NCBI GenBank assembly: GCA_900467685.1
Contig: UBQX01000022.1
Location: 1-64,000 of the forward strand
Reading direction: 5' to 3'
Length of the DNA: 64,000 nucleotides
DNA from: Hyphomicrobiales bacterium
GTDB taxonomy: Bacteria; Pseudomonadota; Alphaproteobacteria; Rhizobiales; Rhizobiaceae
A program made the position numbers and the translations under genes. The notes below the pieces were generated by a model that worked only from the letters and a program-made list of their open reading frames with translations, did no database searches and had not been told where the DNA came from. This document shows, one piece after another, positions 1 through 64,000 of this stretch; positions within the stretch are counted from its first letter, which is position 1, and the number at the start of each line of letters is the position of its first letter.

Positions 1-659
1 CCAATGGGGGCGGCGGGTTCCAGCGGGGCGGCGGGCAACGCGGGTCCCAGGCCAATAGCCGCACCGGTGCGATTTCAGATAGCCTTGCACGGTCGGGCAT
101 GGTGCGCGGGCATCAGGATGTGCCGACGCTGCGCGAGGCCGTGCTGGCGCTGACCATCATCAACCATCCGCAGATCCTGATCGACGAATATGACCATATC
201 GCCGATCTCGATTTCGAAAATCGCGATATCCAGAAGCTGCGCTCGGCCGTGCTGTCCGAAGCCGCGATGGCGGGTTCGCAGAAGTTCAGCCGCGAGACGC
301 TGATCGCAAGTCTTGAGGCGCAAGGGTTCTCGACGCTTCTCAAGCTGCTTGACCAGCAGGTGCGCAATGCGCGGCTCTGGACGGCGACCGAACAGGCCGC
401 CTCCGAGGATGCGCGCGAGGCTTTTTTGCAGGTTCTGGCGCTGCATCAGCGCACCCGCGTGCTGCGCCAGCAGATCGGCGAGCTGGAGCGCGAGATCGCC
501 GATGCGATTGAACGGGATGACGATCGCAATATCGACGGGCTGCTTCAGGCGCTACGCGAAGTGCAGACGGAGGCCGCCCGCCTGGAGAACCAGGAAGCCA
601 TCATCGATGGCTTCGGCGTGCTGTCGGGTCGCATCAAGGGGCCCGCAGTCGGCAGTTGA
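1..659 (+). CDS. dnaG: DNA primase DnaG, C-terminal part (5' end outside window)
   Basis: This is the C-terminal part of the primase that lays RNA primers at the replication fork. The reading frame is open from base 3 and ends at 659. The first 30 or so residues are a Gly/Gln/Arg/Ser-rich flexible linker. After it comes a helical domain with the pattern REAVLALTIINHP followed by DFENRDIQKLRSAVL, typical of the alphaproteobacterial DnaG helicase-binding C-terminus. The zinc-finger and TOPRIM domains lie upstream of the window. The next gene is rpoD on the same strand, the classic macromolecular-synthesis order, which supports the call. Confidence 0.9.
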   Translation, partial: NGGGGFQRGGGQRGSQANSRTGAISDSLARSGMVRGHQDVPTLREAVLALTIINHPQILIDEYDHIADLDFENRDIQKLRSAVLSEAAMAGSQKFSRETLIASLEAQGFSTLLKLLDQQVRNARLWTATEQAASEDAREAFLQVLALHQRTRVLRQQIGELEREIADAIERDDDRNIDGLLQALREVQTEAARLENQEAIIDGFGVLSGRIKGPAVGS

Positions 660-683
660 AATGATTCGCTGAATTTCCCGTGA

Positions 684-711
684 CTTGAAATTTGCCGCAC
701 ACTTCCCAAAT
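684..711 (+). promoter_or_regulatory. Putative sigma-32 (RpoH) promoter upstream of rpoD
   Basis: CTTGAAA at 684-690 is followed after 14 bases by CCCAAAT at 705-711. The enterobacterial heat-shock consensus is CTTGAAA, 13-17 bases, CCCATnT, so only one constrained base differs. E. coli rpoD also has a heat-shock promoter near the dnaG-rpoD junction, which makes the position sensible. The predicted leader would be about 320 bases long. Confidence 0.5.
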
Positions 712-909
712 AGGGGGGACTGCCCCGAAAGCTCTGGATTTAACCGCTTTTGGTGTTTTTTCAGATTTTTCGGGCAAAATGCTTGACTGCCCGGAGAATT
801 GTGGGAATCACCTTCGGGATCGGAAATGGTGGTATTGGTCAATCAGCTTGAATGCCCGCATCTTCATGCATGCGCCGAAACGGCTGCTGCGAGAAGAGGG
901 CTTTCGTGG

Positions 910-924
910 TTAATCAGGATTTAA
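910..924. promoter_or_regulatory. CtrA-type box upstream of rpoD
   Basis: TTAA (910-913), seven bases, TTAA (921-924). This matches the core CtrA recognition pattern of alphaproteobacteria except for the trailing C. It lies about 115 bases upstream of the rpoD start. It is a sequence match only. Confidence 0.35.
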
Positions 925-1039
925 TGGTCTTCCGCTAGCTCAAGACACATACGGGGGCGACGCGACGCTTTCAAGAGCAGTTGCGTCAGCCTCTCGTCCG
1001 GCTTGGCGAATTCAGACGTGACAGGAAAGCGACGGATAC

Positions 1040-3088
<2,049 letters not shown>

Positions 3089-3110
3089 TGCTTCCGCAAT
3101 GAAAATTTTC

Positions 3111-3139
3111 AAGGCCCGGACACCGTTCCGGGCCTTTCC
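3111..3139 (+). terminator. Rho-independent terminator of rpoD
   Basis: A perfect 10-bp stem (AAGGCCCGGA at 3111-3120 with TCCGGGCCTT at 3127-3136) has a 6-base loop and a short T/pyrimidine run. It lies 22 bases past the rpoD stop. Confidence 0.85.
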
Positions 3140-3204
3140 GTTTCGTGGGGAGCATTCCCAATTCTCCTCTCGATCCCGCCGCGAATCCAACCTACATAGG
3201 GACC

Positions 3205-4143
3205 ATGGATGATGTGCAGGTCGTGCCGAAGCGGGGGAAGGGATGGGCGTTTTCTACGTCGGCGGTCCTACATGCCGCCATTGCTGCCGCGCTTTTTCTG
3301 AAATGGCCTGACCCGAAACCGGAGCCACCGAAGGACGAGGCGGTGAAGGTCGATATCGTGCCGGAGCAGGAGGCGCCGAAGCCGCCGGAAGAAAAGGCGG
3401 CCGAGCAACCGCCGCCGCCGCCCCCGTCGCCTCAACAGGAAGCGAAGACCGAGCAGCCTTCTAATGTTCCTGTCCCGACTCTGCGTCCTGTTTTCGAATT
3501 CGGACAGAAGGACCAAGGCCCCGCACAGCAGGACGGTAGTGCCTCAGATGGCGAGAAGGACACAGCCGAAGACGAACTTGCCGACAAGAAGCCTGATGTA
3601 CCGCAGGCCGAGGAGCCGAAGGCGGTGACTGAAGAGGCCTCCAAGGAACCGCCTAGGGATGACCTGCCCGGCGTGCCTGACATCCTGAAGGCGCTGGAGC
3701 AGCAGGAAGCGGCCTCGGCAGCTGCTGCCGGTAAACCGGTGGAAGAAAAGGCGGCGACGCCGAAGCCTGCCGAGGCGCCCGAACTCAAGAAGGCGCGGAA
3801 GCTTTACTCCGATGCCGCTGTCGGCGGGCAGGCGGGCATGACCGCCATGGGCGACATGCCGCGCGAGGCCCGAATCGGCCAGCTTTGTGCGACCGAATTG
3901 CGCGAGCAGTTGCGGCATGCGACGCCGCGCTATAATCCGCTGATGCTGCCTGCCTACAGGCTTCGCTATGGAAACGTGCTGGATGTGCCCAAGGCAGCCT
4001 TTCGCACGCCGGGAGACTGGTACGATGTCAGCTTCCGCTGCGAGGTTGACGATGGCGGGCTGAAGGTTGTTTCTTTTGCCTTCAAGGTTGGCGCGACCGT
4101 GCCGCGATCGGAGTGGAAGGCAAGGAAATTCCCTGAAAACTGA
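3205..4143 (+). CDS. DUF930 domain protein with TonB/TolA-like architecture
   Basis: The function is not known. The protein has a short cytoplasmic N-terminus and one membrane helix (about residues 12-31). A long Pro/Glu/Lys/Ala-rich spacer follows, including a PPPPPPPSP run and PEEK/PEA repeats. A compact C-terminal domain (about 225-312) contains LCATELREQLRHATPRYNP and SFRCEVDDGGLKVVSFAF, which I recognise as the rhizobial DUF930 family. The layout resembles TonB or TolA, which span the periplasm, but no TonB C-terminal domain is visible. I chose the ATG at 3205. An in-frame GTG at 3145 would overlap the leader after the rpoD terminator and adds residues with no domain character. Confidence 0.75.
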   Translation: MDDVQVVPKRGKGWAFSTSAVLHAAIAAALFLKWPDPKPEPPKDEAVKVDIVPEQEAPKPPEEKAAEQPPPPPPSPQQEAKTEQPSNVPVPTLRPVFEFGQKDQGPAQQDGSASDGEKDTAEDELADKKPDVPQAEEPKAVTEEASKEPPRDDLPGVPDILKALEQQEAASAAAAGKPVEEKAATPKPAEAPELKKARKLYSDAAVGGQAGMTAMGDMPREARIGQLCATELREQLRHATPRYNPLMLPAYRLRYGNVLDVPKAAFRTPGDWYDVSFRCEVDDGGLKVVSFAFKVGATVPRSEWKARKFPEN

Positions 4144-4167
4144 AGTGGACTGAAGAGGAGAAGACAG

Positions 4168-4497
4168 ATGTCGCTACGCATGCCGCGCGATCTCGCGCGT
4201 CTTTCCCGCAGCGGGCAGTTTGACGGGGCGCTTTCGAATTTCGAGGCCGAGGCGCTCTCGGAAAGTGCTTCTTCACTGGGGCATCAGGGTCGCAAGGTGG
4301 AGAAGGCGCTCGCGGCACTGGCCGCGGCCGAGGGTGAGCTGCGCGAGGCTGCCCTTGCCGATGCGGGCGAGGCGGTCTGGGCCTATTTCGTGCAGCGCGA
4401 ACTCTGCGGGCTTCGGGACCATCGCCTCATCATTCGCGAAATGGGCATTCCGGAAGAGGTGCTCACGCGTCTGGGCGCCACGCCCAAACGGGGATGA
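4168..4497 (+). CDS. Small DUF6665-type protein
   Basis: This is a 109-residue protein of unknown function. It is largely helical, with an Ala/Glu-rich central helix (KALAALAAAEGELREAALA) followed by AVWAYFVQRELCGLRDH and an IREMGIPEEVLTRLG ending. This pattern fits small rhizobial proteins annotated DUF6665. The ATG has a good ribosome site (GAGGAGAAG, 8 bases upstream). It lies 24 bases after the DUF930 gene, so the two are probably cotranscribed. No signal peptide or membrane helix is seen. Confidence 0.65.
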   Translation: MSLRMPRDLARLSRSGQFDGALSNFEAEALSESASSLGHQGRKVEKALAALAAAEGELREAALADAGEAVWAYFVQRELCGLRDHRLIIREMGIPEEVLTRLGATPKRG

Positions 4498-4533
4498 GGG
4501 AACCGAAAGGAGCGTCCTGCGCTTAAAGCCGGA

Positions 4534-5178
4534 TCACCTTCGCAGTACGCACTCGAACTCGTTCCCCTTGGGCCAGTTGACGAGTGCCATGTCGCCTTCC
4601 ACTTCGAAACTCACGCCTTGCGGGTTCTCGAAGCGCTTTCCGTCGCCATTGTCATCCTTGAAGGTGATGGCCGTCTTGCCAGCGTGGTCGAGCCGCACGG
4701 TTTCCGGATCGCTCTCCACTCGGGTCACGATCAGCTCGTTCTTCGGATTGTTCCGGCACATGTAGACGGCGGGCGCCTTGCTCTTGACCAGGAAGAAGCG
4801 CGCCTGCAGGTCGGCGATGCGGTAGCGATAGCTGTCCGCCGTGCATTCCTTCGCGTCCTTGCTCCTGGCGCATTCATTGCGCTCGCGGGACCAGCGCAGT
4901 TCATAGGCCTTCATGTGTCGGATTTCGGGTGCCGTGTTCGGCATGGCCTCAACCTTTTTCAAGGCGCTTTCGAAAACGCCCGCGAGCTTGACGTCCAGTT
5001 CTGCCAGGTCGGGGTCTCCGCAGACCATCTCCTCGATCGCGTGCCGGGCGGTCGCGCAATCGAATGACGGCCCGGCCATGTTCTCAGCCGGTGTTTTCGG
5101 CTCCGAAGCGGCGTGAGCGGCCTGTGTGAGGGAAAGAGCGAGGAATGTCAGAAGTCCGGTCCGGATCAACGCGCGCAC
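4534..5178 (-). CDS. Exported MliC/LprI-like lysozyme inhibitor protein
   Basis: This is a 214-residue periplasmic protein. The signal peptide is RALIRTGLLTFLALSLTQAAHA. A DUF1311/LprI-like domain with four cysteines (FDCATARHAIEEMVCGDPDL, then NECARSKDAKEC) follows. The C-terminal MliC-type domain runs from VYMCRNNPKNELIV to ALVNWPKGNEFECVLR. Families with these domains inhibit C-type lysozymes in the envelope. The start is a GTG at 5178. It lies 5 bases after the stop of the upstream gene, so the two genes are probably cotranscribed and the longer upstream frame is only the shadow of that gene. Confidence 0.75.
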   Translation of the reverse strand: MRALIRTGLLTFLALSLTQAAHAASEPKTPAENMAGPSFDCATARHAIEEMVCGDPDLAELDVKLAGVFESALKKVEAMPNTAPEIRHMKAYELRWSRERNECARSKDAKECTADSYRYRIADLQARFFLVKSKAPAVYMCRNNPKNELIVTRVESDPETVRLDHAGKTAITFKDDNGDGKRFENPQGVSFEVEGDMALVNWPKGNEFECVLRR

Positions 5179-5183
5179 GACGG

Positions 5184-5651
5184 TCAGCCTTTCAGATAAT
5201 CCTTCAGAACCTTCACGATCATCGCGTGATCTTCGGTCTGGGCCAGCCCCGAGACGGTGATTGCTGCAACGACGCCGGTTCCGGCTACCCGGACCGGGAA
5301 GCTGCCGCCATGGTGCGAGAAGTTCATCTGGTCTATGCCGATTTCCGGTCCCGGGACGCGCCCCTTCTGGCGCAGGGCCTCGCCGATGGCAAGGGAAGAC
5401 TTGTGATAGCGCAGCGTCGTGTTCGACTTGCGCCTTGCCCATTCGTCGTTGTCCGGCGCGGAACCGGGCAGTGCGGCGTGAAAGAGGGTTCTGTCGGAGG
5501 TGCGGATATCGATCACCACGGGCGCGCCTTCGACCCGCGCGGTGGCAACCAGCGCCATGCCGATTTCCAGCGCTTCTGCTTCGCTGAAGGCCCGAAAAAC
5601 GAACCGTGCCTCTTCGGCTCTGATCTGCTCAATCAATTCTGCTGTCGACAT
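5184..5651 (-). CDS. Heme-degrading domain protein (UPF0303/DUF336, GlcG/HbpS family)
   Basis: This is a 155-residue cytoplasmic protein of the GlcG/HbpS-like fold. The motifs are IRTSDRTLFHAALPGSAPDN, WARRKSNTTLRYHKSSLA and MNFSHHGGSFPVRV, which are the conserved UPF0303 core. Members of the wider family bind heme or act as sensory or small-molecule binding proteins; the role here is not established. The ATG at 5651 begins MSTAELIEQI. The frame is open further upstream, but that region lacks family similarity. Confidence 0.8.
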   Translation of the reverse strand: MSTAELIEQIRAEEARFVFRAFSEAEALEIGMALVATARVEGAPVVIDIRTSDRTLFHAALPGSAPDNDEWARRKSNTTLRYHKSSLAIGEALRQKGRVPGPEIGIDQMNFSHHGGSFPVRVAGTGVVAAITVSGLAQTEDHAMIVKVLKDYLKG

Positions 5652-5889
5652 GTCCGATCCCAATGCTGCTGCCGAATCATAGCGCCGGTTTTTTGCGGTG
5701 CAACGCCTTTCTCTCGTGCTTTCCCGCCTCAAAAATATCTCAAAGTCTGAAGTATCTGCTATTGTTTCACCAATATGAATGGCAAGTGAACGCACGATTC
5801 GGGCAACATTCATGCGGCGGGGCTTATTCTGGAGTAAACATAGACGCATGAACGCGAAGGCTGGCAAAGGCTTCTAACGGAGAAGGAAA

Positions 5890-6258
5890 ATGAAACAGGT
5901 TCTGACAAGAACATTGCTTGCGGCGATGGTGGGACTGGGCGGCGTCTCGATCGCTCCCGTTGCTGCAATGGCCGATGGCATCTACTTCGGGTTCGATACG
6001 GGTCCGGGCTATCGCCGCCCGCCGCCGCCCCCGCCGGCGCCGTTCTACGAGGGCCGCGAGTATTACCGCCGTCCGCCACCGCCGCCGCCGGGTTATGGCT
6101 GCAGCGAACGCGAAGCGGTTCGTCGCGCCTGGCGCATGGGTCTTGAAGACCCGGAAGTCGTGCGCGTCACGCCGCGGCGGGTGATCGTCGAGGGACAGGT
6201 CGGCCGGCGCATCCGGCAGATCCAGTTCGCCAACGTTCCGGGCTGCCCGGCACTGTGA
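5890..6258 (+). CDS. Small proline-rich exported protein
   Basis: This is a 122-residue protein with a clear signal peptide (MKQVLTRTLLAAMVGLGG... to AAMA, cleavage near residue 29). Two PPPPPP tracts then sit within tyrosine/arginine-rich sequence (YYRRPPPPPP). A C-terminal basic segment contains two cysteines (GYGCSEREAVRRAWRMGLED and ANVPGCPAL). Rhizobia have many small secreted proteins of this type and the function is unknown. The ribosome site GGAGAAGG precedes the ATG. Confidence 0.75.
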   Translation: MKQVLTRTLLAAMVGLGGVSIAPVAAMADGIYFGFDTGPGYRRPPPPPPAPFYEGREYYRRPPPPPPGYGCSEREAVRRAWRMGLEDPEVVRVTPRRVIVEGQVGRRIRQIQFANVPGCPAL

Positions 6259-6300
6259 TTTTGCCGGCATACAGCCAGTCAATCAGCTAGAAAATCAGAC

Positions 6301-6332
6301 CGCCGCGCTCTTCCAGGAGCGCGGCGGTCTTG
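6301..6332 (+). terminator. Terminator after the proline-rich exported protein
   Basis: An 11-bp perfect stem (CCGCCGCGCTC at 6301-6311 with its complement at 6318-6328) and a 6-base loop, followed by TCTTGCTTTT. It lies between two convergent genes and may serve both. Confidence 0.6.
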
Positions 6333-6384
6333 CTTTTGGTCCCGCAGTGGACAAACGTGTGCCCCGTCGCCTGGAAGCTGGCCG

Positions 6385-7110
6385 TCAGGGAGCCATCTGC
6401 TTGATGGCAAAGGTGACGGTGACGCGGGCGTGATATTCGCTCTCGCCGGTTTCTACCGGCACGCTATCCGTTGCCTCCTTGGCCATCGCCATGCGAACCA
6501 TGGGGGCAGGCGGGGGCGGCATCTGCGCATCTTCGGAGATCGAAAGGATATCGCCGGTCGATACGCCTGCAGCTTCCGTAAGCGCCTTGGCCTTGGCGAT
6601 TGCATCGTCAACGGCCGCCTTGCGTGCGTCAGCCATGAGATCCTTGATCTTGCTGTTGCCGAAGCTCAAGGAGCCCCCGGAATTGATGCCGTTGGTGACC
6701 GCATCGTCCAGAACCTTGCCCAGCGATGCAATGTCGCGAACCCGAACCGTAAGCATGTTGGAAACCTGGTAGCCGGTCAGCTTCGGGGCTGTTCCATTCT
6801 TGCCGGAATAGTCGAATTGGGGCGAGACCGAAAAGCCGGATGTCTGCAGGTCGCGCGGCGCGATGCCCTTCGCCTTCAGGTCGGCGATCGCCTCGGCAAG
6901 CGCCTTGTTGGCATCATCCAGAGCCTGTCGCGCAGTGGGTGCGTTCTTCAATACGCCGAAATTGATGATGGCCATGTCCGGTGCGGCGGATGCCGAACCT
7001 TCGCCCGTCACGGTGATCCGCCCGGTTTCCTCAGCCGCAAAGGTGGCGGGGGCTGCCGAGATCATCGCCAGAACGGCGAGCGATGTCATGAGCCTGCGTT
7101 TATGTATCAT
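6385..7110 (-). CDS. Periplasmic SIMPL-domain (DUF541) protein
   Basis: This is a 241-residue protein with a signal peptide (MIHKRRLMTSLAVLAMISAAPATFAAE) followed by one SIMPL domain. The conserved pieces are ITVTGEGSASAAPDMAIINFGV, LQTSGFSVSPQFDY, GYQVSNMLTVRVRDI and the repeated DARKAAVDDAIAKAKALTEAAG helix. BP26/OMP28 of Brucella, a periplasmic immunogen, belongs to this family; the biochemical role is unknown. The ATG at 7110 has a GGAGG ribosome site. Confidence 0.85.
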   Translation of the reverse strand: MIHKRRLMTSLAVLAMISAAPATFAAEETGRITVTGEGSASAAPDMAIINFGVLKNAPTARQALDDANKALAEAIADLKAKGIAPRDLQTSGFSVSPQFDYSGKNGTAPKLTGYQVSNMLTVRVRDIASLGKVLDDAVTNGINSGGSLSFGNSKIKDLMADARKAAVDDAIAKAKALTEAAGVSTGDILSISEDAQMPPPPAPMVRMAMAKEATDSVPVETGESEYHARVTVTFAIKQMAP

Positions 7111-7301
7111 TGTGGTCCTCCAGTTGATGCGGCCGGCAAAACGGGCCGCCATGGCTGCGGAGCACGGTGCTGGCCAAACAGACCCGCCGAAGCTCCCCAG
7201 GCGCCGCGGACCCCGGAAAACGCAAGAAACGCGTCTTTCTCCGTGCGCGCGGCAACGGAAGCAAGATGTGTCTGCCGATTGTGTGACAAATGCGGCGGAC
7301 G

Positions 7302-7330
7302 CTTGCCGCGCGTGGCGAATTCGTTTAATC
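7302..7330 (+). promoter_or_regulatory. Putative sigma-70 promoter of the tRNA gene
   Basis: CTTGCC (7302-7307), a 17-base spacer and TTTAAT (7325-7330). Compared with the rhizobial CTTGAC and TATAAT consensus, one base differs in each hexamer. Transcription would begin about 48 bases before the mature tRNA. Confidence 0.5.
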
Positions 7331-7384
7331 GGAACCCGCTGCGGATCACCATTGTCCGCCGCACCGCCGTCGATAAGCCGGCGA

Positions 7385-7460
7385 GGGCCTGTAGCTCAAT
7401 GGTTAGAGCCGGCGGCTCATAACCGCTTGGTTGGGGGTTCGAGTCCCTCCGGGCCCACCA
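7385..7460 (+). tRNA. tRNA with CAT anticodon, probably tRNA-Ile2 (lysidine-modified); elongator Met is the alternative
   Basis: This is a 76-base cloverleaf. The acceptor GGGCCTG pairs with CGGGCCC, and the CCA end is encoded. The D stem is GCTC/GAGC, the anticodon loop is CTCATAA, and the T arm is GGGGGTTCGAGTCCCTC. The acceptor pairs C4-G69 and C5-G68 and the anticodon arm GGCGGCTCATAACCGCT resemble E. coli tRNA-Ile2, a TilS substrate, more than elongator tRNA-Met. A CAT anticodon is often labelled Met by default. Confidence 0.9.
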
Positions 7461-7566
7461 CTATCTATCCGTAATTTTTGTCAATTTTCTCTATTTAACG
7501 GAACCAATCCGCCGCCGTGCGCGTTGCACGGTTTGTGTCTTGTTGCGCAGGACGCAGGGCGTGGTG

Positions 7567-9501
7567 ATGGGTGACGCGGGGCCGAACTTGGGCTTCGCGG
7601 CGATGTTCCGGGCAGGGGGCGAGAATTTGGGTGAGCATGCTGTGTCTTCGGCTGGCGGAGACGCTCCGAAGTTGACGCCGGAGGAGATGGAGAAGGCGCG
7701 GAAGGCTTTTCTTCTTCAGCGCTTCCTGAAGAGCGCCAGAGGTTTCTGGGGGCCGTCGGGCGAGAAAGTCGCCTGGCTTTGCAGCTTGGCACTGCTGCTG
7801 CTGATCGTTTCCAACCTGGCGTTCCAGTATGGGTTCAACGTCTGGAACCGCAGGCTTTTCGATGCCATCGAGCAGCGAAATTCCTCTGTTGTGGCCTTCC
7901 TTGCGAAGGTTTTTCCGTTCCTGGTGATCGGCAGTGTCGGTCTCGTCACGGCGCAGGTCTATGCGCGCATGCTGATCCAGCGCCGCTGGCGTTCCTGGCT
8001 CACGAAAGCGCTGATTGCCCGCTGGCTCGCGCATGGTCGCTATTATCAGCTGAACCTGATCGATGGCGACCACAAGAATCCCGAAGCCAGAATTTCCGAG
8101 GATCTGCGCATCGCGACGGAGTCTCCGGTGGATTTCGTATCGGGTGTGCTTGTTGCCTTCCTTTCCGCATCGACGTTCATCGTCGTGCTCTGGTCGATCG
8201 GTGGCGCGTTGACGTTGACGCTGGGCGGATCGACAATCGTCATTCCGGGCTTTCTGGTGATCGCCGCGGTCCTTTATGCCGTCATCACCTCCACATCGAT
8301 TGCGGTGATCGGCAGGAATTTTGTCCAGGTCTCGGAGGTGAAGAACCAGGTGGAGGCCGAATTCCGCTACACGCTGACCCGCGTGCGCGAGAATGGCGAG
8401 AGCATTGCGCTGCTGGGGGGCGAGCAGGAGGAGCGCAGCGAGCTGGACAGGACCTTCAGCAATGTCCGGCGGCAATGGCGGCTGCTTTCTCACCAATATA
8501 TGCGCACCACGCTGGTTTCGCATACGTCGATGCTCGTTGCGGGCGTCGTGCCTGTTCTCTTGTGTGCTCCGAAATTTCTGGCCGGCGAGATGACGCTCGG
8601 CGAGGTCATGCAGGCAGCCTCCGCCTTCACGATCGTGCAGGGAGCGTTCGGCTGGCTGGTCGACAATTACCCGCGGCTTGCGGACTGGAATGCCTGTGCA
8701 CGACGTGTTGCTTCGCTCATGACGTCGCTCGATGAACTGGAGCGGGCGGAGGAAAACGACACGATCGGCCGCATCCAGCGCGGCGCGGCGGAGAAGGACT
8801 TTATCCTGAGCCTGCATGATCTTTCGGTGACGCTGGGCGACGGGCGCGCAGTGGTGAAGGAAACACAGGTCGAGATCGAGCCCGGTGAACGGGTGCTGGT
8901 GGCGGGCGAGTCCGGGTCGGGCAAGAGCACGCTCGTGCGCGCCATTTCCGGGCTTTGGCCCTGGGGCGACGGGAGCGTCAACTTCCGGGAGGGGAGCCGG
9001 CTCTTCATGCTGCCGCAGCGACCCTATATCCCGTCCGGCTCGCTGCGCCGCGCCATAGCCTATCCGCGCGGTGCCGACTGGTCGACGGCGAGCGAGCTGG
9101 CCACGGCTCTGGAAAAGGTCGGCCTTGGCCAGTTGAAGGAAAAGATCGATGACGAGGCGCCCTGGGATCATATTCTCTCAGGCGGGGAGAAGCAGCGCAT
9201 TTCCTTTGCGCGTCTTCTGCTTCACGATCCCGATATCGTGGTGCTTGATGAAGCGACTTCGGCGCTCGATGAAAAGACGCAGGATGCGATGATGGAAATG
9301 CTCATCCGCGAACTGCCTTCGGCAACCATACTCAGTGTCGGCCATCGCGCGGAACTCGAGGAATTCCATAGCCGCAAGATTACGCTGGAGCGGCAGGATG
9401 GCGGCGCAAGGCTGGTGAGCGACATCGATCTCGTCCATTACAAGAAACGGAAGAATGTCGTGTCGCGCATTCTCAAGCGAACCAAGTGGACACCAGCCTG
9501 A
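7567..9501 (+). CDS. ABC transporter with fused permease and ATPase, SbmA/BacA-related (BclA/ExsE/YddA type)
   Basis: This is a half-transporter of 644 residues. The membrane domain (about residues 60-350) has about six helices and the SbmA/BacA-like core (WNRRLFDAIEQRN, RRWRSWLTKALIARWL, NPEARISEDLRIATES). The ATPase has Walker A GESGSGKST (about 447), signature LSGGEKQR (about 537), Walker B DIVVLDEATSALDE (about 555) and an SVGHR H-loop. Relatives import peptides (BclA in bradyrhizobia), B12 (mycobacterial Rv1819c) or act with very-long-chain lipids (ExsE). The substrate here cannot be read from sequence. The ATG at 7567 has a weak ribosome site; ATG 7603 is an alternative. Confidence 0.85.
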   Translation: MGDAGPNLGFAAMFRAGGENLGEHAVSSAGGDAPKLTPEEMEKARKAFLLQRFLKSARGFWGPSGEKVAWLCSLALLLLIVSNLAFQYGFNVWNRRLFDAIEQRNSSVVAFLAKVFPFLVIGSVGLVTAQVYARMLIQRRWRSWLTKALIARWLAHGRYYQLNLIDGDHKNPEARISEDLRIATESPVDFVSGVLVAFLSASTFIVVLWSIGGALTLTLGGSTIVIPGFLVIAAVLYAVITSTSIAVIGRNFVQVSEVKNQVEAEFRYTLTRVRENGESIALLGGEQEERSELDRTFSNVRRQWRLLSHQYMRTTLVSHTSMLVAGVVPVLLCAPKFLAGEMTLGEVMQAASAFTIVQGAFGWLVDNYPRLADWNACARRVASLMTSLDELERAEENDTIGRIQRGAAEKDFILSLHDLSVTLGDGRAVVKETQVEIEPGERVLVAGESGSGKSTLVRAISGLWPWGDGSVNFREGSRLFMLPQRPYIPSGSLRRAIAYPRGADWSTASELATALEKVGLGQLKEKIDDEAPWDHILSGGEKQRISFARLLLHDPDIVVLDEATSALDEKTQDAMMEMLIRELPSATILSVGHRAELEEFHSRKITLERQDGGARLVSDIDLVHYKKRKNVVSRILKRTKWTPA

Positions 9502-9743
9502 GGGGCGGTGGCGGTTCCACTGCCGTTCATATTTTAAGGAATTCGCCCGGCGCGCCTGACACCGAATGGGCGCGCCGGGCAACGGTTCATGTGACGTCTT
9601 TCGTCTTGACTCGATCGCGCGATTTCGAGCAATTACGGCGATGACGTAGCTGAGCAACGTCTTGATCTCCGTGGCGAGAATTCGCGGGAGAGTTCGGACG
9701 CAGTACTTTGGGACTTCGATTGAGCGAGGGAGCTACGACGGAA

Positions 9744-12209
9744 ATGCGGGCAGATTCGATGCCGAAGATCGACCTCGGCCAACTCTTCGATGAGGCGCCC
9801 AGTCCCTATGTCCTCCTGGACAGTTCCTTCACGATTGTCGGCATGAACAAGGCCTATCTGGCGGCGACCATGCGGGAGCGCCACGAAATTGTCGGCCGCA
9901 ACATCTTCGAAGCATTTCCCAGCGAGCCGGGCTCTGTTCCCGAGGAAATGCTCCGCCGCTCGTTGAGCACCGTCGTCGAGACGGGCGAGATGGATCATCT
10001 GCCGCTGATCCCATATCCGATCGCCGGGCGCGACGGATCCATCGAAGAGCGTTTCTGGAGCGCGACCCATACGCCGATCCGCAGCGAGGACGGGACCCTC
10101 TTTATCCTGCAGAACACCGTTGACGTCACCGAGCTTCAGCGGCTTCGCCATCGCGCGGACGGGCGCGATATCATCGTCGAACGCGCCATCATGGAGCGCG
10201 CCGGGAAGGTCGCGGGGCAGAATCTGCAGCTCTCCAAGGAGCGCGAATATCTGCGCACTCTCTTTTCCCAGGCGCCGAGCTTCATGGCCGTTCTGCGCGG
10301 TCCGAAGCACATTTTCGATCTTGCCAATCATGCCTATCTGGAAATCGTCGGGCGCTCGGACATTGTCGGCAAACCGCTAGCCGAGGCTCTTCCGGAGATC
10401 ATCGGACAGGGCTTCATCGATATTCTCGATCGCGTTTTCCAAACGGGGGAGCCCTTTGTGGCCGATGGCGCGCGCGTCATCCTGAACCGGGGGCCGGGCG
10501 GCGCGGGCGAAATTCGCTACCTCAATTTCGTCTACCAGCCGATCGTTTCGGGTAACAAGGTCGGTGGCATCTTCGTCCAGGGTTACGATGTCACGGAGCA
10601 GAAGCTTGCCCAGGCGCGGTTGGAGGAACTGACCGGCTCTCTCGAGGAGCGGGTGGAGGCGCGCACGCAGGAGCTTGCCCGCGTGCAGGACATGCTGCGC
10701 CAGTCGCAGAAAATGGATGCCATCGGCAACCTCGCCGGAGGCATTGCGCACGACTTCAACAATCTCCTGCAGGTCATCCAGGGAAGCCTGCAACTCCTTG
10801 GCAAGCGCCTGACAGATGAAAAGTCGCTGAGGCTTCTCGAAAATGCGATGATGGCTTCGACGCGTGGCGCGAAGCTGTCTTCGCAGCTTCTTGCCTTCGG
10901 CCGCAGGCAGCCGCTGGAGCCCAAGGTCATCAATCTCAGCAGACTTGTGCGTGATCTCGACGATCTGCTGCGCCGGAGTATCGGCGAAGGCATCGAGATC
11001 GAAACGATCGTGTCGGGCGGTCTGTGGAATACCCTGGCCGACACGACCAATGTCGAAACGGCGCTGCTGAACCTGGCGATCAACGCCCGCGATGCGATGG
11101 CCGGCCACGGCAAGCTGACGATCGAGCTTGGCAATGCCTATCTTGACGACGAATATACGCGCAAGGTGTTCGGCGTGAAGCCGGGTCAATATGTCATGCT
11201 GGCCATCACCGATACGGGAACGGGGATCCCGCCGGAAATCCTGGAAAAGGTGTTCGATCCGTTCTTCACGACCAAGGCCGAAGGCAAGGGGACGGGGCTT
11301 GGCCTCTCCATGGTCTACGGTTTCGTCAAGCAGTCAGGCGGACACATCAACATCTACTCCGAAGTCGGCAAGGGCACGACGGTGCGGATGTATCTGCCGC
11401 GCGCAAAGGCTGCCGAAGACGAGCTGCCGGTTCCTTCGACATCCGTCGTGGGCGGTCGCGAGACCATTCTTGTCGTGGAGGATGACGACGCGGTCCGCGA
11501 GACCGCGGCGGAGCTTCTGCGCGAGCTCGGTTATCAGGTGCTGCTGGCCCGCGACGGCCAGAGTGGCGTCGCCATTGTGGAAAGCGGCATCCCCTTCGAT
11601 CTGCTGTTTACCGACGTCGTCATGCCCGGCCCGGTCAAAAGCACGGCACTCGCGCAGATCGTGCAGACCACGCGGCCGGGAACGGCGGTGCTCTACAATT
11701 CCGGCTACACCGAGAACTCCATCGTGCATGACGGCAAGCTGGACACGGGGGTGAACTTCCTCGGCAAGCCCTACACGCGCGAACAGCTGGCGCGGAAGGT
11801 GCGGCAGGTTCTGGATGAGAAGCGGTCGCAGCCTGCTCCACCGCCCGCCAAGGCGATCAAGAAGGTTCTGCTGTGCGAGGACGAGCCGCTCATTCGCGTA
11901 TTCGTCGCCGATATGCTCGCCGATCTCGGCCATTCCGTCGTTGAAACCGGCACGGTCGCGCAATGTCTGGCCGCACTTGGCGAAGACATCGACATCCTCG
12001 TCTGCGATCTCCATCTGCCGGACGGGAGCGGTCTCGATCTGGCCGGAAACGCGCGCAAGCTCTTTCCCCAATTGCAGATCATTTTCGCCACGGGGGGAAA
12101 TGTCGAGGTCCCGTTCGCCGGAAGCGCAGTGGTCCGCAAGCCCTATGATGAAAAGGATCTTGCCCGCGCGATAGAAACCCTGGGTTCATTCCGGCAGGGA
12201 AAGAAATGA
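9744..12209 (+). CDS. Hybrid sensor histidine kinase: PAS-PAS-HisKA-HATPase-REC-REC
   Basis: This is an 821-residue soluble signalling kinase with no membrane helices. Two PAS domains (about 6-130 and 170-285) precede a coiled coil. The phospho-acceptor is H336 in GGIAHDFNN. The ATPase has the N box (NARDAM), DTGTGIP and GTGLGLSMV. The first receiver has phospho-site D624 (FTDVVMPG) and the KPY lysine. The second has D755 (VCDLHLPDG) and KPY. All key residues are intact, so a phosphorelay to an unlinked output is likely. No response regulator is adjacent. I used the ATG at 9744, preceded by AGGGAG; TTG 9708 and ATG 9759 are possible. Confidence 0.9.
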
Positions 12210-12552
12210 CCGATTCTGCGTGTGGTATGCGTAAGCCGGCCGGCGTGTTCTTGAGGAGCAGCATGAATTGGGCGTCCCGTTCGCCCAGGTCGTGAATCGG
12301 TTTGTTGCAGACGCGGCTTGAGCTTTTCTGTGATGTTCGAAGGCCGCTAACTTCGTTCGTTAAGCTTCGCGACGGTCACATTTCAGGTGGAGTTGACATT
12401 TAGGATCGGTGGCGTAGAGATAAAATTACTCAGGCCCGTAAACAAATCCGCATTAAGTCGCTGAAATCCCTCAAATCGATGGTGAGACAGACTGGTGCCG
12501 AAACCTGCATCCGGGTCATCATTCACATGCGCATGACAGGAATAGTCCGGCA
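12210..12552. other. Intergenic region upstream of the Rrf2 regulator
   Basis: These 343 bases lack a plausible gene. The first half is unremarkable. The second half becomes AT-richer and holds a TTGACA promoter element at 12393. I found no copy of the GTCTAT/ATAGAC dyad seen before cysP. Confidence 0.5.
12393..12420 (+). promoter_or_regulatory. Possible sigma-70 promoter for the Rrf2 gene
   Basis: TTGACA at 12393-12398 is a perfect -35 box. The best -10 candidate is TAGAGA (12415-12420) with a 16-base spacer, a weak match. It lies about 130 bases before the start codon. Confidence 0.35.
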
Positions 12553-13011
12553 ATGTTGTCGATGAAGGGTAAGTATGGGCTGAAAGCCCTGTTCCATCTG
12601 TCGGGGCTGCCGGCGGGCGAAGTGATCCAGTCGAGCGAGATTGCGACCGCCCACGGCATGTCGAAGAAGTTTCTCGATGCCATTCTTGCCGACTTGCGTA
12701 ACGGCGGTTTCGTCTATGCCAAGAAGGGCCGTTCGGGCGGCTACTGCCTGTCGCGTTCGGCCGACCAGATCATGGTTGGGCAGGCGCTGCGCGTGCTGGA
12801 CGGACCTCTCGCGCCGATTGCCTGCGCCAGCCGCACGGCCTATCACCGCTGTCAGGATTGCGCCGACGAGACGGTGTGCCCGGTGCGTCTCACCATGCTG
12901 GAAGTGCGCGAGGCTATTGCTTCCGTGCTTGACAACAAGTCGCTCACCGACATGCGCGAAATGGTCGAGCGCGAAGGCTCCGGTTTCGAGCACCTGCTCG
13001 ACGCATCTTAA
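12553..13011 (+). CDS. Rrf2-family transcriptional regulator
   Basis: This is a 152-residue DNA-binding regulator. The N-terminal winged helix reads MKGKYGLKALFHLS, then EIATAHGMSKKFLDAILADL and KKGRSGGYCLSR, the Rrf2 signature. The C-terminal part carries a cysteine cluster (ACASRTAYHRCQDC, then VCPVRL) similar in spacing to redox- or Fe-S-sensing family members such as IscR, RirA and CymR. It is convergent with the sulfate-uptake operon and ends 36 bases from it. A role as the sulfur-responsive regulator of that operon is inferred from position only. The ATG could be 12553 or 12562. Confidence 0.85.
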   Translation: MLSMKGKYGLKALFHLSGLPAGEVIQSSEIATAHGMSKKFLDAILADLRNGGFVYAKKGRSGGYCLSRSADQIMVGQALRVLDGPLAPIACASRTAYHRCQDCADETVCPVRLTMLEVREAIASVLDNKSLTDMREMVEREGSGFEHLLDAS

Positions 13012-13022
13012 GCGTTGAGTCA

Positions 13023-13047
13023 GCCGGGGTCGCCCCCGGCCACTTTC
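13023..13047. terminator. Hairpin between convergent rrf2 and cysA
   Basis: GCCGGGG (13023-13029) pairs with CCCCGGC (13034-13040) around a 4-base loop, in a 36-base gap between two convergent stop codons. There is no real T-run, so termination is only plausible. Confidence 0.4.
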
Positions 13048-14079
13048 TCAGAAGATCGCGAAACGATGAGGCAGGAAGCGGATCAGGCTACCCTGTTCCG
13101 CGGGCACTCCGAGCGGCAGCTCGATCTCCACCCGTTCGGCACCTTCACCCAGACCCGCGTCGATTTCCGCGATGCGCGCGCCGGCAAGGCGGCGCATGGA
13201 CACGATGCGGCCTTCGAAGGCCGGCCCGTCGTCCTGCAGGACGATATCGCGCGGGCGGAAGAAGATGTGCTTCTCGCCATTGCCGACACTCGTGCGCAGA
13301 CCGGTTGCGCCACCCTTGAAATTGACGTCACCGTTGGCGACCGTCACCGGCAGCCTGGCGCTGTCGCCGACGAAGGAGAAGACGAAGGCGGATTGCGGAC
13401 GATCATAGATGTCGTCCGCCGAGCCGACCTGTTCGATCTTGCCCTGGCTCATCACAACGACCCGGTCGGCAAGTTCCAACGCTTCCTCCTGGTCGTGGGT
13501 GACGAAAAGCGTGGTGTGGCCGGTGCGGTCATGGAACTCGCGCAGCCACTTGCGCAGGTCCTTGCGCACCTTGGCGTCGAGCGCGCCGAAGGGTTCGTCG
13601 AGCAGCAGGACGCGGGGTTCGATCGCCATGGCGCGGGCGAGCGCCACGCGCTGGCGCTGGCCGCCGGAAAGCTGGCCGGGATAGCGGCCCTCCATGCCGG
13701 AAAGCTGCACCATGTCGATCAGTTCCTCGACACGGCGGCGGATTTCCGCCTTGGGCGGGCGCGTTTCGGAACCGCGCACGCGCAGGCCGAAGGCGACATT
13801 GTCGAAGACGGTCATGTGCTTGAAAAGCGCGTAATGCTGGAAGACGAAGCCGACATTGCGCTCCTGCACGCTCTTCCACGAGGCATCTTCCTCGCCGAAG
13901 AGAATGCGGCCCTGGCTCGGATATTCGAGGCCGGCGACGAGGCGCAAGAGCGTCGTCTTGCCGGAGCCGGAGGGGCCGAGAAGCGCAATGAGTTCGCCGG
14001 AACGGATGTTCAGCGAAACATCGTGCAGGGCCGGGAAGTCGCCGAATTCCTTGCGGATCTTGTCGATGCGGATGTCCAT
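13048..14079 (-). CDS. cysA: Sulfate/thiosulfate ABC transporter ATPase CysA
   Basis: This is the ATP-hydrolysing subunit of the CysPTWA importer, 343 residues. Walker [10 protein letters not shown] lies near residues 35-43, with the signature [16 protein letters not shown], Walker [13 protein letters not shown] and H-loop [11 protein letters not shown]-terminal regulatory segment of TOBE type follows (FFRPRDIVL). It is the last gene of cysP-cysT-cysW-cysA and starts 10 bases after cysW. Confidence 0.95.
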
Positions 14080-14089
14080 GACTGTATTC

Positions 14090-14956
14090 CTATTTGTGCC
14101 GGCCGTTGCCGACCTCTGCGCCGAACTTCATTTCGAGCAGCGTGCGCAGGATAAGGGTGACGAGGGCGAGGGCGGCGAGCAGCGAGGCGACGGCAAAGGC
14201 GCTGTCGGTTGCATAGTCGTTATACAAGGCCTCGATATGCAGCGGCATGGTTTCGGTCTTGCCGCGCACATGGCCCGACACGACCGAGACGGCCCCGAAT
14301 TCGCCCATGGCGCGGGCGTTGCAGAGCAGGACCCCGTAAAGCAGCGCCCATTTGATGTTGGGCAGCGTCACCCGGATGAACGTCTGCCAGCCGGAGGCGC
14401 CGAGCGAAATCGCCGCTTCCTCGTCCGCCGTGCCTTGCGCCTGCATCAGCGGGATCAGTTCGCGCGCGATGAAGGGGAAGGTCACGAAGACGGTGGCAAG
14501 GAAGATGCCGGGGAAGGCGAAGATGATGGGGAAGCCCATCGCCTTCAGTTGCGGCCCAAGCCAGGTATCCGCGCCGAAGAGCAGGACATAGACGAGACCC
14601 GAAATGACCGGCGAGACCGAGAAGGGCAGGTCGATCAGCGTGGTCAGGAAGGTCTTGCCCTTGAACTCGAACTTGGCGATCGCCCAGGCGGCCGCGATGC
14701 CGAAAACGAGGTTGAAGGGCACGGCAAGCGCTGCGACGGAGAGCGTCAGCCAGATTGCCGATTGGGTGTCGTGTTCCGAAAGCGTGTCGACGAAGCTGCC
14801 CCAGCCCGCCACGACGACGCGTCCGACCACCGTTCCGAGCGGAACGACGAGGAAGAGCGCGAGGAAGAGGGCGCAGATGAGGATCAGCAGCCATCGGACA
14901 AAGGCAGGTTCGCTGACCGGATCGCGGCGGTTCGGGGTGGTGGATTGATCAGCCAT
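14090..14956 (-). CDS. cysW: Sulfate ABC transporter permease CysW
   Basis: This is an inner-membrane permease of 288 residues with about six helices. The ATPase-coupling EAA loop reads [22 protein letters not shown], and the CysW-typical [22 protein letters not shown] follows. The ATG at 14956 (MADQSTTPN) overlaps the end of cysT by 8 bases, which implies translational coupling; an upstream GTG-type extension has no support. Confidence 0.95.
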
Positions 14957-15818
14957 GACCGAACCTCTTCTGGCTCCAGCTCTGGATGCCATTGATGACG
15001 AAGAGCATCAGGAAGGAAATGGCGAGCATGACGGCGGCAATGGCCGTTGCGCCGGCATAGTTGAACTCTTCCAGCTTGATGACGATGAGAAGGGGCGCGA
15101 TCTCCGACTTGAACGGCAGGTTGCCGGCAATGAAGATGACCGAGCCATATTCGCCCACGCCGCGGGCCAGCGCGAGCGCAAAGCCCGTGAGGATGGCCGG
15201 GATCAGCGGCGGAAGGACCACGAAGAAGATGGTCTGGAAGCGGTTCGCGCCGAGCGTGGCGGAGACCTCTTCCGTTTCGCGGCTGATCTCTTCCAGAACC
15301 GGCTGCACCGTGCGCACGACGAAGGGGAAGCCCACCGCGATCAGCGCCACGATGATGCCGAGCGGCGTGTACGCCACCTTGATGCCGAGTGGCGCGAGCC
15401 ATTCGCCGATCAGGCCTTTCGGCGAATAGACGGAGGTCAGCGCAATGCCGGCAACTGCGGTCGGCATGGCGAAGGGAAGATCGATCAGCGCATCGAAAAT
15501 GCGCCGGCCGTAAAAATCATACCGCACCAGAACCCAGGCTGTCAGCGTGCCGAAGACCGCGTTGGCGAGGGCGGCTGCAAGCGCGGTCAGGAAGCTGACC
15601 TTGAGGGCTGCGGCGACGCGGGGATCGGAAACCAGTTCATAAAGCCCGGCCGGTCCGAGAGCTGCCGCCCGCAGCGCCAGCGCTGCGAGCGGGATGAGGA
15701 CGATGAGGGTCAGCATGGTCAGGGCGAGCCCGAGCGACATTCCAAAGCCTGGAATGACGCTCGGGTGCTTCCACTGCCATCCTTGGGAGGATTTGGGGGA
15801 GGATTGCGCTAGTGCCAT
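14949..15818 (-). CDS. cysT: Sulfate ABC transporter permease CysT (CysU)
   Basis: This is the partner permease of CysW, 289 residues and six predicted helices. The motifs DLPFAMPTAVAGIALT, the coupling loop EVSATLGANRFQTIFFVVLP and LARGVGEYGSVIFIAGN are characteristic of CysT. The ATG at 15818 lies 3 bases from the cysP stop codon, so the genes form one tight operon. Confidence 0.95.
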   Translation of the reverse strand: MALAQSSPKSSQGWQWKHPSVIPGFGMSLGLALTMLTLIVLIPLAALALRAAALGPAGLYELVSDPRVAAALKVSFLTALAAALANAVFGTLTAWVLVRYDFYGRRIFDALIDLPFAMPTAVAGIALTSVYSPKGLIGEWLAPLGIKVAYTPLGIIVALIAVGFPFVVRTVQPVLEEISRETEEVSATLGANRFQTIFFVVLPPLIPAILTGFALALARGVGEYGSVIFIAGNLPFKSEIAPLLIVIKLEEFNYAGATAIAAVMLAISFLMLFVINGIQSWSQKRFGHG

Positions 15819-15821
15819 GGA

Positions 15822-16841
15822 TCACTTCGCCGCCTTGTAGAGCTGATCGAAGATGCCGCCGTCGCCGAAGAATTCGGGCTGCGCCTTCTTCCAGCCGCCG
15901 AAATCTTCAATCGTCGCGAGATCGATCTTGGCAAAGCGCGTGATGTCTGCCGGATCTGCCGCCGACGGATCGTTCGGGCGGTAATAGTTCTTGGCAATCA
16001 GCTTCTGGGCTTCCGGCGAATAGAGATATTCGAGATAAGCCTGAGCCACCTTGGTCGTGCCATGGGCATCCGCATTGCCCTTGACGAGGGCGACCGGCGG
16101 TTCCGCCTTGATCGAGACCGATGGCGAGACGATGTCGAAATTGTCAGCGCCCAGCTCGTCAAGCGCCAGATAGGCTTCGTTTTCCCAGGCAATGAGAACG
16201 TCGCCGAGACCGCGCTCGGCAAAGGTCTGCGTTGCGCCGCGCGCGCCGGTGTCGAGAACCGGAACATGCTGGAACAGCTTGCTGATGTAATCGCGGATCT
16301 TGGCGTCATCGCCGCCATAGGTCTTCTTGGCCCAGGCCCAGGCCGCCAGGAAGTTCCAGCGGGCGCCGCCGGAGGTCTTCGGGTTGGGCGTGATGACCTG
16401 GATGTCGTCCTTGATCAGGTCGTTCCAGTCCTTGATACCCTTCGGGTTGCCCTTGCGGACGAGGAAGACGATGGTGGACGTGTAGGGCGAGCTGTTCGCC
16501 GGCAGCAGCGCCTTCCAGTCGGCGGGGATCTTCTTGGTCTTTTCGGCAATGGCTTCGATGTCGGCCTCAAGCGCCAGCGTCACGACATCGGCTTCCAGAC
16601 CATCGATGACCGAGCGGGCCTGCTTGCCCGAGCCGCCATGCGACTGGTTGATCTTGATGTCTTCGCCACCCGTCGCCTTCCAGTGCTTCGAAAACAGCGC
16701 GTTGTACTGCTTGTAGAGTTCACGGGTCGGATCGTAGGAGACGTTGAGGATTTCCTGACCTGCGAAAGCCGGCAGGACCGGGCCTGCGGCAAGCGCAAGC
16801 GAAAGGACAACAAGTCCGGCTTTGAAAGATTTGAGAACCAT
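15822..16841 (-). CDS. cysP: Periplasmic sulfate-binding protein (Sbp/CysP)
   Basis: This is a 339-residue binding protein that delivers sulfate or thiosulfate to CysTWA. The signal peptide is [20 protein letters not shown], ending near AFAG. The family motifs are [54 protein letters not shown] and [13 protein letters not shown]. The ATG at 16841 has GGAGGTAGGC directly upstream; the in-frame ATG 16853 lies inside that ribosome-site region. Whether sulfate (Sbp) or thiosulfate (CysP) is preferred cannot be told from the sequence. Confidence 0.92.
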
Positions 16842-16869
16842 GCCTACCTCCATCGGGTTGATGCTTAAA

Positions 16870-16888
16870 GTCTATAAAAGAAATAGAC
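16870..16888. promoter_or_regulatory. Inverted-repeat operator in the cysP promoter
   Basis: GTCTAT (16870-16875) and ATAGAC (16883-16888) are separated by 7 bases, a perfect dyad. Read on the minus strand it sits between TTGACT and TAGACT, spaced 16, a likely -35/-10 pair of the sulfate operon. The position suits a repressor, and the linked Rrf2 protein is the obvious candidate. Confidence 0.5.
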
Positions 16889-17090
16889 GTAGTCAATTTG
16901 GAAATAGCCGAACGCAAAACTCGTTCCTTTGCGCATCCGCCGACGATGCGCTTGTTCCGGGAAGAGCGTGTTTGTTGGAATGAAGCCTGTGTGACTTTCC
17001 ATCTGCAGGGAAATATTCTTTCTGGCGTTGCCTCCTCCGAAGGGGGCGTTTATAGGGGGCACGCACGCCGAGCCATGCAAGGAGCCGCCT

Positions 17091-18863
17091 GTGCAGGTGC
17101 AGTCCCGAACAGCTTCAGGATATCTTTTGAGTCTTCGGGAGCGGCTTGTCCGGTTCCGGGAACTTTGGCTCCTGGGACTGGCCGCGCTTGCGGGTGTCTT
17201 CGCCGGCGCCGTGGTCACGGCCATGAGCTGGGTCACCACGCACGCCCACAGCATTCTCTTCCAGATCCCCGTCGATGAACGCCTCAGCAGTCAGGACGCA
17301 CTGGCTTCGCCATGGTTTGCGCTGGTTCCGGTCGCGGGTGGCGTCATCATGGCGATCCTGGCGGCGCTGTCGAAGCGATTGTTCACCCGCCCGCCGGTCG
17401 ACCCCATCGAGGCGAATGCGCTGCATGGCGGACGGATGTCCGTGCGCGAAAGCCTGATGGTCTCTCTACAGACCATGGTTTCGAGCAGTTATGGTGCGTC
17501 AGTCGGACTTGAGGCCGGCTATACGCAGGCGAGTTCCGGCATCGTCTCTCATGTGGCGGGCCGGCTGGGCCTGCGTCGGGCGGAGACCCGCACGCTTGTC
17601 GGCTGCGCGGCAGCCGGCGCCATTTCCGCTGCCTTCGGCGCGCCGTTGACCGGGGCCTTCTACGGCTTCGAGCTGATCATCGGGACTTACACCGTTTCGG
17701 CCGTCGCGCCGGTGATGACGGCGTCGCTGGCCGCGAGCCTGACCGCGAACTGGCTGGGCGCGGAGCAGAACCCGATCGAGATCGGGCTGACGCAGGCGAT
17801 GAGTGCTGCGGCGCTCGCACCCTATCTCTTTCTCGGCATCCTCGGGGCGCTTGCTGCCGTCACCGTGATGCAGCTGGTCACGGCAACGGAAAATCTCTTC
17901 CGCCTGTCACGCTGCCCGGTCTGGCTGCGGCCGGTCGTCGGAGGCGGGATTGTCGGCCTGCTTGGGCTGATCTCGCCGCATGTCCTTTCCTCGGGACACG
18001 GGGCGCTGCATCTCGATCTGGTCGGCGCCGCGACTTGGCAGTTCCTTGCCCTGCTGTTTGCGCTGAAGCTCCTGGCTTCCGCCGTCTCGCTGGGCTCGGG
18101 GTTCCGCGGCGGCCTGTTCTTTGCCTCGCTCTATCTGGGGGCGATCCTCGGCAAGTCGGTGGCGCTCGCTCTGGGCGAATTCGGGCTCGTTCACGGCCTC
18201 AGCCCGCTTTATGCGTCGCTGGTCGGCATGGCATCGCTGGCCGTGGGGGTTGTCGGAGGGCCGCTCACGATGTCCTTCCTCGTGCTGGAAACGACAAGGG
18301 ATCTCGGGATCACAGGTGCGGTTCTGGTCGCCTCCATAGTTTCGGCGGTGGTGGTGCGCGAAACCTTTGGCTATTCGTTCTCGACATGGCGCCTGCACCT
18401 GCGCGGCGAGACGATCCGCAGCGCGCATGATGTCGGCTGGATGCGCAACCTGACGGTCGGGCGGATGATGCGCCCCGATGTCAAGACCGCGCCTGAGACG
18501 CTGTCGCTCGCCGATTTCCGCAAGCAGTTTCCGCTGGGAGCCTCCCAGCGCGTCATCGCCGTCGACGGTAATGGAGGCTATGCCGGGATGGTGATCGTGG
18601 CGGATGCCTATGCGCCGGAAATCGACCAGTCAGGCAAGACAAGCGTAGCCGATCTCGCGCGCAACCGCGACACGATGCTGATGCCGTTCATGAATGCACG
18701 CGAGGCGGCGCAGACATTCCAGATCGCCTATGCAGAAGAGCTGGCCGTCGTCGACAGTCTGGCCAGCAAGAAGGTTCTCGGTCTTTTGACCGAGCAGCAT
18801 CTGCTGCGCCGCTATGCGGAAGAGCTGGACAAGGCGCGGCGGGATCTGACCGGCGAGCAATAG
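17091..18863 (+). CDS. CLC-family chloride channel or H+/anion antiporter with C-terminal CBS-like domain
   Basis: This is a 590-residue membrane protein with about 10-12 helices, followed by a soluble tail (about 440-590) with CBS-like features. CLC proteins move chloride or other anions. The gating-glutamate motif is altered: GREGPTVQ is replaced by GLEAGYTQ, keeping the glutamate. The GxFxP motif reads GGLFFASL, lacking the proline. The GSGIP motif is not recognisable. This is a divergent but recurrent proteobacterial branch. The GTG at 17091 is preceded by AAGGAG at 6 bases, better than any upstream start. Confidence 0.85.
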   Translation: MQVQSRTASGYLLSLRERLVRFRELWLLGLAALAGVFAGAVVTAMSWVTTHAHSILFQIPVDERLSSQDALASPWFALVPVAGGVIMAILAALSKRLFTRPPVDPIEANALHGGRMSVRESLMVSLQTMVSSSYGASVGLEAGYTQASSGIVSHVAGRLGLRRAETRTLVGCAAAGAISAAFGAPLTGAFYGFELIIGTYTVSAVAPVMTASLAASLTANWLGAEQNPIEIGLTQAMSAAALAPYLFLGILGALAAVTVMQLVTATENLFRLSRCPVWLRPVVGGGIVGLLGLISPHVLSSGHGALHLDLVGAATWQFLALLFALKLLASAVSLGSGFRGGLFFASLYLGAILGKSVALALGEFGLVHGLSPLYASLVGMASLAVGVVGGPLTMSFLVLETTRDLGITGAVLVASIVSAVVVRETFGYSFSTWRLHLRGETIRSAHDVGWMRNLTVGRMMRPDVKTAPETLSLADFRKQFPLGASQRVIAVDGNGGYAGMVIVADAYAPEIDQSGKTSVADLARNRDTMLMPFMNAREAAQTFQIAYAEELAVVDSLASKKVLGLLTEQHLLRRYAEELDKARRDLTGEQ

Positions 18864-18940
18864 AACACGGGGAGGAACATTCCCCCTTGCGGTGACGTTG
18901 TCTGTCGAGACAACAATGAACCGCGAGGAATGCCGCAGGC

Positions 18941-19846
18941 ATGCAGAACGGGCTACAGACTTTCGTCGATTACGCCAATATCGACTACCCGCGTCTCCAG
19001 GCGCTTTTGATCCAATACACGCTGTCGATTTTCGGGGCGATCGTTATCCTGATCGTCGGCTGGCTGTTGACCCAACTTCTGGGTCGATGGACCTATGCCG
19101 CGCTGTCGCGCGTGCGCGGACTGGACACGACGATCGCCGGCTTTGCCTCGAATTTCGTGCGCTACTTCCTGATGGTCATGGTCATCGTGATGGTGCTGGG
19201 GCAGTTCGGCGTCCAGACGGCATCCATCATCGCGGCTCTCGGCGCCGCCGGTCTTGCCATCGGCCTGGCGCTCCAGGGGACGCTCCAGAACATTGCCGCC
19301 GGCATCATGCTGCTCATTCTCAGGCCGTTCCGGGTGGGAGACTATATCGAGACCGGTGCGGTGTCGGGCATCGTCCAGTTCATCGGCATCTTCACCACCG
19401 AGTTCAAGACGCCGGAGGGGATGTATCGCGTCGCGCCGAACTCGCTGCTCTGGAACGTGCAGATCACCAATTTCAGCCGCATGCCGACCCGTCGCTACGA
19501 CTTCACGATCGGCATCGGCTATGAGGACGATATCGACAAGGCCTCAGACATCATGCTCGGCCTCGTCCGCGGCGACAAACGCGTCCTTGCCGATCCGCCT
19601 CCGGAAACCTTCGTCAACGCGCTGGCGGACAGTGCCGTGACAATCACACTGCGCTACTGGACGAGCTCGGCGGATTTCTGGCCAACAAGCCGCGACGTTA
19701 TCAAGAACACCAAGATTGCGTTCGACAAGGCCGGCATCAACATTCCTTTCCCGCAGGTGCAATATTCCGGCACCGTGGAAACGGTGCCCAAGGACCCGAA
19801 GTCTCAAGGACTCAGTTCGGGATCACCAGCACATCCGACGCGTTGA
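18941..19846 (+). CDS. Small-conductance mechanosensitive channel (MscS family)
   Basis: This is a 301-residue inner-membrane channel that opens under membrane tension to release solutes. There are three N-terminal helices. The pore helix GAAGLAIGLALQGTLQNIAAG and the beta domain RPFRVGDYIETGAVSGIVQFIG follow, then IGIGYEDDIDKA in the vestibule domain. The length is close to E. coli MscS (286). The last 35 bases overlap the 3' end of the convergent ABC ATPase gene. Confidence 0.93.
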   Translation: MQNGLQTFVDYANIDYPRLQALLIQYTLSIFGAIVILIVGWLLTQLLGRWTYAALSRVRGLDTTIAGFASNFVRYFLMVMVIVMVLGQFGVQTASIIAALGAAGLAIGLALQGTLQNIAAGIMLLILRPFRVGDYIETGAVSGIVQFIGIFTTEFKTPEGMYRVAPNSLLWNVQITNFSRMPTRRYDFTIGIGYEDDIDKASDIMLGLVRGDKRVLADPPPETFVNALADSAVTITLRYWTSSADFWPTSRDVIKNTKIAFDKAGINIPFPQVQYSGTVETVPKDPKSQGLSSGSPAHPTR

Positions 19847-20876
19847 AATGCGCCGTTGCAATCTCACCGATCTGCGGCGGCTGAAGGCCGGGATTGTTGA
19901 ACATGTCGAACGAAACCTGCTGGCCGCCAACATCCATGCGCGTACGAATGACCGAGCCAAGGAAGTTGACGCTGACCACGCGTCCTTCAATGGCCACGTC
20001 GCTCGACGGGGTCTTCGAAAGCGACAGGGCCTCCGGGCGCAGCGCCACGGTGATCGATGCACCATTGCCTGCTCCGTTGAGGTTGGCCGGGGGAATTGTC
20101 ATGTTGCGGCCGGCAAAGCGAACAGTGGCGGCATCCGGGTTTTCGACCTTGGCTTCGAGTATGTTCAGTGTGCCGACAAACCCCGCGACGAAGCGCGTCG
20201 AAGGTTTGTTGTAAATGTCGGATGGCGTGCCGATCTGGTCCGCAATCCCGGCATTCATGACCACGATGCGGTCGGAAATCGAGAGCGCTTCTTCCTGGTC
20301 GTGGGTCACGAAGATCGTCGTGATGCCGAGCTTGCGCTGGATCAGGCGAATTTCCTCGCGCAGTGATACGCGGATCTTGGCGTCGAGCGCGGAGAGCGGC
20401 TCGTCGAGAAGGAGCACCTTCGGCTTGTTGGCCAGCGCACGTGCAAGGGCGACGCGCTGCTGCTGGCCGCCTGACATCTGATATGGGTAGCGGTCCGCCA
20501 GATGGCCGAGATGGATGAGGTCGAGCATTTCCTTGACGCGCGCGTCGATCTCCGCCTTGGACGCACCCGCGACCTTGAGGCCGAAGGCAACGTTTTCAGC
20601 GACCGTCATGTTGGGGAAGAGGGCATAGGCCTGGAAGACCATGCCGATATTGCGCTTGTTGGGCTTCAGGCCGTTCTGGTTGACGCCGCCGATGGTGATG
20701 GTGCCGCCGGTGACGCTTTCGAAACCGGCGATCATGCGCAGCACGGTCGTCTTGCCGCAACCCGATGGCCCGAGGAAGGAAACGAATTCGCCTTCCTCGA
20801 TCGACATGTTGAAATCGTGGACCACCTTGACGATGCCGAAGGACTTCTGGACGTGGGAGAGTTCGAGATAGGACAT
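19812..20876 (-). CDS. ABC importer ATPase (polyamine/PotA-like class)
   Basis: This is a 354-residue ATPase with Walker A GPSGCGKTT, signature [16 protein letters not shown], Walker B VLLLDEPLSALD and H-loop [11 protein letters not shown]-terminal TOBE-type domain (ALRPEALSLSKTP) follows. It is the last gene of the SBP-permease-permease-ATPase operon. It is similar in class to PotA, AfuC and related importers; the substrate is not readable from the ATPase. It starts 7 bases after the upstream permease. Its 3' end overlaps the convergent mscS gene by 35 bases. Confidence 0.9.
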   Translation of the reverse strand: MSYLELSHVQKSFGIVKVVHDFNMSIEEGEFVSFLGPSGCGKTTVLRMIAGFESVTGGTITIGGVNQNGLKPNKRNIGMVFQAYALFPNMTVAENVAFGLKVAGASKAEIDARVKEMLDLIHLGHLADRYPYQMSGGQQQRVALARALANKPKVLLLDEPLSALDAKIRVSLREEIRLIQRKLGITTIFVTHDQEEALSISDRIVVMNAGIADQIGTPSDIYNKPSTRFVAGFVGTLNILEAKVENPDAATVRFAGRNMTIPPANLNGAGNGASITVALRPEALSLSKTPSSDVAIEGRVVSVNFLGSVIRTRMDVGGQQVSFDMFNNPGLQPPQIGEIATAHFNASDVLVIPN

Positions 20877-20883
20877 TGGGACC

Positions 20884-21672
20884 TCAACGCGCGCCAGCGG
20901 CGCCCTTTTGCAGGCGGGTGGTGATATTGATGAGAATGATCGAAACCCAGGTCATGGCAAAGGCGATCATGGCGAGCGCCGGCGGCTCATAGGCCTTGTT
21001 CGCACCGATGAGCGCGAGATAGGGACCGAAGGCGGGCCGGTTGAGAAGCGAGGGCATGGTGAACTCGCCAACTGCAATCGCGAAGGTGATGAAGGCGCCG
21101 GAGAGAACACCGGTCAGCACGTTCGGGAAGATGCAGCGGAAGAGAATGGTTGGCCAGCTTGCACCAAGGCTTTCGGCCGCCTCGGTCAGTACGGCGACGT
21201 CGATGGTCCGCATGGCGGTATCCACGGCGCGGTACATGTAGGGCAGGGACATCGTCATGAAGCCGAAGACCAGGAGGGCGTTGGAGCCGGTCTCCGTGTT
21301 GGTCAGCGGCAGCCAGGACGAGGAGTTATAAAGGCGCAGATAGCCGAAGATGATAACGATGGCCGGCACGACGAGCGGCAGCAGAGTCACGAATTCAACG
21401 ACGGGGCGCAGATAGGGCATGCGCAGCCGCACCCAATAGGCTGTCGGCACGATCAGCAGCGCGCCAATGGCGATGGTGATCAACGCCATGACTACAGAGT
21501 AGCTGAAGGTGGATACGAAGCGCTGGTCGGCGAAGACCGAACGATAGGCGTCAAACGAATAGGTGCCGCGCCGCATACGCATGGAGAATTCCAGCGTCGC
21601 AAGCAGGGGTACGATGAAATAGAACGCAGCGACGAATACGGCGAACCAGGACCAGAATTTTTTGGCCGTCAT
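20884..21672 (-). CDS. ABC importer permease 2
   Basis: This is a 262-residue permease with six helices. The coupling loop reads EAAESLGASWPTILFRCIFP, and an N-terminal FWSWFAVFVAAFYFIVPLLATLE helix is present, as in PotC-type permeases. The ATG at 21672 overlaps the TGA of permease 1 (ATGA) and has AAAGGTGG upstream. A GTG at 21681 is the alternative. Confidence 0.9.
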   Translation of the reverse strand: MTAKKFWSWFAVFVAAFYFIVPLLATLEFSMRMRRGTYSFDAYRSVFADQRFVSTFSYSVVMALITIAIGALLIVPTAYWVRLRMPYLRPVVEFVTLLPLVVPAIVIIFGYLRLYNSSSWLPLTNTETGSNALLVFGFMTMSLPYMYRAVDTAMRTIDVAVLTEAAESLGASWPTILFRCIFPNVLTGVLSGAFITFAIAVGEFTMPSLLNRPAFGPYLALIGANKAYEPPALAMIAFAMTWVSIILINITTRLQKGAAGAR

Positions 21673-22541
21673 TTCTGCCACCTTTCGGCGCGCATGCGCA
21701 GCCAGATGTAGATGAAGTTGGAAATGCCGGTGATCACGACCATGCCGAAGGCAACGGCATAGCCGAGGTTCGGGTTATGCAGCACGTCACCGCGGATCTG
21801 CGCGAAGAGCACAATCGGCACGATGTTGAGCGAGGATCCCGTCAGCGCCACGGCCGTTGCCACCGCGCCGAAGGCGTTCGCGAAGAGCAGCAGCAGCGTG
21901 CCGAAGACGCTTGGCCACAGGATCGGAATGACGACCATGCGCCAGTATTGCCACGTGGTGGCGCCGAGGACGCTTGCCGCTTCCGACCACTCGCGCTTGA
22001 GGCCATCCAGTGCCGGCGTGATGATCAGCACCATGAGCGGGATCTGGAAATACATATAGGTCAGCGTCAAGCCGAGAAAGCTCAGCAGGTTGAAGCCGGT
22101 GGCATAGAGATTGAAGCCGAAGACGTCGCGCAGGATGATCGTGACGAGGCCTAGACGGCCGAGCGTCGACAGGAACGCGAAGGCGAGCGGTACACCGGCG
22201 AAGTTGGAGGCGACACCGCAGAAGGTGAGGACGGCCGAGCGCAGCCAGGAGGGCAGGCCGCCGAGCGAAATCGCGGCCGCAAGACCAAAGCCGATGATCG
22301 CCCCACCCAGCGCGGAGGCGGCCGAAACCTTGATGGAAATGATATAGGCAGCAAGGATGTTGGGCTGAAACAGGTCGATGAGGTTCTGCAGCGTGAGATT
22401 GCCGTTCGGATCGAGGAACGCGCCGCTCACCAGATAAACGGTGGGCGCGATGAGGAACATGATCGCGAAGATGGCGAAGGGCGCGATGCCCAGCCAATCG
22501 GTAATCAGTCGCCTGTTCAGGAGAGGTTGCGTTGCTGCCAT
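21669..22541 (-). CDS. ABC importer permease 1
   Basis: This is a 290-residue permease of the PotB-like class with six helices. The coupling loop reads EAASVLGATTWQYWRMVVIP, and FANAFGAVATAVALTG follows. The ATG at 22541 (MAATQPLLNRR) is preceded by GGGGA. It is separated from the binding-protein gene by 93 bases holding two hairpins. Confidence 0.9.
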   Translation of the reverse strand: MAATQPLLNRRLITDWLGIAPFAIFAIMFLIAPTVYLVSGAFLDPNGNLTLQNLIDLFQPNILAAYIISIKVSAASALGGAIIGFGLAAAISLGGLPSWLRSAVLTFCGVASNFAGVPLAFAFLSTLGRLGLVTIILRDVFGFNLYATGFNLLSFLGLTLTYMYFQIPLMVLIITPALDGLKREWSEAASVLGATTWQYWRMVVIPILWPSVFGTLLLLFANAFGAVATAVALTGSSLNIVPIVLFAQIRGDVLHNPNLGYAVAFGMVVITGISNFIYIWLRMRAERWQK

Positions 22542-22565
22542 GCGGTCCCCGGTTCTTGTTCTCTC

Positions 22566-22614
22566 GGCCCTTTGCGGGCCTTGTTGGTCGGCTCCCCCGG
22601 TTGTCCGGGGAAGC
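22566..22614 (-). terminator. Two hairpins between binding-protein and permease genes
   Basis: GGCCC/GGGCC at 22566-22580 (loop TTTGC) and a 10-base-arm stem with one mismatch at 22591-22614 (arms GCTCCCCCGG and CCGGGGAAGC). There is no T-run. Such structures after a binding-protein gene commonly stabilise its message and reduce read-through to the permeases. Confidence 0.5.
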
Positions 22615-22634
22615 CGCAGTTTCAAATCGGGGCC

Positions 22635-23738
22635 TTACTTCACGTTGGCGCCGACGACCTTGTCCCAGCCTTCGGTGATCGACTTCTTGTAGGCAGCCTG
22701 TTCGTCGAGCGTCGGGAAGACGGCCTTGGCATAGTTCTCAGCCGGCGGCAGCTTGGCCATCAGGTCAGCCGGGATCTTGCCGGCCTTGGCCATGGCGTTG
22801 AAGCGGATCGGGTGGCAGAAGCCCTTCAGCCATTCGAGCTGGCCTTCGTCCGAATAGAGGTATTCCATCCAGAGCTTCGCAGCGTTCGGGTGAGGCGCGT
22901 AGGCCGAGATCGCCTGGACGTAGACGCCGGCGACAACGCCCGAAGACGGAACGACGACCTGATAGGGCGGGTTGCCCTTGAGGCTCTCGCCCCAGCTCAT
23001 GGCGTTGTAGTCCCATGCGGCGATGATCGGCGTAGTGCCCTGAGCGAACGGAGCGGCCTTGCCGATAACCGGAACGAAGTTGCCGGCAGCATTCAGGCTC
23101 TTGAAGAACTCGAGACCGGCATCGCCAGCCTTGGCAATGTCGCCGTTCGATGCTGCCAGACCAGCAGCGAAGACGCCGGAAATGGCCTGGTTTGCCTGGC
23201 GCGGGTCACCGGCAAGCGCAACCATGTTGGCATATTCCGGCTTCTGCAGGTCAGCCCAGTCCTTCGGGATATTCTTGACGAGGTCCTTGTTTACCAGGAA
23301 GGACATGACGCCATAATAGTCGCCATACCAGTAGCCTTCGGCATCCTTGGCGGAATCCGGAATTTCGTCCCAGGTGGAGACCTTGTAAGGCTGGATCAGG
23401 CCGTCCTTCTTGGCCTGCGGGCCGAAGGAGAGGCCGACGTCGATCACGTCGGGAGCCTGCGGTCCGGTATTGCCCTTGTTGGCCTTGATGGCTTCGATTT
23501 CATCGCCCGAGCCGGCGTCAGGGTTCAGTTCGTTGATCGCAATGCCGTACTTCTTCTTGAAGCCTTCAATTGCGCCGCCGTAGTTGCACCAGTCGTGCGG
23601 AAGCGCGATCGTGGTCAGCGTGCCTTCCTTCTTGGCCGCAGCAACGAGGTCTTCCATGGCGCCGGCCTGTGCGACGCCGGACGCTGCGATGGCAATGGCC
23701 GTCGTCAGCGACAGGACTTTGAGAGACGTCTCGATCAT
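22635..23738 (-). CDS. Periplasmic solute-binding protein of the ABC importer
   Basis: This is a 367-residue binding protein. The signal peptide MIETSLKVLSLTTAIAIAAS ends near AQAGA. The mature part fits the PotD/AfuA-like group (TIALPHDWCNYGGAIEGF, APDVIDVGLSFGPQAKKDG, GYWYGDYYGVMSFLVNKDLV). The ligand is not identifiable. Polyamine, amino alcohol or another small cation is plausible given the divergent catabolic genes. The ATG at 23738 has GAGGAGAAG upstream. Confidence 0.88.
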   Translation of the reverse strand: MIETSLKVLSLTTAIAIAASGVAQAGAMEDLVAAAKKEGTLTTIALPHDWCNYGGAIEGFKKKYGIAINELNPDAGSGDEIEAIKANKGNTGPQAPDVIDVGLSFGPQAKKDGLIQPYKVSTWDEIPDSAKDAEGYWYGDYYGVMSFLVNKDLVKNIPKDWADLQKPEYANMVALAGDPRQANQAISGVFAAGLAASNGDIAKAGDAGLEFFKSLNAAGNFVPVIGKAAPFAQGTTPIIAAWDYNAMSWGESLKGNPPYQVVVPSSGVVAGVYVQAISAYAPHPNAAKLWMEYLYSDEGQLEWLKGFCHPIRFNAMAKAGKIPADLMAKLPPAENYAKAVFPTLDEQAAYKKSITEGWDKVVGANVK

Positions 23739-23814
23739 GTTCTTCTCCTCTTGGATGCCGGCGGTCTGCCCGCACGGTTGTCGGTCGAATATTGGTAATG
23801 CATAACGTTTGTGT

Positions 23815-23833
23815 GACAGGCGCAATGCCTGTC
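23815..23833 (-). other. Hairpin between rpiR and the binding-protein gene
   Basis: GACAGGC (23815-23821) and GCCTGTC (23827-23833) form a perfect 7-bp dyad with a 5-base loop, lying just after the RpiR stop on the minus strand. It could be a weak terminator, an attenuator or an operator. No T-run follows. Confidence 0.35.
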
Positions 23834-23839
23834 CTAAGC

Positions 23840-24754
23840 TCAAATCTGCTGCTTCCCCCGCTTTTCTCTTTTGATTGGTCTCCTGAACAGGCTTGTCGTG
23901 TCGAAAAGCTCTTCCAGATCGCTCATGCGCTCGCGCGTCGAGTCCCAGTTGGCGCTCTGCACCGCCTCGATCAGCGCTTCCACCAGGACCAGCGTCATGA
24001 CGGATGAGTCCCAGGCGGAGGGCACTTCGATATTGAGGCGGAAGACGACCTTGGCGTGCTTGACGATGGGCGAGCCCCAGGTGTCGGTAAACAAGATGAT
24101 GAAGATGCCGCGCTCGGCCGCAATCTTCGCCATCGTCTCCATTTCCTGCTCGTAGCGACGGATATCGAAGAGGACGAGAATGTTGCCGGGCCGCATGTTG
24201 AGAACGTATTGCGGCCAGGTGCTGCGGTTCGTCGAAATCAGCGTCACGCCCGAGCGGATGACCTGCAGATGTGTGAAGAAATAGTCGGCCAACGCATGGG
24301 TGATGCGGCCGCCGGCGAGATAGACGGGTTTCTTTCGGTTGGACAGTTCCGCCGCTGCGCGGTCGAAATCCGGAATGGACATGTTGGCGAGGCTGTCGCG
24401 CATGTTGGCGACGACGGCATCGGCAAAGCGGTTGAGGATGTGCGTTCCCGGCGCATCGGCCGCCCAGCGGTCGTGCTTTGAAATCGGGTTGGAAATTGTC
24501 TCTTCGAGTTCCTGGTGCAGGCGCGACTGGAAGTCGGGAAAGCCTGAAAAGCCGAGCTTCTGGACCATGCGGACAACAGTCGGCGTCGACACGCGCGCGT
24601 TTTCCGCAAGCGCCGTGATCGACACAAGGCCGGACACCGGGTAGTTGTCGAGAAGCGTTTCAGCCAATTGCCTCTCGGCCCGCGTGAGCGTGTCGTAGCT
24701 CGCGCCGATGATGTCCGAAACTGTTTTCAAGTTTCCGGTCACAGATATGTTCAC
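23840..24754 (-). CDS. RpiR/MurR-family transcriptional regulator
   Basis: This is a regulator of about 304 residues. The N-terminal helix-turn-helix reads LTRAERQLAETLLDNYP, ITALAENARVSTPTVVRMVQKLGFSGFPDF. The C-terminal SIS domain contains PVYLAGGRITHALADYF and ILVLFDIRRYEQEMETMAKIA. RpiR proteins sense phosphorylated or small polar metabolites and control adjacent catabolic genes. The gene sits between the ABC operon (same strand, 101 bases on) and the divergent catabolic operon. The start is uncertain. GTG 24754 was chosen because the domain begins soon after; GTG 24742 and ATG 24808 are possible. Confidence 0.88.
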   Translation of the reverse strand: MNISVTGNLKTVSDIIGASYDTLTRAERQLAETLLDNYPVSGLVSITALAENARVSTPTVVRMVQKLGFSGFPDFQSRLHQELEETISNPISKHDRWAADAPGTHILNRFADAVVANMRDSLANMSIPDFDRAAAELSNRKKPVYLAGGRITHALADYFFTHLQVIRSGVTLISTNRSTWPQYVLNMRPGNILVLFDIRRYEQEMETMAKIAAERGIFIILFTDTWGSPIVKHAKVVFRLNIEVPSAWDSSVMTLVLVEALIEAVQSANWDSTRERMSDLEELFDTTSLFRRPIKREKRGKQQI

Positions 24755-24913
24755 CCTCTGGCGAAGCGTGCCGCAAAGATTGCGTGCCGGTCCCCACCGT
24801 TTTCTCATCTTGGTCGACGCAACCCTGGTCTGGACCCTGGCCGACGTCTTCAGTCGGTCTGGTGCCGACATTGTCACAAAACTAAACGCAGGATCACAGC
24901 CCGAGTCAACGAG

Positions 24914-24984
24914 CATTTTTCTGAAAAGATAATTTCAGGAGTGAATTGACATCGGATTTTTTTTGAAGAACATTTTTCAGAATT
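24914..24984. promoter_or_regulatory. Repeated operator-like motif and promoter between rpiR and the catabolic operon
   Basis: CATTTTTCTGAAAA (24914-24927) and CATTTTTCAGAATT (24971-24984) are two copies of a near-palindromic TTTTC-GAAAA element, 57 bases apart. TTGACA at 24946-24951 lies between them. This suggests a promoter bracketed by two repressor sites, with RpiR as the likely ligand. Confidence 0.45.
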
Positions 24985-25003
24985 GAGGGTCTGGGATTTG
25001 ACG

Positions 25004-25813
25004 ATGCGCAAGTGGGAATGCGTTCTTTCTCCGGATGAGGGCGATCCGGTCGGCATCGAGCAGGAGAGGGGTCGCGGCCCCTTCGTGATCGTGTGCGAAC
25101 ACGCGTCTTCCACGCTGCCCCGCGCCATGGGCGACATGGGCCTCAGCGAAGAGACGCGGCTATCCCACATCGCCTGGGACCCGGGCGCACTGGCGGTTGC
25201 GCGGCTGCTTTCGGGCCGTTTCGACAGCCCGCTTGTCTTCCAGAAGTTTTCCCGCCTTGTCTATGACTGCAATCGCCCGCCGGAATCACCGGCTTCGATG
25301 CCGCCGATGAGCGAGATTTATTCAGTTCCCGCCAATGAGGCCGTCGACGGGGCCGAGCGGCTTGCCCGGACGCAGGCACTCTATCGGCCATTCCATGCGG
25401 CCGTCTCTACGCTGATCGATGAGCGGACCTGCAGCGGGCTTGCAACTGCGGTGATCACTGTCCACAGTTTCACGCCTGTCTATTTCGGCAAGCCGCGTGC
25501 GGTCGAAATCGGCATTCTGCACGATGCAGATGCGCGTCTTGCCGACGGCATGCTGACGGCCGCCACATCGGATCGCCGCTATGACGTACGCCGCAACGAG
25601 CCCTATGGGCCGGCCGATGGCGTGACGCACAGTCTCATTCTTCATGGAATTTCGCGCGGAATTCCAAACGTGATGATCGAGGTCCGTAACGACCTCATTT
25701 CAGATGAAGCCGGCCAAGGGGTCATGGCCGGTTACCTGTCGGAGCTGATTGCGCAGGCGATCGGCCAGCAGGAGCATAATAACAAGACCTTCATGAATGT
25801 CAGAAGCCACTAG
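25004..25813 (+). CDS. N-formylglutamate amidohydrolase-family hydrolase
   Basis: This is a 269-residue zinc-type amidohydrolase (HutG2/PF05013 family). The motifs are FVIVCEHASSTLP, HIAWDPGALAVARLLS, LVYDCNRPP, ITVHSFTPVYFGKPR and PNVMIEVRNDLI. Characterised members hydrolyse N-formylglutamate in histidine degradation, but no hut genes are nearby. Beside a gamma-glutamyl ligase it may instead cleave a gamma-glutamyl amide; this is inference. The start is ATG 25004; TTG 24998 and TTG 24983 are alternatives. Confidence 0.85.
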   Translation: MRKWECVLSPDEGDPVGIEQERGRGPFVIVCEHASSTLPRAMGDMGLSEETRLSHIAWDPGALAVARLLSGRFDSPLVFQKFSRLVYDCNRPPESPASMPPMSEIYSVPANEAVDGAERLARTQALYRPFHAAVSTLIDERTCSGLATAVITVHSFTPVYFGKPRAVEIGILHDADARLADGMLTAATSDRRYDVRRNEPYGPADGVTHSLILHGISRGIPNVMIEVRNDLISDEAGQGVMAGYLSELIAQAIGQQEHNNKTFMNVRSH

Positions 25814-25867
25814 AATTCAACTGGACGACATTGGCGTCGGCACGACGCAAACAGGGGAACTGAAACC

Positions 25868-27418
25868 ATGAGTGAATACTCAGATACAGACAAGAAACAG
25901 GACCTCGCGGTCCTGCATTCGATGGGCTACGCCCAGGAACTGGAACGGCGGATGAGTTCGTTCTCGAACTTTGCCATCTCCTTCTCGATCATCTGCATCC
26001 TGTCCGGCGGCATCAACTCGCTCGGACAGGCGACGTCCGGTGTGGGTGGCGCGGCCATCGGCATCGGCTGGCTTGTCGGCTGCGCAATCTCCGGCATCTT
26101 TGCGCTCGGCCTTGCCCAGATTGCGTCTTCCTATCCGACAGCAGGCGGGCTTTATCACTGGGCCTCCATCCTCGGTAACCGCTTTACCGGCTGGCTGGCG
26201 GCGTGGCTCAACCTGCTCGGTCTCGTGACGGTTCTCGGGGCGATCAACGTCGGCACGTATTACTTCTTCTTCGGTGCGTTCGGCACCTATTTCGGCATGG
26301 AAGACACGCTTCTGGTTCGCGTGCTCTTCGTTGCCGCAATTACCGCACTTCAGGCCCTGATCAATCATTTCGGGATCGGCCTGACGGCTAAGCTCACGGA
26401 CTTCTCCGGCTATCTGATCTTCGCGACGGCGATTCTCTTGACCGTGGCCTGCCTGGTTGCGGCACCCGGTTACGACATCGGCCGCCTCTTCACGTTCGCG
26501 AACTATACGGGCACGGAAGGTGCAAGCGGGGTCTGGCCGAATCAGGTTTCGACTCTGATGGCATTCGGGCTCGGCCTGCTGCTGCCGATCTACACGATCA
26601 CCGGCTACGACGCCTCGGCGCATACGTCTGAAGAGACGATCAAGGCGTCCACCTCGGTTCCGCGCGGCATGATCTCCGCCGTGCTCTGGTCGTCGCTCTT
26701 CGGCTACATCATGCTGTGCTCGTTCGTCCTCATGATCCCGAACATGGACGATGCCGCCAAGCAGGGCTGGAACGTGTTCTTCTGGGCCATGGACAGCCAG
26801 ATGAACCCCTTGATGAAGGATGTGCTCTACTTCCTGATCTTCATCTCGCAGTTCCTGTGCGGTCTTGCCACCGTCACGTCGCTGTCGCGCATGATGTTCG
26901 CCTTCTCGCGTGACAAGGGCCTGCCGGGTTCGGCGGCGCTGGCGAAGGTCAGCCCGAAGTATCGCACGCCGGTTGCGGCCATCTGGGTCGGCTCGATCCT
27001 GTCGGTTCTTTTCGTATGGTTTACGTCTGCCATCACGATTGCCGGCACGCCTGCCTATTCGATCGTTGTGTCCTGCACGGTCATCTTCCTCTTCCTCTCC
27101 TTCGCTCTGCCTATTGCACTCGGCATTGTCGCCATCGGTGGGCCGAAGTGGTCTAAGATGGGCGAGTGGAACATGGGCATCGGCACCTATAAGCTGGTGG
27201 CGGTTCTGACCATCGTCGCCATGATCCTGATCTTCTTCATCGGCATTCAGGCGCCGAACGACTGGGCGCTGCCGATCACGGTGGGCTTCCTGGTTCTCAC
27301 GGCGATTGTCTGGCTGGCGTTTGAAAACAAGCGCTTCAAGGGGCCGCCGATCGGCGAGGAAGTCGCCAAGCGCCAGGCGGAAATTGCTGCCGCCGAACAC
27401 GCGGTCGGCGAAGCCTGA
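25868..27418 (+). CDS. APC-superfamily amino acid/amine permease
   Basis: This is a 516-residue inner-membrane permease with about 12 helices. The N-terminal signature FSNFAISFSIICILSGGINS and TAGGLYHWASILGNRF, followed by ITGYDASAHTSEETIKA, place it in the amino acid/choline/GABA permease group related to PuuP-like and eukaryotic-type (HNM1/UGA4) carriers. It is preceded by GGGGAA and lies 54 bases after the hydrolase gene. It probably imports the substrate of the pathway. Confidence 0.9.
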   Translation: MSEYSDTDKKQDLAVLHSMGYAQELERRMSSFSNFAISFSIICILSGGINSLGQATSGVGGAAIGIGWLVGCAISGIFALGLAQIASSYPTAGGLYHWASILGNRFTGWLAAWLNLLGLVTVLGAINVGTYYFFFGAFGTYFGMEDTLLVRVLFVAAITALQALINHFGIGLTAKLTDFSGYLIFATAILLTVACLVAAPGYDIGRLFTFANYTGTEGASGVWPNQVSTLMAFGLGLLLPIYTITGYDASAHTSEETIKASTSVPRGMISAVLWSSLFGYIMLCSFVLMIPNMDDAAKQGWNVFFWAMDSQMNPLMKDVLYFLIFISQFLCGLATVTSLSRMMFAFSRDKGLPGSAALAKVSPKYRTPVAAIWVGSILSVLFVWFTSAITIAGTPAYSIVVSCTVIFLFLSFALPIALGIVAIGGPKWSKMGEWNMGIGTYKLVAVLTIVAMILIFFIGIQAPNDWALPITVGFLVLTAIVWLAFENKRFKGPPIGEEVAKRQAEIAAAEHAVGEA

Positions 27419-27528
27419 CAAGACGAGCCCAAAGACTTGCGCTCCGGCTATCGCTGGCCGGGGCGCTTCCAATCCATAATGACAAAGCGGGCCCGTGAGC
27501 GGCCGACAGGGAACAGGGACAGCTTCTG

Positions 27529-28896
27529 ATGAGCGCCAAATACGATTTCGAGACCTTGAAAAAGGACGTGGCCGAGGGCCGTATCGATACGGTTCTGGCC
27601 GTACAGGTCGATATGCAGGGTCGGCTCATGGGCAAGCGCTTCCACGCGCAATATTTCCTCGATAGCGGCTGGCACGAGACGCATAGTTGCAACTACCTAC
27701 TGGCGACCGATATCGAGATGGAGACGGTTCCGGGCTACAAGGCGACGAGCTGGGAATCCGGCTACGGCGACTACACCATGAAGCCGGATCTCTCGACGCT
27801 GCGGCGCATTCCGTGGCTCGAAGGCACGGCGATGGTCATCTGCGACGTGCTCGACCATCACACGCATGAAGAGGTTCCACATTCGCCGCGCGCGATCCTG
27901 AAGAAGCAGGTCAAGCGGCTCGAAGGCATGGGGCTCAAGGCCTATATGGCGACCGAACTCGAATTCTTCCTCTTCGATCAGACCTATGACGACGCGCGCG
28001 AAAGCGGCTACCGCGACCTGCGCCTCTGCTCCGGCTATAATGAGGACTACCACATCTTCCAGACGTCCAAGGAAGAAGACGTGATGCGGGCGATCCGCAA
28101 CGGACTTTATGGCGCTGGCATCACGGTCGAGAATTCCAAGGGCGAGGCGTCTGCCGGCCAGGAAGAAATCAACGTCAAGTATGACGAGGCGGTGGTGACC
28201 GCCGACCAGCATTCCATCGTCAAGAACGGTGCAAAGGAAATTGCCTGGGCGCGCGGCAAGGCGATCACCTTCCTCGCCAAGTGGAGCAATGCCGCCGCCG
28301 GCAGTTCCTCGCATATCCACCAGTCGCTCTGGTCGCTCGACGGCAAGCCGATGTTCTATGATCCGAACGGTCGCTACGGCATGTCGAAGATGATGGAGCA
28401 CTACGTGGCGGGCCTGCTCGCCCATGCCGAGGAAGTGACCTATTTCCTCGCGCCCTACATCAACTCCTACAAGCGCTTCGTCGCCGGCACCTTCGCGCCG
28501 ACCAAGGCCATCTGGTCCAAGGATAACCGTACGGCTGGCTATCGCCTCTGCGGCGAGGGATCGAAGTCGATCCGCATCGAATGCCGCGTCGGCGGTTCGG
28601 ACCTGAACCCCTATCTGGCGCTCGCAGCCCTTCTGGCGGCCGGCATCGACGGGATCGAAAAGCAGATGACGCTCGAAGATCCCTTTACTGGCGACGCCTA
28701 CAAGGCGGGCGAAATCCGCGAGGTGCCCAAGACGCTGCGTGCCGCCACGGAGGCACTCAACAAGTCTCAGCTTCTACGCTCGGCCTTTGGCGACGGCGTG
28801 GTCGATCACTATGTCCGCGCAGCGGAATGGGAGCAGGAAGAGTACGATCGCAAGATCACCGATTGGGAAGTGGCGCGCGGTTTCGAAAGGGCGTAA
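27529..28896 (+). CDS. Glutamine synthetase-like gamma-glutamyl-amine ligase
   Basis: This is a 455-residue protein of the glutamine synthetase superfamily that probably ligates glutamate to an amine using ATP, as PuuA and IpuC do. The catalytic pieces include ATELEFFLF, AGQEEINVKYDEAV, the ATP-site histidine in AGSSSHIHQSL, NSYKRFVAGTFAPT, WSKDNRTAGYR and IRIECRVGGSDLNPYLA. The adenylylation-site loop of GlnA is not seen. The gene context (permease, dehydrogenases, amidohydrolase) argues against a nitrogen-assimilation GS. It is preceded by an AGGGAACAGGGACA ribosome region. Confidence 0.88.
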   Translation: MSAKYDFETLKKDVAEGRIDTVLAVQVDMQGRLMGKRFHAQYFLDSGWHETHSCNYLLATDIEMETVPGYKATSWESGYGDYTMKPDLSTLRRIPWLEGTAMVICDVLDHHTHEEVPHSPRAILKKQVKRLEGMGLKAYMATELEFFLFDQTYDDARESGYRDLRLCSGYNEDYHIFQTSKEEDVMRAIRNGLYGAGITVENSKGEASAGQEEINVKYDEAVVTADQHSIVKNGAKEIAWARGKAITFLAKWSNAAAGSSSHIHQSLWSLDGKPMFYDPNGRYGMSKMMEHYVAGLLAHAEEVTYFLAPYINSYKRFVAGTFAPTKAIWSKDNRTAGYRLCGEGSKSIRIECRVGGSDLNPYLALAALLAAGIDGIEKQMTLEDPFTGDAYKAGEIREVPKTLRAATEALNKSQLLRSAFGDGVVDHYVRAAEWEQEEYDRKITDWEVARGFERA

Positions 28897-28990
28897 ACCG
28901 GCCTCAAATTTCGCTTCGATGGTGTGGATGGGCTTCATTTGAAGTCGGTCGGCTGAACGCTGGAGCGATGAGACTCAAGAGAGGAATTGC

Positions 28991-29011
28991 CATCCCGCCG
29001 CAGGCGGGATG
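28991..29011. repeat. Perfect palindrome in the ligase-ALDH gap
   Basis: CATCCCGCC, loop GCA, GGCGGGATG: a 9-bp perfect stem. It lies in the 148-base gap between the ligase and aldehyde dehydrogenase genes. There is no T-run; an mRNA-processing or repetitive palindromic element is possible. Confidence 0.5.
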
Positions 29012-29044
29012 GATAGTTTAGAACACAAGATCAGGAAAAAGATC

Positions 29045-30427
29045 ATGACGATGATCCGATGCATTTCGCCGGTTGACGGTTCGGTCTATGCCGAACGTCC
29101 GGCGATGAGTTTTGACGATGCGGCCGCAGCGGTCGCGCGTGCCCGCAAGGCGCAGAAGGCCTGGGCGAAGCGCCCGCTCGAAGAGCGCGTGCAGCTGGTG
29201 CTGAAGGGCGTGGCGCGGCTTAACGAGATGGCCGATGTCGTGGTCGAGGAACTGGCTTGGCAGATGGGTCGTCCGGTTCGCTACGGCGGCGAGTTCAAGG
29301 GTTTCAACGAGCGCTCCAACTATGTCGCGACGATCGCCGCCGATGCGCTGGCGCCGCTGAAGGTCGAAAGCTCGGACAAGTTCGAGCGCTATATCGAGCG
29401 CGAGCCGCATGGCGTCGTCTTCGTCATCGCGCCGTGGAACTATCCCTACATGACCGCGCTGAACACGATTGCGCCGGCGCTGATGGCGGGGAACACGGTC
29501 GTGCTGAAGCATGCGTCGCAGACGCTGCTGGTCGGCGAGCGCTTCGTGCAGGCCTTCAACGAGGCGGGCGTGCCGGAAGACGTGTTCATGAACGTTTTCC
29601 TCGACCATGACACGACGACGAAGCTGATTGCGGCCGGTTCGTTCAATTTCATCAACTTTACCGGCTCTGTCGAGGGCGGGCGCAATATCGAGCGCGCGGC
29701 TGCCGGCACGTTTACCGGCACGGGGCTCGAGCTCGGCGGCAAGGATCCGGGCTATGTCATGGAAGACGCCGATCTGGATGCGGCTGTCGACACGCTGATG
29801 GATGGCGCGACCTACAATTCCGGCCAGTGCTGCTGCGGCATCGAGCGTATCTATGTGAACGAAAACCTGTACGACGAATTCGTCGAGAAGTCGGTCGCCT
29901 GGGTGTCGAACTACAAGCTCGGCAACCCGCTCGACAAGGAAACGACGCTCGGCCCGATGGCGCACAAGCGCTTTGCCGCGACCGTGCGCGAGCAGATCGC
30001 TCAGGCCGTCTCCAAGGGCGCCAAGGCGCTGGTCGATCCGAAGCTCTTCCCGGCTGACGACGGTGGCGCCTATATCGCCCCGCAGATCCTCGTCGATGTC
30101 GATCACTCGATGGAGATCATGCGCGAGGAGACATTCGGTCCGGCTGTCGGCATCATGAAGGTCAAGAACGACGCCGAAGCGCTCGAGCTGATGAACGATT
30201 GCAAATACGGCCTGACCGTTTCGCTCTGGACGAAGGATGCGGAACGCGCCGCCCGTCTCGGTCGCGATCTGGAAACCGGCACGGTCTTCATGAACCGCGC
30301 CGACTATGTCGATCCGGGCCTTTGCTGGACCGGCTGCAAGGATACGGGCCGCGGCGGCTCTCTCTCCATCATCGGCTTCCATAACCTGACCCGTCCGAAA
30401 TCCTATCACCTCAAGAAGGCACTCTAA
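29045..30427 (+). CDS. Aldehyde dehydrogenase (NAD(P)+-dependent)
   Basis: This is a 460-residue aldehyde dehydrogenase oxidising an aldehyde to an acid. The cofactor-binding segment is IAPWNYPYMTALNTIAPALM. The catalytic glutamate is in LELGGKDPGYV, and the nucleophile is in NSGQCCCGIERIYV. EETFGPAVGIMK follows. In this cluster it would oxidise a gamma-glutamyl-amino-aldehyde, as PuuC does. The ATG at 29045 is preceded by AGGAAAA. It ends one base before the alcohol dehydrogenase gene. Confidence 0.92.
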   Translation: MTMIRCISPVDGSVYAERPAMSFDDAAAAVARARKAQKAWAKRPLEERVQLVLKGVARLNEMADVVVEELAWQMGRPVRYGGEFKGFNERSNYVATIAADALAPLKVESSDKFERYIEREPHGVVFVIAPWNYPYMTALNTIAPALMAGNTVVLKHASQTLLVGERFVQAFNEAGVPEDVFMNVFLDHDTTTKLIAAGSFNFINFTGSVEGGRNIERAAAGTFTGTGLELGGKDPGYVMEDADLDAAVDTLMDGATYNSGQCCCGIERIYVNENLYDEFVEKSVAWVSNYKLGNPLDKETTLGPMAHKRFAATVREQIAQAVSKGAKALVDPKLFPADDGGAYIAPQILVDVDHSMEIMREETFGPAVGIMKVKNDAEALELMNDCKYGLTVSLWTKDAERAARLGRDLETGTVFMNRADYVDPGLCWTGCKDTGRGGSLSIIGFHNLTRPKSYHLKKAL

Positions 30428-30428
30428 G

Positions 30429-31574
30429 ATGTCGATTACTGCAAACTGGAGCTACCCAACCCTCATCAAGATGGGGGCAGGGCGCATCAAGGAACTGGCC
30501 GATCACTGCAAGTCGCTCGGCATGAAGAAGCCGTTGCTGGTGACCGACCGTGGTCTCTCCACGATGCCGATTACGAAACAGGCCCTCGACATTCTGGAAG
30601 CCGGCGGCCTCGGCCGCGCGATCTTCGCCGATGTCGATCCGAACCCGAACGAGAAGAACCTTGAAGCCGGCGTGAAGGCCTTCAAGGATGGCGGTCATGA
30701 CGGCGTCGTTGCCTTCGGCGGCGGCTCGGGTCTCGACCTCGGCAAGTGCGTGGCCTTCATGGCCGGCCAGACGCGTCCCGTTTGGGATTTCGAGGATGTC
30801 GGCGACTGGTGGACGCGCGCGTCTGTCGAGGGCATTGCGCCGATCGTGGCCGTGCCGACCACGGCCGGCACCGGCTCGGAAGTCGGCCGTGCTTCGGTCA
30901 TCACCAATTCGGTGACGGAAACGAAGAAGATTATCTTCCATCCGAAGTTCCTCCCCGGCGTGACAATCTGCGATCCGGAACTCACCGTCGGTATGCCGAA
31001 GCACATCACCGCCGGCACCGGCATGGACGCCTTCGCGCATTGCCTGGAAGCCTACTCCTCGCCCTTCTACCATCCGATGAGCCAGGGCATTGCGCTCGAA
31101 GGCATGCGGCTGGTGAAGGAATATCTGCCGCGCGCCTACAAGGACGGGACGGATATCGAGGCCCGCACGCATATGATGTCGGCTGCTGCCATGGGCGCTG
31201 TTGCCTTCCAGAAGGGGCTCGGCGCGATCCACTCGCTCAGCCACCCGGTCGGCGCGATGTATCATACGCATCACGGCACCACGAATGCCGTCGTCATGCC
31301 GCCGGTGCTGCGCTTCAACCGTCCTGCGATCGAAGATCGCATCGCGGCTGCTTCCGCCTATCTCGGCATTGCCGGCGGTTTCAACGGCTTCTACGACTTC
31401 GTTCTGGGCCTGCGCGAGGAACTCGGCATTCCGGACAAGCTCGCGGCGCTCGGCGTGAAGACGGATCGCGTCGACGAGATGTCGGTCATGGCCGTCGCCG
31501 ACCCGTCTACAGGTGGCAACCCGGTCGAACTGACCGTCGAAGCTGCCAAGAAGTTGTTCCTCGAATCGATCTGA
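30429..31574 (+). CDS. Iron-containing alcohol dehydrogenase
   Basis: This is a 381-residue group III alcohol dehydrogenase. The cofactor loop is GGGSGLDLGK (97-106), with PTTAGTGSEVG. The metal ligands are D200 and H204 (GMDAFAHCLEAY), H268 and H282 (HSLSHPVGAMYHTHHG), with the spacing of FucO. It is tightly coupled to the aldehyde dehydrogenase gene and followed by a strong terminator. It would oxidise a primary alcohol to the aldehyde that the neighbour consumes, which suggests that the pathway substrate carries a hydroxyl group. Confidence 0.93.
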   Translation: MSITANWSYPTLIKMGAGRIKELADHCKSLGMKKPLLVTDRGLSTMPITKQALDILEAGGLGRAIFADVDPNPNEKNLEAGVKAFKDGGHDGVVAFGGGSGLDLGKCVAFMAGQTRPVWDFEDVGDWWTRASVEGIAPIVAVPTTAGTGSEVGRASVITNSVTETKKIIFHPKFLPGVTICDPELTVGMPKHITAGTGMDAFAHCLEAYSSPFYHPMSQGIALEGMRLVKEYLPRAYKDGTDIEARTHMMSAAAMGAVAFQKGLGAIHSLSHPVGAMYHTHHGTTNAVVMPPVLRFNRPAIEDRIAAASAYLGIAGGFNGFYDFVLGLREELGIPDKLAALGVKTDRVDEMSVMAVADPSTGGNPVELTVEAAKKLFLESI

Positions 31575-31600
31575 TTGCTTTTGAAGCATCTCCTGAAAAG

Positions 31601-31630
31601 AACGCCCGTGCTCAAGCACGGGCGTTTTTC
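31601..31630 (+). terminator. Rho-independent terminator of the catabolic operon
   Basis: An 11-bp perfect stem (AACGCCCGTGC at 31601-31611, complement 31616-31626) with TCAA loop, followed by TTT. It ends the hydrolase-to-alcohol-dehydrogenase operon. Confidence 0.88.
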
Positions 31631-31776
31631 GTTGTGGATTGAGGGTTTGGCGGCTGTTTCTGCGATACCGCTCCAGCCTTGCGTAAGGCAATCTGCACAG
31701 GCTTTTCCCAAGTTGTTCGAGATTCGTGTGTTTTGTCGGCGTCCGGTTGTCGGATCGTTAATTGCTGCAGTCGGCA

Positions 31777-31793
31777 TTAAACGTCCGTTAACC
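31777..31793 (+). promoter_or_regulatory. CtrA box upstream of the orphan parA
   Basis: TTAA (31777-31780), seven bases, TTAACC (31788-31793), continuing as TTAACCAT. This is a full match to both the classical TTAA-N7-TTAAC and the rhizobial TTAACCAT forms. It lies 96 bases before the start codon. Confidence 0.6.
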
Positions 31794-31888
31794 ATGATTT
31801 ACGCAATGTGTATCCGTCGCGAAGCGGCAATCGATGCATGGTCCTTCAAGCCGGATGGGGTTCCGGCGGGCCGACTAGGGGGTTAGGA

Positions 31889-32605
31889 ATGCCGGTCATT
31901 TCACTTGCAAATACAAAGGGCGGCGCAGGCAAGACGACGGCGGCTCTGCTGCTGGCCTCTGAATATGTCCGCCAGGGCTATCGCGTCGCCGTGCTCGACG
32001 CCGATCCGCAGAAGTGGATCACCAACTGGTACGAGACCGGCGGCAAGGATCCGAGCCTGACGGTGATTTCCGAAGTCACCGTCGCCTCGCTGCAAACGCA
32101 TATCCGCGAGATGCGCGACCAGATCGACTTCTTCATCATCGACCTTCCCGGTCAGCGCGATCCGCTGCTCGCCACCGCACTCGGCCTTTCCGACCATGTG
32201 CTGATCCCTGTGCAGGGCTGTGCCATGGACGCCAAGGGCGCTGCGCAGGTCATCGAGCTGCTGGCGCACATGAAGCGGCAGGCAAACATCACCATTCCGC
32301 ATTCGGTGGTTCTGACCCGCGTCAGCTCGATTGCGACGACACGGGCTCTTTCGGCGATCAAGGATCTGCTGGTCTCGCGCGGCGTGAACGTTCTCGAAAC
32401 GCCGATCTTCGAACGCTCTGCCTTCCGCGATATCTTCGATCTGGGCACGATGCTGCACAAGGCCGATCCGAGCCGCATCACCAATCTCGACAAGGCGCGC
32501 GAAAATGCTCGCGTGCTGGCGCTGGAACTGAAGCGCCTGCTTCCGGCCAAGCGCCGCGAACAGCCGCTGGGTCTGGCCGCACGACTGCGCGCGCGGGCGG
32601 CCTGA
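31889..32605 (+). CDS. Orphan ParA-family ATPase (VirC1-like)
   Basis: This is a 238-residue ParA/MinD-type ATPase. The deviant Walker A is KGGAGKTT (residues 10-17), followed by VAVLDADPQKWITNWYE and the switch IIDLPGQRDPLLATALGLSD. There is no parB, parS or replication gene beside it. Orphan ParAs in alphaproteobacteria position chromosomal or polar protein complexes; VirC1 acts in T-DNA transfer. The role here is unknown. The ATG at 31889 has AGGGGG upstream. Confidence 0.85.
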   Translation: MPVISLANTKGGAGKTTAALLLASEYVRQGYRVAVLDADPQKWITNWYETGGKDPSLTVISEVTVASLQTHIREMRDQIDFFIIDLPGQRDPLLATALGLSDHVLIPVQGCAMDAKGAAQVIELLAHMKRQANITIPHSVVLTRVSSIATTRALSAIKDLLVSRGVNVLETPIFERSAFRDIFDLGTMLHKADPSRITNLDKARENARVLALELKRLLPAKRREQPLGLAARLRARAA

Positions 32606-32636
32606 TCCTTTCAGATCGAGCATCTACGCAAAATTC

Positions 32637-32675
32637 GAGCGCCGGAACCGGGATGCGGTTTCGGCGCTCTTCTTG
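32637..32675. terminator. Bidirectional terminator between parA and the L,D-transpeptidase gene
   Basis: A 14-bp stem with one G-T pair (32637-32650 with 32656-32669) and a 5-base loop, followed by TTCTTGTT. It lies between convergent genes. Confidence 0.75.
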
Positions 32676-32680
32676 TTGGC

Positions 32681-34165
32681 TCAATCGATGAACTGAACTA
32701 TCGTGCCGGGCTTGACCATCTTGGCCAGTTCCTGCGCGTCCCAATTGGTCAGGCGCACACAGCCGTGGCTCTGCGTCTTGCCGATCTTGGACGGGTCGGG
32801 CGTTCCGTGGATGCCATAGGTCGGCTTGTCCAGCGCGATCCAGACATTGCCGACCGGGCCGTTCGGACCCGGCGGAATGGTCAGCACCTTGGTGTTGTTG
32901 CCCTGCGTGAAATTGATCTTCGGGTTATAGGTGTAGTTCGGATTGAACGCGATGCGGGCGACGGCATGCGTGCCCGACGGCGAGGGCGTATCGGCGGAGC
33001 CAATCGAGGCCGGATAGGCGGCCACGAGATTGCCCTGGGCGTCGAAGGCCTGCACTTCCTTGATCGCCTTGTTGGCAACTATGCGCGTGACCTGCCCGGT
33101 CTTCGGCGGGCCGGGATTGGCGACCTTGATGATGGTGCCCGGCGTGTTGAAATCGACGCCGGGGTTCAGTTCGATCAGGTAGCTCTCGTCCATGTGGAAG
33201 CGTTCGGCGAGCATTTCCGTGACACGGGTATAGCCCATCGAGGGCATGGTCGCCTTTTGCGAATAGTCTTCCGGGATGGAGGCGACATAGGGGCCCGCCG
33301 CATCCGAAGGCGTGATCGTATAATCCATGAAGGGGAGGCCCCCGCCGGTGGCGAGGCGGTTCATGATGTCTTCGGAATTGCGCGGATCGATCTTGTCGCC
33401 TGTCGTTACCTCGTAGGCGTGCAGCGCCTTTTCGACATTCGAGCCCTTCTTGCCGTCGATCACGCCCGGCGACATGCCCATGCGGTCGAGATAGACCTGA
33501 AGGGCCGCGATTTCGGCACGCGACTTGCCACTGAAATTGATCTTGGGAGCAGGGCTTTCCAGCGATTCCGGCAGATCATTGGCCGGCTGGTCGTTCGGGC
33601 CGATGGAGGCAGTCTGCGTGTCATCCGGATTGTTGAAGCCATCGGTCAATTGCCGTGGCTGCTCGCCCGGAAGGGCCGCAGGGTCTTCGGGAAGCGCCTG
33701 GCGGGTCACGCCGCCATCATCGCCGAAGCGGCCGCGCGGTATTGTGCCGGTGGCGAAATTGTCGTCGTTGAGGCCACCCTGATTGTAGCGGCGATTATCG
33801 TCATAGCCGGGATCCCACGGGGCGGCATCCATGCCGAAGCCACGATCGCGGGAAGCTGCGGCACGGCGGTCGGCGCGCGACGCCGGCATCTCGGTGGCGA
33901 TGATGTAGCCATCGCGGTCGACCAGGACGCGGCGACCATAGGCATCGCGACGGAAGGTCACTGCACCCTGCTCGGGAATATAGTCGAGAATGTCGCCGTC
34001 CGGCGTCACAAGCACTGTTTCGCCGCGCCCTGAAGCCTGCTGTGCTTCGGCGGGAATGGCGGCGAGGCATGCAAGCGTGAGGGCTGAAACGGCAAGAGCA
34101 AGTTGGACTGAGCGCACAGAGAACACCGTGAATCGTGACAATATTGAGGCCTGATAGCGGAGCAT
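32681..34165 (-). CDS. L,D-transpeptidase (YkuD family) with N-terminal extension and peptidoglycan-binding domain
   Basis: This is a 494-residue periplasmic enzyme that makes 3-3 cross-links or anchors proteins to peptidoglycan. It has a signal peptide (VQLALAVSALTLACLAAIPAEA), a disordered Asp/Arg/Asn-rich region, and a peptidoglycan-binding-like segment (AALQVYLDRMGMSPGVIDGK). The C-terminal YkuD catalytic domain has HGTPDPSKIGKTQSHGCVRL, with the nucleophile cysteine in SHGCVR. The length is greater than minimal Ldts because of the linker. Confidence 0.92.
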   Translation of the reverse strand: MLRYQASILSRFTVFSVRSVQLALAVSALTLACLAAIPAEAQQASGRGETVLVTPDGDILDYIPEQGAVTFRRDAYGRRVLVDRDGYIIATEMPASRADRRAAASRDRGFGMDAAPWDPGYDDNRRYNQGGLNDDNFATGTIPRGRFGDDGGVTRQALPEDPAALPGEQPRQLTDGFNNPDDTQTASIGPNDQPANDLPESLESPAPKINFSGKSRAEIAALQVYLDRMGMSPGVIDGKKGSNVEKALHAYEVTTGDKIDPRNSEDIMNRLATGGGLPFMDYTITPSDAAGPYVASIPEDYSQKATMPSMGYTRVTEMLAERFHMDESYLIELNPGVDFNTPGTIIKVANPGPPKTGQVTRIVANKAIKEVQAFDAQGNLVAAYPASIGSADTPSPSGTHAVARIAFNPNYTYNPKINFTQGNNTKVLTIPPGPNGPVGNVWIALDKPTYGIHGTPDPSKIGKTQSHGCVRLTNWDAQELAKMVKPGTIVQFID

Positions 34166-34192
34166 TTGGTCCTTTATATGGTATTTTCAACA

Positions 34193-34229
34193 TCTTAACG
34201 AAATATTGACCATCAATTTTTCGTTAAGA
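34193..34229. promoter_or_regulatory. 37-bp near-perfect palindrome between divergent genes
   Basis: Arms 34193-34209 and 34213-34229 pair at 16 of 17 positions around a CCA centre. The outer part is TCTTAACGAAA and the inner part ATTGA. It lies between the divergent L,D-transpeptidase and epimerase-like genes. It may be an operator for a dimeric regulator or a leader hairpin. Confidence 0.6.
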
Positions 34230-34288
34230 CCGTTTGCACGGCAGGCGCTTTGGCTTATCAATGAACCGCAAATCGAGGGAGCATTGTC

Positions 34289-35134
34289 ATGCTGGAACTC
34301 TACGCCGCGCGGGGACCGCGCCTTTTTCTCGACGAAAATTCCGTCTTCGATATCGGCAGCCTGATTGTTGGTGGGGCCGACCTTTCGCCCGGGCGCGCCA
34401 TTCCGGATGATGGCGATCCGCGCATCGATCATTCACTGGAAGGCTTTCTGTTCACCTGCGGCCCGGACCATATCCGGCATCCGGAGCCGGTCGATGGGGT
34501 GGAAGACAGGAAATATCCGCTGCACGGTTCCTTCTCGGCCTGCCCGGCGGAGGTCACGGAGTTCCGCAATGGCCGGCTTTCCTCCACGGCGCGGGCCACC
34601 GTCATGGTGCGGCTGGCCGATGGCGGACTCGCCCGGCTCGAGCGGCGCTGGCATATCGATGGGGTGACCGGCGCGGTTTCGCTGAACGACCGGGTGACCA
34701 ATGCCGGCTCCAAACCTTTTGCGCCGATGCTGATGTATCACATGAATATCGGGGCGAAGAACTTCGACGCCAAGACGCAGCTATCTGGCGACATGGTGGG
34801 GAAGGTGCCGGTCTCCTGGCAGTTCGGTGAGGGTGAGAATTATGTGTTCTGCGTGCCGGCCGGCGGGGCGGAGGGTCATGCGACCGTGCGGCTGGGGCCG
34901 ATTGCTGGCGCGGGTGGGCTGACATTGCGGGTCGATTTCGATACCGCGACGCTGCCCTATCTGCAGATGTGGCGCAACGAGAGCCGTCCGGCCTATGTGG
35001 TCGGGATTGAGCCTGCCTCGCATGACTGGAAGCCGCGTGCGGAACTGGCCGCGGCCGATGCGCTAACGCTGCTGCAGCCCGGAGAATCGCGCGATTTCGG
35101 CCTGCGCTTTGCCTTCGCATCGCCTGCCAGTTGA
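34289..35134 (+). CDS. Aldose 1-epimerase/DUF4432-family protein
   Basis: This is a 281-residue protein of the galactose-mutarotase-like superfamily. LEGFLFTCGPDHIRHP, KYPLHGSFSACPAEV, LMYHMNIG and YVVGIEPASHDWKPR match the DUF4432 subgroup, whose substrates are mostly unknown sugars. H residues in LHGSF and YHMN are in the places expected for a mutarotase active site. There is no signal peptide. GAGGGAGC precedes the ATG. The next gene (RidA) follows at 62 bases. Confidence 0.78.
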   Translation: MLELYAARGPRLFLDENSVFDIGSLIVGGADLSPGRAIPDDGDPRIDHSLEGFLFTCGPDHIRHPEPVDGVEDRKYPLHGSFSACPAEVTEFRNGRLSSTARATVMVRLADGGLARLERRWHIDGVTGAVSLNDRVTNAGSKPFAPMLMYHMNIGAKNFDAKTQLSGDMVGKVPVSWQFGEGENYVFCVPAGGAEGHATVRLGPIAGAGGLTLRVDFDTATLPYLQMWRNESRPAYVVGIEPASHDWKPRAELAAADALTLLQPGESRDFGLRFAFASPAS

Positions 35135-35196
35135 CGCCGGACGGAAGGAAGGCTAGGCCGCTTCCCGCATTCTTTTTCGCATTCAGGAGAGACGAA

Positions 35197-35538
35197 ATGT
35201 CCATCAAGCGTATCGAGCCCGGCAAGCGCATGAGCGCCGCTGTCGTTCACGGCAACACTGTCTACCTCGCCGGCCAGGTTGGTGAAGGCAAGACCGTGAC
35301 GGAACAGTCGAAGTCGGCGCTGGCTGAAGTCGACCGCCTGCTGGCCCTTGCCGGTTCGGACAAGTCGAAGATCCTTCAGACCATCATCTATCTCTCCGAC
35401 ATGTCGACCTTTGGCGAAATGAACGCCGTCTGGGAAGCCTGGATCGATCCGGCCAACCCGCCGGCCCGCGCCACGAGCGAGGCAGCGCTTGCGACCCCGG
35501 ACTACAAGGTCGAGTTCATCGTCACCGCCGCTCTCTGA
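35197..35538 (+). CDS. RidA family protein
   Basis: This is a 113-residue protein of the YjgF/YER057c/UK114 family. Canonical RidA hydrolyses reactive enamines/imines. The motifs are VVHGNTVYLAGQVGEG and ILQTIIYLSDMSTFGEMN, then NPPARATSEAALATPDYKVE. The catalytic arginine is in the PPARATSE segment, but the C-terminal VEFIVTAAL lacks part of the classic RidA IE(I/V)EAIA ending, so it may be a non-RidA paralogue. A strong AGGAGAG ribosome site precedes the ATG. Confidence 0.9.
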   Translation: MSIKRIEPGKRMSAAVVHGNTVYLAGQVGEGKTVTEQSKSALAEVDRLLALAGSDKSKILQTIIYLSDMSTFGEMNAVWEAWIDPANPPARATSEAALATPDYKVEFIVTAAL

Positions 35539-35644
35539 GCGATTATGCCTTATTGCCGGCCGCAGCGAAATCGTTGCGGTCTCGGCACGCTGAATTGACC
35601 TTCGTCAAGCCCGCAGTTACACACAAGGGCAGGGAGAACGCGCT

Positions 35645-35983
35645 ATGGATATCAGGCAGATCAACGACGAATATTCGGTCACCGGCCAGATTTCGGTGGA
35701 GGACCTCGATGCCATCAAGGCGCAGGGCTTCAAGTCCATCGTGTGCCATCGCCCCGATCACGAACAGCCGGACCAACCTGAGTTTGCCGAAATCGCGGCG
35801 CGTGCCGACGAGCTTGGGATGTCGATTGCGCATATCCCGGTCGGTCCGGCCGGTGTCACGGCGGATGCCGTGCGCATGATGGTGGATGCGCTCGATGAAT
35901 TCCCGCGGCCCATGCTCGGTTATTGCCGTTCCGGCGCCCGCTCAACCGCGGTCTACCAGCAGACGCTGCATCTGCGCGGCTGA
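35645..35983 (+). CDS. DUF442/TIGR01244 phosphatase-like or sulfurtransferase protein
   Basis: This is a 112-residue protein with the Cys-loop YCRSGARS (C-x5-R type) of dual-specificity-phosphatase-like DUF442 proteins. GFKSIVCHRPDHEQPDQP near the N-terminus is typical. In Blh-like bifunctional proteins this domain is fused to a persulfide dioxygenase; here it stands alone. A sulfur-transfer or phosphatase role cannot be separated by sequence. Confidence 0.82.
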   Translation: MDIRQINDEYSVTGQISVEDLDAIKAQGFKSIVCHRPDHEQPDQPEFAEIAARADELGMSIAHIPVGPAGVTADAVRMMVDALDEFPRPMLGYCRSGARSTAVYQQTLHLRG

Positions 35984-36121
35984 TCCTTCTCGTTCGATTT
36001 CCCTTTAACCGGCTTAATTGATAAAGTTTTAATCAAGCCGGCGCATGATGATCCCCGTTTTCGATTGCGCCTTGCGGCGGGTCGGTGATGGCGTCGGCCT
36101 TGTCCGACGAAGGGGCATCGG

Positions 36122-36676
36122 GTGATTTCGGCCATTTCTTCCATATTGGGTTCCGTCACTGTGCAGCGTGCGCAGGGCGTGAGCACGTCCGTGGCGCAGC
36201 CGCGCGATCAGGAAGAGAAGCAGAAGAAGGTCATCACGCCCTCCGTCGAGGTCTCGGCTGCCCAGTCGCAGGGCTTCTCGGCGCGCGTCGGCGATTTCCT
36301 CGTCAACAAGGCATCGCAGTCGAGTGACAGCGGTTCGGGCGTTTCGGGCCCGACCGGTGCAGATGGTATGCCACCCGTCGGCATGCCTGTTGGCGGTCCG
36401 CCGCCCGGTCCGCCTGCTGGTAGCATGCAGGGCGAAGGGCAGAATGGCGGGGGCGCGTCGGGAAGTGCTGCCTCGATCCTTTCCCTGCTTTCGGGCGAAG
36501 ACAGCCCGTCCGAAGCCGAGAACGATGGCGACGAGGATGATGCCAGCTTCTCCACGTCCTCCAGGCAGAGCCAGGGCGCGAACACGCAATACGCTCAAGA
36601 GCAGAGCGGCAACGGGGTCTTCGGCGTCCAGTTCGACGAGATCGGCGCCTATCAGTTTGCTGCCTCGTCTTATTGA
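36122..36676 (+). CDS. Low-complexity hypothetical protein
   Basis: I do not recognise this 184-residue protein. It starts with a GTG. It has a short hydrophobic N-terminus (ISAISSILGSVTV), then a Ser/Gly/Pro/Gln-rich, probably disordered body with a GMPPVGMPVGGPPPGPPAG segment and an acidic NDGDEDDAS stretch. It ends with GVFGVQFDEIGAYQFAASSY. Codon usage is like that of neighbouring genes, which supports it being real. No catalytic motif is visible. Confidence 0.6.
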   Translation: MISAISSILGSVTVQRAQGVSTSVAQPRDQEEKQKKVITPSVEVSAAQSQGFSARVGDFLVNKASQSSDSGSGVSGPTGADGMPPVGMPVGGPPPGPPAGSMQGEGQNGGGASGSAASILSLLSGEDSPSEAENDGDEDDASFSTSSRQSQGANTQYAQEQSGNGVFGVQFDEIGAYQFAASSY

Positions 36677-36696
36677 GATGTACGGCTCTCCGCCTA

Positions 36697-38343
36697 TCAC
36701 TGACCCCTGATTTCGCTCAGTGTCCGGGTCGGCGTGATCGCTTCGGGGTTCTGGATGATCTCGATGATCGACGGCTTGCCGCTCTTGCGGGCGCGCTCGA
36801 ACGCGGCGGCGAAATCCTCCGTCTTCGTCACCTTCTCGCCATGGCCGCCATAGGCGCGGGCAAGCTCCGCGAAGTCGGGGTTCGTCAGGCCCGTACCGCT
36901 GACGCGGCCGGGATATTCGCGCTCCTGATGCATGCGGATCGTGCCGTACATGGAGTTGTTCACCAGGACCGTGATGATCGGAAGATTGTAGCGCACGGCG
37001 GTCGCGAATTCCTGGCCGTGCATCATGAAGCAGCCGTCGCCGGCAAAGCAGATGACTTCACGATCCTGATGCAGCGCCTTTGCCGCCACGGCAGCGGGCA
37101 GGCCGTAGCCCATCGTGCCGGAGGCGGGGGCGGATTGTGTGCCGTATTTACGGAAGCGGTGGAAGCGGTGAACCCAGGTGGCATAATTGCCCGCACCATT
37201 GGTGAAGATCGTGTCGTTGGCGGTGTTTTCTTCCAGATAGGCCATGATCGCGCCCATATGGACGCCTTCCGGGCCGGAGGCCGGCGGGGTCGACCATGAG
37301 AGATAGGCGCCGTGTAGTGCCTCGGTGCGTTCCGACCAGGCCGGGGCGGCGACCGGTTCGATGTCGCGGATCGCGGCAACAAAATCGGCCGGCGCGGCGC
37401 AGATGGCGAGGTCCGGGCGGTAGACGCGACCAAGCTCCGATGGGTCGGGATGGATGTGGATCAGCGACTGCGCCGGATAGGGAATATCCATCAGCGTATA
37501 GCCCGAGGAGGGGGATTCCGAGAAGCGTCCGCCGAGCAGGACGATCAGGTCCGCGTCCTTCACCGCCTTGGAAAGGGTCGGGTTGATGCCGAGGCCGATA
37601 TCGCCGGCGTAGCAGGGATGCATGTGGTCGAAGAGCATCTGGCGGCGGAAGGAGCAGCCGACGGGAACGGCCCAGCGCTCGGCGAAACCGGCAAAGGCTT
37701 CGACGGCGGCCTCGTCCCAGCGCGTGCCTCCGAGGATGAAGAAGGGGCGTTCGGCGCGAGCAAGCCGGTTGCTGAAGTCCTCGATCTGGCTGGTGCCGGG
37801 GAAGGCCGGGACGGGTGTCGCGGGCCGTGCGGCAACGGCCTCGACCGTGTCCGTCAGCATGTCCTCTGGCAGCGCCAGCACGACCGGGCCGGGGCGGCCG
37901 GAGGTGGCGACGGCAAACGCACGGGTTACGAATTCCGGAATGCGGCGGGCGTCGTCGATTTCGGCCACCCATTTGGCAACCTCGGTGAAGGCGCGGCGGT
38001 ATTCGACTTCCTGGAAGGCCTCGCGCTCGCGGGCGTCGCGCTGCACCTGGCCGATGAAGAGGATCATGGGAACGGAGTCCTGTCGCGCCACATGGAGGCC
38101 GGCAGACGCATTGGTCGCGCCTGGGCCGCGGGTGACGAAGCAGATGCCGGGCTTGCCGGTGAGGCGGCCCCAGGTGTCGGCCATCATGGCAGCGCCGCCT
38201 TCCTGGCGGCAGATGATCTGTTCGATCGAGCTATCGGCCAGTGCGTCGAGGACCGCAAGGAAGCTTTCGCCCGGCACGAGGCTCACGCGCTCGACGCCAT
38301 TGGCTTCCAGCGCTTCGACAATCAATTGGCCGCCCGTCTTCAT
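36697..38343 (-). CDS. Thiamine-diphosphate-dependent enzyme (acetolactate synthase-like large subunit)
   Basis: This is a 548-residue three-domain ThDP enzyme. The N-terminal Pyr domain has the ThDP-activating glutamate in IICRQEGGAAMMAD and VTRGPGATNASAGLHVA. A central domain follows, and the C-terminal PP domain contains the metal motif GDGCFMMHGQEFATAVRYNLPIITVLVNN. It is related to IlvB but stands alone without a small subunit, so it may be a decarboxylase or catabolic lyase. The ATG at 38343 (MKTGGQLIVE) has GGAG upstream; ATG 38361 lies inside that leader. Confidence 0.87.
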   Translation of the reverse strand: MKTGGQLIVEALEANGVERVSLVPGESFLAVLDALADSSIEQIICRQEGGAAMMADTWGRLTGKPGICFVTRGPGATNASAGLHVARQDSVPMILFIGQVQRDAREREAFQEVEYRRAFTEVAKWVAEIDDARRIPEFVTRAFAVATSGRPGPVVLALPEDMLTDTVEAVAARPATPVPAFPGTSQIEDFSNRLARAERPFFILGGTRWDEAAVEAFAGFAERWAVPVGCSFRRQMLFDHMHPCYAGDIGLGINPTLSKAVKDADLIVLLGGRFSESPSSGYTLMDIPYPAQSLIHIHPDPSELGRVYRPDLAICAAPADFVAAIRDIEPVAAPAWSERTEALHGAYLSWSTPPASGPEGVHMGAIMAYLEENTANDTIFTNGAGNYATWVHRFHRFRKYGTQSAPASGTMGYGLPAAVAAKALHQDREVICFAGDGCFMMHGQEFATAVRYNLPIITVLVNNSMYGTIRMHQEREYPGRVSGTGLTNPDFAELARAYGGHGEKVTKTEDFAAAFERARKSGKPSIIEIIQNPEAITPTRTLSEIRGQ

Positions 38344-38438
38344 TTCCGGTCTCCGCTTCATTTCGTTTCGCCAGACCAATAGCAATCCTCGCGCTTTGCG
38401 TGAAGCTTCGAGCGATGGCTATCAGGAAATTTGATGGC

Positions 38439-39371
38439 TTATCTCGCGGGGCAGATGCTGTCGGCCCATGTCAGAAAGTCTTCTGTTGCCTTGACTGCGA
38501 CGATGTCGTTCAGGGTTTCGTGCCGCGCCTCGGGATAGATCAGCTTTGAAATATGGACAAAGCCAAGGCCCTTCATGTGGGTTTCCATCCAGTGCAAACC
38601 CTTGGCGCCGCGCGTCGCCGGATCCTTTCCGCCGCCGACCAGCATGATCGGCTTGTCCTTCGGGATGCGGGCGAGCTTGCCCTTGTCAGAGCCACGCACG
38701 ACGCCTTCGGCCATGTCGAACCAGAGCGAGACGGTGCAGGGAAAGCCGCAGAGCGGATCGGCGATATAGGCGTCCACCTCTTCGGGCATGTTGGATAGCC
38801 AGTCGAGCAGCGTCCGGTGCTCAGGGATTGCCTTGCCCCAGGCATCGAAGGTCATTCGGGGCAGGATGGAGCTTGGGACGTCGGAGCCTTTGAGCCAGCG
38901 TTCAACGCCGAGGATCACGCGCATCAGAGGCATCGATCCCGCCGTCCCGAAGTCGAAGTTCCAGATGGCGAAGCCGGCGAAGCTGTCGGCATGTTTGAGC
39001 GCCGTGTTCAGGCAGATCATCGCGCCCATCGAATGGCCGAAGAGGAGGATCGGCAGGCCGGGATGGTTTGCTGCCGCCATGTCTCGCAGGGCCATCGTGT
39101 CGGCGATCACCGTGTCGAGACCGTTGCGGCGGGCAAACTGGCCCTGAACGGCGTCCGGCGCGGTGGTTTCGCCGTGGCCGCGATGGTCCCAGGCATAGGC
39201 GTGGTAGCCATGTGCGGCGAGTTGGGCCGCTAAGCGGGCATAACGTTTGGAATGTTCCGACATGCCGTGAGCGATCAGGACGATGCCGCGCGGCGTGGCC
39301 GTGGCCTCGGCGACATGGTAGGCCAGCGTCGCGCCCGTGGGGCTCTTGAGGAATTGCGTCGTCTCGAACAT
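38439..39371 (-). CDS. Alpha/beta hydrolase (monoacylglycerol lipase/lysophospholipase type)
   Basis: This is a 310-residue serine hydrolase. The motifs are VLIAHGMSEHSKRYARLA, YAWDHRGHGET and the nucleophile elbow LFGHSMGAM, with the aspartate in VGGGKDPATR and the histidine in EARHETLND. This matches the Hydrolase_4 family, whose members cleave monoacylglycerols or lysophospholipids. The ATG at 39371 has GGGAGG upstream. It is divergent from ettA. Confidence 0.9.
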   Translation of the reverse strand: MFETTQFLKSPTGATLAYHVAEATATPRGIVLIAHGMSEHSKRYARLAAQLAAHGYHAYAWDHRGHGETTAPDAVQGQFARRNGLDTVIADTMALRDMAAANHPGLPILLFGHSMGAMICLNTALKHADSFAGFAIWNFDFGTAGSMPLMRVILGVERWLKGSDVPSSILPRMTFDAWGKAIPEHRTLLDWLSNMPEEVDAYIADPLCGFPCTVSLWFDMAEGVVRGSDKGKLARIPKDKPIMLVGGGKDPATRGAKGLHWMETHMKGLGFVHISKLIYPEARHETLNDIVAVKATEDFLTWADSICPAR

Positions 39372-39516
39372 GGCGGCGTCCTCCCTGACGCATTTTTCAA
39401 GCGCTAACAAATACGGTGGGCCTTGGAAACCCGCCCGCGCGCATTGCCCCTGAGCGCGAATTCGCCTACATAGGCGCCAATTCGAAATTTCCCGCATTTT
39501 GCAAGCGAGCACGACC

Positions 39517-41166
39517 ATGGCGCGACAGTTCATCTATCATATGTCCGGCCTCAACAAGGCCTATGGCAACAAGAAGATCCTCGAGAACGTTCATCTTTCC
39601 TTCTATCCGGACGCCAAGATCGGCATCCTCGGCCCGAACGGTGCCGGTAAGTCGACGATCCTGAAGATCATGGCCGGTCTCGACAAGGAATGGACGGGCG
39701 AAGCCTGGCTCGCCGAAGGCGCGACGCTTGGCTACCTGGAACAGGAACCGAAGCTCGATCCGACCAAGACCGTGTTCGAGAACGTGATGGAAGGCGTTGC
39801 CGACAAGACGGCGATCCTCAATCGCTACAACGAACTGATGATGAACTATTCCGACGAGACGGCGGACGAAGGCGCCAAGCTCCAGGACATCATCGACAGC
39901 CAGAACCTCTGGGATCTGGAACAGCAGGTCGAGATGGCCATGAGCGCGCTGGCCTGCCCTCCGGGCGACCTGCCCATTGATGGCCTGTCGGGCGGTGAGC
40001 GCCGCCGCATCGCGCTTTGCCAGCTTCTGCTGCGCAAGCCCGACCTGCTGCTGCTCGACGAACCGACCAACCACCTGGACGCCGAAACGATCGCCTGGCT
40101 GGAACAGCACCTGCGCGAATATCCGGGCGCCATCCTGATGGTCACCCACGACCGCTACTTCCTCGACAACGTCACGGGCTGGATCCTCGAGCTCGACCGT
40201 GGCCGTGGTATCCCGTACGAAGGCAACTACTCGGCCTATCTGGAAGCCAAGGCCAAGCGCATGGCGCAGGAAGAGCGCGAAGAAGGCAGCCGCCGCAAGG
40301 CTCTGTCGCGCGAACAGGCCTGGATCGCATCCAGCCCCAAGGCCCGCCAGGCCAAGTCGAAGGCCCGTATCCGCGCCTATGACGAACTGGTGGCAGCGGC
40401 TGAAAACCGCCGTCCCGGCGAAGCGCAGATCATCATCCCGATCGCCGAGCGTCTCGGGCAGGTGGTCATCGAGGCCGACAATATCTCGAAGTCCTATGAC
40501 GGCCGCGTCCTGTTCGAAAACCTCTCCTTCAAGCTGCCGCCGGGCGGCATCGTCGGTGTCATCGGCCCGAACGGCGCCGGTAAGTCGACGCTCTTCCGCC
40601 TGATCACCGGCCAGGAAAAGCCCGATACCGGCTCGATCCGCATCGGCGACACGGTGCAGCTCAGCTATGTCGACCAGAGCCGTGACTCGCTCGACGGTTC
40701 GAAGAATGTCTGGGAAGAAATTTCCGGCGGCACCGATATCGTCAAGCTCGGCAAGTTCGAGATGAACTCGCGCGCCTATTGCGGCGCCTTCAACTTCAAG
40801 GGCACCGACCAGCAGAACAAGGTCGGCAACCTCTCGGGCGGCCAGCGCAACCGCGTTCACCTCGCCAAGATGCTGAAGTCCGGCGGCAACGTCCTACTGC
40901 TCGACGAACCGACCAACGACCTCGATACCGAAACGCTCGGCGCGCTTGAGGATGCACTGGAAGATTTCGCCGGCTGCGCGGTCATCATCTCGCACGACCG
41001 CATGTTCCTCGACCGTCTGGCCACCCACATCCTCGCCTTCGAAGGCGACAGCCATGTGGAATGGTTCGAAGGCAACTTCGAAGACTACGAGGAAGACAAG
41101 ATCCGCCGTCTGGGCGCCGAAGCGGCCAACCCGAAGCGCGCGACCTACAAGCGCCTGACGCGGTAA
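39517..41166 (+). CDS. ettA: Energy-dependent translational throttle EttA (ABC-F)
   Basis: This is a 549-residue ABC-F ATPase that binds the ribosomal E site and gates the first elongation cycle according to the ATP/ADP ratio. It has two ATPase domains: first GPNGAGKST, LSGGERRRIALC, LLLLDEPTNHLD; second GPNGAGKST, LSGGQRNRVHLA, VLLLDEPTNDLD. The linker has the EttA arm (EREEGSRRKALSREQAWI and KARQAKSKARI). There are no transmembrane helices. The ATG at 39517 starts MARQFIYHMSGL. Confidence 0.95.
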   Translation: MARQFIYHMSGLNKAYGNKKILENVHLSFYPDAKIGILGPNGAGKSTILKIMAGLDKEWTGEAWLAEGATLGYLEQEPKLDPTKTVFENVMEGVADKTAILNRYNELMMNYSDETADEGAKLQDIIDSQNLWDLEQQVEMAMSALACPPGDLPIDGLSGGERRRIALCQLLLRKPDLLLLDEPTNHLDAETIAWLEQHLREYPGAILMVTHDRYFLDNVTGWILELDRGRGIPYEGNYSAYLEAKAKRMAQEEREEGSRRKALSREQAWIASSPKARQAKSKARIRAYDELVAAAENRRPGEAQIIIPIAERLGQVVIEADNISKSYDGRVLFENLSFKLPPGGIVGVIGPNGAGKSTLFRLITGQEKPDTGSIRIGDTVQLSYVDQSRDSLDGSKNVWEEISGGTDIVKLGKFEMNSRAYCGAFNFKGTDQQNKVGNLSGGQRNRVHLAKMLKSGGNVLLLDEPTNDLDTETLGALEDALEDFAGCAVIISHDRMFLDRLATHILAFEGDSHVEWFEGNFEDYEEDKIRRLGAEAANPKRATYKRLTR

Positions 41167-41187
41167 TTCTTGCCGGGGTAAGAGAAT

Positions 41188-41219
41188 AGGGCTCGCTTTC
41201 TTGAAAGCGGGCCCTTTTT
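41188..41219 (+). terminator. Rho-independent terminator of ettA
   Basis: A 13-bp arm pair (41188-41200 with 41203-41215, one G-T pair) followed by TTTTT. It lies 22 bases past the ettA stop. Confidence 0.85.
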
Positions 41220-41332
41220 GCGTTCAGAGCGCAGAGAGTATTTGTTTTAATTTATAACATTCCACGCCGAAGTGCGCATTATTATAATTTGATTAATTTA
41301 GCACTGGTACATGTATCTCCCATGTCTGCTGA

Positions 41333-43501
<2,169 letters not shown>

Positions 43502-43543
43502 CGCTCGAAGGCTTGAGCGGCGGCATTCGATCTGTCACATATC

Positions 43544-43573
43544 GCCAGCGGCGCCTCGCGCCGCTGGCTTTCG
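43544..43573 (+). terminator. Terminator of the chemoreceptor gene
   Basis: An 11-bp perfect stem (GCCAGCGGCGC at 43544-43554, complement 43558-43568) with CTC loop, followed by TTTCGTTT. Confidence 0.75.
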
Positions 43574-43615
43574 TTTATCCCGGTTGCTATTTCCCCTTGC
43601 GTGAGTTCCGTACTC

Positions 43616-43637
43616 GATATAAAGATATCTTTATATC
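43616..43637. promoter_or_regulatory. Perfect 22-bp palindromic operator before the ArsR-methyltransferase regulator
   Basis: Two perfect 11-base arms (GATATAAAGAT and ATCTTTATATC) meet without a spacer. It lies 14 bases before the regulator start codon and just before its ribosome site. Such AT-rich dyads are known for ArsR-type SAH/SAM regulators. Autoregulation of the regulator-metF operon is likely. Confidence 0.7.
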
Positions 43638-43651
43638 TTGATGGAGAGCCG

Positions 43652-44653
43652 ATGTCGCTGGGTCTGGACCAATTGGTTGAAACGTTGAAAGCTGCGGGGG
43701 AGACGACCCGCATGCGGCTCATCGCGCTGCTTTCCGCCGGCGATCTCACCGTGACGGATCTCACCGACATTCTCGGCCAGTCGCAGCCACGCATTTCGCG
43801 TCACCTGAAGCTGCTGCTCGAAGCGGGCCTCATTGAACGCTATCAGGAAGGCGCCTGGGCGTATTTCCGGCTGCGGCGCGAGGGCGAGGAGGCCGGCGTT
43901 GCCAATGGTCTGCTCTCAGCGCTTTCGTTCGGCGATGCGGTCGTTGCGCGCGATGCGGAACGGCTGTCTGCAGTCAAGCGCGAGCGCGCGGCGCAGGCGA
44001 GTGAATATTTCAGCCGCAATGCTGCCGAATGGGATGAAATCCGCCGGCTTCATGTCAGCGAGGAGAAGGTCGAGGCGGCATTGGTCGGCCTCATCGGCGA
44101 GAAGCCGATCGACTCGCTGCTCGATCTCGGCACCGGGACTGGCCGGATCCTGCAGCTTCTCGATGGCAAGTACCGCAAGGCCGTCGGTGTCGATGCCAGC
44201 CGCGACATGCTCTCCGTTGCGCGTACCAATCTCGACAAGACCGGTACGTCGCGAGCGAGCGTGCGCCACGGCGACATCTTCAATCTGCCGCTGGAAGGCC
44301 AGGACTTCGATCTGATCACCATTCACCAGGTCCTGCACTTTCTCGATGACCCGCAGGCGGCTGTTGCCGAGGCAGCGCGGGTGCTGCGACCCGGCGGGCG
44401 GCTGGCGATCATCGATTTCGCCCCGCATGAACTGGAACATCTGCGCGAGGCCCATGCGCACCGGCGCCTCGGATTTTCGCACGAGACGATGGCCTCCTGG
44501 CTCGCCAAGGCGGGTCTGGACGTCGAGAAGACAGTCGACCTCAAGGATGAAGCCGCGGGCAAGGGGGCGCTCACCGTCACCCTCTGGCTCGCGCGCGATC
44601 CCCGCCTGCTCATGGCGGACGAGGATGGACTGAGCCAAGCAAGGAGAGCGTGA
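43652..44653 (+). CDS. ArsR-family regulator fused to a SAM-dependent methyltransferase domain (SamR-like)
   Basis: This is a 333-residue protein. The N-terminal winged helix reads LTDILGQSQPRISRHLKLLL, with EAGLIERYQEG. The C-terminal class I methyltransferase fold has LLDLGTGTGRILQLL, AVGVDASRDML, then LRPGGRLAIIDFAPH. Alphaproteobacterial regulators of this architecture (SamR) are reported to control the SAM cycle. Linkage to metF and the palindrome upstream support that. Whether the methyltransferase domain is catalytic or only a ligand sensor is unknown. GGAG lies 5 bases before ATG 43652. Confidence 0.87.
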   Translation: MSLGLDQLVETLKAAGETTRMRLIALLSAGDLTVTDLTDILGQSQPRISRHLKLLLEAGLIERYQEGAWAYFRLRREGEEAGVANGLLSALSFGDAVVARDAERLSAVKRERAAQASEYFSRNAAEWDEIRRLHVSEEKVEAALVGLIGEKPIDSLLDLGTGTGRILQLLDGKYRKAVGVDASRDMLSVARTNLDKTGTSRASVRHGDIFNLPLEGQDFDLITIHQVLHFLDDPQAAVAEAARVLRPGGRLAIIDFAPHELEHLREAHAHRRLGFSHETMASWLAKAGLDVEKTVDLKDEAAGKGALTVTLWLARDPRLLMADEDGLSQARRA

Positions 44654-45568
44654 ATGACCGTCAACCCAACGATCGGCGCCGATGGTGTCCGTCTGTCCTT
44701 CGAGTTCTTTCCGCCCAAAAATCCGGAGATGGAAGGTCAGCTCTGGGAGACGCTTGAGGACCTGTCGGCCTGGGACCCGGACTTCGTGTCCGTGACCTAT
44801 GGTGCGGGCGGCTCGACGCGCGCGCCGACCCTCGCCACGCTGAAGGGCATCATCCAGCGGTCGCATATTCCCTCCGCGTCGCATCTGACCTGTGTCGGTT
44901 CGACCAGGGAGGAGACGCATGCCATCGTAGAGGAGTTCCGCGCCGCCGGCATTCGTCATTTCGTGGCGCTGCGCGGCGATCCGCAGGGTGGCATCGGCAC
45001 CGTTTACCAGCCGCATCCCGGCGGCTATGCCAATGCGGCCGAGCTGACGGCGGGGCTGAAGGCGCTCGGCGATTTCGAGATCAGCGTCTCGGCCTATCCG
45101 GAAAAGCACCCTGAAAGCGCGGACGTTGCCGCCGATATCGACATGCTGAAGCGCAAGGTCGATGCGGGTGCCACACGGGCGCTGACGCAGTTCTTCTTCG
45201 AGAACGACCAGTATGAGCGCTACCTGGAAAAGGTCGTGGCCGCCGGTATCAATATTCCGATCGTTCCGGGCATCCTGCCGATCCATAACCTGGCGCAGGT
45301 CCGCAAGTTTGCCGGCATGTGCGGGGCGAGCGTGCCCGACTATGTCATTGCCCGTCTCGGCACGATCGACGATCTGCCGGAGGAGCGTTTCAAGGCAGCG
45401 TCTCAGCTGGCGGCCGAGCAGGTCAAGGACCTGATCCATCGCGGAGTGAGCGAGTTCCACTTCTACACCATGAACCGCTCGTCTCTGGTGAGCCGCGTGC
45501 TGGAGCTCTCGGGCTTCCAGCGGGTACCTGCCGAGGCGCGCAACGCTCAGAGCGGCGCCGCTGCCTGA
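44654..45568 (+). CDS. metF: Methylenetetrahydrofolate reductase
   Basis: This is a 304-residue FAD enzyme that reduces 5,10-methylene-THF to 5-methyl-THF for methionine synthesis. SFEFFPPKNPEMEGQLWE carries the catalytic glutamate. YGAGGSTRAPTLA, HLTCVGSTREET and FVALRGDPQGG (FAD binding), FFFENDQYERYLE and VPGILPIHNLAQV follow. The ATG directly abuts the stop of the regulator gene (TGAATG), so the two genes form one operon. A strong terminator follows. Confidence 0.96.
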   Translation: MTVNPTIGADGVRLSFEFFPPKNPEMEGQLWETLEDLSAWDPDFVSVTYGAGGSTRAPTLATLKGIIQRSHIPSASHLTCVGSTREETHAIVEEFRAAGIRHFVALRGDPQGGIGTVYQPHPGGYANAAELTAGLKALGDFEISVSAYPEKHPESADVAADIDMLKRKVDAGATRALTQFFFENDQYERYLEKVVAAGINIPIVPGILPIHNLAQVRKFAGMCGASVPDYVIARLGTIDDLPEERFKAASQLAAEQVKDLIHRGVSEFHFYTMNRSSLVSRVLELSGFQRVPAEARNAQSGAAA

Positions 45569-45600
45569 GGCCTTCAAGGCAAAGATCCTGAAAAGGAAAA

Positions 45601-45634
45601 ACGCGCGGGAGTGTCCAATCTCCCGCGCGTTTTC
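45601..45634 (+). terminator. Rho-independent terminator of metF
   Basis: ACGCGCGGGAG (45601-45611) pairs with CTCCCGCGCGT (45620-45630) around an 8-base loop and is followed by TTTT. Confidence 0.85.
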
Positions 45635-45702
45635 AATTTACTTCTTGGAGCCTCAAGCTCAAACCCGGTCTATTCCCATCAGACCGGCAAGGCGTCCCGT
45701 CA

Positions 45703-45780
45703 TCAAATGAACAGCATTGACGCCACAAACAAAAACGCTGCACCGATCATCAGGACATTGAGCGACTGCGTAAGTCCCAT
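45703..45780 (-). CDS. Candidate 25-residue single-helix membrane peptide
   Basis: The peptide begins MGLTQSLNVLMIGAAF and ends SMLFI. Almost all of it is one hydrophobic helix. AAGGAGGTCAGCA before the ATG is one of the best ribosome sites in the window. An inverted repeat (45665-45671 with 45681-45687) follows the stop. I do not recognise a family. Short membrane peptides of this kind can regulate transporters or sensor kinases; none is proven here. Confidence 0.6.
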   Translation of the reverse strand: MGLTQSLNVLMIGAAFLFVASMLFI

Positions 45781-46266
45781 TGCTGACCTCCTTCGCGTTA
45801 ACGAGCATCATCATAGGCAGCACTCGGGCCCGTTGAAAAGCGAAACTTGTGCTGCGCTGCGGCGGAAATGGGGCCAAGAGGCGAGCTAAATTCATCCAAA
45901 CAATTGAAAATACTTTATTTTTTATGTCGAGAAAATTTGTGGGCGAATTAAGACGGTCTTAATAATTCTGTTGCAATGCACCATTTTGACCCAATGTGAC
46001 AAATTCTTGAAAGCGTTGGCGTTTTCGCCATCTTGAAACATCCGTTCCATTGGTGGACGTTTTGATTGTCGCGTTTTGGGAGACAAGAAGCCGGTTTTTG
46101 TTGTGCTGCGGTTGGCATGTCGCGGTGAATCGGCGCATAGTTTTGGACGACAAGAGCATGCGATTCCACGCTGGAATCGAAGGGGGCCGGGCTGGACGAC
46201 ATCATCACGCGATCGATCGAAGCCGCACCCGCTGACCATGGCTCTGCCCTGACTGCGATTGCACTG
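45781..46266. other. Intergenic region before the CPA2 antiporter
   Basis: This is AT-rich for the window in its first half. It contains a TTAA-N7-TTAA palindrome at 45948-45962. From 46141 onward it is an open extension of the antiporter frame. No other gene is apparent. Confidence 0.5.
45948..45962. promoter_or_regulatory. CtrA-type palindrome between the small peptide and antiporter genes
   Basis: TTAA, seven bases, TTAA, and in full a perfect TTAAGAC-G-GTCTTAA dyad. It could serve either the small peptide gene (168 bases away) or the antiporter gene. Confidence 0.4.
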
Positions 46267-47562
46267 GTGATCGCGGTTGCGGCAATCCTGGGTCTCGGGT
46301 TCATGCGACTCAGGCAGCCTCCGCTCGTGGGATTCATCGTTGCCGGCGTCGCGCTCGGACCGACCGGTGTCGGGCTCATTTCCAACAATGATTCCGTCTC
46401 GCTGCTCGCCGAAATGGGCGTTGTCGTCCTTCTGTTCTTCATTGGCATGGAATTGTCGATCAAGGCCTTCATCCTGACACTCAGGCAGGCGCTGACGGTG
46501 GCGGGAGGCCAGCTTGTGGCGGCCATGGTGGCGGGCGGGGCGATCGTGCTGGTCACGGGCGCCGGGCCGGAAGAAGCGGTGATCATGGGCTTCATCATCG
46601 CGCTCTCGTCCACGGTGGTGGCGATGAAGATGCTGGAGGACATGGGCGTTCTTCGCGGGGAGGCGGGGCGCATTGCAGTGGGCGTGCTGATTGCTCAGGA
46701 CATTGCAGTCGTGCCCATGCTGATTTTCGTGTCGAGCCTCTCGGGCGGCGGCGGGCAGTTCGGCGAGGTTGCGCTCAAGATGCTGGTTGCCGTCGGGCTG
46801 CTGGCGGGCATTCTCTGGTGGTTCGGCGGGCACAAGAAGATCCGCGTGCCGTTTGCCGAAGAGATTGCCGAAAAGACGGAGCTTTTGGCGCTCGGCGCGC
46901 TCGCGGTCTGCTTTGCCGCTGCCGCGATTTCGGGCCTTGCCGGTCTTTCACCCGTCTACGGCGCGTTTTTGGCCGGCATCGTCACAGGCAACTCGACGCT
47001 GCGCAGCCGCGTCATTCCGGTGATCGAGCCGATACAGAGCGTTCTGGTCGTGGTCTTCTTCCTGTCGATCGGGCTCTTGATCGACCTTTCCTTCATCCGC
47101 GCCCATCTCTTCGAAGTCCTGGCCGCATCCATCATCGTCATTGCCGCGAAGTCGGTGCTGAACATCTTCCTGATCCGCAAGACGGGTTCTTCGGCCGAGA
47201 CGGCACTGATTGCCGGGCTCTCCATGGCGCAGATCGGGGAGTTTTCCTTCGTGCTCGCCTCTGCCGGCCATGCGACCGGCGTGCTGGGAAGCGATCTCTA
47301 CCGGCTTTCCATCGCGGTCACTGCCGTGTCGCTTCTCGTGTCGCCCGTCTGGGTGGGCGTCATGCATCGGTTGGACAGCGTGGCGAGCCATGGCATGGAG
47401 ACCTATCGTGACGCACTGGCAGCGGCCTATGCGCACGAGCTCTATGAGGTGCACCGGGGAACGGCCGCCTTCTCGCGCTTCACCCACGGCGCGCATGTGC
47501 GCTACCGCGCGCTGCGCCTTGCGATCTATCATCGCAAGGCGGTGAAACGGAAACAGTCCTAG
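46267..47562 (+). CDS. CPA2-family cation:proton antiporter (KefB/RosB-like)
   Basis: This is a multi-helix membrane antiporter (about 12 helices) exchanging K+ or Na+ for protons. The motifs are PPLVGFIVAGVALGPTGVGL, ALSSTVVAMKMLED, LIAQDIAVVPMLI and LSMAQIGEFSFVLASAG. No RCK/TrkA-N domain is present; it ends with a short basic tail. The start is uncertain. GTG 46267 falls inside the first helix. The frame is open back to 46141 with no ATG, GTG or TTG. A CTG at 46192, preceded by AAGGGGGCC, would give LDDIITRSIEAAPADHGSAL and restore the first helix. Confidence 0.85.
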   Translation: MIAVAAILGLGFMRLRQPPLVGFIVAGVALGPTGVGLISNNDSVSLLAEMGVVVLLFFIGMELSIKAFILTLRQALTVAGGQLVAAMVAGGAIVLVTGAGPEEAVIMGFIIALSSTVVAMKMLEDMGVLRGEAGRIAVGVLIAQDIAVVPMLIFVSSLSGGGGQFGEVALKMLVAVGLLAGILWWFGGHKKIRVPFAEEIAEKTELLALGALAVCFAAAAISGLAGLSPVYGAFLAGIVTGNSTLRSRVIPVIEPIQSVLVVVFFLSIGLLIDLSFIRAHLFEVLAASIIVIAAKSVLNIFLIRKTGSSAETALIAGLSMAQIGEFSFVLASAGHATGVLGSDLYRLSIAVTAVSLLVSPVWVGVMHRLDSVASHGMETYRDALAAAYAHELYEVHRGTAAFSRFTHGAHVRYRALRLAIYHRKAVKRKQS

Positions 47563-47571
47563 TAGGGTTGA

Positions 47572-48762
47572 TTACTTCATCTGTTCGAGAAGCTTGGCCG
47601 TCGGCCAGCCGTCTGCCGGCATGCCAAGTTCTGCCTGGACCTTCTGAACGGCTGCACGCGTGCCGGAGCCGAGAATGCCGTCGATCTTGCCGACGTCATG
47701 GCTCTTGGCATCAAGCTTTTCCTGCAGAACCTTCATGTCCTCGACGGAGAGACCCGGTTCCGGATTGCCCGGATCGTAGGGTTCAGCTCCGGCAAAGCGG
47801 GTCGCGAAATAGGCAGCCGAAAGCGTATAGACGAGCGACTGGTTCCACTCGAGATAGACGTTGAAATTGGGGTAGGCGAGGAAGGCCGGCCCGAAGCGGC
47901 CCTGCGGCAGCACCAGCGAGGCGTTGAGCGCAGCGCTCGCCTTGTTGCCGTCGTGTGGTGTCACGCCGAGATTGAACCAGTCACCCGCTGTCAGCGTGCC
48001 GCCAAGGCCCGATTTCTCGAACGGCAGGTTTTCGGGAACCTTGACTTCCTGAAGCCACGGCTCACCGCGTTTGAAGCCGAGGCCGGCGAGGAAGCGCGCG
48101 GTCGTCAGGATCACGTCGGGGGCGGAGTCCTTCAGCTTCACGAGGCCATCGCCATCGCCGTCCTCGCCATACTTGATGATATCGGCGGGCAGCATCTGGG
48201 TCTGGCCGATTTCACCGGCCCAGGCGCCTGTCGTCGTCTGCGGGTCGATGTCGTTGAGCGAGGCAAGCTTGATCAGCGCGATCAGCTGCGGACGGAAGAC
48301 TTCCGGGCGGCGGCAATCGTTGGAGAGCGTGACGAGCGCATTGCGTGTGTTGAAATCGCCCTGAACAGCACCGAAATCGGTTTCCATGCCCCAGAAGGCG
48401 GTGATGACGGCGGCGGGAACGCCTGTCTCCTGTTCGGCTCTTGCGAAGACGCTGGCATATTGCTCGATCTTCTTCTTGCCGATCTGGTAGCGCGCGCCGC
48501 TGACGGTACGCTTGGAGAACTCCAGGAAGGTCTGGCGGAAGACGCCTTGCGCGCGGTCCATCTTCAGGACCTTCTGGTCGATCTGCGCGCCGGCCAGCGC
48601 CTTGTCTACGGCTTCCGGCGCGATCCCGGAGGCAACCGCTTCCGTCTCGATGCCTGCCAGGAAGGTCGAAAGGTCGTTGCCGCATTCGGCCGCGTGTCCC
48701 GATGCCGTGCTGGACAGGAGTGCGGCGGCGGCGAGGAGGGCAGGCAGGCGAACGGACGACAT
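47572..48762 (-). CDS. Lytic murein transglycosylase (MltB family) with peptidoglycan-binding domain
   Basis: This is a 396-residue periplasmic enzyme cleaving the glycan strand to 1,6-anhydro-muropeptides. The signal peptide MSSVRLPALLAAAALLSS ends near HAAEC. The catalytic glutamate is in FWGMETDFGAVQG. GEIGQTQMLPADI and the C-terminal peptidoglycan-binding module (LQEKLDAKSHDVGKIDGILG, GTRAAVQKVQ) follow. It is convergent with the antiporter gene, 9 bases away. Confidence 0.93.
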   Translation of the reverse strand: MSSVRLPALLAAAALLSSTASGHAAECGNDLSTFLAGIETEAVASGIAPEAVDKALAGAQIDQKVLKMDRAQGVFRQTFLEFSKRTVSGARYQIGKKKIEQYASVFARAEQETGVPAAVITAFWGMETDFGAVQGDFNTRNALVTLSNDCRRPEVFRPQLIALIKLASLNDIDPQTTTGAWAGEIGQTQMLPADIIKYGEDGDGDGLVKLKDSAPDVILTTARFLAGLGFKRGEPWLQEVKVPENLPFEKSGLGGTLTAGDWFNLGVTPHDGNKASAALNASLVLPQGRFGPAFLAYPNFNVYLEWNQSLVYTLSAAYFATRFAGAEPYDPGNPEPGLSVEDMKVLQEKLDAKSHDVGKIDGILGSGTRAAVQKVQAELGMPADGWPTAKLLEQMK

Positions 48763-48957
48763 AAGATAACTTTCCCGACAGTTGAAAGAATGGACGCTCT
48801 ATACCTCAGGTGAGGCCGAGAGCAAACGATGCCCGCCGTGATTCGATCCTCGCCCGGTCAAAAATTCATGACAATCGGACACGACCGTATCTTAAAACGG
48901 CAAGACGTCGAGCACAAAACGCAGGAATGCGGTGAACGCGTGGCGGACGGGGAAAAT

Positions 48958-49722
48958 TCAGACGTTCTTGAAGCGCGGCAGGCCGGCGAGCAGCCGATGC
49001 AGCGTATCGAGCGTGGAGATATCGGCGACGCCGTCGATCTTCTCGGGGCGGAAGTGACGCTGGAAGGCTTCGATCACGCCCTTGGTCTTGTCGCAGAACT
49101 CGCCGGATACGGGAACGCCATAACCATACAGAGTCAGCATGGACTGGATTGCCTCGACCGGCGGGCCGGCTTCGCCAAACTGAAAGAAGCGGCCGCCGGC
49201 GATGGGGGCGGGCGGGACCCAATGGCCTATGCCGGCCTCGTGAAGCTGCCCCCACGGAAAATGTTCGCCCGGATCAACCTTGCGCACGGGGGCTACGTCG
49301 GAATGGGCGAGCACCCGTTCCGGCGCAATCTCCCAGCGGGCGATCACGTCACGGCACAGATCGATGACGGTGGCGATCTGCGCTTTCGTGAAATCGGGAA
49401 GCGCGGGGTGCCCCGGGTTGGCGATCTCAATGCCGATGGAATGCGAATTGATGTCCGTCTCGCCCTTCCAGTGACTCTTGCCGGCATGCCAGGCGCGGCG
49501 CTCCTCTTGAACGAGCTGGTAGACAGTTCCGTCCATGTTCACGACATAGTGGCAGGACACCTCGCTCTCGGGTGCGCAGAGCCACTCGAGAGCACCGGCC
49601 TCTGTCGGCATGCCGGTATAGTGCAGGATGATCATGTCCGGGCGGTCGGTGCCGCGGCGCTCCGTATGATTGGGTGAGGGGCGCACGATGGCGGTCTTGA
49701 AGTCGGGGGCAAAGGCGCTCAT
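48958..49722 (-). CDS. N-acetylmuramoyl-L-alanine amidase (Amidase_2, AmiD-like)
   Basis: This is a 254-residue zinc amidase. The metal ligands are expected at the histidine of MIILHYTGM and at RVLAHSDVAPVRKVDPGEHF; AWHAGKSHWKGETDINSHSI is the family core. A C-terminal peptidoglycan-binding domain (LTLYGYGVPVSGEFCDKT) is present. No signal peptide is evident, so it may act on recycled muropeptides, as cytoplasmic AmpD does. Its ATG overlaps the stop of the upstream J-domain gene (ATGA). Confidence 0.9.
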   Translation of the reverse strand: MSAFAPDFKTAIVRPSPNHTERRGTDRPDMIILHYTGMPTEAGALEWLCAPESEVSCHYVVNMDGTVYQLVQEERRAWHAGKSHWKGETDINSHSIGIEIANPGHPALPDFTKAQIATVIDLCRDVIARWEIAPERVLAHSDVAPVRKVDPGEHFPWGQLHEAGIGHWVPPAPIAGGRFFQFGEAGPPVEAIQSMLTLYGYGVPVSGEFCDKTKGVIEAFQRHFRPEKIDGVADISTLDTLHRLLAGLPRFKNV

Positions 49723-50456
49723 GCGGCGCGGCGTTCTTTCTCGATGGCCGCGTAGGCCTGGTTCAGCGCCGCCATGCGCTCATTGGCGATGCCGTGGAAC
49801 TCCTCCGGCACGCCGCGCGCGATCAGGCGGTCGGGGTGATGTTCCGAAACGAGTGACCGATAGCGCTTGCGGATTTCGGCAAAGTCGGTTTCCGGGGGGA
49901 TGCCCAGAACCTTGTATGGATCCTCGCCGATGATCACATGACGAGCCATGATGCGCTCGAAACCCTGTTCGGTAATCTCGAATATCTCGGCGATGCGGTG
50001 CAGGAAGGCGATTTCGTTCTCATGCACCAGACCATCGGCCTTGGCGATGTGGAACAGTCCGTCGAGGATTTCGCTCAGCACCGGGCAATCCGGCGTGCCG
50101 CAGCCACAGAGTGCCGCCATGCGTTCGGCATAGGCTTCGTAACCGGCGACGTCCTGGCGGGCCAGATTATAGAGACGGGCGACGTTCTTCGCTTCTGAAT
50201 CCGGAAACTCGAAGATGTCCTTGAAGGCGTTGACTTCCTTCTCCGTCACGATGCCGTCTGCCTTCGCCATCTTGGCGGAAAGGGCGATCATCGCAATAGA
50301 GAAGGCGACCTTGCGGCGGGTCTCCGGATCGCCCTCGAACAGGGTCCGCACGGCCTCAACGACGCCATGCAGCGCGTTGCTCGCGGCATCCGCCACGGCG
50401 GCCGCTACACGTTCCAGGAAGGACGAAGCCTGTTCGCAAAGAAAATCAACGATCAT
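49719..50456 (-). CDS. TerB plus DnaJ-domain protein (DjlA-like)
   Basis: This is a 245-residue protein with a TerB-like helical domain (about 50-150: FSIAMIALSAKMAKADGIVTEKE, LFHIAKADGLVHENE). A C-terminal J domain contains YKVLGIPPETDFAEIRKRYR and the diagnostic HPD in SEHHPDRLIA. Such DjlA-type cochaperones recruit DnaK. It is translationally coupled to the amidase gene. The start is ATG 50456 or an in-frame TTG at 50474. Confidence 0.88.
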   Translation of the reverse strand: MIVDFLCEQASSFLERVAAAVADAASNALHGVVEAVRTLFEGDPETRRKVAFSIAMIALSAKMAKADGIVTEKEVNAFKDIFEFPDSEAKNVARLYNLARQDVAGYEAYAERMAALCGCGTPDCPVLSEILDGLFHIAKADGLVHENEIAFLHRIAEIFEITEQGFERIMARHVIIGEDPYKVLGIPPETDFAEIRKRYRSLVSEHHPDRLIARGVPEEFHGIANERMAALNQAYAAIEKERRAA

Positions 50457-50747
50457 GGTAGCGAGGTTGACCAAATAATCCGGACCTTTTCAAGTCAGTT
50501 TTCCTAATCCTTTCATCAAAAGGACTGTTCACGGTTTACGGATTCAAACCGCAACCGGATGCATCCGAGGCTCCGGGTATTTTCAGCGCCGCTGCCCGCG
50601 TGCCGGCTGACGAATTTGAAACGATTTTATTGTGCGCCCGTGTGAATATCCCGCCAAATCAAGGACTTTTCTTCAAAATGTCACTTTACAAGGCGAGGCG
50701 CGAGCGCCAATTCATGCGCAGACGCATTCAGGCATCCGGAGGATTTC

Positions 50748-51959
50748 ATGGCCAAGCAGAAAGTCGCAATGCTCACCGCCGGGGGGCTTGCACCCTGTCT
50801 GTCTTCCTCCGTTGGCGGGTTGATCGAGCGCTATAACGATGTCGCGCCTGATCTCGAGATGATTGCCTATCGCTCCGGCTATCACGGCCTTCTGCTCGGC
50901 GATATCATTCCGATCACGCAGGACATGCGCGAGAAGGCCTATATTCTTCACCATCATGGCGGTTCGCCGATCGGCAACAGCCGCGTGAAGCTGACCAATG
51001 CGGCCGACTGCGTGAAGCGCGGGCTGGTCAAGGAAGGGCAGAACCCGCTTGCCGTTGCGGCCGACCGTCTCGCCAAGGATGGCGTGACCATCCTGCACAC
51101 GATCGGCGGCGACGATACCAACACGACAGCGGCCGACCTTGCCGCCTATCTCGGCGCCAATGGCTATAACCTGACCGTTGTCGGGCTGCCGAAGACTGTC
51201 GACAATGACGTTGTTCCGATCCGCCAGACTCTCGGCGCCTGGACTGCTGCGGAAGTCGGCGCGCATTTCTTCGATCACGTGTCGAACGAACAGAGCGCCG
51301 CACCGCGCACGCTGGTGGTTCACGAAGTCATGGGCCGTCATTGCGGCTGGCTGACGGCGGCAACCGCTCTTGCCTATATCGACCGCACCAAAGGCCATGA
51401 ATATATCGAAGGCCTGATGATGAACACCGAACTGAAGAACATCGACGGCATCTACCTGCCGGAAATCGCGTTCGACCTCGACAAGGAAGCGGCCCGCCTC
51501 AGGGCCATCATGGACAAGACCGGCTTCGTCACGATCTTCGTCTCTGAAGGCGCCTGCCTCGATGCCATCGTCGCCGAGCGTGAAGCGGCCGGCGAGAGCG
51601 TCAAGCGCGATGCCTTCGGCCATGTGAAGATCGACACGATCAACGTAGGCAACTGGTTCTCCAAGCAGTTTGGGGCGCTGATCGGCGCCGAGCGCGCCAT
51701 GGTGCAGAAATCCGGCTACTATGCGCGCTCTGCACCCGCGAACGCCCGCGACCGCCATCTGATCCACTCCATGGTCGATTCGGCCGTCGAGAGCGCACTG
51801 AACAAGGTTTCAGGCGTCATTGGCCACGACGAAGACCAGGGCGGCAAGCTTCGCACGATCGAATTCCCGCGCATCAAGGGCGGCAAGCATTTCGACACGT
51901 CGGCCAAGTGGTTCTCCGATGTGATGGACTTCGTCGGCCAGAGCTGGAAGCCGGCGTAA
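50748..51959 (+). CDS. pfp: Pyrophosphate-dependent 6-phosphofructokinase
   Basis: This is a 403-residue PFK-A-fold enzyme interconverting fructose-6-phosphate and fructose-1,6-bisphosphate with PPi. The GGDDTNTTA motif has the second aspartate of PPi-dependent enzymes in place of the ATP-type glycine. The catalytic loop is GLPKTVDNDV, where the lysine is also PPi-type; MGRHCGWLTAATALA follows. GGAGG lies before the ATG. It is monocistronic, with a terminator. Confidence 0.93.
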   Translation: MAKQKVAMLTAGGLAPCLSSSVGGLIERYNDVAPDLEMIAYRSGYHGLLLGDIIPITQDMREKAYILHHHGGSPIGNSRVKLTNAADCVKRGLVKEGQNPLAVAADRLAKDGVTILHTIGGDDTNTTAADLAAYLGANGYNLTVVGLPKTVDNDVVPIRQTLGAWTAAEVGAHFFDHVSNEQSAAPRTLVVHEVMGRHCGWLTAATALAYIDRTKGHEYIEGLMMNTELKNIDGIYLPEIAFDLDKEAARLRAIMDKTGFVTIFVSEGACLDAIVAEREAAGESVKRDAFGHVKIDTINVGNWFSKQFGALIGAERAMVQKSGYYARSAPANARDRHLIHSMVDSAVESALNKVSGVIGHDEDQGGKLRTIEFPRIKGGKHFDTSAKWFSDVMDFVGQSWKPA

Positions 51960-52031
51960 ACCGCTGGTCTTCACTGTCCGAGAGGCACAAGTCACCTCTC
52001 ATGGGCTTGGCTGCCTCTTTGCCGTTGTGCG

Positions 52032-52066
52032 GCCCCGGTTACCTTCAAGGTGGCCGGGGCTCTTTT
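52032..52066 (+). terminator. Terminator of pfp
   Basis: A 12-bp stem with two G-T pairs (52032-52043 with 52049-52060) and TTCAA loop, followed by TCTTTT. Confidence 0.8.
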
Positions 52067-52174
52067 CGTTCGTCAAGTCTGGTCAAACGCAGCGTTGACA
52101 GCGCCGGGAAATGGTGGCTTCACTTTCTGTTAAGAAGTGCCGCCTGACGTTGCGGCCGACATCGGGAGGCAATC

Positions 52175-52807
52175 ATGTCCGTTGAAACATGGCTGGCATT
52201 CGCGGCGGCAGCGGCCGTGATTCTGGTCATTCCGGGACCAACGATCCTTCTGGTCGTGTCCTACGCGCTGGGTTACGGCCGCAAGACGGCAGCGGTGACG
52301 GCGTCGGGCGTAGCGCTTGGCGACTTCGTGGCCATGACGGCATCGATGCTGGGGCTGGGCGTGTTGCTTGCTACCTCGGCCGAGCTTTTCACGGTGCTGC
52401 GCTGGATCGGTGGCGCGTATCTGATCTATCTCGGCATCAAGCTCTGGCGTGCGCCCATCCAGACCGGCCCCATCAGCGACAACGACAATCTGCCGGAGCG
52501 CAAGGGCCACCGCATCTTCTTTCACGCCTTCATGGTGACGGCGCTGAACCCCAAGAGCATCATCTTTTTCGTGTCCTTCGTGCCGCAGTTCATCGACCGC
52601 AATGCGGATTTCCTGCCGCAGATGGTGGTGATGGAGGCAACCTTCGTGACCCTTGCCACACTGAACGCGCTGGGCTATGCGTTCCTGGCTGACCGCGCCC
52701 GCAGCCTCATCCGTAAGGCATCGGTGCAGAAAGCGGTCAATCGTACGGGTGGTGCCATGCTGATCTCGGCCGGCACCGTGACGGCCATTTACAGCCGCGC
52801 CGCCTGA
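52175..52807 (+). CDS. LysE-family translocator
   Basis: This is a 210-residue exporter with about six helices. The signature PGPTILLVVSYALGYGRK lies near the N-terminus, followed by WIGGAYLIYLGIKLWR and NPKSIIFFVSFVPQFI. The family exports amino acids such as lysine, threonine or homoserine lactones; the substrate is unknown. GGGAGG precedes the ATG. Confidence 0.92.
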   Translation: MSVETWLAFAAAAAVILVIPGPTILLVVSYALGYGRKTAAVTASGVALGDFVAMTASMLGLGVLLATSAELFTVLRWIGGAYLIYLGIKLWRAPIQTGPISDNDNLPERKGHRIFFHAFMVTALNPKSIIFFVSFVPQFIDRNADFLPQMVVMEATFVTLATLNALGYAFLADRARSLIRKASVQKAVNRTGGAMLISAGTVTAIYSRAA

Positions 52808-52950
52808 GGCCTCTGTGAGCCTTCGGTAAGCCCTTGGCGAAATTTCGCCACAAGCATAACACGAATTTGCCTTATTCGTGGTTAAGAGAGTATTATCGGA
52901 GCGGTCACAAACTTGTGATCGACCGTGGGATCAACGGGGAACAAGACCGC

Positions 52951-53937
52951 GTGATTTTGAAGAAGACCGTCAAAACCGGCCTGGCTGCCACTGGTGTACT
53001 CTCAGCGCTCTTTGCAGCAGGCTGTACGTCAGTCGTCCAGACGCCGGTTGATCAGCTGATGTCGGAACAGATCGTTGTTCCCTCGGCGAAGCCCGGAACG
53101 CAGATTGCAGGCATTCCGTCGGCGGACGATATTCAGGCGATGGCGCAGATGGAAACCGAGGTTGCCAACGCCCGCGCCAAGGCCATGGAAGAAAAGCGCA
53201 TCGCAGCGGCAGCCGCTGTTGCTGCAGCCCGCGAACAGGCTGCATTGTGCGCCTCCATGGCGGCCAGCGCGTCTTCCGCCGCAGCGCCTGCGGACGGAGA
53301 AGCCGGAAAGAAGGCCAGGGTCACCGAAGCCAGTGCACCCGCCGTCAACTGCCCTGCCAAAGCTGGCGACCCGGTGACGGCTGCGGCTGAAAAGTCCGGC
53401 CCGACGGTCGAGCTTGCCGAGGCCGTCAACACGCCGGCCACCAGCGTGAACTCCTCTCTAGCCTATGCCGCTCCGCCGCTGCCGGCGAGCAGCGATGCAT
53501 TTGCGGCGCAGAACCAGGCCATGCAGTCTTCGGGACTGATCATGGCGGACGCTCCGGCCTCGATGACGATCGCGATGGCTCCGGACGCGAACAATGGCCA
53601 CATCAACAACCTGATTTCGAAGTACGCTTCCATGTATGGCGTGCCGGAAACGCTGGTTCATCGCGTTGCCAAGCGCGAGAGCACCTACAATCCGCGTGCC
53701 CTGCATCGTGGCAATTACGGCCTGATGCAGATCCGTTACAACACGGCGAAGAGCCTGGGTTACGACGGTGCGCCGACGGGGCTGCTGGATGCCGAGACCA
53801 ATCTGAAATACGCCGTGAAATACCTGCGTGGCGCCTGGATCGTCGCCGGCAAGAACGAGAAGGCTGCCGACTGGCTCTATCGCACCGGCTATTATTATGA
53901 TGCCAAGCGCAAGGGCCTGCTGGACGACATCCAGTAA
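52951..53937 (+). CDS. Lytic transglycosylase lipoprotein (SLT domain)
   Basis: This is a 328-residue lipoprotein. The GTG start at 52951 follows GGGGAA. The signal peptide LAATGVLSALFAAGC puts the lipidated cysteine at position 25. A long Ala/Glu-rich linker precedes the SLT domain (about 220-328) with catalytic E243 in AKRESTYNPRAL and GLMQIRYNTAKSLGY. It cleaves peptidoglycan glycan strands. The open frame upstream to 52834 lacks a usable start site. A near-CtrA box (TTAA-N7-TTAT, 52882-52896) lies 55 bases upstream. Confidence 0.88.
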   Translation: MILKKTVKTGLAATGVLSALFAAGCTSVVQTPVDQLMSEQIVVPSAKPGTQIAGIPSADDIQAMAQMETEVANARAKAMEEKRIAAAAAVAAAREQAALCASMAASASSAAAPADGEAGKKARVTEASAPAVNCPAKAGDPVTAAAEKSGPTVELAEAVNTPATSVNSSLAYAAPPLPASSDAFAAQNQAMQSSGLIMADAPASMTIAMAPDANNGHINNLISKYASMYGVPETLVHRVAKRESTYNPRALHRGNYGLMQIRYNTAKSLGYDGAPTGLLDAETNLKYAVKYLRGAWIVAGKNEKAADWLYRTGYYYDAKRKGLLDDIQ

Positions 53938-53967
53938 GAGTAGCCTGTTTGCATCATGAGAATCGAG

Positions 53968-54000
53968 AAGGCCCCGAACGTGTCCGTTCGGGGCCTTTGT
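53968..54000. terminator. Bidirectional terminator after the SLT lipoprotein
   Basis: A 13-bp perfect stem (53968-53980 with 53985-53997) and TGTC loop, followed by TTTGTGTTTTT. It lies between convergent genes. Confidence 0.85.
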
Positions 54001-54052
54001 GTTTTTGACGCGCGGTGAGGGGGCGCACCTGATGTGCGCGCCCTTGGCGGTC

Positions 54053-55423
54053 TTAATCCTTGAGCTTGCCAGCGATCGCTGCGAGCAGCGTCTGCGGACG
54101 GTAGCCGAGGCGCGACGGGCTGAGGCCCATCCGGACCACGACGAGATCACGCGAGGGAACGACCGCCACCGTCTGCCCGTCATGACCCTGCAGCCAGAAG
54201 GCGTCGGCGGGCGCGCCGAACGAGGCATTGGGTTCCTCTCCCGGGCCCGTCAGCCAGCTTTGCATCTGCGTGTAGACGCCGCCGGAGGTCGAATTCGCGG
54301 TGCGCATCATCTTCATGAAGTCTTCGCTGACCAGTCGTGTCCCGTTCCAGACGCCGTCCTGGAGCAGGAACTGGCCGATGCGGGCCCAGTCGCGCGCCGA
54401 GGCGTAGAGGTAGGAGCCGGCGGCAAACGTATCCGTCTGGTCGACCTCAAGAACTGCGGACTGCATGCCGAGCGGGTTGAACAGTTCCTTTCGCGGGAAG
54501 GCAAGCGCGGTTTCCTTGTCCGGCATCTTGTTCATCCAGTAGCGCGCCATGACGACGGATGTGCCGGTCGAGTAGTTGAACTGCGCGTCGGGCTTGGCGG
54601 TGAGCGGCTGCGATGTGGTGAACTTTGCCATGTCCGGCTGCAGGTAGAGCATGCGTGTCACGTCGGAAACGTCGCCATAATCCTCGTTGAAGACGAGGCC
54701 GCTTTGCATGGCGGCGAGGCTTTTGAGGCTGATCTCCTTGCGCTCGTCATTCGCCCATTCGGGGAACAGGTTCTTGTCATCGAAGGAGAGGAGGCCCATC
54801 TGGGCGGCGCGGCCGGCGAGGATTGCGTTGACCGTCTTGGTCATCGACCAGCCGATCAGCGGCGTTCTGTCGTCGAAGCCGGCGCCGTAGGTCTCGGCAA
54901 CGATCTTGCCGTGATGGACGACGACTATGGCCCGCATGCCGGGGCCGCGCAGCGTGTCGTCCGAAAGAATGCCGGAAAGCGCCGGGTCGAAGCTTGCACC
55001 TGCGTGGTTGCCGATGGGCCACTCGACATTGGGATCCGGTACGGTCGGCTGGGGTGGGGCGGGCAGGGCTGTCGGCGCGATTGCTTCGTCAGCGAGGTTC
55101 ATGCAGCCATAGCCGGGGCGATACACGGAACTGCGCGGGGCGGCATAGCCGAGGAGGCGGGCCGTCACCTTGCCCTTGTCCTTCTCGACATCGAGCATGA
55201 CGGCCTTGAGGATCGGATTGCCGGGTGCCTGCACATCGTCGGCAAGAACCGTCTGCGCATCGCGTCCGGCGAGGAAGACGTTGGAGCAGGCGATCTTGGC
55301 GGCATAGCTGTCGCCGACCTGCAGCAGTTCCGGTGGAACGAAACGAATGGCGATCAGAAAAGCGACGACGGCAGCGACGAGCGCGCCGATCAACCATTTC
55401 AAGAGCTTGAAGACGATACGCAT
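54053..55423 (-). CDS. Membrane-anchored serine hydrolase (beta-lactamase/DD-peptidase fold)
   Basis: This is a 456-residue protein with one N-terminal membrane helix (residues 9-27). The active-site serine is S193 in SMTK (S-x-x-K), the tyrosine motif is YST near 284, and HDGQ takes the place of KTG. This is the class C beta-lactamase-like family (6-aminohexanoate-dimer hydrolase/EstB type). It is probably a periplasmic esterase or peptidase rather than a resistance enzyme. Confidence 0.85.
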   Translation of the reverse strand: MRIVFKLLKWLIGALVAAVVAFLIAIRFVPPELLQVGDSYAAKIACSNVFLAGRDAQTVLADDVQAPGNPILKAVMLDVEKDKGKVTARLLGYAAPRSSVYRPGYGCMNLADEAIAPTALPAPPQPTVPDPNVEWPIGNHAGASFDPALSGILSDDTLRGPGMRAIVVVHHGKIVAETYGAGFDDRTPLIGWSMTKTVNAILAGRAAQMGLLSFDDKNLFPEWANDERKEISLKSLAAMQSGLVFNEDYGDVSDVTRMLYLQPDMAKFTTSQPLTAKPDAQFNYSTGTSVVMARYWMNKMPDKETALAFPRKELFNPLGMQSAVLEVDQTDTFAAGSYLYASARDWARIGQFLLQDGVWNGTRLVSEDFMKMMRTANSTSGGVYTQMQSWLTGPGEEPNASFGAPADAFWLQGHDGQTVAVVPSRDLVVVRMGLSPSRLGYRPQTLLAAIAGKLKD

Positions 55424-55552
55424 GAAGCCTCCCGCAGCCGGGTCTTATTCAGGCGAGCGTTGACGCGCCGTTCATCTGGGCTGCTTTCCCAGAATGAACA
55501 GCAAAGCCGCAAGCTTGTCCATGGCTGAACAAATGGAGTTCGAGGAAATCTT

Positions 55553-57121
55553 TCAGGCCCGGCGTGCGGCGTCCTTTGTCGCTCTGGTCGCGATGAAGTC
55601 GGCCACGGCAGAGGCGGGGAGTGGCGTCGAGGAGAGATAGCCCTGCACCTGAGATGCGCCGCGGTGACGCACGAAGTCGATCGAGTTGTCGTTGCTCTCC
55701 GGCGTGTTGGCATTCGCCACCTTGATGGCAGCACCGAACTGCATCATCGCGTCCATCAGGCCCGCCCCTTCGGCGCTGGTCAGGACGCTCTGGGTCAGCG
55801 AGCGTTCAAGCTTCAGCCCGTCCACATCCATCTTGATGACCTGATGAAGTGCGTGGAGCGCGACGCCAAAATCATGCAGCGTGACGCGGACGCCGAGCGC
55901 GTGAAGTTGCGTGAGGCGTTCGCGCACGCGTTCCATGCCCAGCGCCACCACGCTTTCCGATACTTCGATCGTCAGACGTTGTGGTGCAAGACCGGAACGG
56001 TCCAGACACCGCACGAGATGAGCGGGAAAATTGTCGTCCTCGAATTCTGCCTTGGAGATGGCGACCGAGACGGCCACCTGGCCCGGCCAGCTTGCCGCGT
56101 CCATGCAGGCGGCGTTGAGCACCCAGGCATCGATCTTGCGCGTCAGGCCGCAGCGCTCCGCCGCCGGCATGAACCGGTCAGCCGCCATCAGGCCCTTTTG
56201 CGGATGCAACCAGCGCAGAAGCGCTTCCATGGCGACGATCTGACCGTCACCGGATGAGAGGATTGGCTGGAACTCGAGCATCAACTCGCCCTGAGCGATC
56301 GCGCTTACGAGATCGCGCTCCATTTCCAGGCGACTGAGCGAGGCTTCGGCGAGGAACTTGTCGTAGAACATGACTGTCGAGCCGGTCCGGTCCTTGGCGC
56401 TATAGAGCGCCAGATCGGCGCGCTGCATGACGTCCTCGATGGGCTCGGCCACGTGCAGCGTTTCGGCGATGCCGATGCTGACGCCGACATCGACCGTGCT
56501 GCCCTCAAGCCGTACGGGTTCGCAGATGCGATCGGCAATCGCCTGGCCGAGATCCGAAAGATGCTGGCGGCTGGCGGGTGCTCGAACAAAGATGGCGAAC
56601 TCATCGCCGCCGAGGCGATACGCGGTTGCATTCTGATGGGTCGTCTCGATCGATCCGAGGCGCTCTGCGATTTCGATCAGCAACTTGTCGCCGGCGTGAT
56701 GCCCCTTGGTGTCGTTGACCAGTTTGAACTTGTCGAGATCGAGAAGAAGGAGGGCATAGGGTTGCCGCTCCGCGATCAGCCGGCGGGCTGCGGTGTGGAA
56801 GGCGGCGCGGTTCTTCAAACCGGTCAGGTGATCATGCAGCGCCTCGTGAAGCAGGCGCTGTTCCTGCAGTCGCCGTGCTTGGTCGGCCTCGTTCTGCCTG
56901 CGGCGGTTCCGGGCGAACTGAAGCGCGACAAGCCCCATCCATGCGGGCATCGCGGCCAGAGTGAATTGCGATGGATTTTCAAAGGCCCATTGAAAGAAGG
57001 AGCCGCTATATCCTGAATATCTCGAGATGAAAAAAAATGATGCAGGCAAGACCGCACCGACTGCCGAACCAACGAAAACATAACGTTGCTCAATCTTCGG
57101 CAGAAACGAATTTAACATCAT
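55553..57121 (-). CDS. GGDEF-EAL protein with intact cyclase and degenerate phosphodiesterase domain
   Basis: This is a 522-residue protein with two N-terminal helices (about 15-33 and 54-70). The GGDEF domain is intact (LGGDEF, 171-175), but the RxxD inhibitory site reads HxxA. In the EAL domain the EAL glutamate is kept (299-301). SVNLS has become SVAIS, DDFGTG has become HDFGVA and AEGVE has become NANTPES. Loss of three metal/substrate positions predicts no c-di-GMP hydrolysis. A CtrA-type palindrome spans its start codon. Confidence 0.9.
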   Translation of the reverse strand: MMLNSFLPKIEQRYVFVGSAVGAVLPASFFFISRYSGYSGSFFQWAFENPSQFTLAAMPAWMGLVALQFARNRRRQNEADQARRLQEQRLLHEALHDHLTGLKNRAAFHTAARRLIAERQPYALLLLDLDKFKLVNDTKGHHAGDKLLIEIAERLGSIETTHQNATAYRLGGDEFAIFVRAPASRQHLSDLGQAIADRICEPVRLEGSTVDVGVSIGIAETLHVAEPIEDVMQRADLALYSAKDRTGSTVMFYDKFLAEASLSRLEMERDLVSAIAQGELMLEFQPILSSGDGQIVAMEALLRWLHPQKGLMAADRFMPAAERCGLTRKIDAWVLNAACMDAASWPGQVAVSVAISKAEFEDDNFPAHLVRCLDRSGLAPQRLTIEVSESVVALGMERVRERLTQLHALGVRVTLHDFGVALHALHQVIKMDVDGLKLERSLTQSVLTSAEGAGLMDAMMQFGAAIKVANANTPESNDNSIDFVRHRGASQVQGYLSSTPLPASAVADFIATRATKDAARRA

Positions 57122-57127
57122 GTTAAA
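57111..57127. promoter_or_regulatory. CtrA-type palindrome over the GGDEF-EAL start codon
   Basis: TTTAACAT-C-ATGTTAAA, a perfect dyad containing TTAA-N7-TTAA. It covers the ATG of the GGDEF-EAL gene on the minus strand. A second, one-mismatch site (TTAA-N7-TTAT) is at 57166-57180. Confidence 0.45.
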
Positions 57128-57204
57128 TGCTCCTGGTTTGTGCGCGGACTCTAGGGCCAGTCGCGTTAACAGGTCGTTATCCGGGGCGGTTAATCAGGGG
57201 TAAA

Positions 57205-57222
57205 GGGTCATCAAACTGTAGC
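57205..57222 (+). promoter_or_regulatory. Pho-box-like repeat upstream of btaA
   Basis: GGGTCAT-CAAA-CTGTAGC has the 11-base periodicity of PhoB boxes (CTGTCAT-N4-CTGTCAT) and matches 9 of 14 constrained bases. It lies 56 bases before the btaA start. Betaine-lipid synthesis is phosphate-starvation-induced in rhizobia. Confidence 0.45.
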
Positions 57223-57277
57223 GAATCGTGACTATGACTGCGCCCGCTTTGAAGGATTTCAATGGGGTTCAGCGCCG

Positions 57278-58525
57278 ATGACGGGTATCGCTCCGATTAC
57301 CGGATATTTAAGGAATACAAGGCTCAAGTCCGCCTTCATCAGACATCGCGCGTTGAGCGGAAAAGGCCTGTCCGAACGGCTCTTCGGTCTCATGTTTTCC
57401 GGGCTGGTTTATCCACAGATCTGGGAGGACCCGGCGGTCGATATCGAGGCGATGCGCATCGAGCCCCATCACCGCATCGTCACCATCGGATCGGGCGGCT
57501 GCAACATGCTGGCCTATCTGGCGCAAGGGCCGGCCCGGATCGACGTGGTCGATCTCAACCACCATCACGTCGCGCTGAACCGGCTGAAGCTGGCCGCCTT
57601 CGAGACGCTGCCGTCCTATGCCGATGTGCGCCGCATGTTCGCCGAGCCCGGCAATGCCGCCAATTCCGAAGCCTTCGACCGCTTTATCGGGCCGGGCCTC
57701 GACCGCGACACGTTCAAATACTGGAACGGTCGGGACAAGCTGGGCCGCCGCCGCATCTCGACCTTCGACCGGAATATCTATCGCACCGGCCTTCTCGGCC
57801 GGTTCATCGGGGCAGGGCATCTGGCAGCGCGCCTGCATGGCAAGACCTTCGACCGGCTGATGGCGGCGCGAACGCTGGAAGAACAGCGCGAAATCTTCGA
57901 CCGCGAAATCGCGCCGATGTTCGACAGCGCGCTTGTGCGCTGGATCACCAGCCGCAAGAGCTCGCTCTTCGGGCTCGGCATTCCGCCGCAGCAGTATGAC
58001 GAACTGGCCGGCAGCAGCGCCTCCGGCCATGTCGCCGACGTGTTGCGGGAGCGTCTCGAAAAGCTCGCCTGCGGCTTCCCGCTCAAGGACAATTACTTCG
58101 CCTGGCAGGCGTTTTCGCGCCGCTATCCGAAGACCCATGAGGGCAGCCTGCCGCTCTATCTGCACCCGGACAATTTCTCGAGAATCCGCGCGAATACCCG
58201 CCGGGTCGAGGTGCATCACAAGAGCTTCACGGAGCTTCTGAAGCAGAAGCGCCCCGGCTCGGTCGACCGGTTCGTCCTCCTCGATGCGCAGGACTGGATG
58301 ACCGCCGAACAGCTCAACGACCTCTGGACCGAGATCAACCGGGCTGCTGCCCCCGGCGCGCGGGTCATCTTCCGCACGGCCGCCGTGGAAAGCCCGCTGG
58401 AAGCCAAGCTCGATCCGCGGACGCTGGAGGTCTGGGATTATCTCCCGGATCTCTCGAATGAAATGCTGGCTCGCGATCGCTCCGCGATCTATGGCGGCTT
58501 CCACGTTTACAGGAAAGCACCGTGA
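57278..58525 (+). CDS. btaA: BtaA: SAM:diacylglycerol 3-amino-3-carboxypropyltransferase
   Basis: This is a 415-residue enzyme (DUF3419) that moves the aminocarboxypropyl group of SAM to diacylglycerol, the first step of the phosphorus-free lipid DGTS. Family markers are RLFGLMFSGLVYPQIWEDP, IGSGGCNMLAYL (SAM site), IDVVDLNHHHVALNRLKLAA and KSSLFGLGIPPQQYDEL. ARDRSAIYGGFHVY is at the C-terminus. The gene overlaps btaB by four bases (GTGA). Confidence 0.93.
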   Translation: MTGIAPITGYLRNTRLKSAFIRHRALSGKGLSERLFGLMFSGLVYPQIWEDPAVDIEAMRIEPHHRIVTIGSGGCNMLAYLAQGPARIDVVDLNHHHVALNRLKLAAFETLPSYADVRRMFAEPGNAANSEAFDRFIGPGLDRDTFKYWNGRDKLGRRRISTFDRNIYRTGLLGRFIGAGHLAARLHGKTFDRLMAARTLEEQREIFDREIAPMFDSALVRWITSRKSSLFGLGIPPQQYDELAGSSASGHVADVLRERLEKLACGFPLKDNYFAWQAFSRRYPKTHEGSLPLYLHPDNFSRIRANTRRVEVHHKSFTELLKQKRPGSVDRFVLLDAQDWMTAEQLNDLWTEINRAAAPGARVIFRTAAVESPLEAKLDPRTLEVWDYLPDLSNEMLARDRSAIYGGFHVYRKAP

Positions 58526-59187
58526 CAGTCCTCGACACGACCGCCATCACCGCTGACGCCGATCATGCCGCCCGCATGGACCGGATGTACCGCACCCAGC
58601 GCCATATCTACGATCTGACGCGGAAATACTATCTGCTCGGCCGCGACCGGACGATCCGGCATCTGGACGCAAAGCCCGGCCAGAGCATTCTGGAACTCGG
58701 CTGCGGCACGGGGCGCAACCTTGCGCTGGCAGGTGCGCTCTATCCCGGCTGCCGGCTCTACGGGCTCGACATCTCAGAGGAAATGCTGATTTCCGCACGC
58801 GCGAAGCTGCCGTCCGACACTGTGCTGAAAGCAGGCGATGCGTCGGATTTCGCGGCGCGGGACTTCGGGCGTCCGGGCTTCGACCGCATCATGATCTCCT
58901 ATGCGCTCTCGATGATCCCGGCCTGGGAGGCGACCATCGATGCGGCGGTCGATGCGCTCAATCCCGGTGGTGTACTGCACATCGTCGATTTCGGCCAGCA
59001 GGAAAGGCTACCCGGCTGGTTCCGGCGCATGCTGAAAGCATGGCTTGCGCGTTTCCATGTCGACCCGCGCCGTGACTTGGATTCGGTGGTTGCGGCCGTC
59101 GCCAAGCGGCATGGCTGCGCGCCGTCATTCCGACCGCTCTGCCGCGGCTATGCCTGGTCTGCCACGATCACCAAGCCTGTCGTGTAA
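58522..59187 (+). CDS. btaB: BtaB: N-methyltransferase of betaine-lipid synthesis
   Basis: This is a 221-residue class I methyltransferase that trimethylates diacylglyceryl-homoserine to DGTS. HAARMDRMYRTQRHIYDLTR is the BtaB N-terminus. The SAM motif is ILELGCGTGRNLALAG, followed by LYGLDISEEML. The GTG start overlaps the btaA stop, with AGGAAAG upstream. Linkage to btaA makes the assignment firm. Confidence 0.93.
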   Translation: MTVLDTTAITADADHAARMDRMYRTQRHIYDLTRKYYLLGRDRTIRHLDAKPGQSILELGCGTGRNLALAGALYPGCRLYGLDISEEMLISARAKLPSDTVLKAGDASDFAARDFGRPGFDRIMISYALSMIPAWEATIDAAVDALNPGGVLHIVDFGQQERLPGWFRRMLKAWLARFHVDPRRDLDSVVAAVAKRHGCAPSFRPLCRGYAWSATITKPVV

Positions 59188-59298
59188 CGGTTTATTTACC
59201 CTGTCATGATTGGCTGGATGGCACGTCTTGACGGGCCTTCTTTACAACGTGCCCGAACAGGATAACATCCTTTCGACTCGTTGATTTCCGGGACTTTC

Positions 59299-60081
59299 AT
59301 GCGCCGTTTCGCCCTGGCTCTTCTGCCGCTTGCCGCCCTCATTGCCGGCTGCACGAGCACCGACTATGACCTGATGAAGACTGCTGCCGTGTCCTCCAAA
59401 TTCAAGGACATGGACCCGCAGGATTTCGGTGCGCGCAGCCCGCACAGGCATCCGATCCACGGTATCGACGTGTCGAAGTACAACGAGCGCGTGGACTGGG
59501 AGACGGCGAAGCGGTCCGGCGTCTCCTTTGCCTTCATCAAGGCGACTGAAGGCAAGGACCGGCTCGATCCTAAGTTCGAGGAATTCTGGCGCGGGGCGCG
59601 GGCGGCCAATGTCGCCTATGCGCCCTATCACTTCTACTATTTCTGCTCCACGCCCGATCAGCAGGCCGACTGGTTCATTGCCAACGTGCCGCGCGAGGCG
59701 GTGAAGCTGCCGCCGGTGCTGGATGCGGAATGGAACCCTGCTTCGCCCACCTGCAAGCTCAGGCCTGACCCTGCGACAGTCCGGGCGGACATGAAGCGTT
59801 TCCTGGACAGGCTTGAAGCGCATTACGGCAAGAAGCCGATCATCTACACGTCCGTCGACTTCCACCGCGACAATTTCGTGGGCTATTTCAAGGACTACCA
59901 GTTCTGGCTGCGCTCCGTCGCGTCGCATCCCGAAGAAAAGTATGCCGACCGCAAATGGGCCTTCTGGCAGTACACGTCCACCGGCATCGTGCCGGGTGTC
60001 GGCGGCCAGACGGATATCAACGTCTTTGCCGGCACGCAGGATAATTGGAAGTCCTGGCTGGCTTACGCCGATGCGCGTTGA
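59299..60081 (+). CDS. GH25 lysozyme-type lipoprotein
   Basis: This is a 260-residue lipoprotein. MRRFALALLPLAALIAGC gives lipid attachment at C18. The GH25 fold follows: HGIDVSKYNERVDW, FAFIKATEGKD, YHFYYFCSTPDQQADWF, and the catalytic pair region PVLDAEWNP. FWQYTSTGIVPGVGGQTDIN is at the C-terminus. GH25 enzymes cleave muramic acid-GlcNAc bonds. The start is ATG 59299; an in-frame TTG at 59281 adds six residues without support. Confidence 0.92.
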   Translation: MRRFALALLPLAALIAGCTSTDYDLMKTAAVSSKFKDMDPQDFGARSPHRHPIHGIDVSKYNERVDWETAKRSGVSFAFIKATEGKDRLDPKFEEFWRGARAANVAYAPYHFYYFCSTPDQQADWFIANVPREAVKLPPVLDAEWNPASPTCKLRPDPATVRADMKRFLDRLEAHYGKKPIIYTSVDFHRDNFVGYFKDYQFWLRSVASHPEEKYADRKWAFWQYTSTGIVPGVGGQTDINVFAGTQDNWKSWLAYADAR

Positions 60082-60168
60082 GCACGCCGCCCGCCGCCCC
60101 TCTTGAGGGGAACGACGGGCAGCATGCTCCGGGAGGAACGGCTTTGCCGCAAAGCGGCGTGAAGCGCC
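60082..60168. other. Convergent gap with hairpins
   Basis: CCCCTC-TT-GAGGGG at 60097-60110 and GCTTTG-CCG-CAAAGC at about 60142-60156 are perfect short dyads between convergent genes. Neither has a T-run, so termination is possible but weak. Confidence 0.4.
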
Positions 60169-62796
60169 TTATTTCGGCAGTGCGTAGGCGATGATCTGGT
60201 CGCCTACCTTCGTTTCCATGAAGTGATGACCGCCCGGTGCCAGCACCACATATTGTCGACCATTGACCTCATAGGTCATCGGCGTCGACTGGCCACCGGC
60301 CGGCAGCGTCGTTTCCCAGACGGTCTTGCCCGTATGGATGTCAATGGCGCGGAACTTGTCGTCCGTGGTCGCCGCAATGAAGATGAGGCCACCGGCGGTG
60401 ATGAGCGGGCCGCCATTGTTCGGCGTGCCGATGGGGACGGGAAGGTGCGACGGGATACCGAAGGGGCCGTTATTCGTCGCGTCACCAAAGGGCTCGTCCC
60501 AGAGCGTCTTGCCCGTCTTCAAATCGATGGCACGTATCCAGCCATAGGGCGGGGAGACGCAGGGCATGCCGGTTACCTCGTTGCGCCAGCCGGCATTGAC
60601 GTCGATGGCATAGGGCGATCCGGCCTGCGCGCCAGCTTCCGTGCCGGGCAGGTCGCCACCTTCGGTGATCGGGCGCACGCCCATCTTGTCGGCTTCGGCG
60701 CGCGGGATCAGGCGATTGTAGTTGGGAATGTCGTTGTAGTTGGCGACAAGGATTCCGCTTTTCGCGTCTACCGCGACGCTGCCCCAGTCGGAGCCACCAT
60801 TATAGCCCGGATATTCGATGAAGGGCTTGTGTGAGGTCGGGGGCGTATACTCACCCTGATAGGAGGCCTGGCGGAACTGGATGCGGCACCAGAGCTGGTC
60901 GAGCGCCGAGGCGCCCCAGGCGTTGGAGGGTTTCAGCTCCGGCTTGGCAAGCGTCGCATAGCCCGAATAGGGCTGCGTCTTGGAGAGGTTCTGCGGTTCG
61001 ACGCCGCCGGTCGGAACGGGCTTTTCGGTGACAGGGAAAAGCGACTTGCCGGTGCGGCGGTCGAGAACGTAGATTTCGCCCTGCTTGCTTGGGAGCACGA
61101 CCGCAGGCACGGTGCCCTTGTCGGTCGGGAAATCGACCAGAGAGGGCTGCGAGCCGAGATCATAGTCCCACAGATCGTAATGCACTGTCTGGAAGCTCCA
61201 GACGGGCTTCCCCGTCGTCACGTCGATGGCGACGAGCGAGGAATTGTACTTGTTCTCGAAGTCCTTGCGGTTGCCGCCGTAGTAGTCGACCGAGGAATTG
61301 CCTAGCGGCAGATAGACGTAACCAAGCTGTTCGTCACCGGCGGCGGCGGTCCACATGTTCGGCGTGCCGCGCGTGTAAACGCCATTGTCCGGCGGTGCAC
61401 CGACGCGGTCCGGATGGCCCATGTCCCAGGCCCAGTCGAGCTTGCCGGTGATGGCATCATAGCCGCGCACGACGCCCGAAGGAGCATCTTCCGCCTGACC
61501 GTCGCGCACCTGGGCGCCGGTCACCACGACTCCACGCACGATAACGGGCGGGGCGGTGATCGAATACCAACCCGGAACTGACTGGCCGATGTTCCTGTTG
61601 ACATCGACCTGGCCGTTGTCGCCGAAGCCAGAGCAAGGTTTGCCGGTCTCCGCGTCCACGGCGATCAGGCGTGCATCGAGCGTGCCTTCGATGACGCGGG
61701 TCTTGCATTCCGTCACGCTAGCGGCGGCGGGGGCGGCGAAATAGGAGACGCCGCGGCAGGTCGCGCCATAGGGCACGGCCTTGCCCGGCACTTTCGGATC
61801 ATAGCGCCACTTCTCCTGACCGGAGGCGGCATCATAGGCGATCATCACGTTCATGGCAGAGCAGGTATAGAGGGTGCCGCCAATCACCAGCGGCGTGTTC
61901 TCGGGCGAGAACTTGTCCTTCGTGTCAGCGGTCGGCATGCTGCCGGTATGGGCAAGCCACACCTGCTTCAGCTTGCCGACATTGTCCGCATTGATCTGGT
62001 CGAGGGGTGAGTAACGCTGCGCCAGATCGGTCCCGCCATAGGCCGGCCAGTCCTTGCCGACCTCACCGCGCTGCAGCGGGGTCTTGGAAATCTTCGCGCC
62101 TGTTTCCGGGATCGTCGCCTGATTCGCCTGGATTTCGGCAATGGGCCGGTTGTTCTGCGGGGAGACGGTGGGTGTCGTCGGGGCGGCGGGCTGGATGGAG
62201 GGTGTTGCGGAATTCTGGGTGGGGGCAGGGTTCGTCGGTGGCGATGGTGCGGCGGGCTGGGTTGCATCCTGTGCCTGAGCCATGCGTGGTCCGAGCGTAT
62301 GTCCGGAGAGGCTCAGGGCCGCTACGCCTCCTCCCAGGAGAACAAGAGCTGCGGCCGCCGTCGCGGTCACGCCCGTGCGTCGGCGCACGACGGTGCGGTG
62401 AAAGGCGGGCAGCGAGAGAAGGATCACGACAAGCAGCACGGTCGGCGCGACAGTCCAGGGAATGAGCGGCCACATATACAGGCCGACTTCGGAAATGCCC
62501 CAGATGATCGAGAAGAGCCAGGCGATCATGTAGGCGATGACGCCGCTGCGACGCCGTGAGAAGATCAGTATGCCGGAGGCCAGCAATAGCAGCCCGACGA
62601 TGAGATAATAGACCACTCCGCCGAGCGCGATCAGCCATGCTCCACCCGCGATCAGCGCGATACCGAGGAGGGCCACGATTGCGCCGAGGATGGCGAGCCA
62701 GACGCCGCCCGGTCCCCATCGCCTCGTTTCGACTGTTTGGACGGTGTCGAATTCACGCGGCTCGGTGCGACCGCGCTCGAAAGCGGCGTTGGTCAT
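60169..62796 (-). CDS. gcd: Membrane-bound PQQ-dependent dehydrogenase, glucose/quinate/shikimate type
   Basis: This is an 875-residue enzyme that oxidises a sugar or cyclitol in the periplasm and passes electrons to ubiquinone. There are five N-terminal helices (about 31-160), then an unusually long Ala/Pro/Thr/Gln-rich linker (about 175-225). The beta-propeller starts at DWPAYGGTDLAQRYSPLDQI. PQQ-site pieces include ATCRGVSYF, HYDLWDYDLGSQPSL and GGSDWGSVAVD. Typical Gcd is about 800 residues; the linker explains the excess. No pqq genes are present in the window. The ATG at 62796 has AGGAGC upstream. Confidence 0.92.
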   Translation of the reverse strand: MTNAAFERGRTEPREFDTVQTVETRRWGPGGVWLAILGAIVALLGIALIAGGAWLIALGGVVYYLIVGLLLLASGILIFSRRRSGVIAYMIAWLFSIIWGISEVGLYMWPLIPWTVAPTVLLVVILLSLPAFHRTVVRRRTGVTATAAAALVLLGGGVAALSLSGHTLGPRMAQAQDATQPAAPSPPTNPAPTQNSATPSIQPAAPTTPTVSPQNNRPIAEIQANQATIPETGAKISKTPLQRGEVGKDWPAYGGTDLAQRYSPLDQINADNVGKLKQVWLAHTGSMPTADTKDKFSPENTPLVIGGTLYTCSAMNVMIAYDAASGQEKWRYDPKVPGKAVPYGATCRGVSYFAAPAAASVTECKTRVIEGTLDARLIAVDAETGKPCSGFGDNGQVDVNRNIGQSVPGWYSITAPPVIVRGVVVTGAQVRDGQAEDAPSGVVRGYDAITGKLDWAWDMGHPDRVGAPPDNGVYTRGTPNMWTAAAGDEQLGYVYLPLGNSSVDYYGGNRKDFENKYNSSLVAIDVTTGKPVWSFQTVHYDLWDYDLGSQPSLVDFPTDKGTVPAVVLPSKQGEIYVLDRRTGKSLFPVTEKPVPTGGVEPQNLSKTQPYSGYATLAKPELKPSNAWGASALDQLWCRIQFRQASYQGEYTPPTSHKPFIEYPGYNGGSDWGSVAVDAKSGILVANYNDIPNYNRLIPRAEADKMGVRPITEGGDLPGTEAGAQAGSPYAIDVNAGWRNEVTGMPCVSPPYGWIRAIDLKTGKTLWDEPFGDATNNGPFGIPSHLPVPIGTPNNGGPLITAGGLIFIAATTDDKFRAIDIHTGKTVWETTLPAGGQSTPMTYEVNGRQYVVLAPGGHHFMETKVGDQIIAYALPK

Positions 62797-63019
62797 GGCT
62801 TGCTCCTGTGTCTGCAATAGAGGTCCCAACGCAGGAGGAACGGAATTGTTGCAGTGGCTGCGGCAATTCGCGCCGCCCGCCCGTACGGACGCGTGGCGGA
62901 ATGTTGCAGCTGTCTTGCTTCAAGGGACGCGATAAGCTTGCTAAGAGTTGGGGTGAGCGGCTTTGCGGATTGATTCACCCTGCCGCGCCAAGCTTCTGAT
63001 TTCGCAAAGGAGATTTCCC

Positions 63020-64000
63020 ATGTCCGCTCGCTTCCGCTTTGCTGTCATCGGTTGCGGTCTGATGGGGGCGGCGGCGGCCCGGCACCTCGCCAACATGGCG
63101 GAGGGCGTCGCGCTGATCGGGCCGTCGGAGCCGGTCGACAAGTCACATCACCGCGGCGTCTTCGCCAGCCACTACGACGAGGGTCGGATCACAAGGACCA
63201 TCGATCCCGACCCGGTCTGGGCGAGGCTCGCTCGCGCCTCCATCGGGCGCTATCGCGATATAGAGGCGGCGACAGGCATTTCTTTCTACCGTGAGGTCGG
63301 CAGTCTGCTGACCGGAGCCGGTACGGAGGAGGGGCGCCGTTATGTTGGGCGCACGCAAGACGCGGCGGAGGTTGCAGGCGTCGCCGCCGAACGGCTTTCG
63401 CAAGACGGGATGCAGGCGAAGTTCCCGTGGTTTTCCTTTCCGCAGGGAACAGAGGGCATTTTCGAAGCGACGGGAGCGGGCCATATCAGCCCGCGGCGGC
63501 TGGTCATGGCGCAGGCGCAGCTGGCCGAGCGGGCAGGGGCCGAGCGTATCGATGCCGCGGTTTCCTCAATCCGTGAGGCTGCGGGTCATGTGGCCATCAC
63601 GTTGGCCGACGGTTCGGTCGTGGAGGCGGAGCGGGTGCTCTGCGCTGCGGGCGGTTTTACGATTCAAAACGGATTGTTGGCGCAGCCGATTGACCTGAAG
63701 GTTTATGGGCGAACCGTCACCTTCTTCGAGGTTTCGGAGGCGGATGCTCAGGGAATGCGCGACATGCCGTCGATGATCCACAAGGCGGTCGAGGAGCGCG
63801 ACGACATCTACATGCTGCCGCCGATCCGTTATCCGGACGGGAAATATTATCTCAAGATCGGCGGTGATCCGGACGAGATGCTGCTGCAGCCCGAAGGTCT
63901 TGGCGAATGGTTCCGCAGCGACGGACGGCCACATGCGCGCGAGCATCTCGTCGCCAGGATGAAAGCGCTGGTGCCGAGGCTCGATGTGCTATCCATCTCC
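63020..64000 (+). CDS. FAD-dependent oxidoreductase, DAO/sarcosine oxidase-like (3' end outside window)
   Basis: This open frame has 327 codons without a stop to the window edge. The N-terminus RFAVIGCGLMGAAAARHLA is a Rossmann FAD site (GxGxxG). HYDEGRITRTIDPDPVWARLA and GAGHISPRRLVMAQAQLAERAG resemble monomeric sarcosine oxidase/N-methyltryptophan oxidase-like proteins. VLCAAGGFT follows. The substrate is unknown. AAAGGAG lies before the ATG. Confidence 0.88.
   Translation, partial: MSARFRFAVIGCGLMGAAAARHLANMAEGVALIGPSEPVDKSHHRGVFASHYDEGRITRTIDPDPVWARLARASIGRYRDIEAATGISFYREVGSLLTGAGTEEGRRYVGRTQDAAEVAGVAAERLSQDGMQAKFPWFSFPQGTEGIFEATGAGHISPRRLVMAQAQLAERAGAERIDAAVSSIREAAGHVAITLADGSVVEAERVLCAAGGFTIQNGLLAQPIDLKVYGRTVTFFEVSEADAQGMRDMPSMIHKAVEERDDIYMLPPIRYPDGKYYLKIGGDPDEMLLQPEGLGEWFRSDGRPHAREHLVARMKALVPRLDVLSIS

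Follow-up and report, generated by a model that had tools for sequence, protein, structure and literature searches.

The window analysed here is a stretch of 64,000 nucleotides from a Hyphomicrobiales bacterium (contig UBQX01000022.1, positions 1 to 64,000, forward strand). The features considered in it are as follows.

19812..20876, minus strand: ABC importer ATPase, PotA/PhnT-like (PF00005 and TOBE_2)
20884..21681, minus strand: ABC importer permease 2 (PF00528)
21669..22625, minus strand: ABC importer permease 1 (PF00528)
22635..23741, minus strand: ABC solute-binding protein (PF13343; nearest PDB chain 5t1p)
23802..23819, minus strand: weak PHO-box-like site 5' of the binding-protein gene (10/14 consensus positions; enriched in homologues)
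23840..24916, minus strand: RpiR-family regulator (PF01418 and PF01380, HTH_6 and SIS)
24922..24937, plus strand: putative RpiR operator 1, TGAA-N8-TTCA (palindrome search)
24964..24979, plus strand: putative RpiR operator 2, TGAA-N8-TTCA (palindrome search)
24983..25813, plus strand: predicted gamma-glutamylglycine hydrolase of the N-formylglutamate-amidohydrolase (FGase) family (PF05013; PDB 2odf, Atu2144, E 5.2e-92)
25868..27418, plus strand: APC permease, in the slot of an EtoVWX-like TRAP importer in other clusters (PF13520)
27529..28896, plus strand: predicted ethanolamine gamma-glutamyl ligase, glutamine-synthetase (GS)-like (PF00120; 63.9% identity to PDB 5dm3)
29009..30427, plus strand: predicted gamma-glutamyl-aminoacetaldehyde dehydrogenase (ALDH; PF00171)
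30429..31574, plus strand: predicted gamma-glutamylethanolamide dehydrogenase (Fe-ADH; PF00465 and PF25137; metal-ligand residues)

Profile scans confirmed the families and strands that a first-pass annotation had assigned to the RpiR regulator and ABC importer (minus) and to the hydrolase, APC permease, ligase, ALDH and Fe-ADH (plus), and the Fe-ADH carried the residues D200, H204, H268 and H282 that it had named. It placed the genes correctly, but its span ended short of the minus-strand ABC ATPase gene (19812-20876), which belongs to the set and lies just outside. We set the start of the binding-protein gene at the ATG at 23741, the mechanical ORF extending to 23843, and the mechanical ORFs of the RpiR and FGase genes probably extend too far N-terminally, judging from homologue lengths. 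The FGase, GS, ALDH and Fe-ADH genes all lie on one strand with the RpiR gene divergent, as they do in L119, L121 and L122. The profile scan found no PuuB oxidase among the ten cluster genes scanned, in agreement with the first-pass view that the operon holds no amine oxidase.

From gene content, gene order, orthology and conserved sites, all observed in the sequence, we infer each reaction, the substrate, its uptake and its regulation, and we consider it very likely that the cluster serves ethanolamine catabolism via gamma-glutamylation, with release of glycine. Ethanolamine would enter through the APC permease, and perhaps through the ABC importer too, and the GS-like ligase would couple it, in an ATP-driven reaction, to glutamate at the gamma-carboxyl group. 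Oxidation of the hydroxyl by the Fe-ADH would give an aldehyde, which the ALDH would convert to gamma-glutamylglycine, and the FGase-family hydrolase would release glutamate and glycine. The earlier proposal of a glutamylation pathway with a hydroxyl as the second oxidisable group is thereby supported, most likely in the form of ethanolamine to glycine. In three related clusters, L126 (Aminobacter), L204 (Paracoccus pantotrophus) and L164 (a relative), the enzyme set adjoins bhc genes of the beta-hydroxyaspartate cycle, which are annotated for glyoxylate and glycolate catabolism; this would fit glycine as product and its onward use via glyoxylate. A search with PF06751 (EutB) gave no match in the genome (G000), and E. 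coli was the sole match among 14 control genomes. For a bacterium with no detectable EutB, the cluster provides candidate enzymes of ethanolamine use, and it would extend across the Rhizobiaceae an ethanolamine route that needs neither a microcompartment nor ethanolamine ammonia-lyase.

This route is already known, and it is the transporter set, an APC permease plus a divergent ABC importer, that differs from the published one. The suggestion of a possibly undescribed route had to be given up, since publications already describe the scheme, from 2019 for Streptomyces (PMC6529630) and from 2023 for Phaeobacter (PMC10132767). The operon of Phaeobacter sp. MED193 is described as RpiR-GGAH-EtoVWX-ETAGA-GAADDH-GETADH, comprising a gamma-glutamylglycine amidohydrolase (GGAH), a TRAP importer (EtoVWX), an ethanolamine gamma-glutamylase (ETAGA), an aldehyde dehydrogenase (GAADDH) and a gamma-glutamylethanolamide dehydrogenase (GETADH), and its proteins are described as rising on phosphoethanolamine (PMC10132767). 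It has the RpiR gene in common with the window, as well as the same four enzyme roles in the same order, whereas its TRAP importer is matched in the window by the APC permease in the slot and the divergent ABC importer. Phaeobacter was likened by its described gene set, and Ruegeria L119 stands in for sequence comparison; this plasmid locus and L121 of Paracoccus denitrificans both read RpiR / FGase - three TRAP genes - GS - ALDH - Fe-ADH, and the position suggests that the Phaeobacter GETADH is an Fe-ADH. Sinorhizobium meliloti L122 has a layout like that of the window. The pathway is also credited, with ethanolamine use cited as demonstrated, to Chromohalobacter salexigens (Csal_0678 and neighbours) and A. 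tumefaciens C58 (Vetting et al. 2015, as cited in PMC10132767). C. salexigens has a TRAP importer where the window has the APC permease and ABC importer, and A. tumefaciens C58 is likened to the window through its citation. For Streptomyces, formation of gamma-glutamylethanolamide by GlnA4 was demonstrated, and the downstream steps were proposed with a predicted dehydrogenase, of the short-chain type according to the figure legend (PMC6529630), a scheme repeated in PMC9397018. As described, SCO1610-SCO1615 of Streptomyces coelicolor would supply the ligase, dehydrogenase, ALDH and hydrolase of the same proposed scheme, with glycine and glutamate as products, but with a short-chain dehydrogenase and another regulator instead of the Fe-ADH and RpiR of the window. 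The hydrolase there is assigned to the formylglutamate-amidohydrolase family in the text and called a glutamine amidotransferase in the figure legend (PMC6529630).

We assessed conservation in three samples. The nearest loci were the best 80 of 590 GTDB matches, a set biased to close relatives for that reason, and 3 of them lay near contig ends. The survey of relatives gave 42 matches in 39 of 61 genomes, of which 36 were used for neighbourhood counts after exclusion of the window's own match, of four same-genus copies that were 97-99% identical (G001, G002, G004 and G005) and of G050 (contig end). In the class survey, 31 of 289 genomes had a match, our own included, and all 30 others were used. 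The order FGase-GS-ALDH-FeADH was found in 78 of the best 80 of 590, one of them with its FGase match in two pieces, and the two exceptions (L040 and L063) both lay near contig ends. Such conservation of gene order is far beyond chance. Among these best 80 of 590, Fe-ADH and ALDH were each present in 80, FGase and RpiR in 78 and the ABC cassette in 77. The 36 further relatives had Fe-ADH in 34 (the two without it lay near contig ends), ALDH in 32, FGase in 30 and the ABC cassette in 11, and the 30 class-wide loci had Fe-ADH in 23, ALDH in 15, FGase detected in 8 and the ABC cassette in none; neighbours were sought by single-sequence tblastn, so divergent FGases and ALDHs may be missed in these counts. 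The fall of the Fe-ADH, ALDH and FGase counts in the class-wide loci indicates that the cluster holds together firmly within the family and less so beyond it.

The first-pass annotation had set homologous clusters with a PuuB-type oxidase and no Fe-ADH against its own reading. PuuB-like genes (>120 bits, within 7 kb) occurred at 20 of the nearest loci (best 80 of 590), at 0 of 36 relatives and at 0 of 30 class-wide loci, and all 20 carried Fe-ADH too; this check did not refute the reading. In the annotated S. meliloti L122, which is outside the 80, the PuuB-like gene stands on its own past parA, in convergent orientation. Counting against the reading, 7 of the 30 class-wide loci had no close Fe-ADH; 1 was near a contig end, and the other 6 were also without a close ALDH or FGase. 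Ten ORFs were scanned around five of these six untruncated loci and next to L149; Pfam gave no match for 5, and the remaining ones were a sensor kinase or unrelated enzymes.

The closest PDB chains of the ligase were 5dm3 (E 7.6e-198) and 11zs (E 3e-192), the next match reaching E 1.4e-54. Its identity was 63.9% to 5dm3, 61.5% to 11zs and 65.8% to the Ruegeria ligase, compared with 28.7% to E. coli PuuA and 39.2% to IpuC. We take 5dm3 to be Csal_0679 of Chromohalobacter salexigens, although it is listed only as 'L-glutamine synthetase'. The ligase scored 276 bits against the GlnA model (cut-off 429) and 208 bits against NF045547 GGputSyn (cut-off 650), and since both scores are below cut-off it passes as neither GlnA nor gamma-glutamylputrescine synthetase. 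Membership of the Puu pathway was considered and rejected on the PuuA identity and the NF045547 score. A tree of 90 rows placed the window ligase with 5dm3 and the Ruegeria and Paracoccus ligases in a 51-row group (support 100/100), outside which lay PuuA, IpuC and three own-genome GS paralogues (three of seven fetched). Within the group, 43 rows were flagged as Fe-ADH-linked, 3 were unflagged and 5 were flagged as not linked; L130 and L166 of these five are near contig ends, and L135, L136 and L141 are real. IpuC (Paenarthrobacter aurescens TC1, pTC1) is likewise a GS-like ligase, but its neighbours are a cytochrome P450 and a short-chain dehydrogenase, with no Fe-ADH annotated, in contrast to the window. 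The first-pass annotation had IpuC acting on isopropanolamine; it is annotated as gamma-glutamylisopropylamide synthetase, which makes its substrate isopropylamine.

The TRAP importer EtoVWX was absent from the window, where the APC permease stands between the FGase and ligase genes. This slot held APC in 67, TRAP in 9, an Eat-like permease in 3 and none in 1 of the nearest loci (best 80 of 590), and TRAP in 24, none in 7, Eat-like in 3 and APC in 2 of the 36 further relatives; the 30 class-wide loci had TRAP in 10, Eat-like in 1 and none in 19. As the occupant varies among loci, we read the slot as a variable transporter and not as a defining enzyme step, and the transporter slot of the ethanolamine route is modular, with TRAP, APC, Eat-like or none. 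In L163, a genome of the same genus, the slot is occupied by TRAP between the same flanking genes. 4uab, the structure of Csal_0678 with bound ethanolamine (PMC12410723), is matched by the Ruegeria TRAP binding protein (E 1.4e-191). The main argument for ethanolamine as substrate is that the APC slot is interchangeable with this ethanolamine-binding TRAP family; because the window has no TRAP importer, specificity is assigned through slot equivalence.

The same chemistry might act mainly on another small amino alcohol (2-amino-1-propanol or 1-amino-2-propanol) and yield alanine or another amino acid. A shift of substrate is conceivable, because the APC and ABC importers of the window differ from the ethanolamine-binding TRAP system, and PDB 4xf5, listed with 4uab and presumably holding 2-amino-1-propanol, was counted in favour. 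We nevertheless regard this as unlikely, since within the genus and the family the slot is interchangeable with the ethanolamine-binding TRAP family, three related clusters have glyoxylate-cycle genes beside them, and the Phaeobacter operon proteins respond to phosphoethanolamine (PMC10132767); moreover, 1-amino-2-propanol would give a ketone and leave the ALDH idle.

A Puu-type polyamine or monoamine route with its oxidase encoded elsewhere is very improbable. The E. coli Puu system shares the glutamylation logic, its ligase, ALDH and hydrolase resemble those of the window, and the PuuB-like genes within 7 kb at 20 of the best 80 of 590 loci would fit such a route. However, the ligase is distant from PuuA and far below the NF045547 cut-off, Puu uses a PuuB oxidase and a PuuD-family hydrolase where the window has Fe-ADH and PF05013, Fe-ADH is found in all of the nearest loci (best 80 of 590), and PuuB-like genes of the same genome sit near two other GS paralogues (L197 and L201). 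That the ligase is an ordinary glutamine synthetase among unrelated neighbours is scarcely credible: it has the GS fold and a GlnA score of 276 bits, but that score misses the cut-off, another locus is the best PF00120 match of the genome, and the gene order is conserved.

Regulation of the proposed ethanolamine operon was considered from its intergenic regions. The 64 kb contain just two copies of TGAA-N8-TTCA, at 24922 and 24964; they are spaced by 42 bp, and both lie in the region separating rpiR from the hydrolase gene. For the stricter form TGAARANNNNNTTTCA, 0.06 occurrences were expected, and 1 of 100 shuffles reached two. Among the nearest loci (best 80 of 590), 76 of 78 intergenic regions had one or more TGAA-N8-TTCA sites, as did those of 8 of 28 other relatives, of 2 of 8 class loci and of 2 of 4 plasmid loci. 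The two putative sites probably serve the RpiR protein in controlling the enzyme operon. None of 97 loci carried the palindrome 5' of the binding-protein gene, so the ABC operon seems not to be directly RpiR-controlled through it.

The PHO-box consensus is CTGTCAT-N4-CTGTCAT (PMC3131613), and we counted as PHO-box-like any site with at least 11 of 14 consensus positions 5' of the binding-protein gene. Such sites were found in 37% of 97 loci, which are related to each other so that the counts are not independent, versus 2% in shuffles and 0 to 6% for eight other genes there. By arrangement, they occurred in 29 of 83 divergent, 4 of 6 downstream and 3 of 8 unlinked cassettes; the window's own site scores just 10/14 (shuffle mean 8.6). 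The exact consensus occurs three times in the genome, once adjoining a PhoU-like/PHO4 phosphate-transporter pair, and the other two matches had no phosphate gene among the scanned neighbours. In S. meliloti, a Pho box and strong phosphate induction are described for SMc04316/SMc04317, which are termed 'iron transport' genes (PMC8829014). The ABC importer may, on the strength of these motifs, answer to phosphate stress. The PHO-box-like sites 5' of the importer, together with the two RpiR-type palindromes, are the details new here.

A tentative and rather doubtful reading is that the ABC importer is a PhoB-controlled scavenger of ethanolamine, or of an ethanolamine phosphoester, from phospholipid head groups under phosphate starvation. 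If so, one locus would join phosphate scavenging and ethanolamine catabolism in Rhizobiaceae, and phosphate stress would be linked, in a testable way, to the recycling of head groups. Foldseek gave 5t1p as the best match of the binding-protein model (mean pLDDT 86.2); that entry is a putative binding protein for which no ligand is named. The presumed Ser-Gly-Thr phosphate site of P5PA aligns with Ala-Asn-Gln or Ser-Asn-Gln in this binding-protein family, and this lack of conservation disfavours a simple organophosphate ligand and weakens the phosphoester half of the scavenger reading.

The ABC binding protein (E<=1e-60) was present in 24 of 61 genomes, within 10 kb of GS in 16, elsewhere in 5 that do have a GS match, and with no GS match at all in 3 (G014, G027 and G031); because of these last two groups, the importer is not tied to the ethanolamine pathway in every genome. 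At 6 of 8 loci with unlinked cassettes, 10 neighbouring ORFs were scanned and none was telling on the substrate: Pfam gave no match for 5 of them, and the remaining five comprised a TrkH cation transporter, an L,D-transpeptidase, an acyl-CoA dehydrogenase-type protein, a pyridine-nucleotide oxidoreductase and a histidine kinase. At L210, an unlinked cassette lies next to an Eat-like permease (46%).

The ethanolamine enzyme set, comprising the FGase-family hydrolase, the GS-like ligase, ALDH and Fe-ADH, is adjoined by beta-hydroxyaspartate-cycle (bhc) genes at three of the compared loci, L126, L164 and L204. L126 is carried on a plasmid that was typed as conjugative and L204 on one that was typed as mobilizable. 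Together, the enzyme set and the bhc genes at these loci look like a module leading from ethanolamine into the assimilation of glyoxylate. Among the papers listed by a literature search on the beta-hydroxyaspartate cycle together with ethanolamine, none was, judged by title, about such a combined module.

On a plasmid of Rhizobium sp. CB3171 (L125), a ligase of 50% identity was accompanied by ALDH, an FGase-type hydrolase, an APC permease and an N,N-dimethylformamidase-like gene, with no Fe-ADH annotated nearby; this gene set is possibly a glutamylation route for a different amine. A Paraburkholderia sabiae plasmid (L123) carried a ligase of 60% identity in a different setting, with genes for a 2-aminoethylphosphonate-pyruvate transaminase, a homoserine O-succinyltransferase and a gamma-glutamyl-GABA-hydrolase-family protein.

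Upstream of the ABC importer in the window, we found the following site:

23802-23819, PHO-box-like site

PHO-box-like sites were also observed 5' of the importer binding-protein genes in the locus sets L009-L088, L186-L194 and L205-L212, and were commoner upstream of the importer than in shuffles or at other genes. Every arrangement of the ABC cassette included loci with and without such a site. At L210, in genome G014 of the same family, the cassette is adjoined by an Eat-like permease (46%), and this genome yielded no GS match at E<=1e-100.

Near further GS-like genes of the window's own genome, PuuB-like oxidases were found at L197 (contig C12, 49% identity) and L201 (contig C13, 38%), and these loci are possibly the true Puu-type clusters of this genome.
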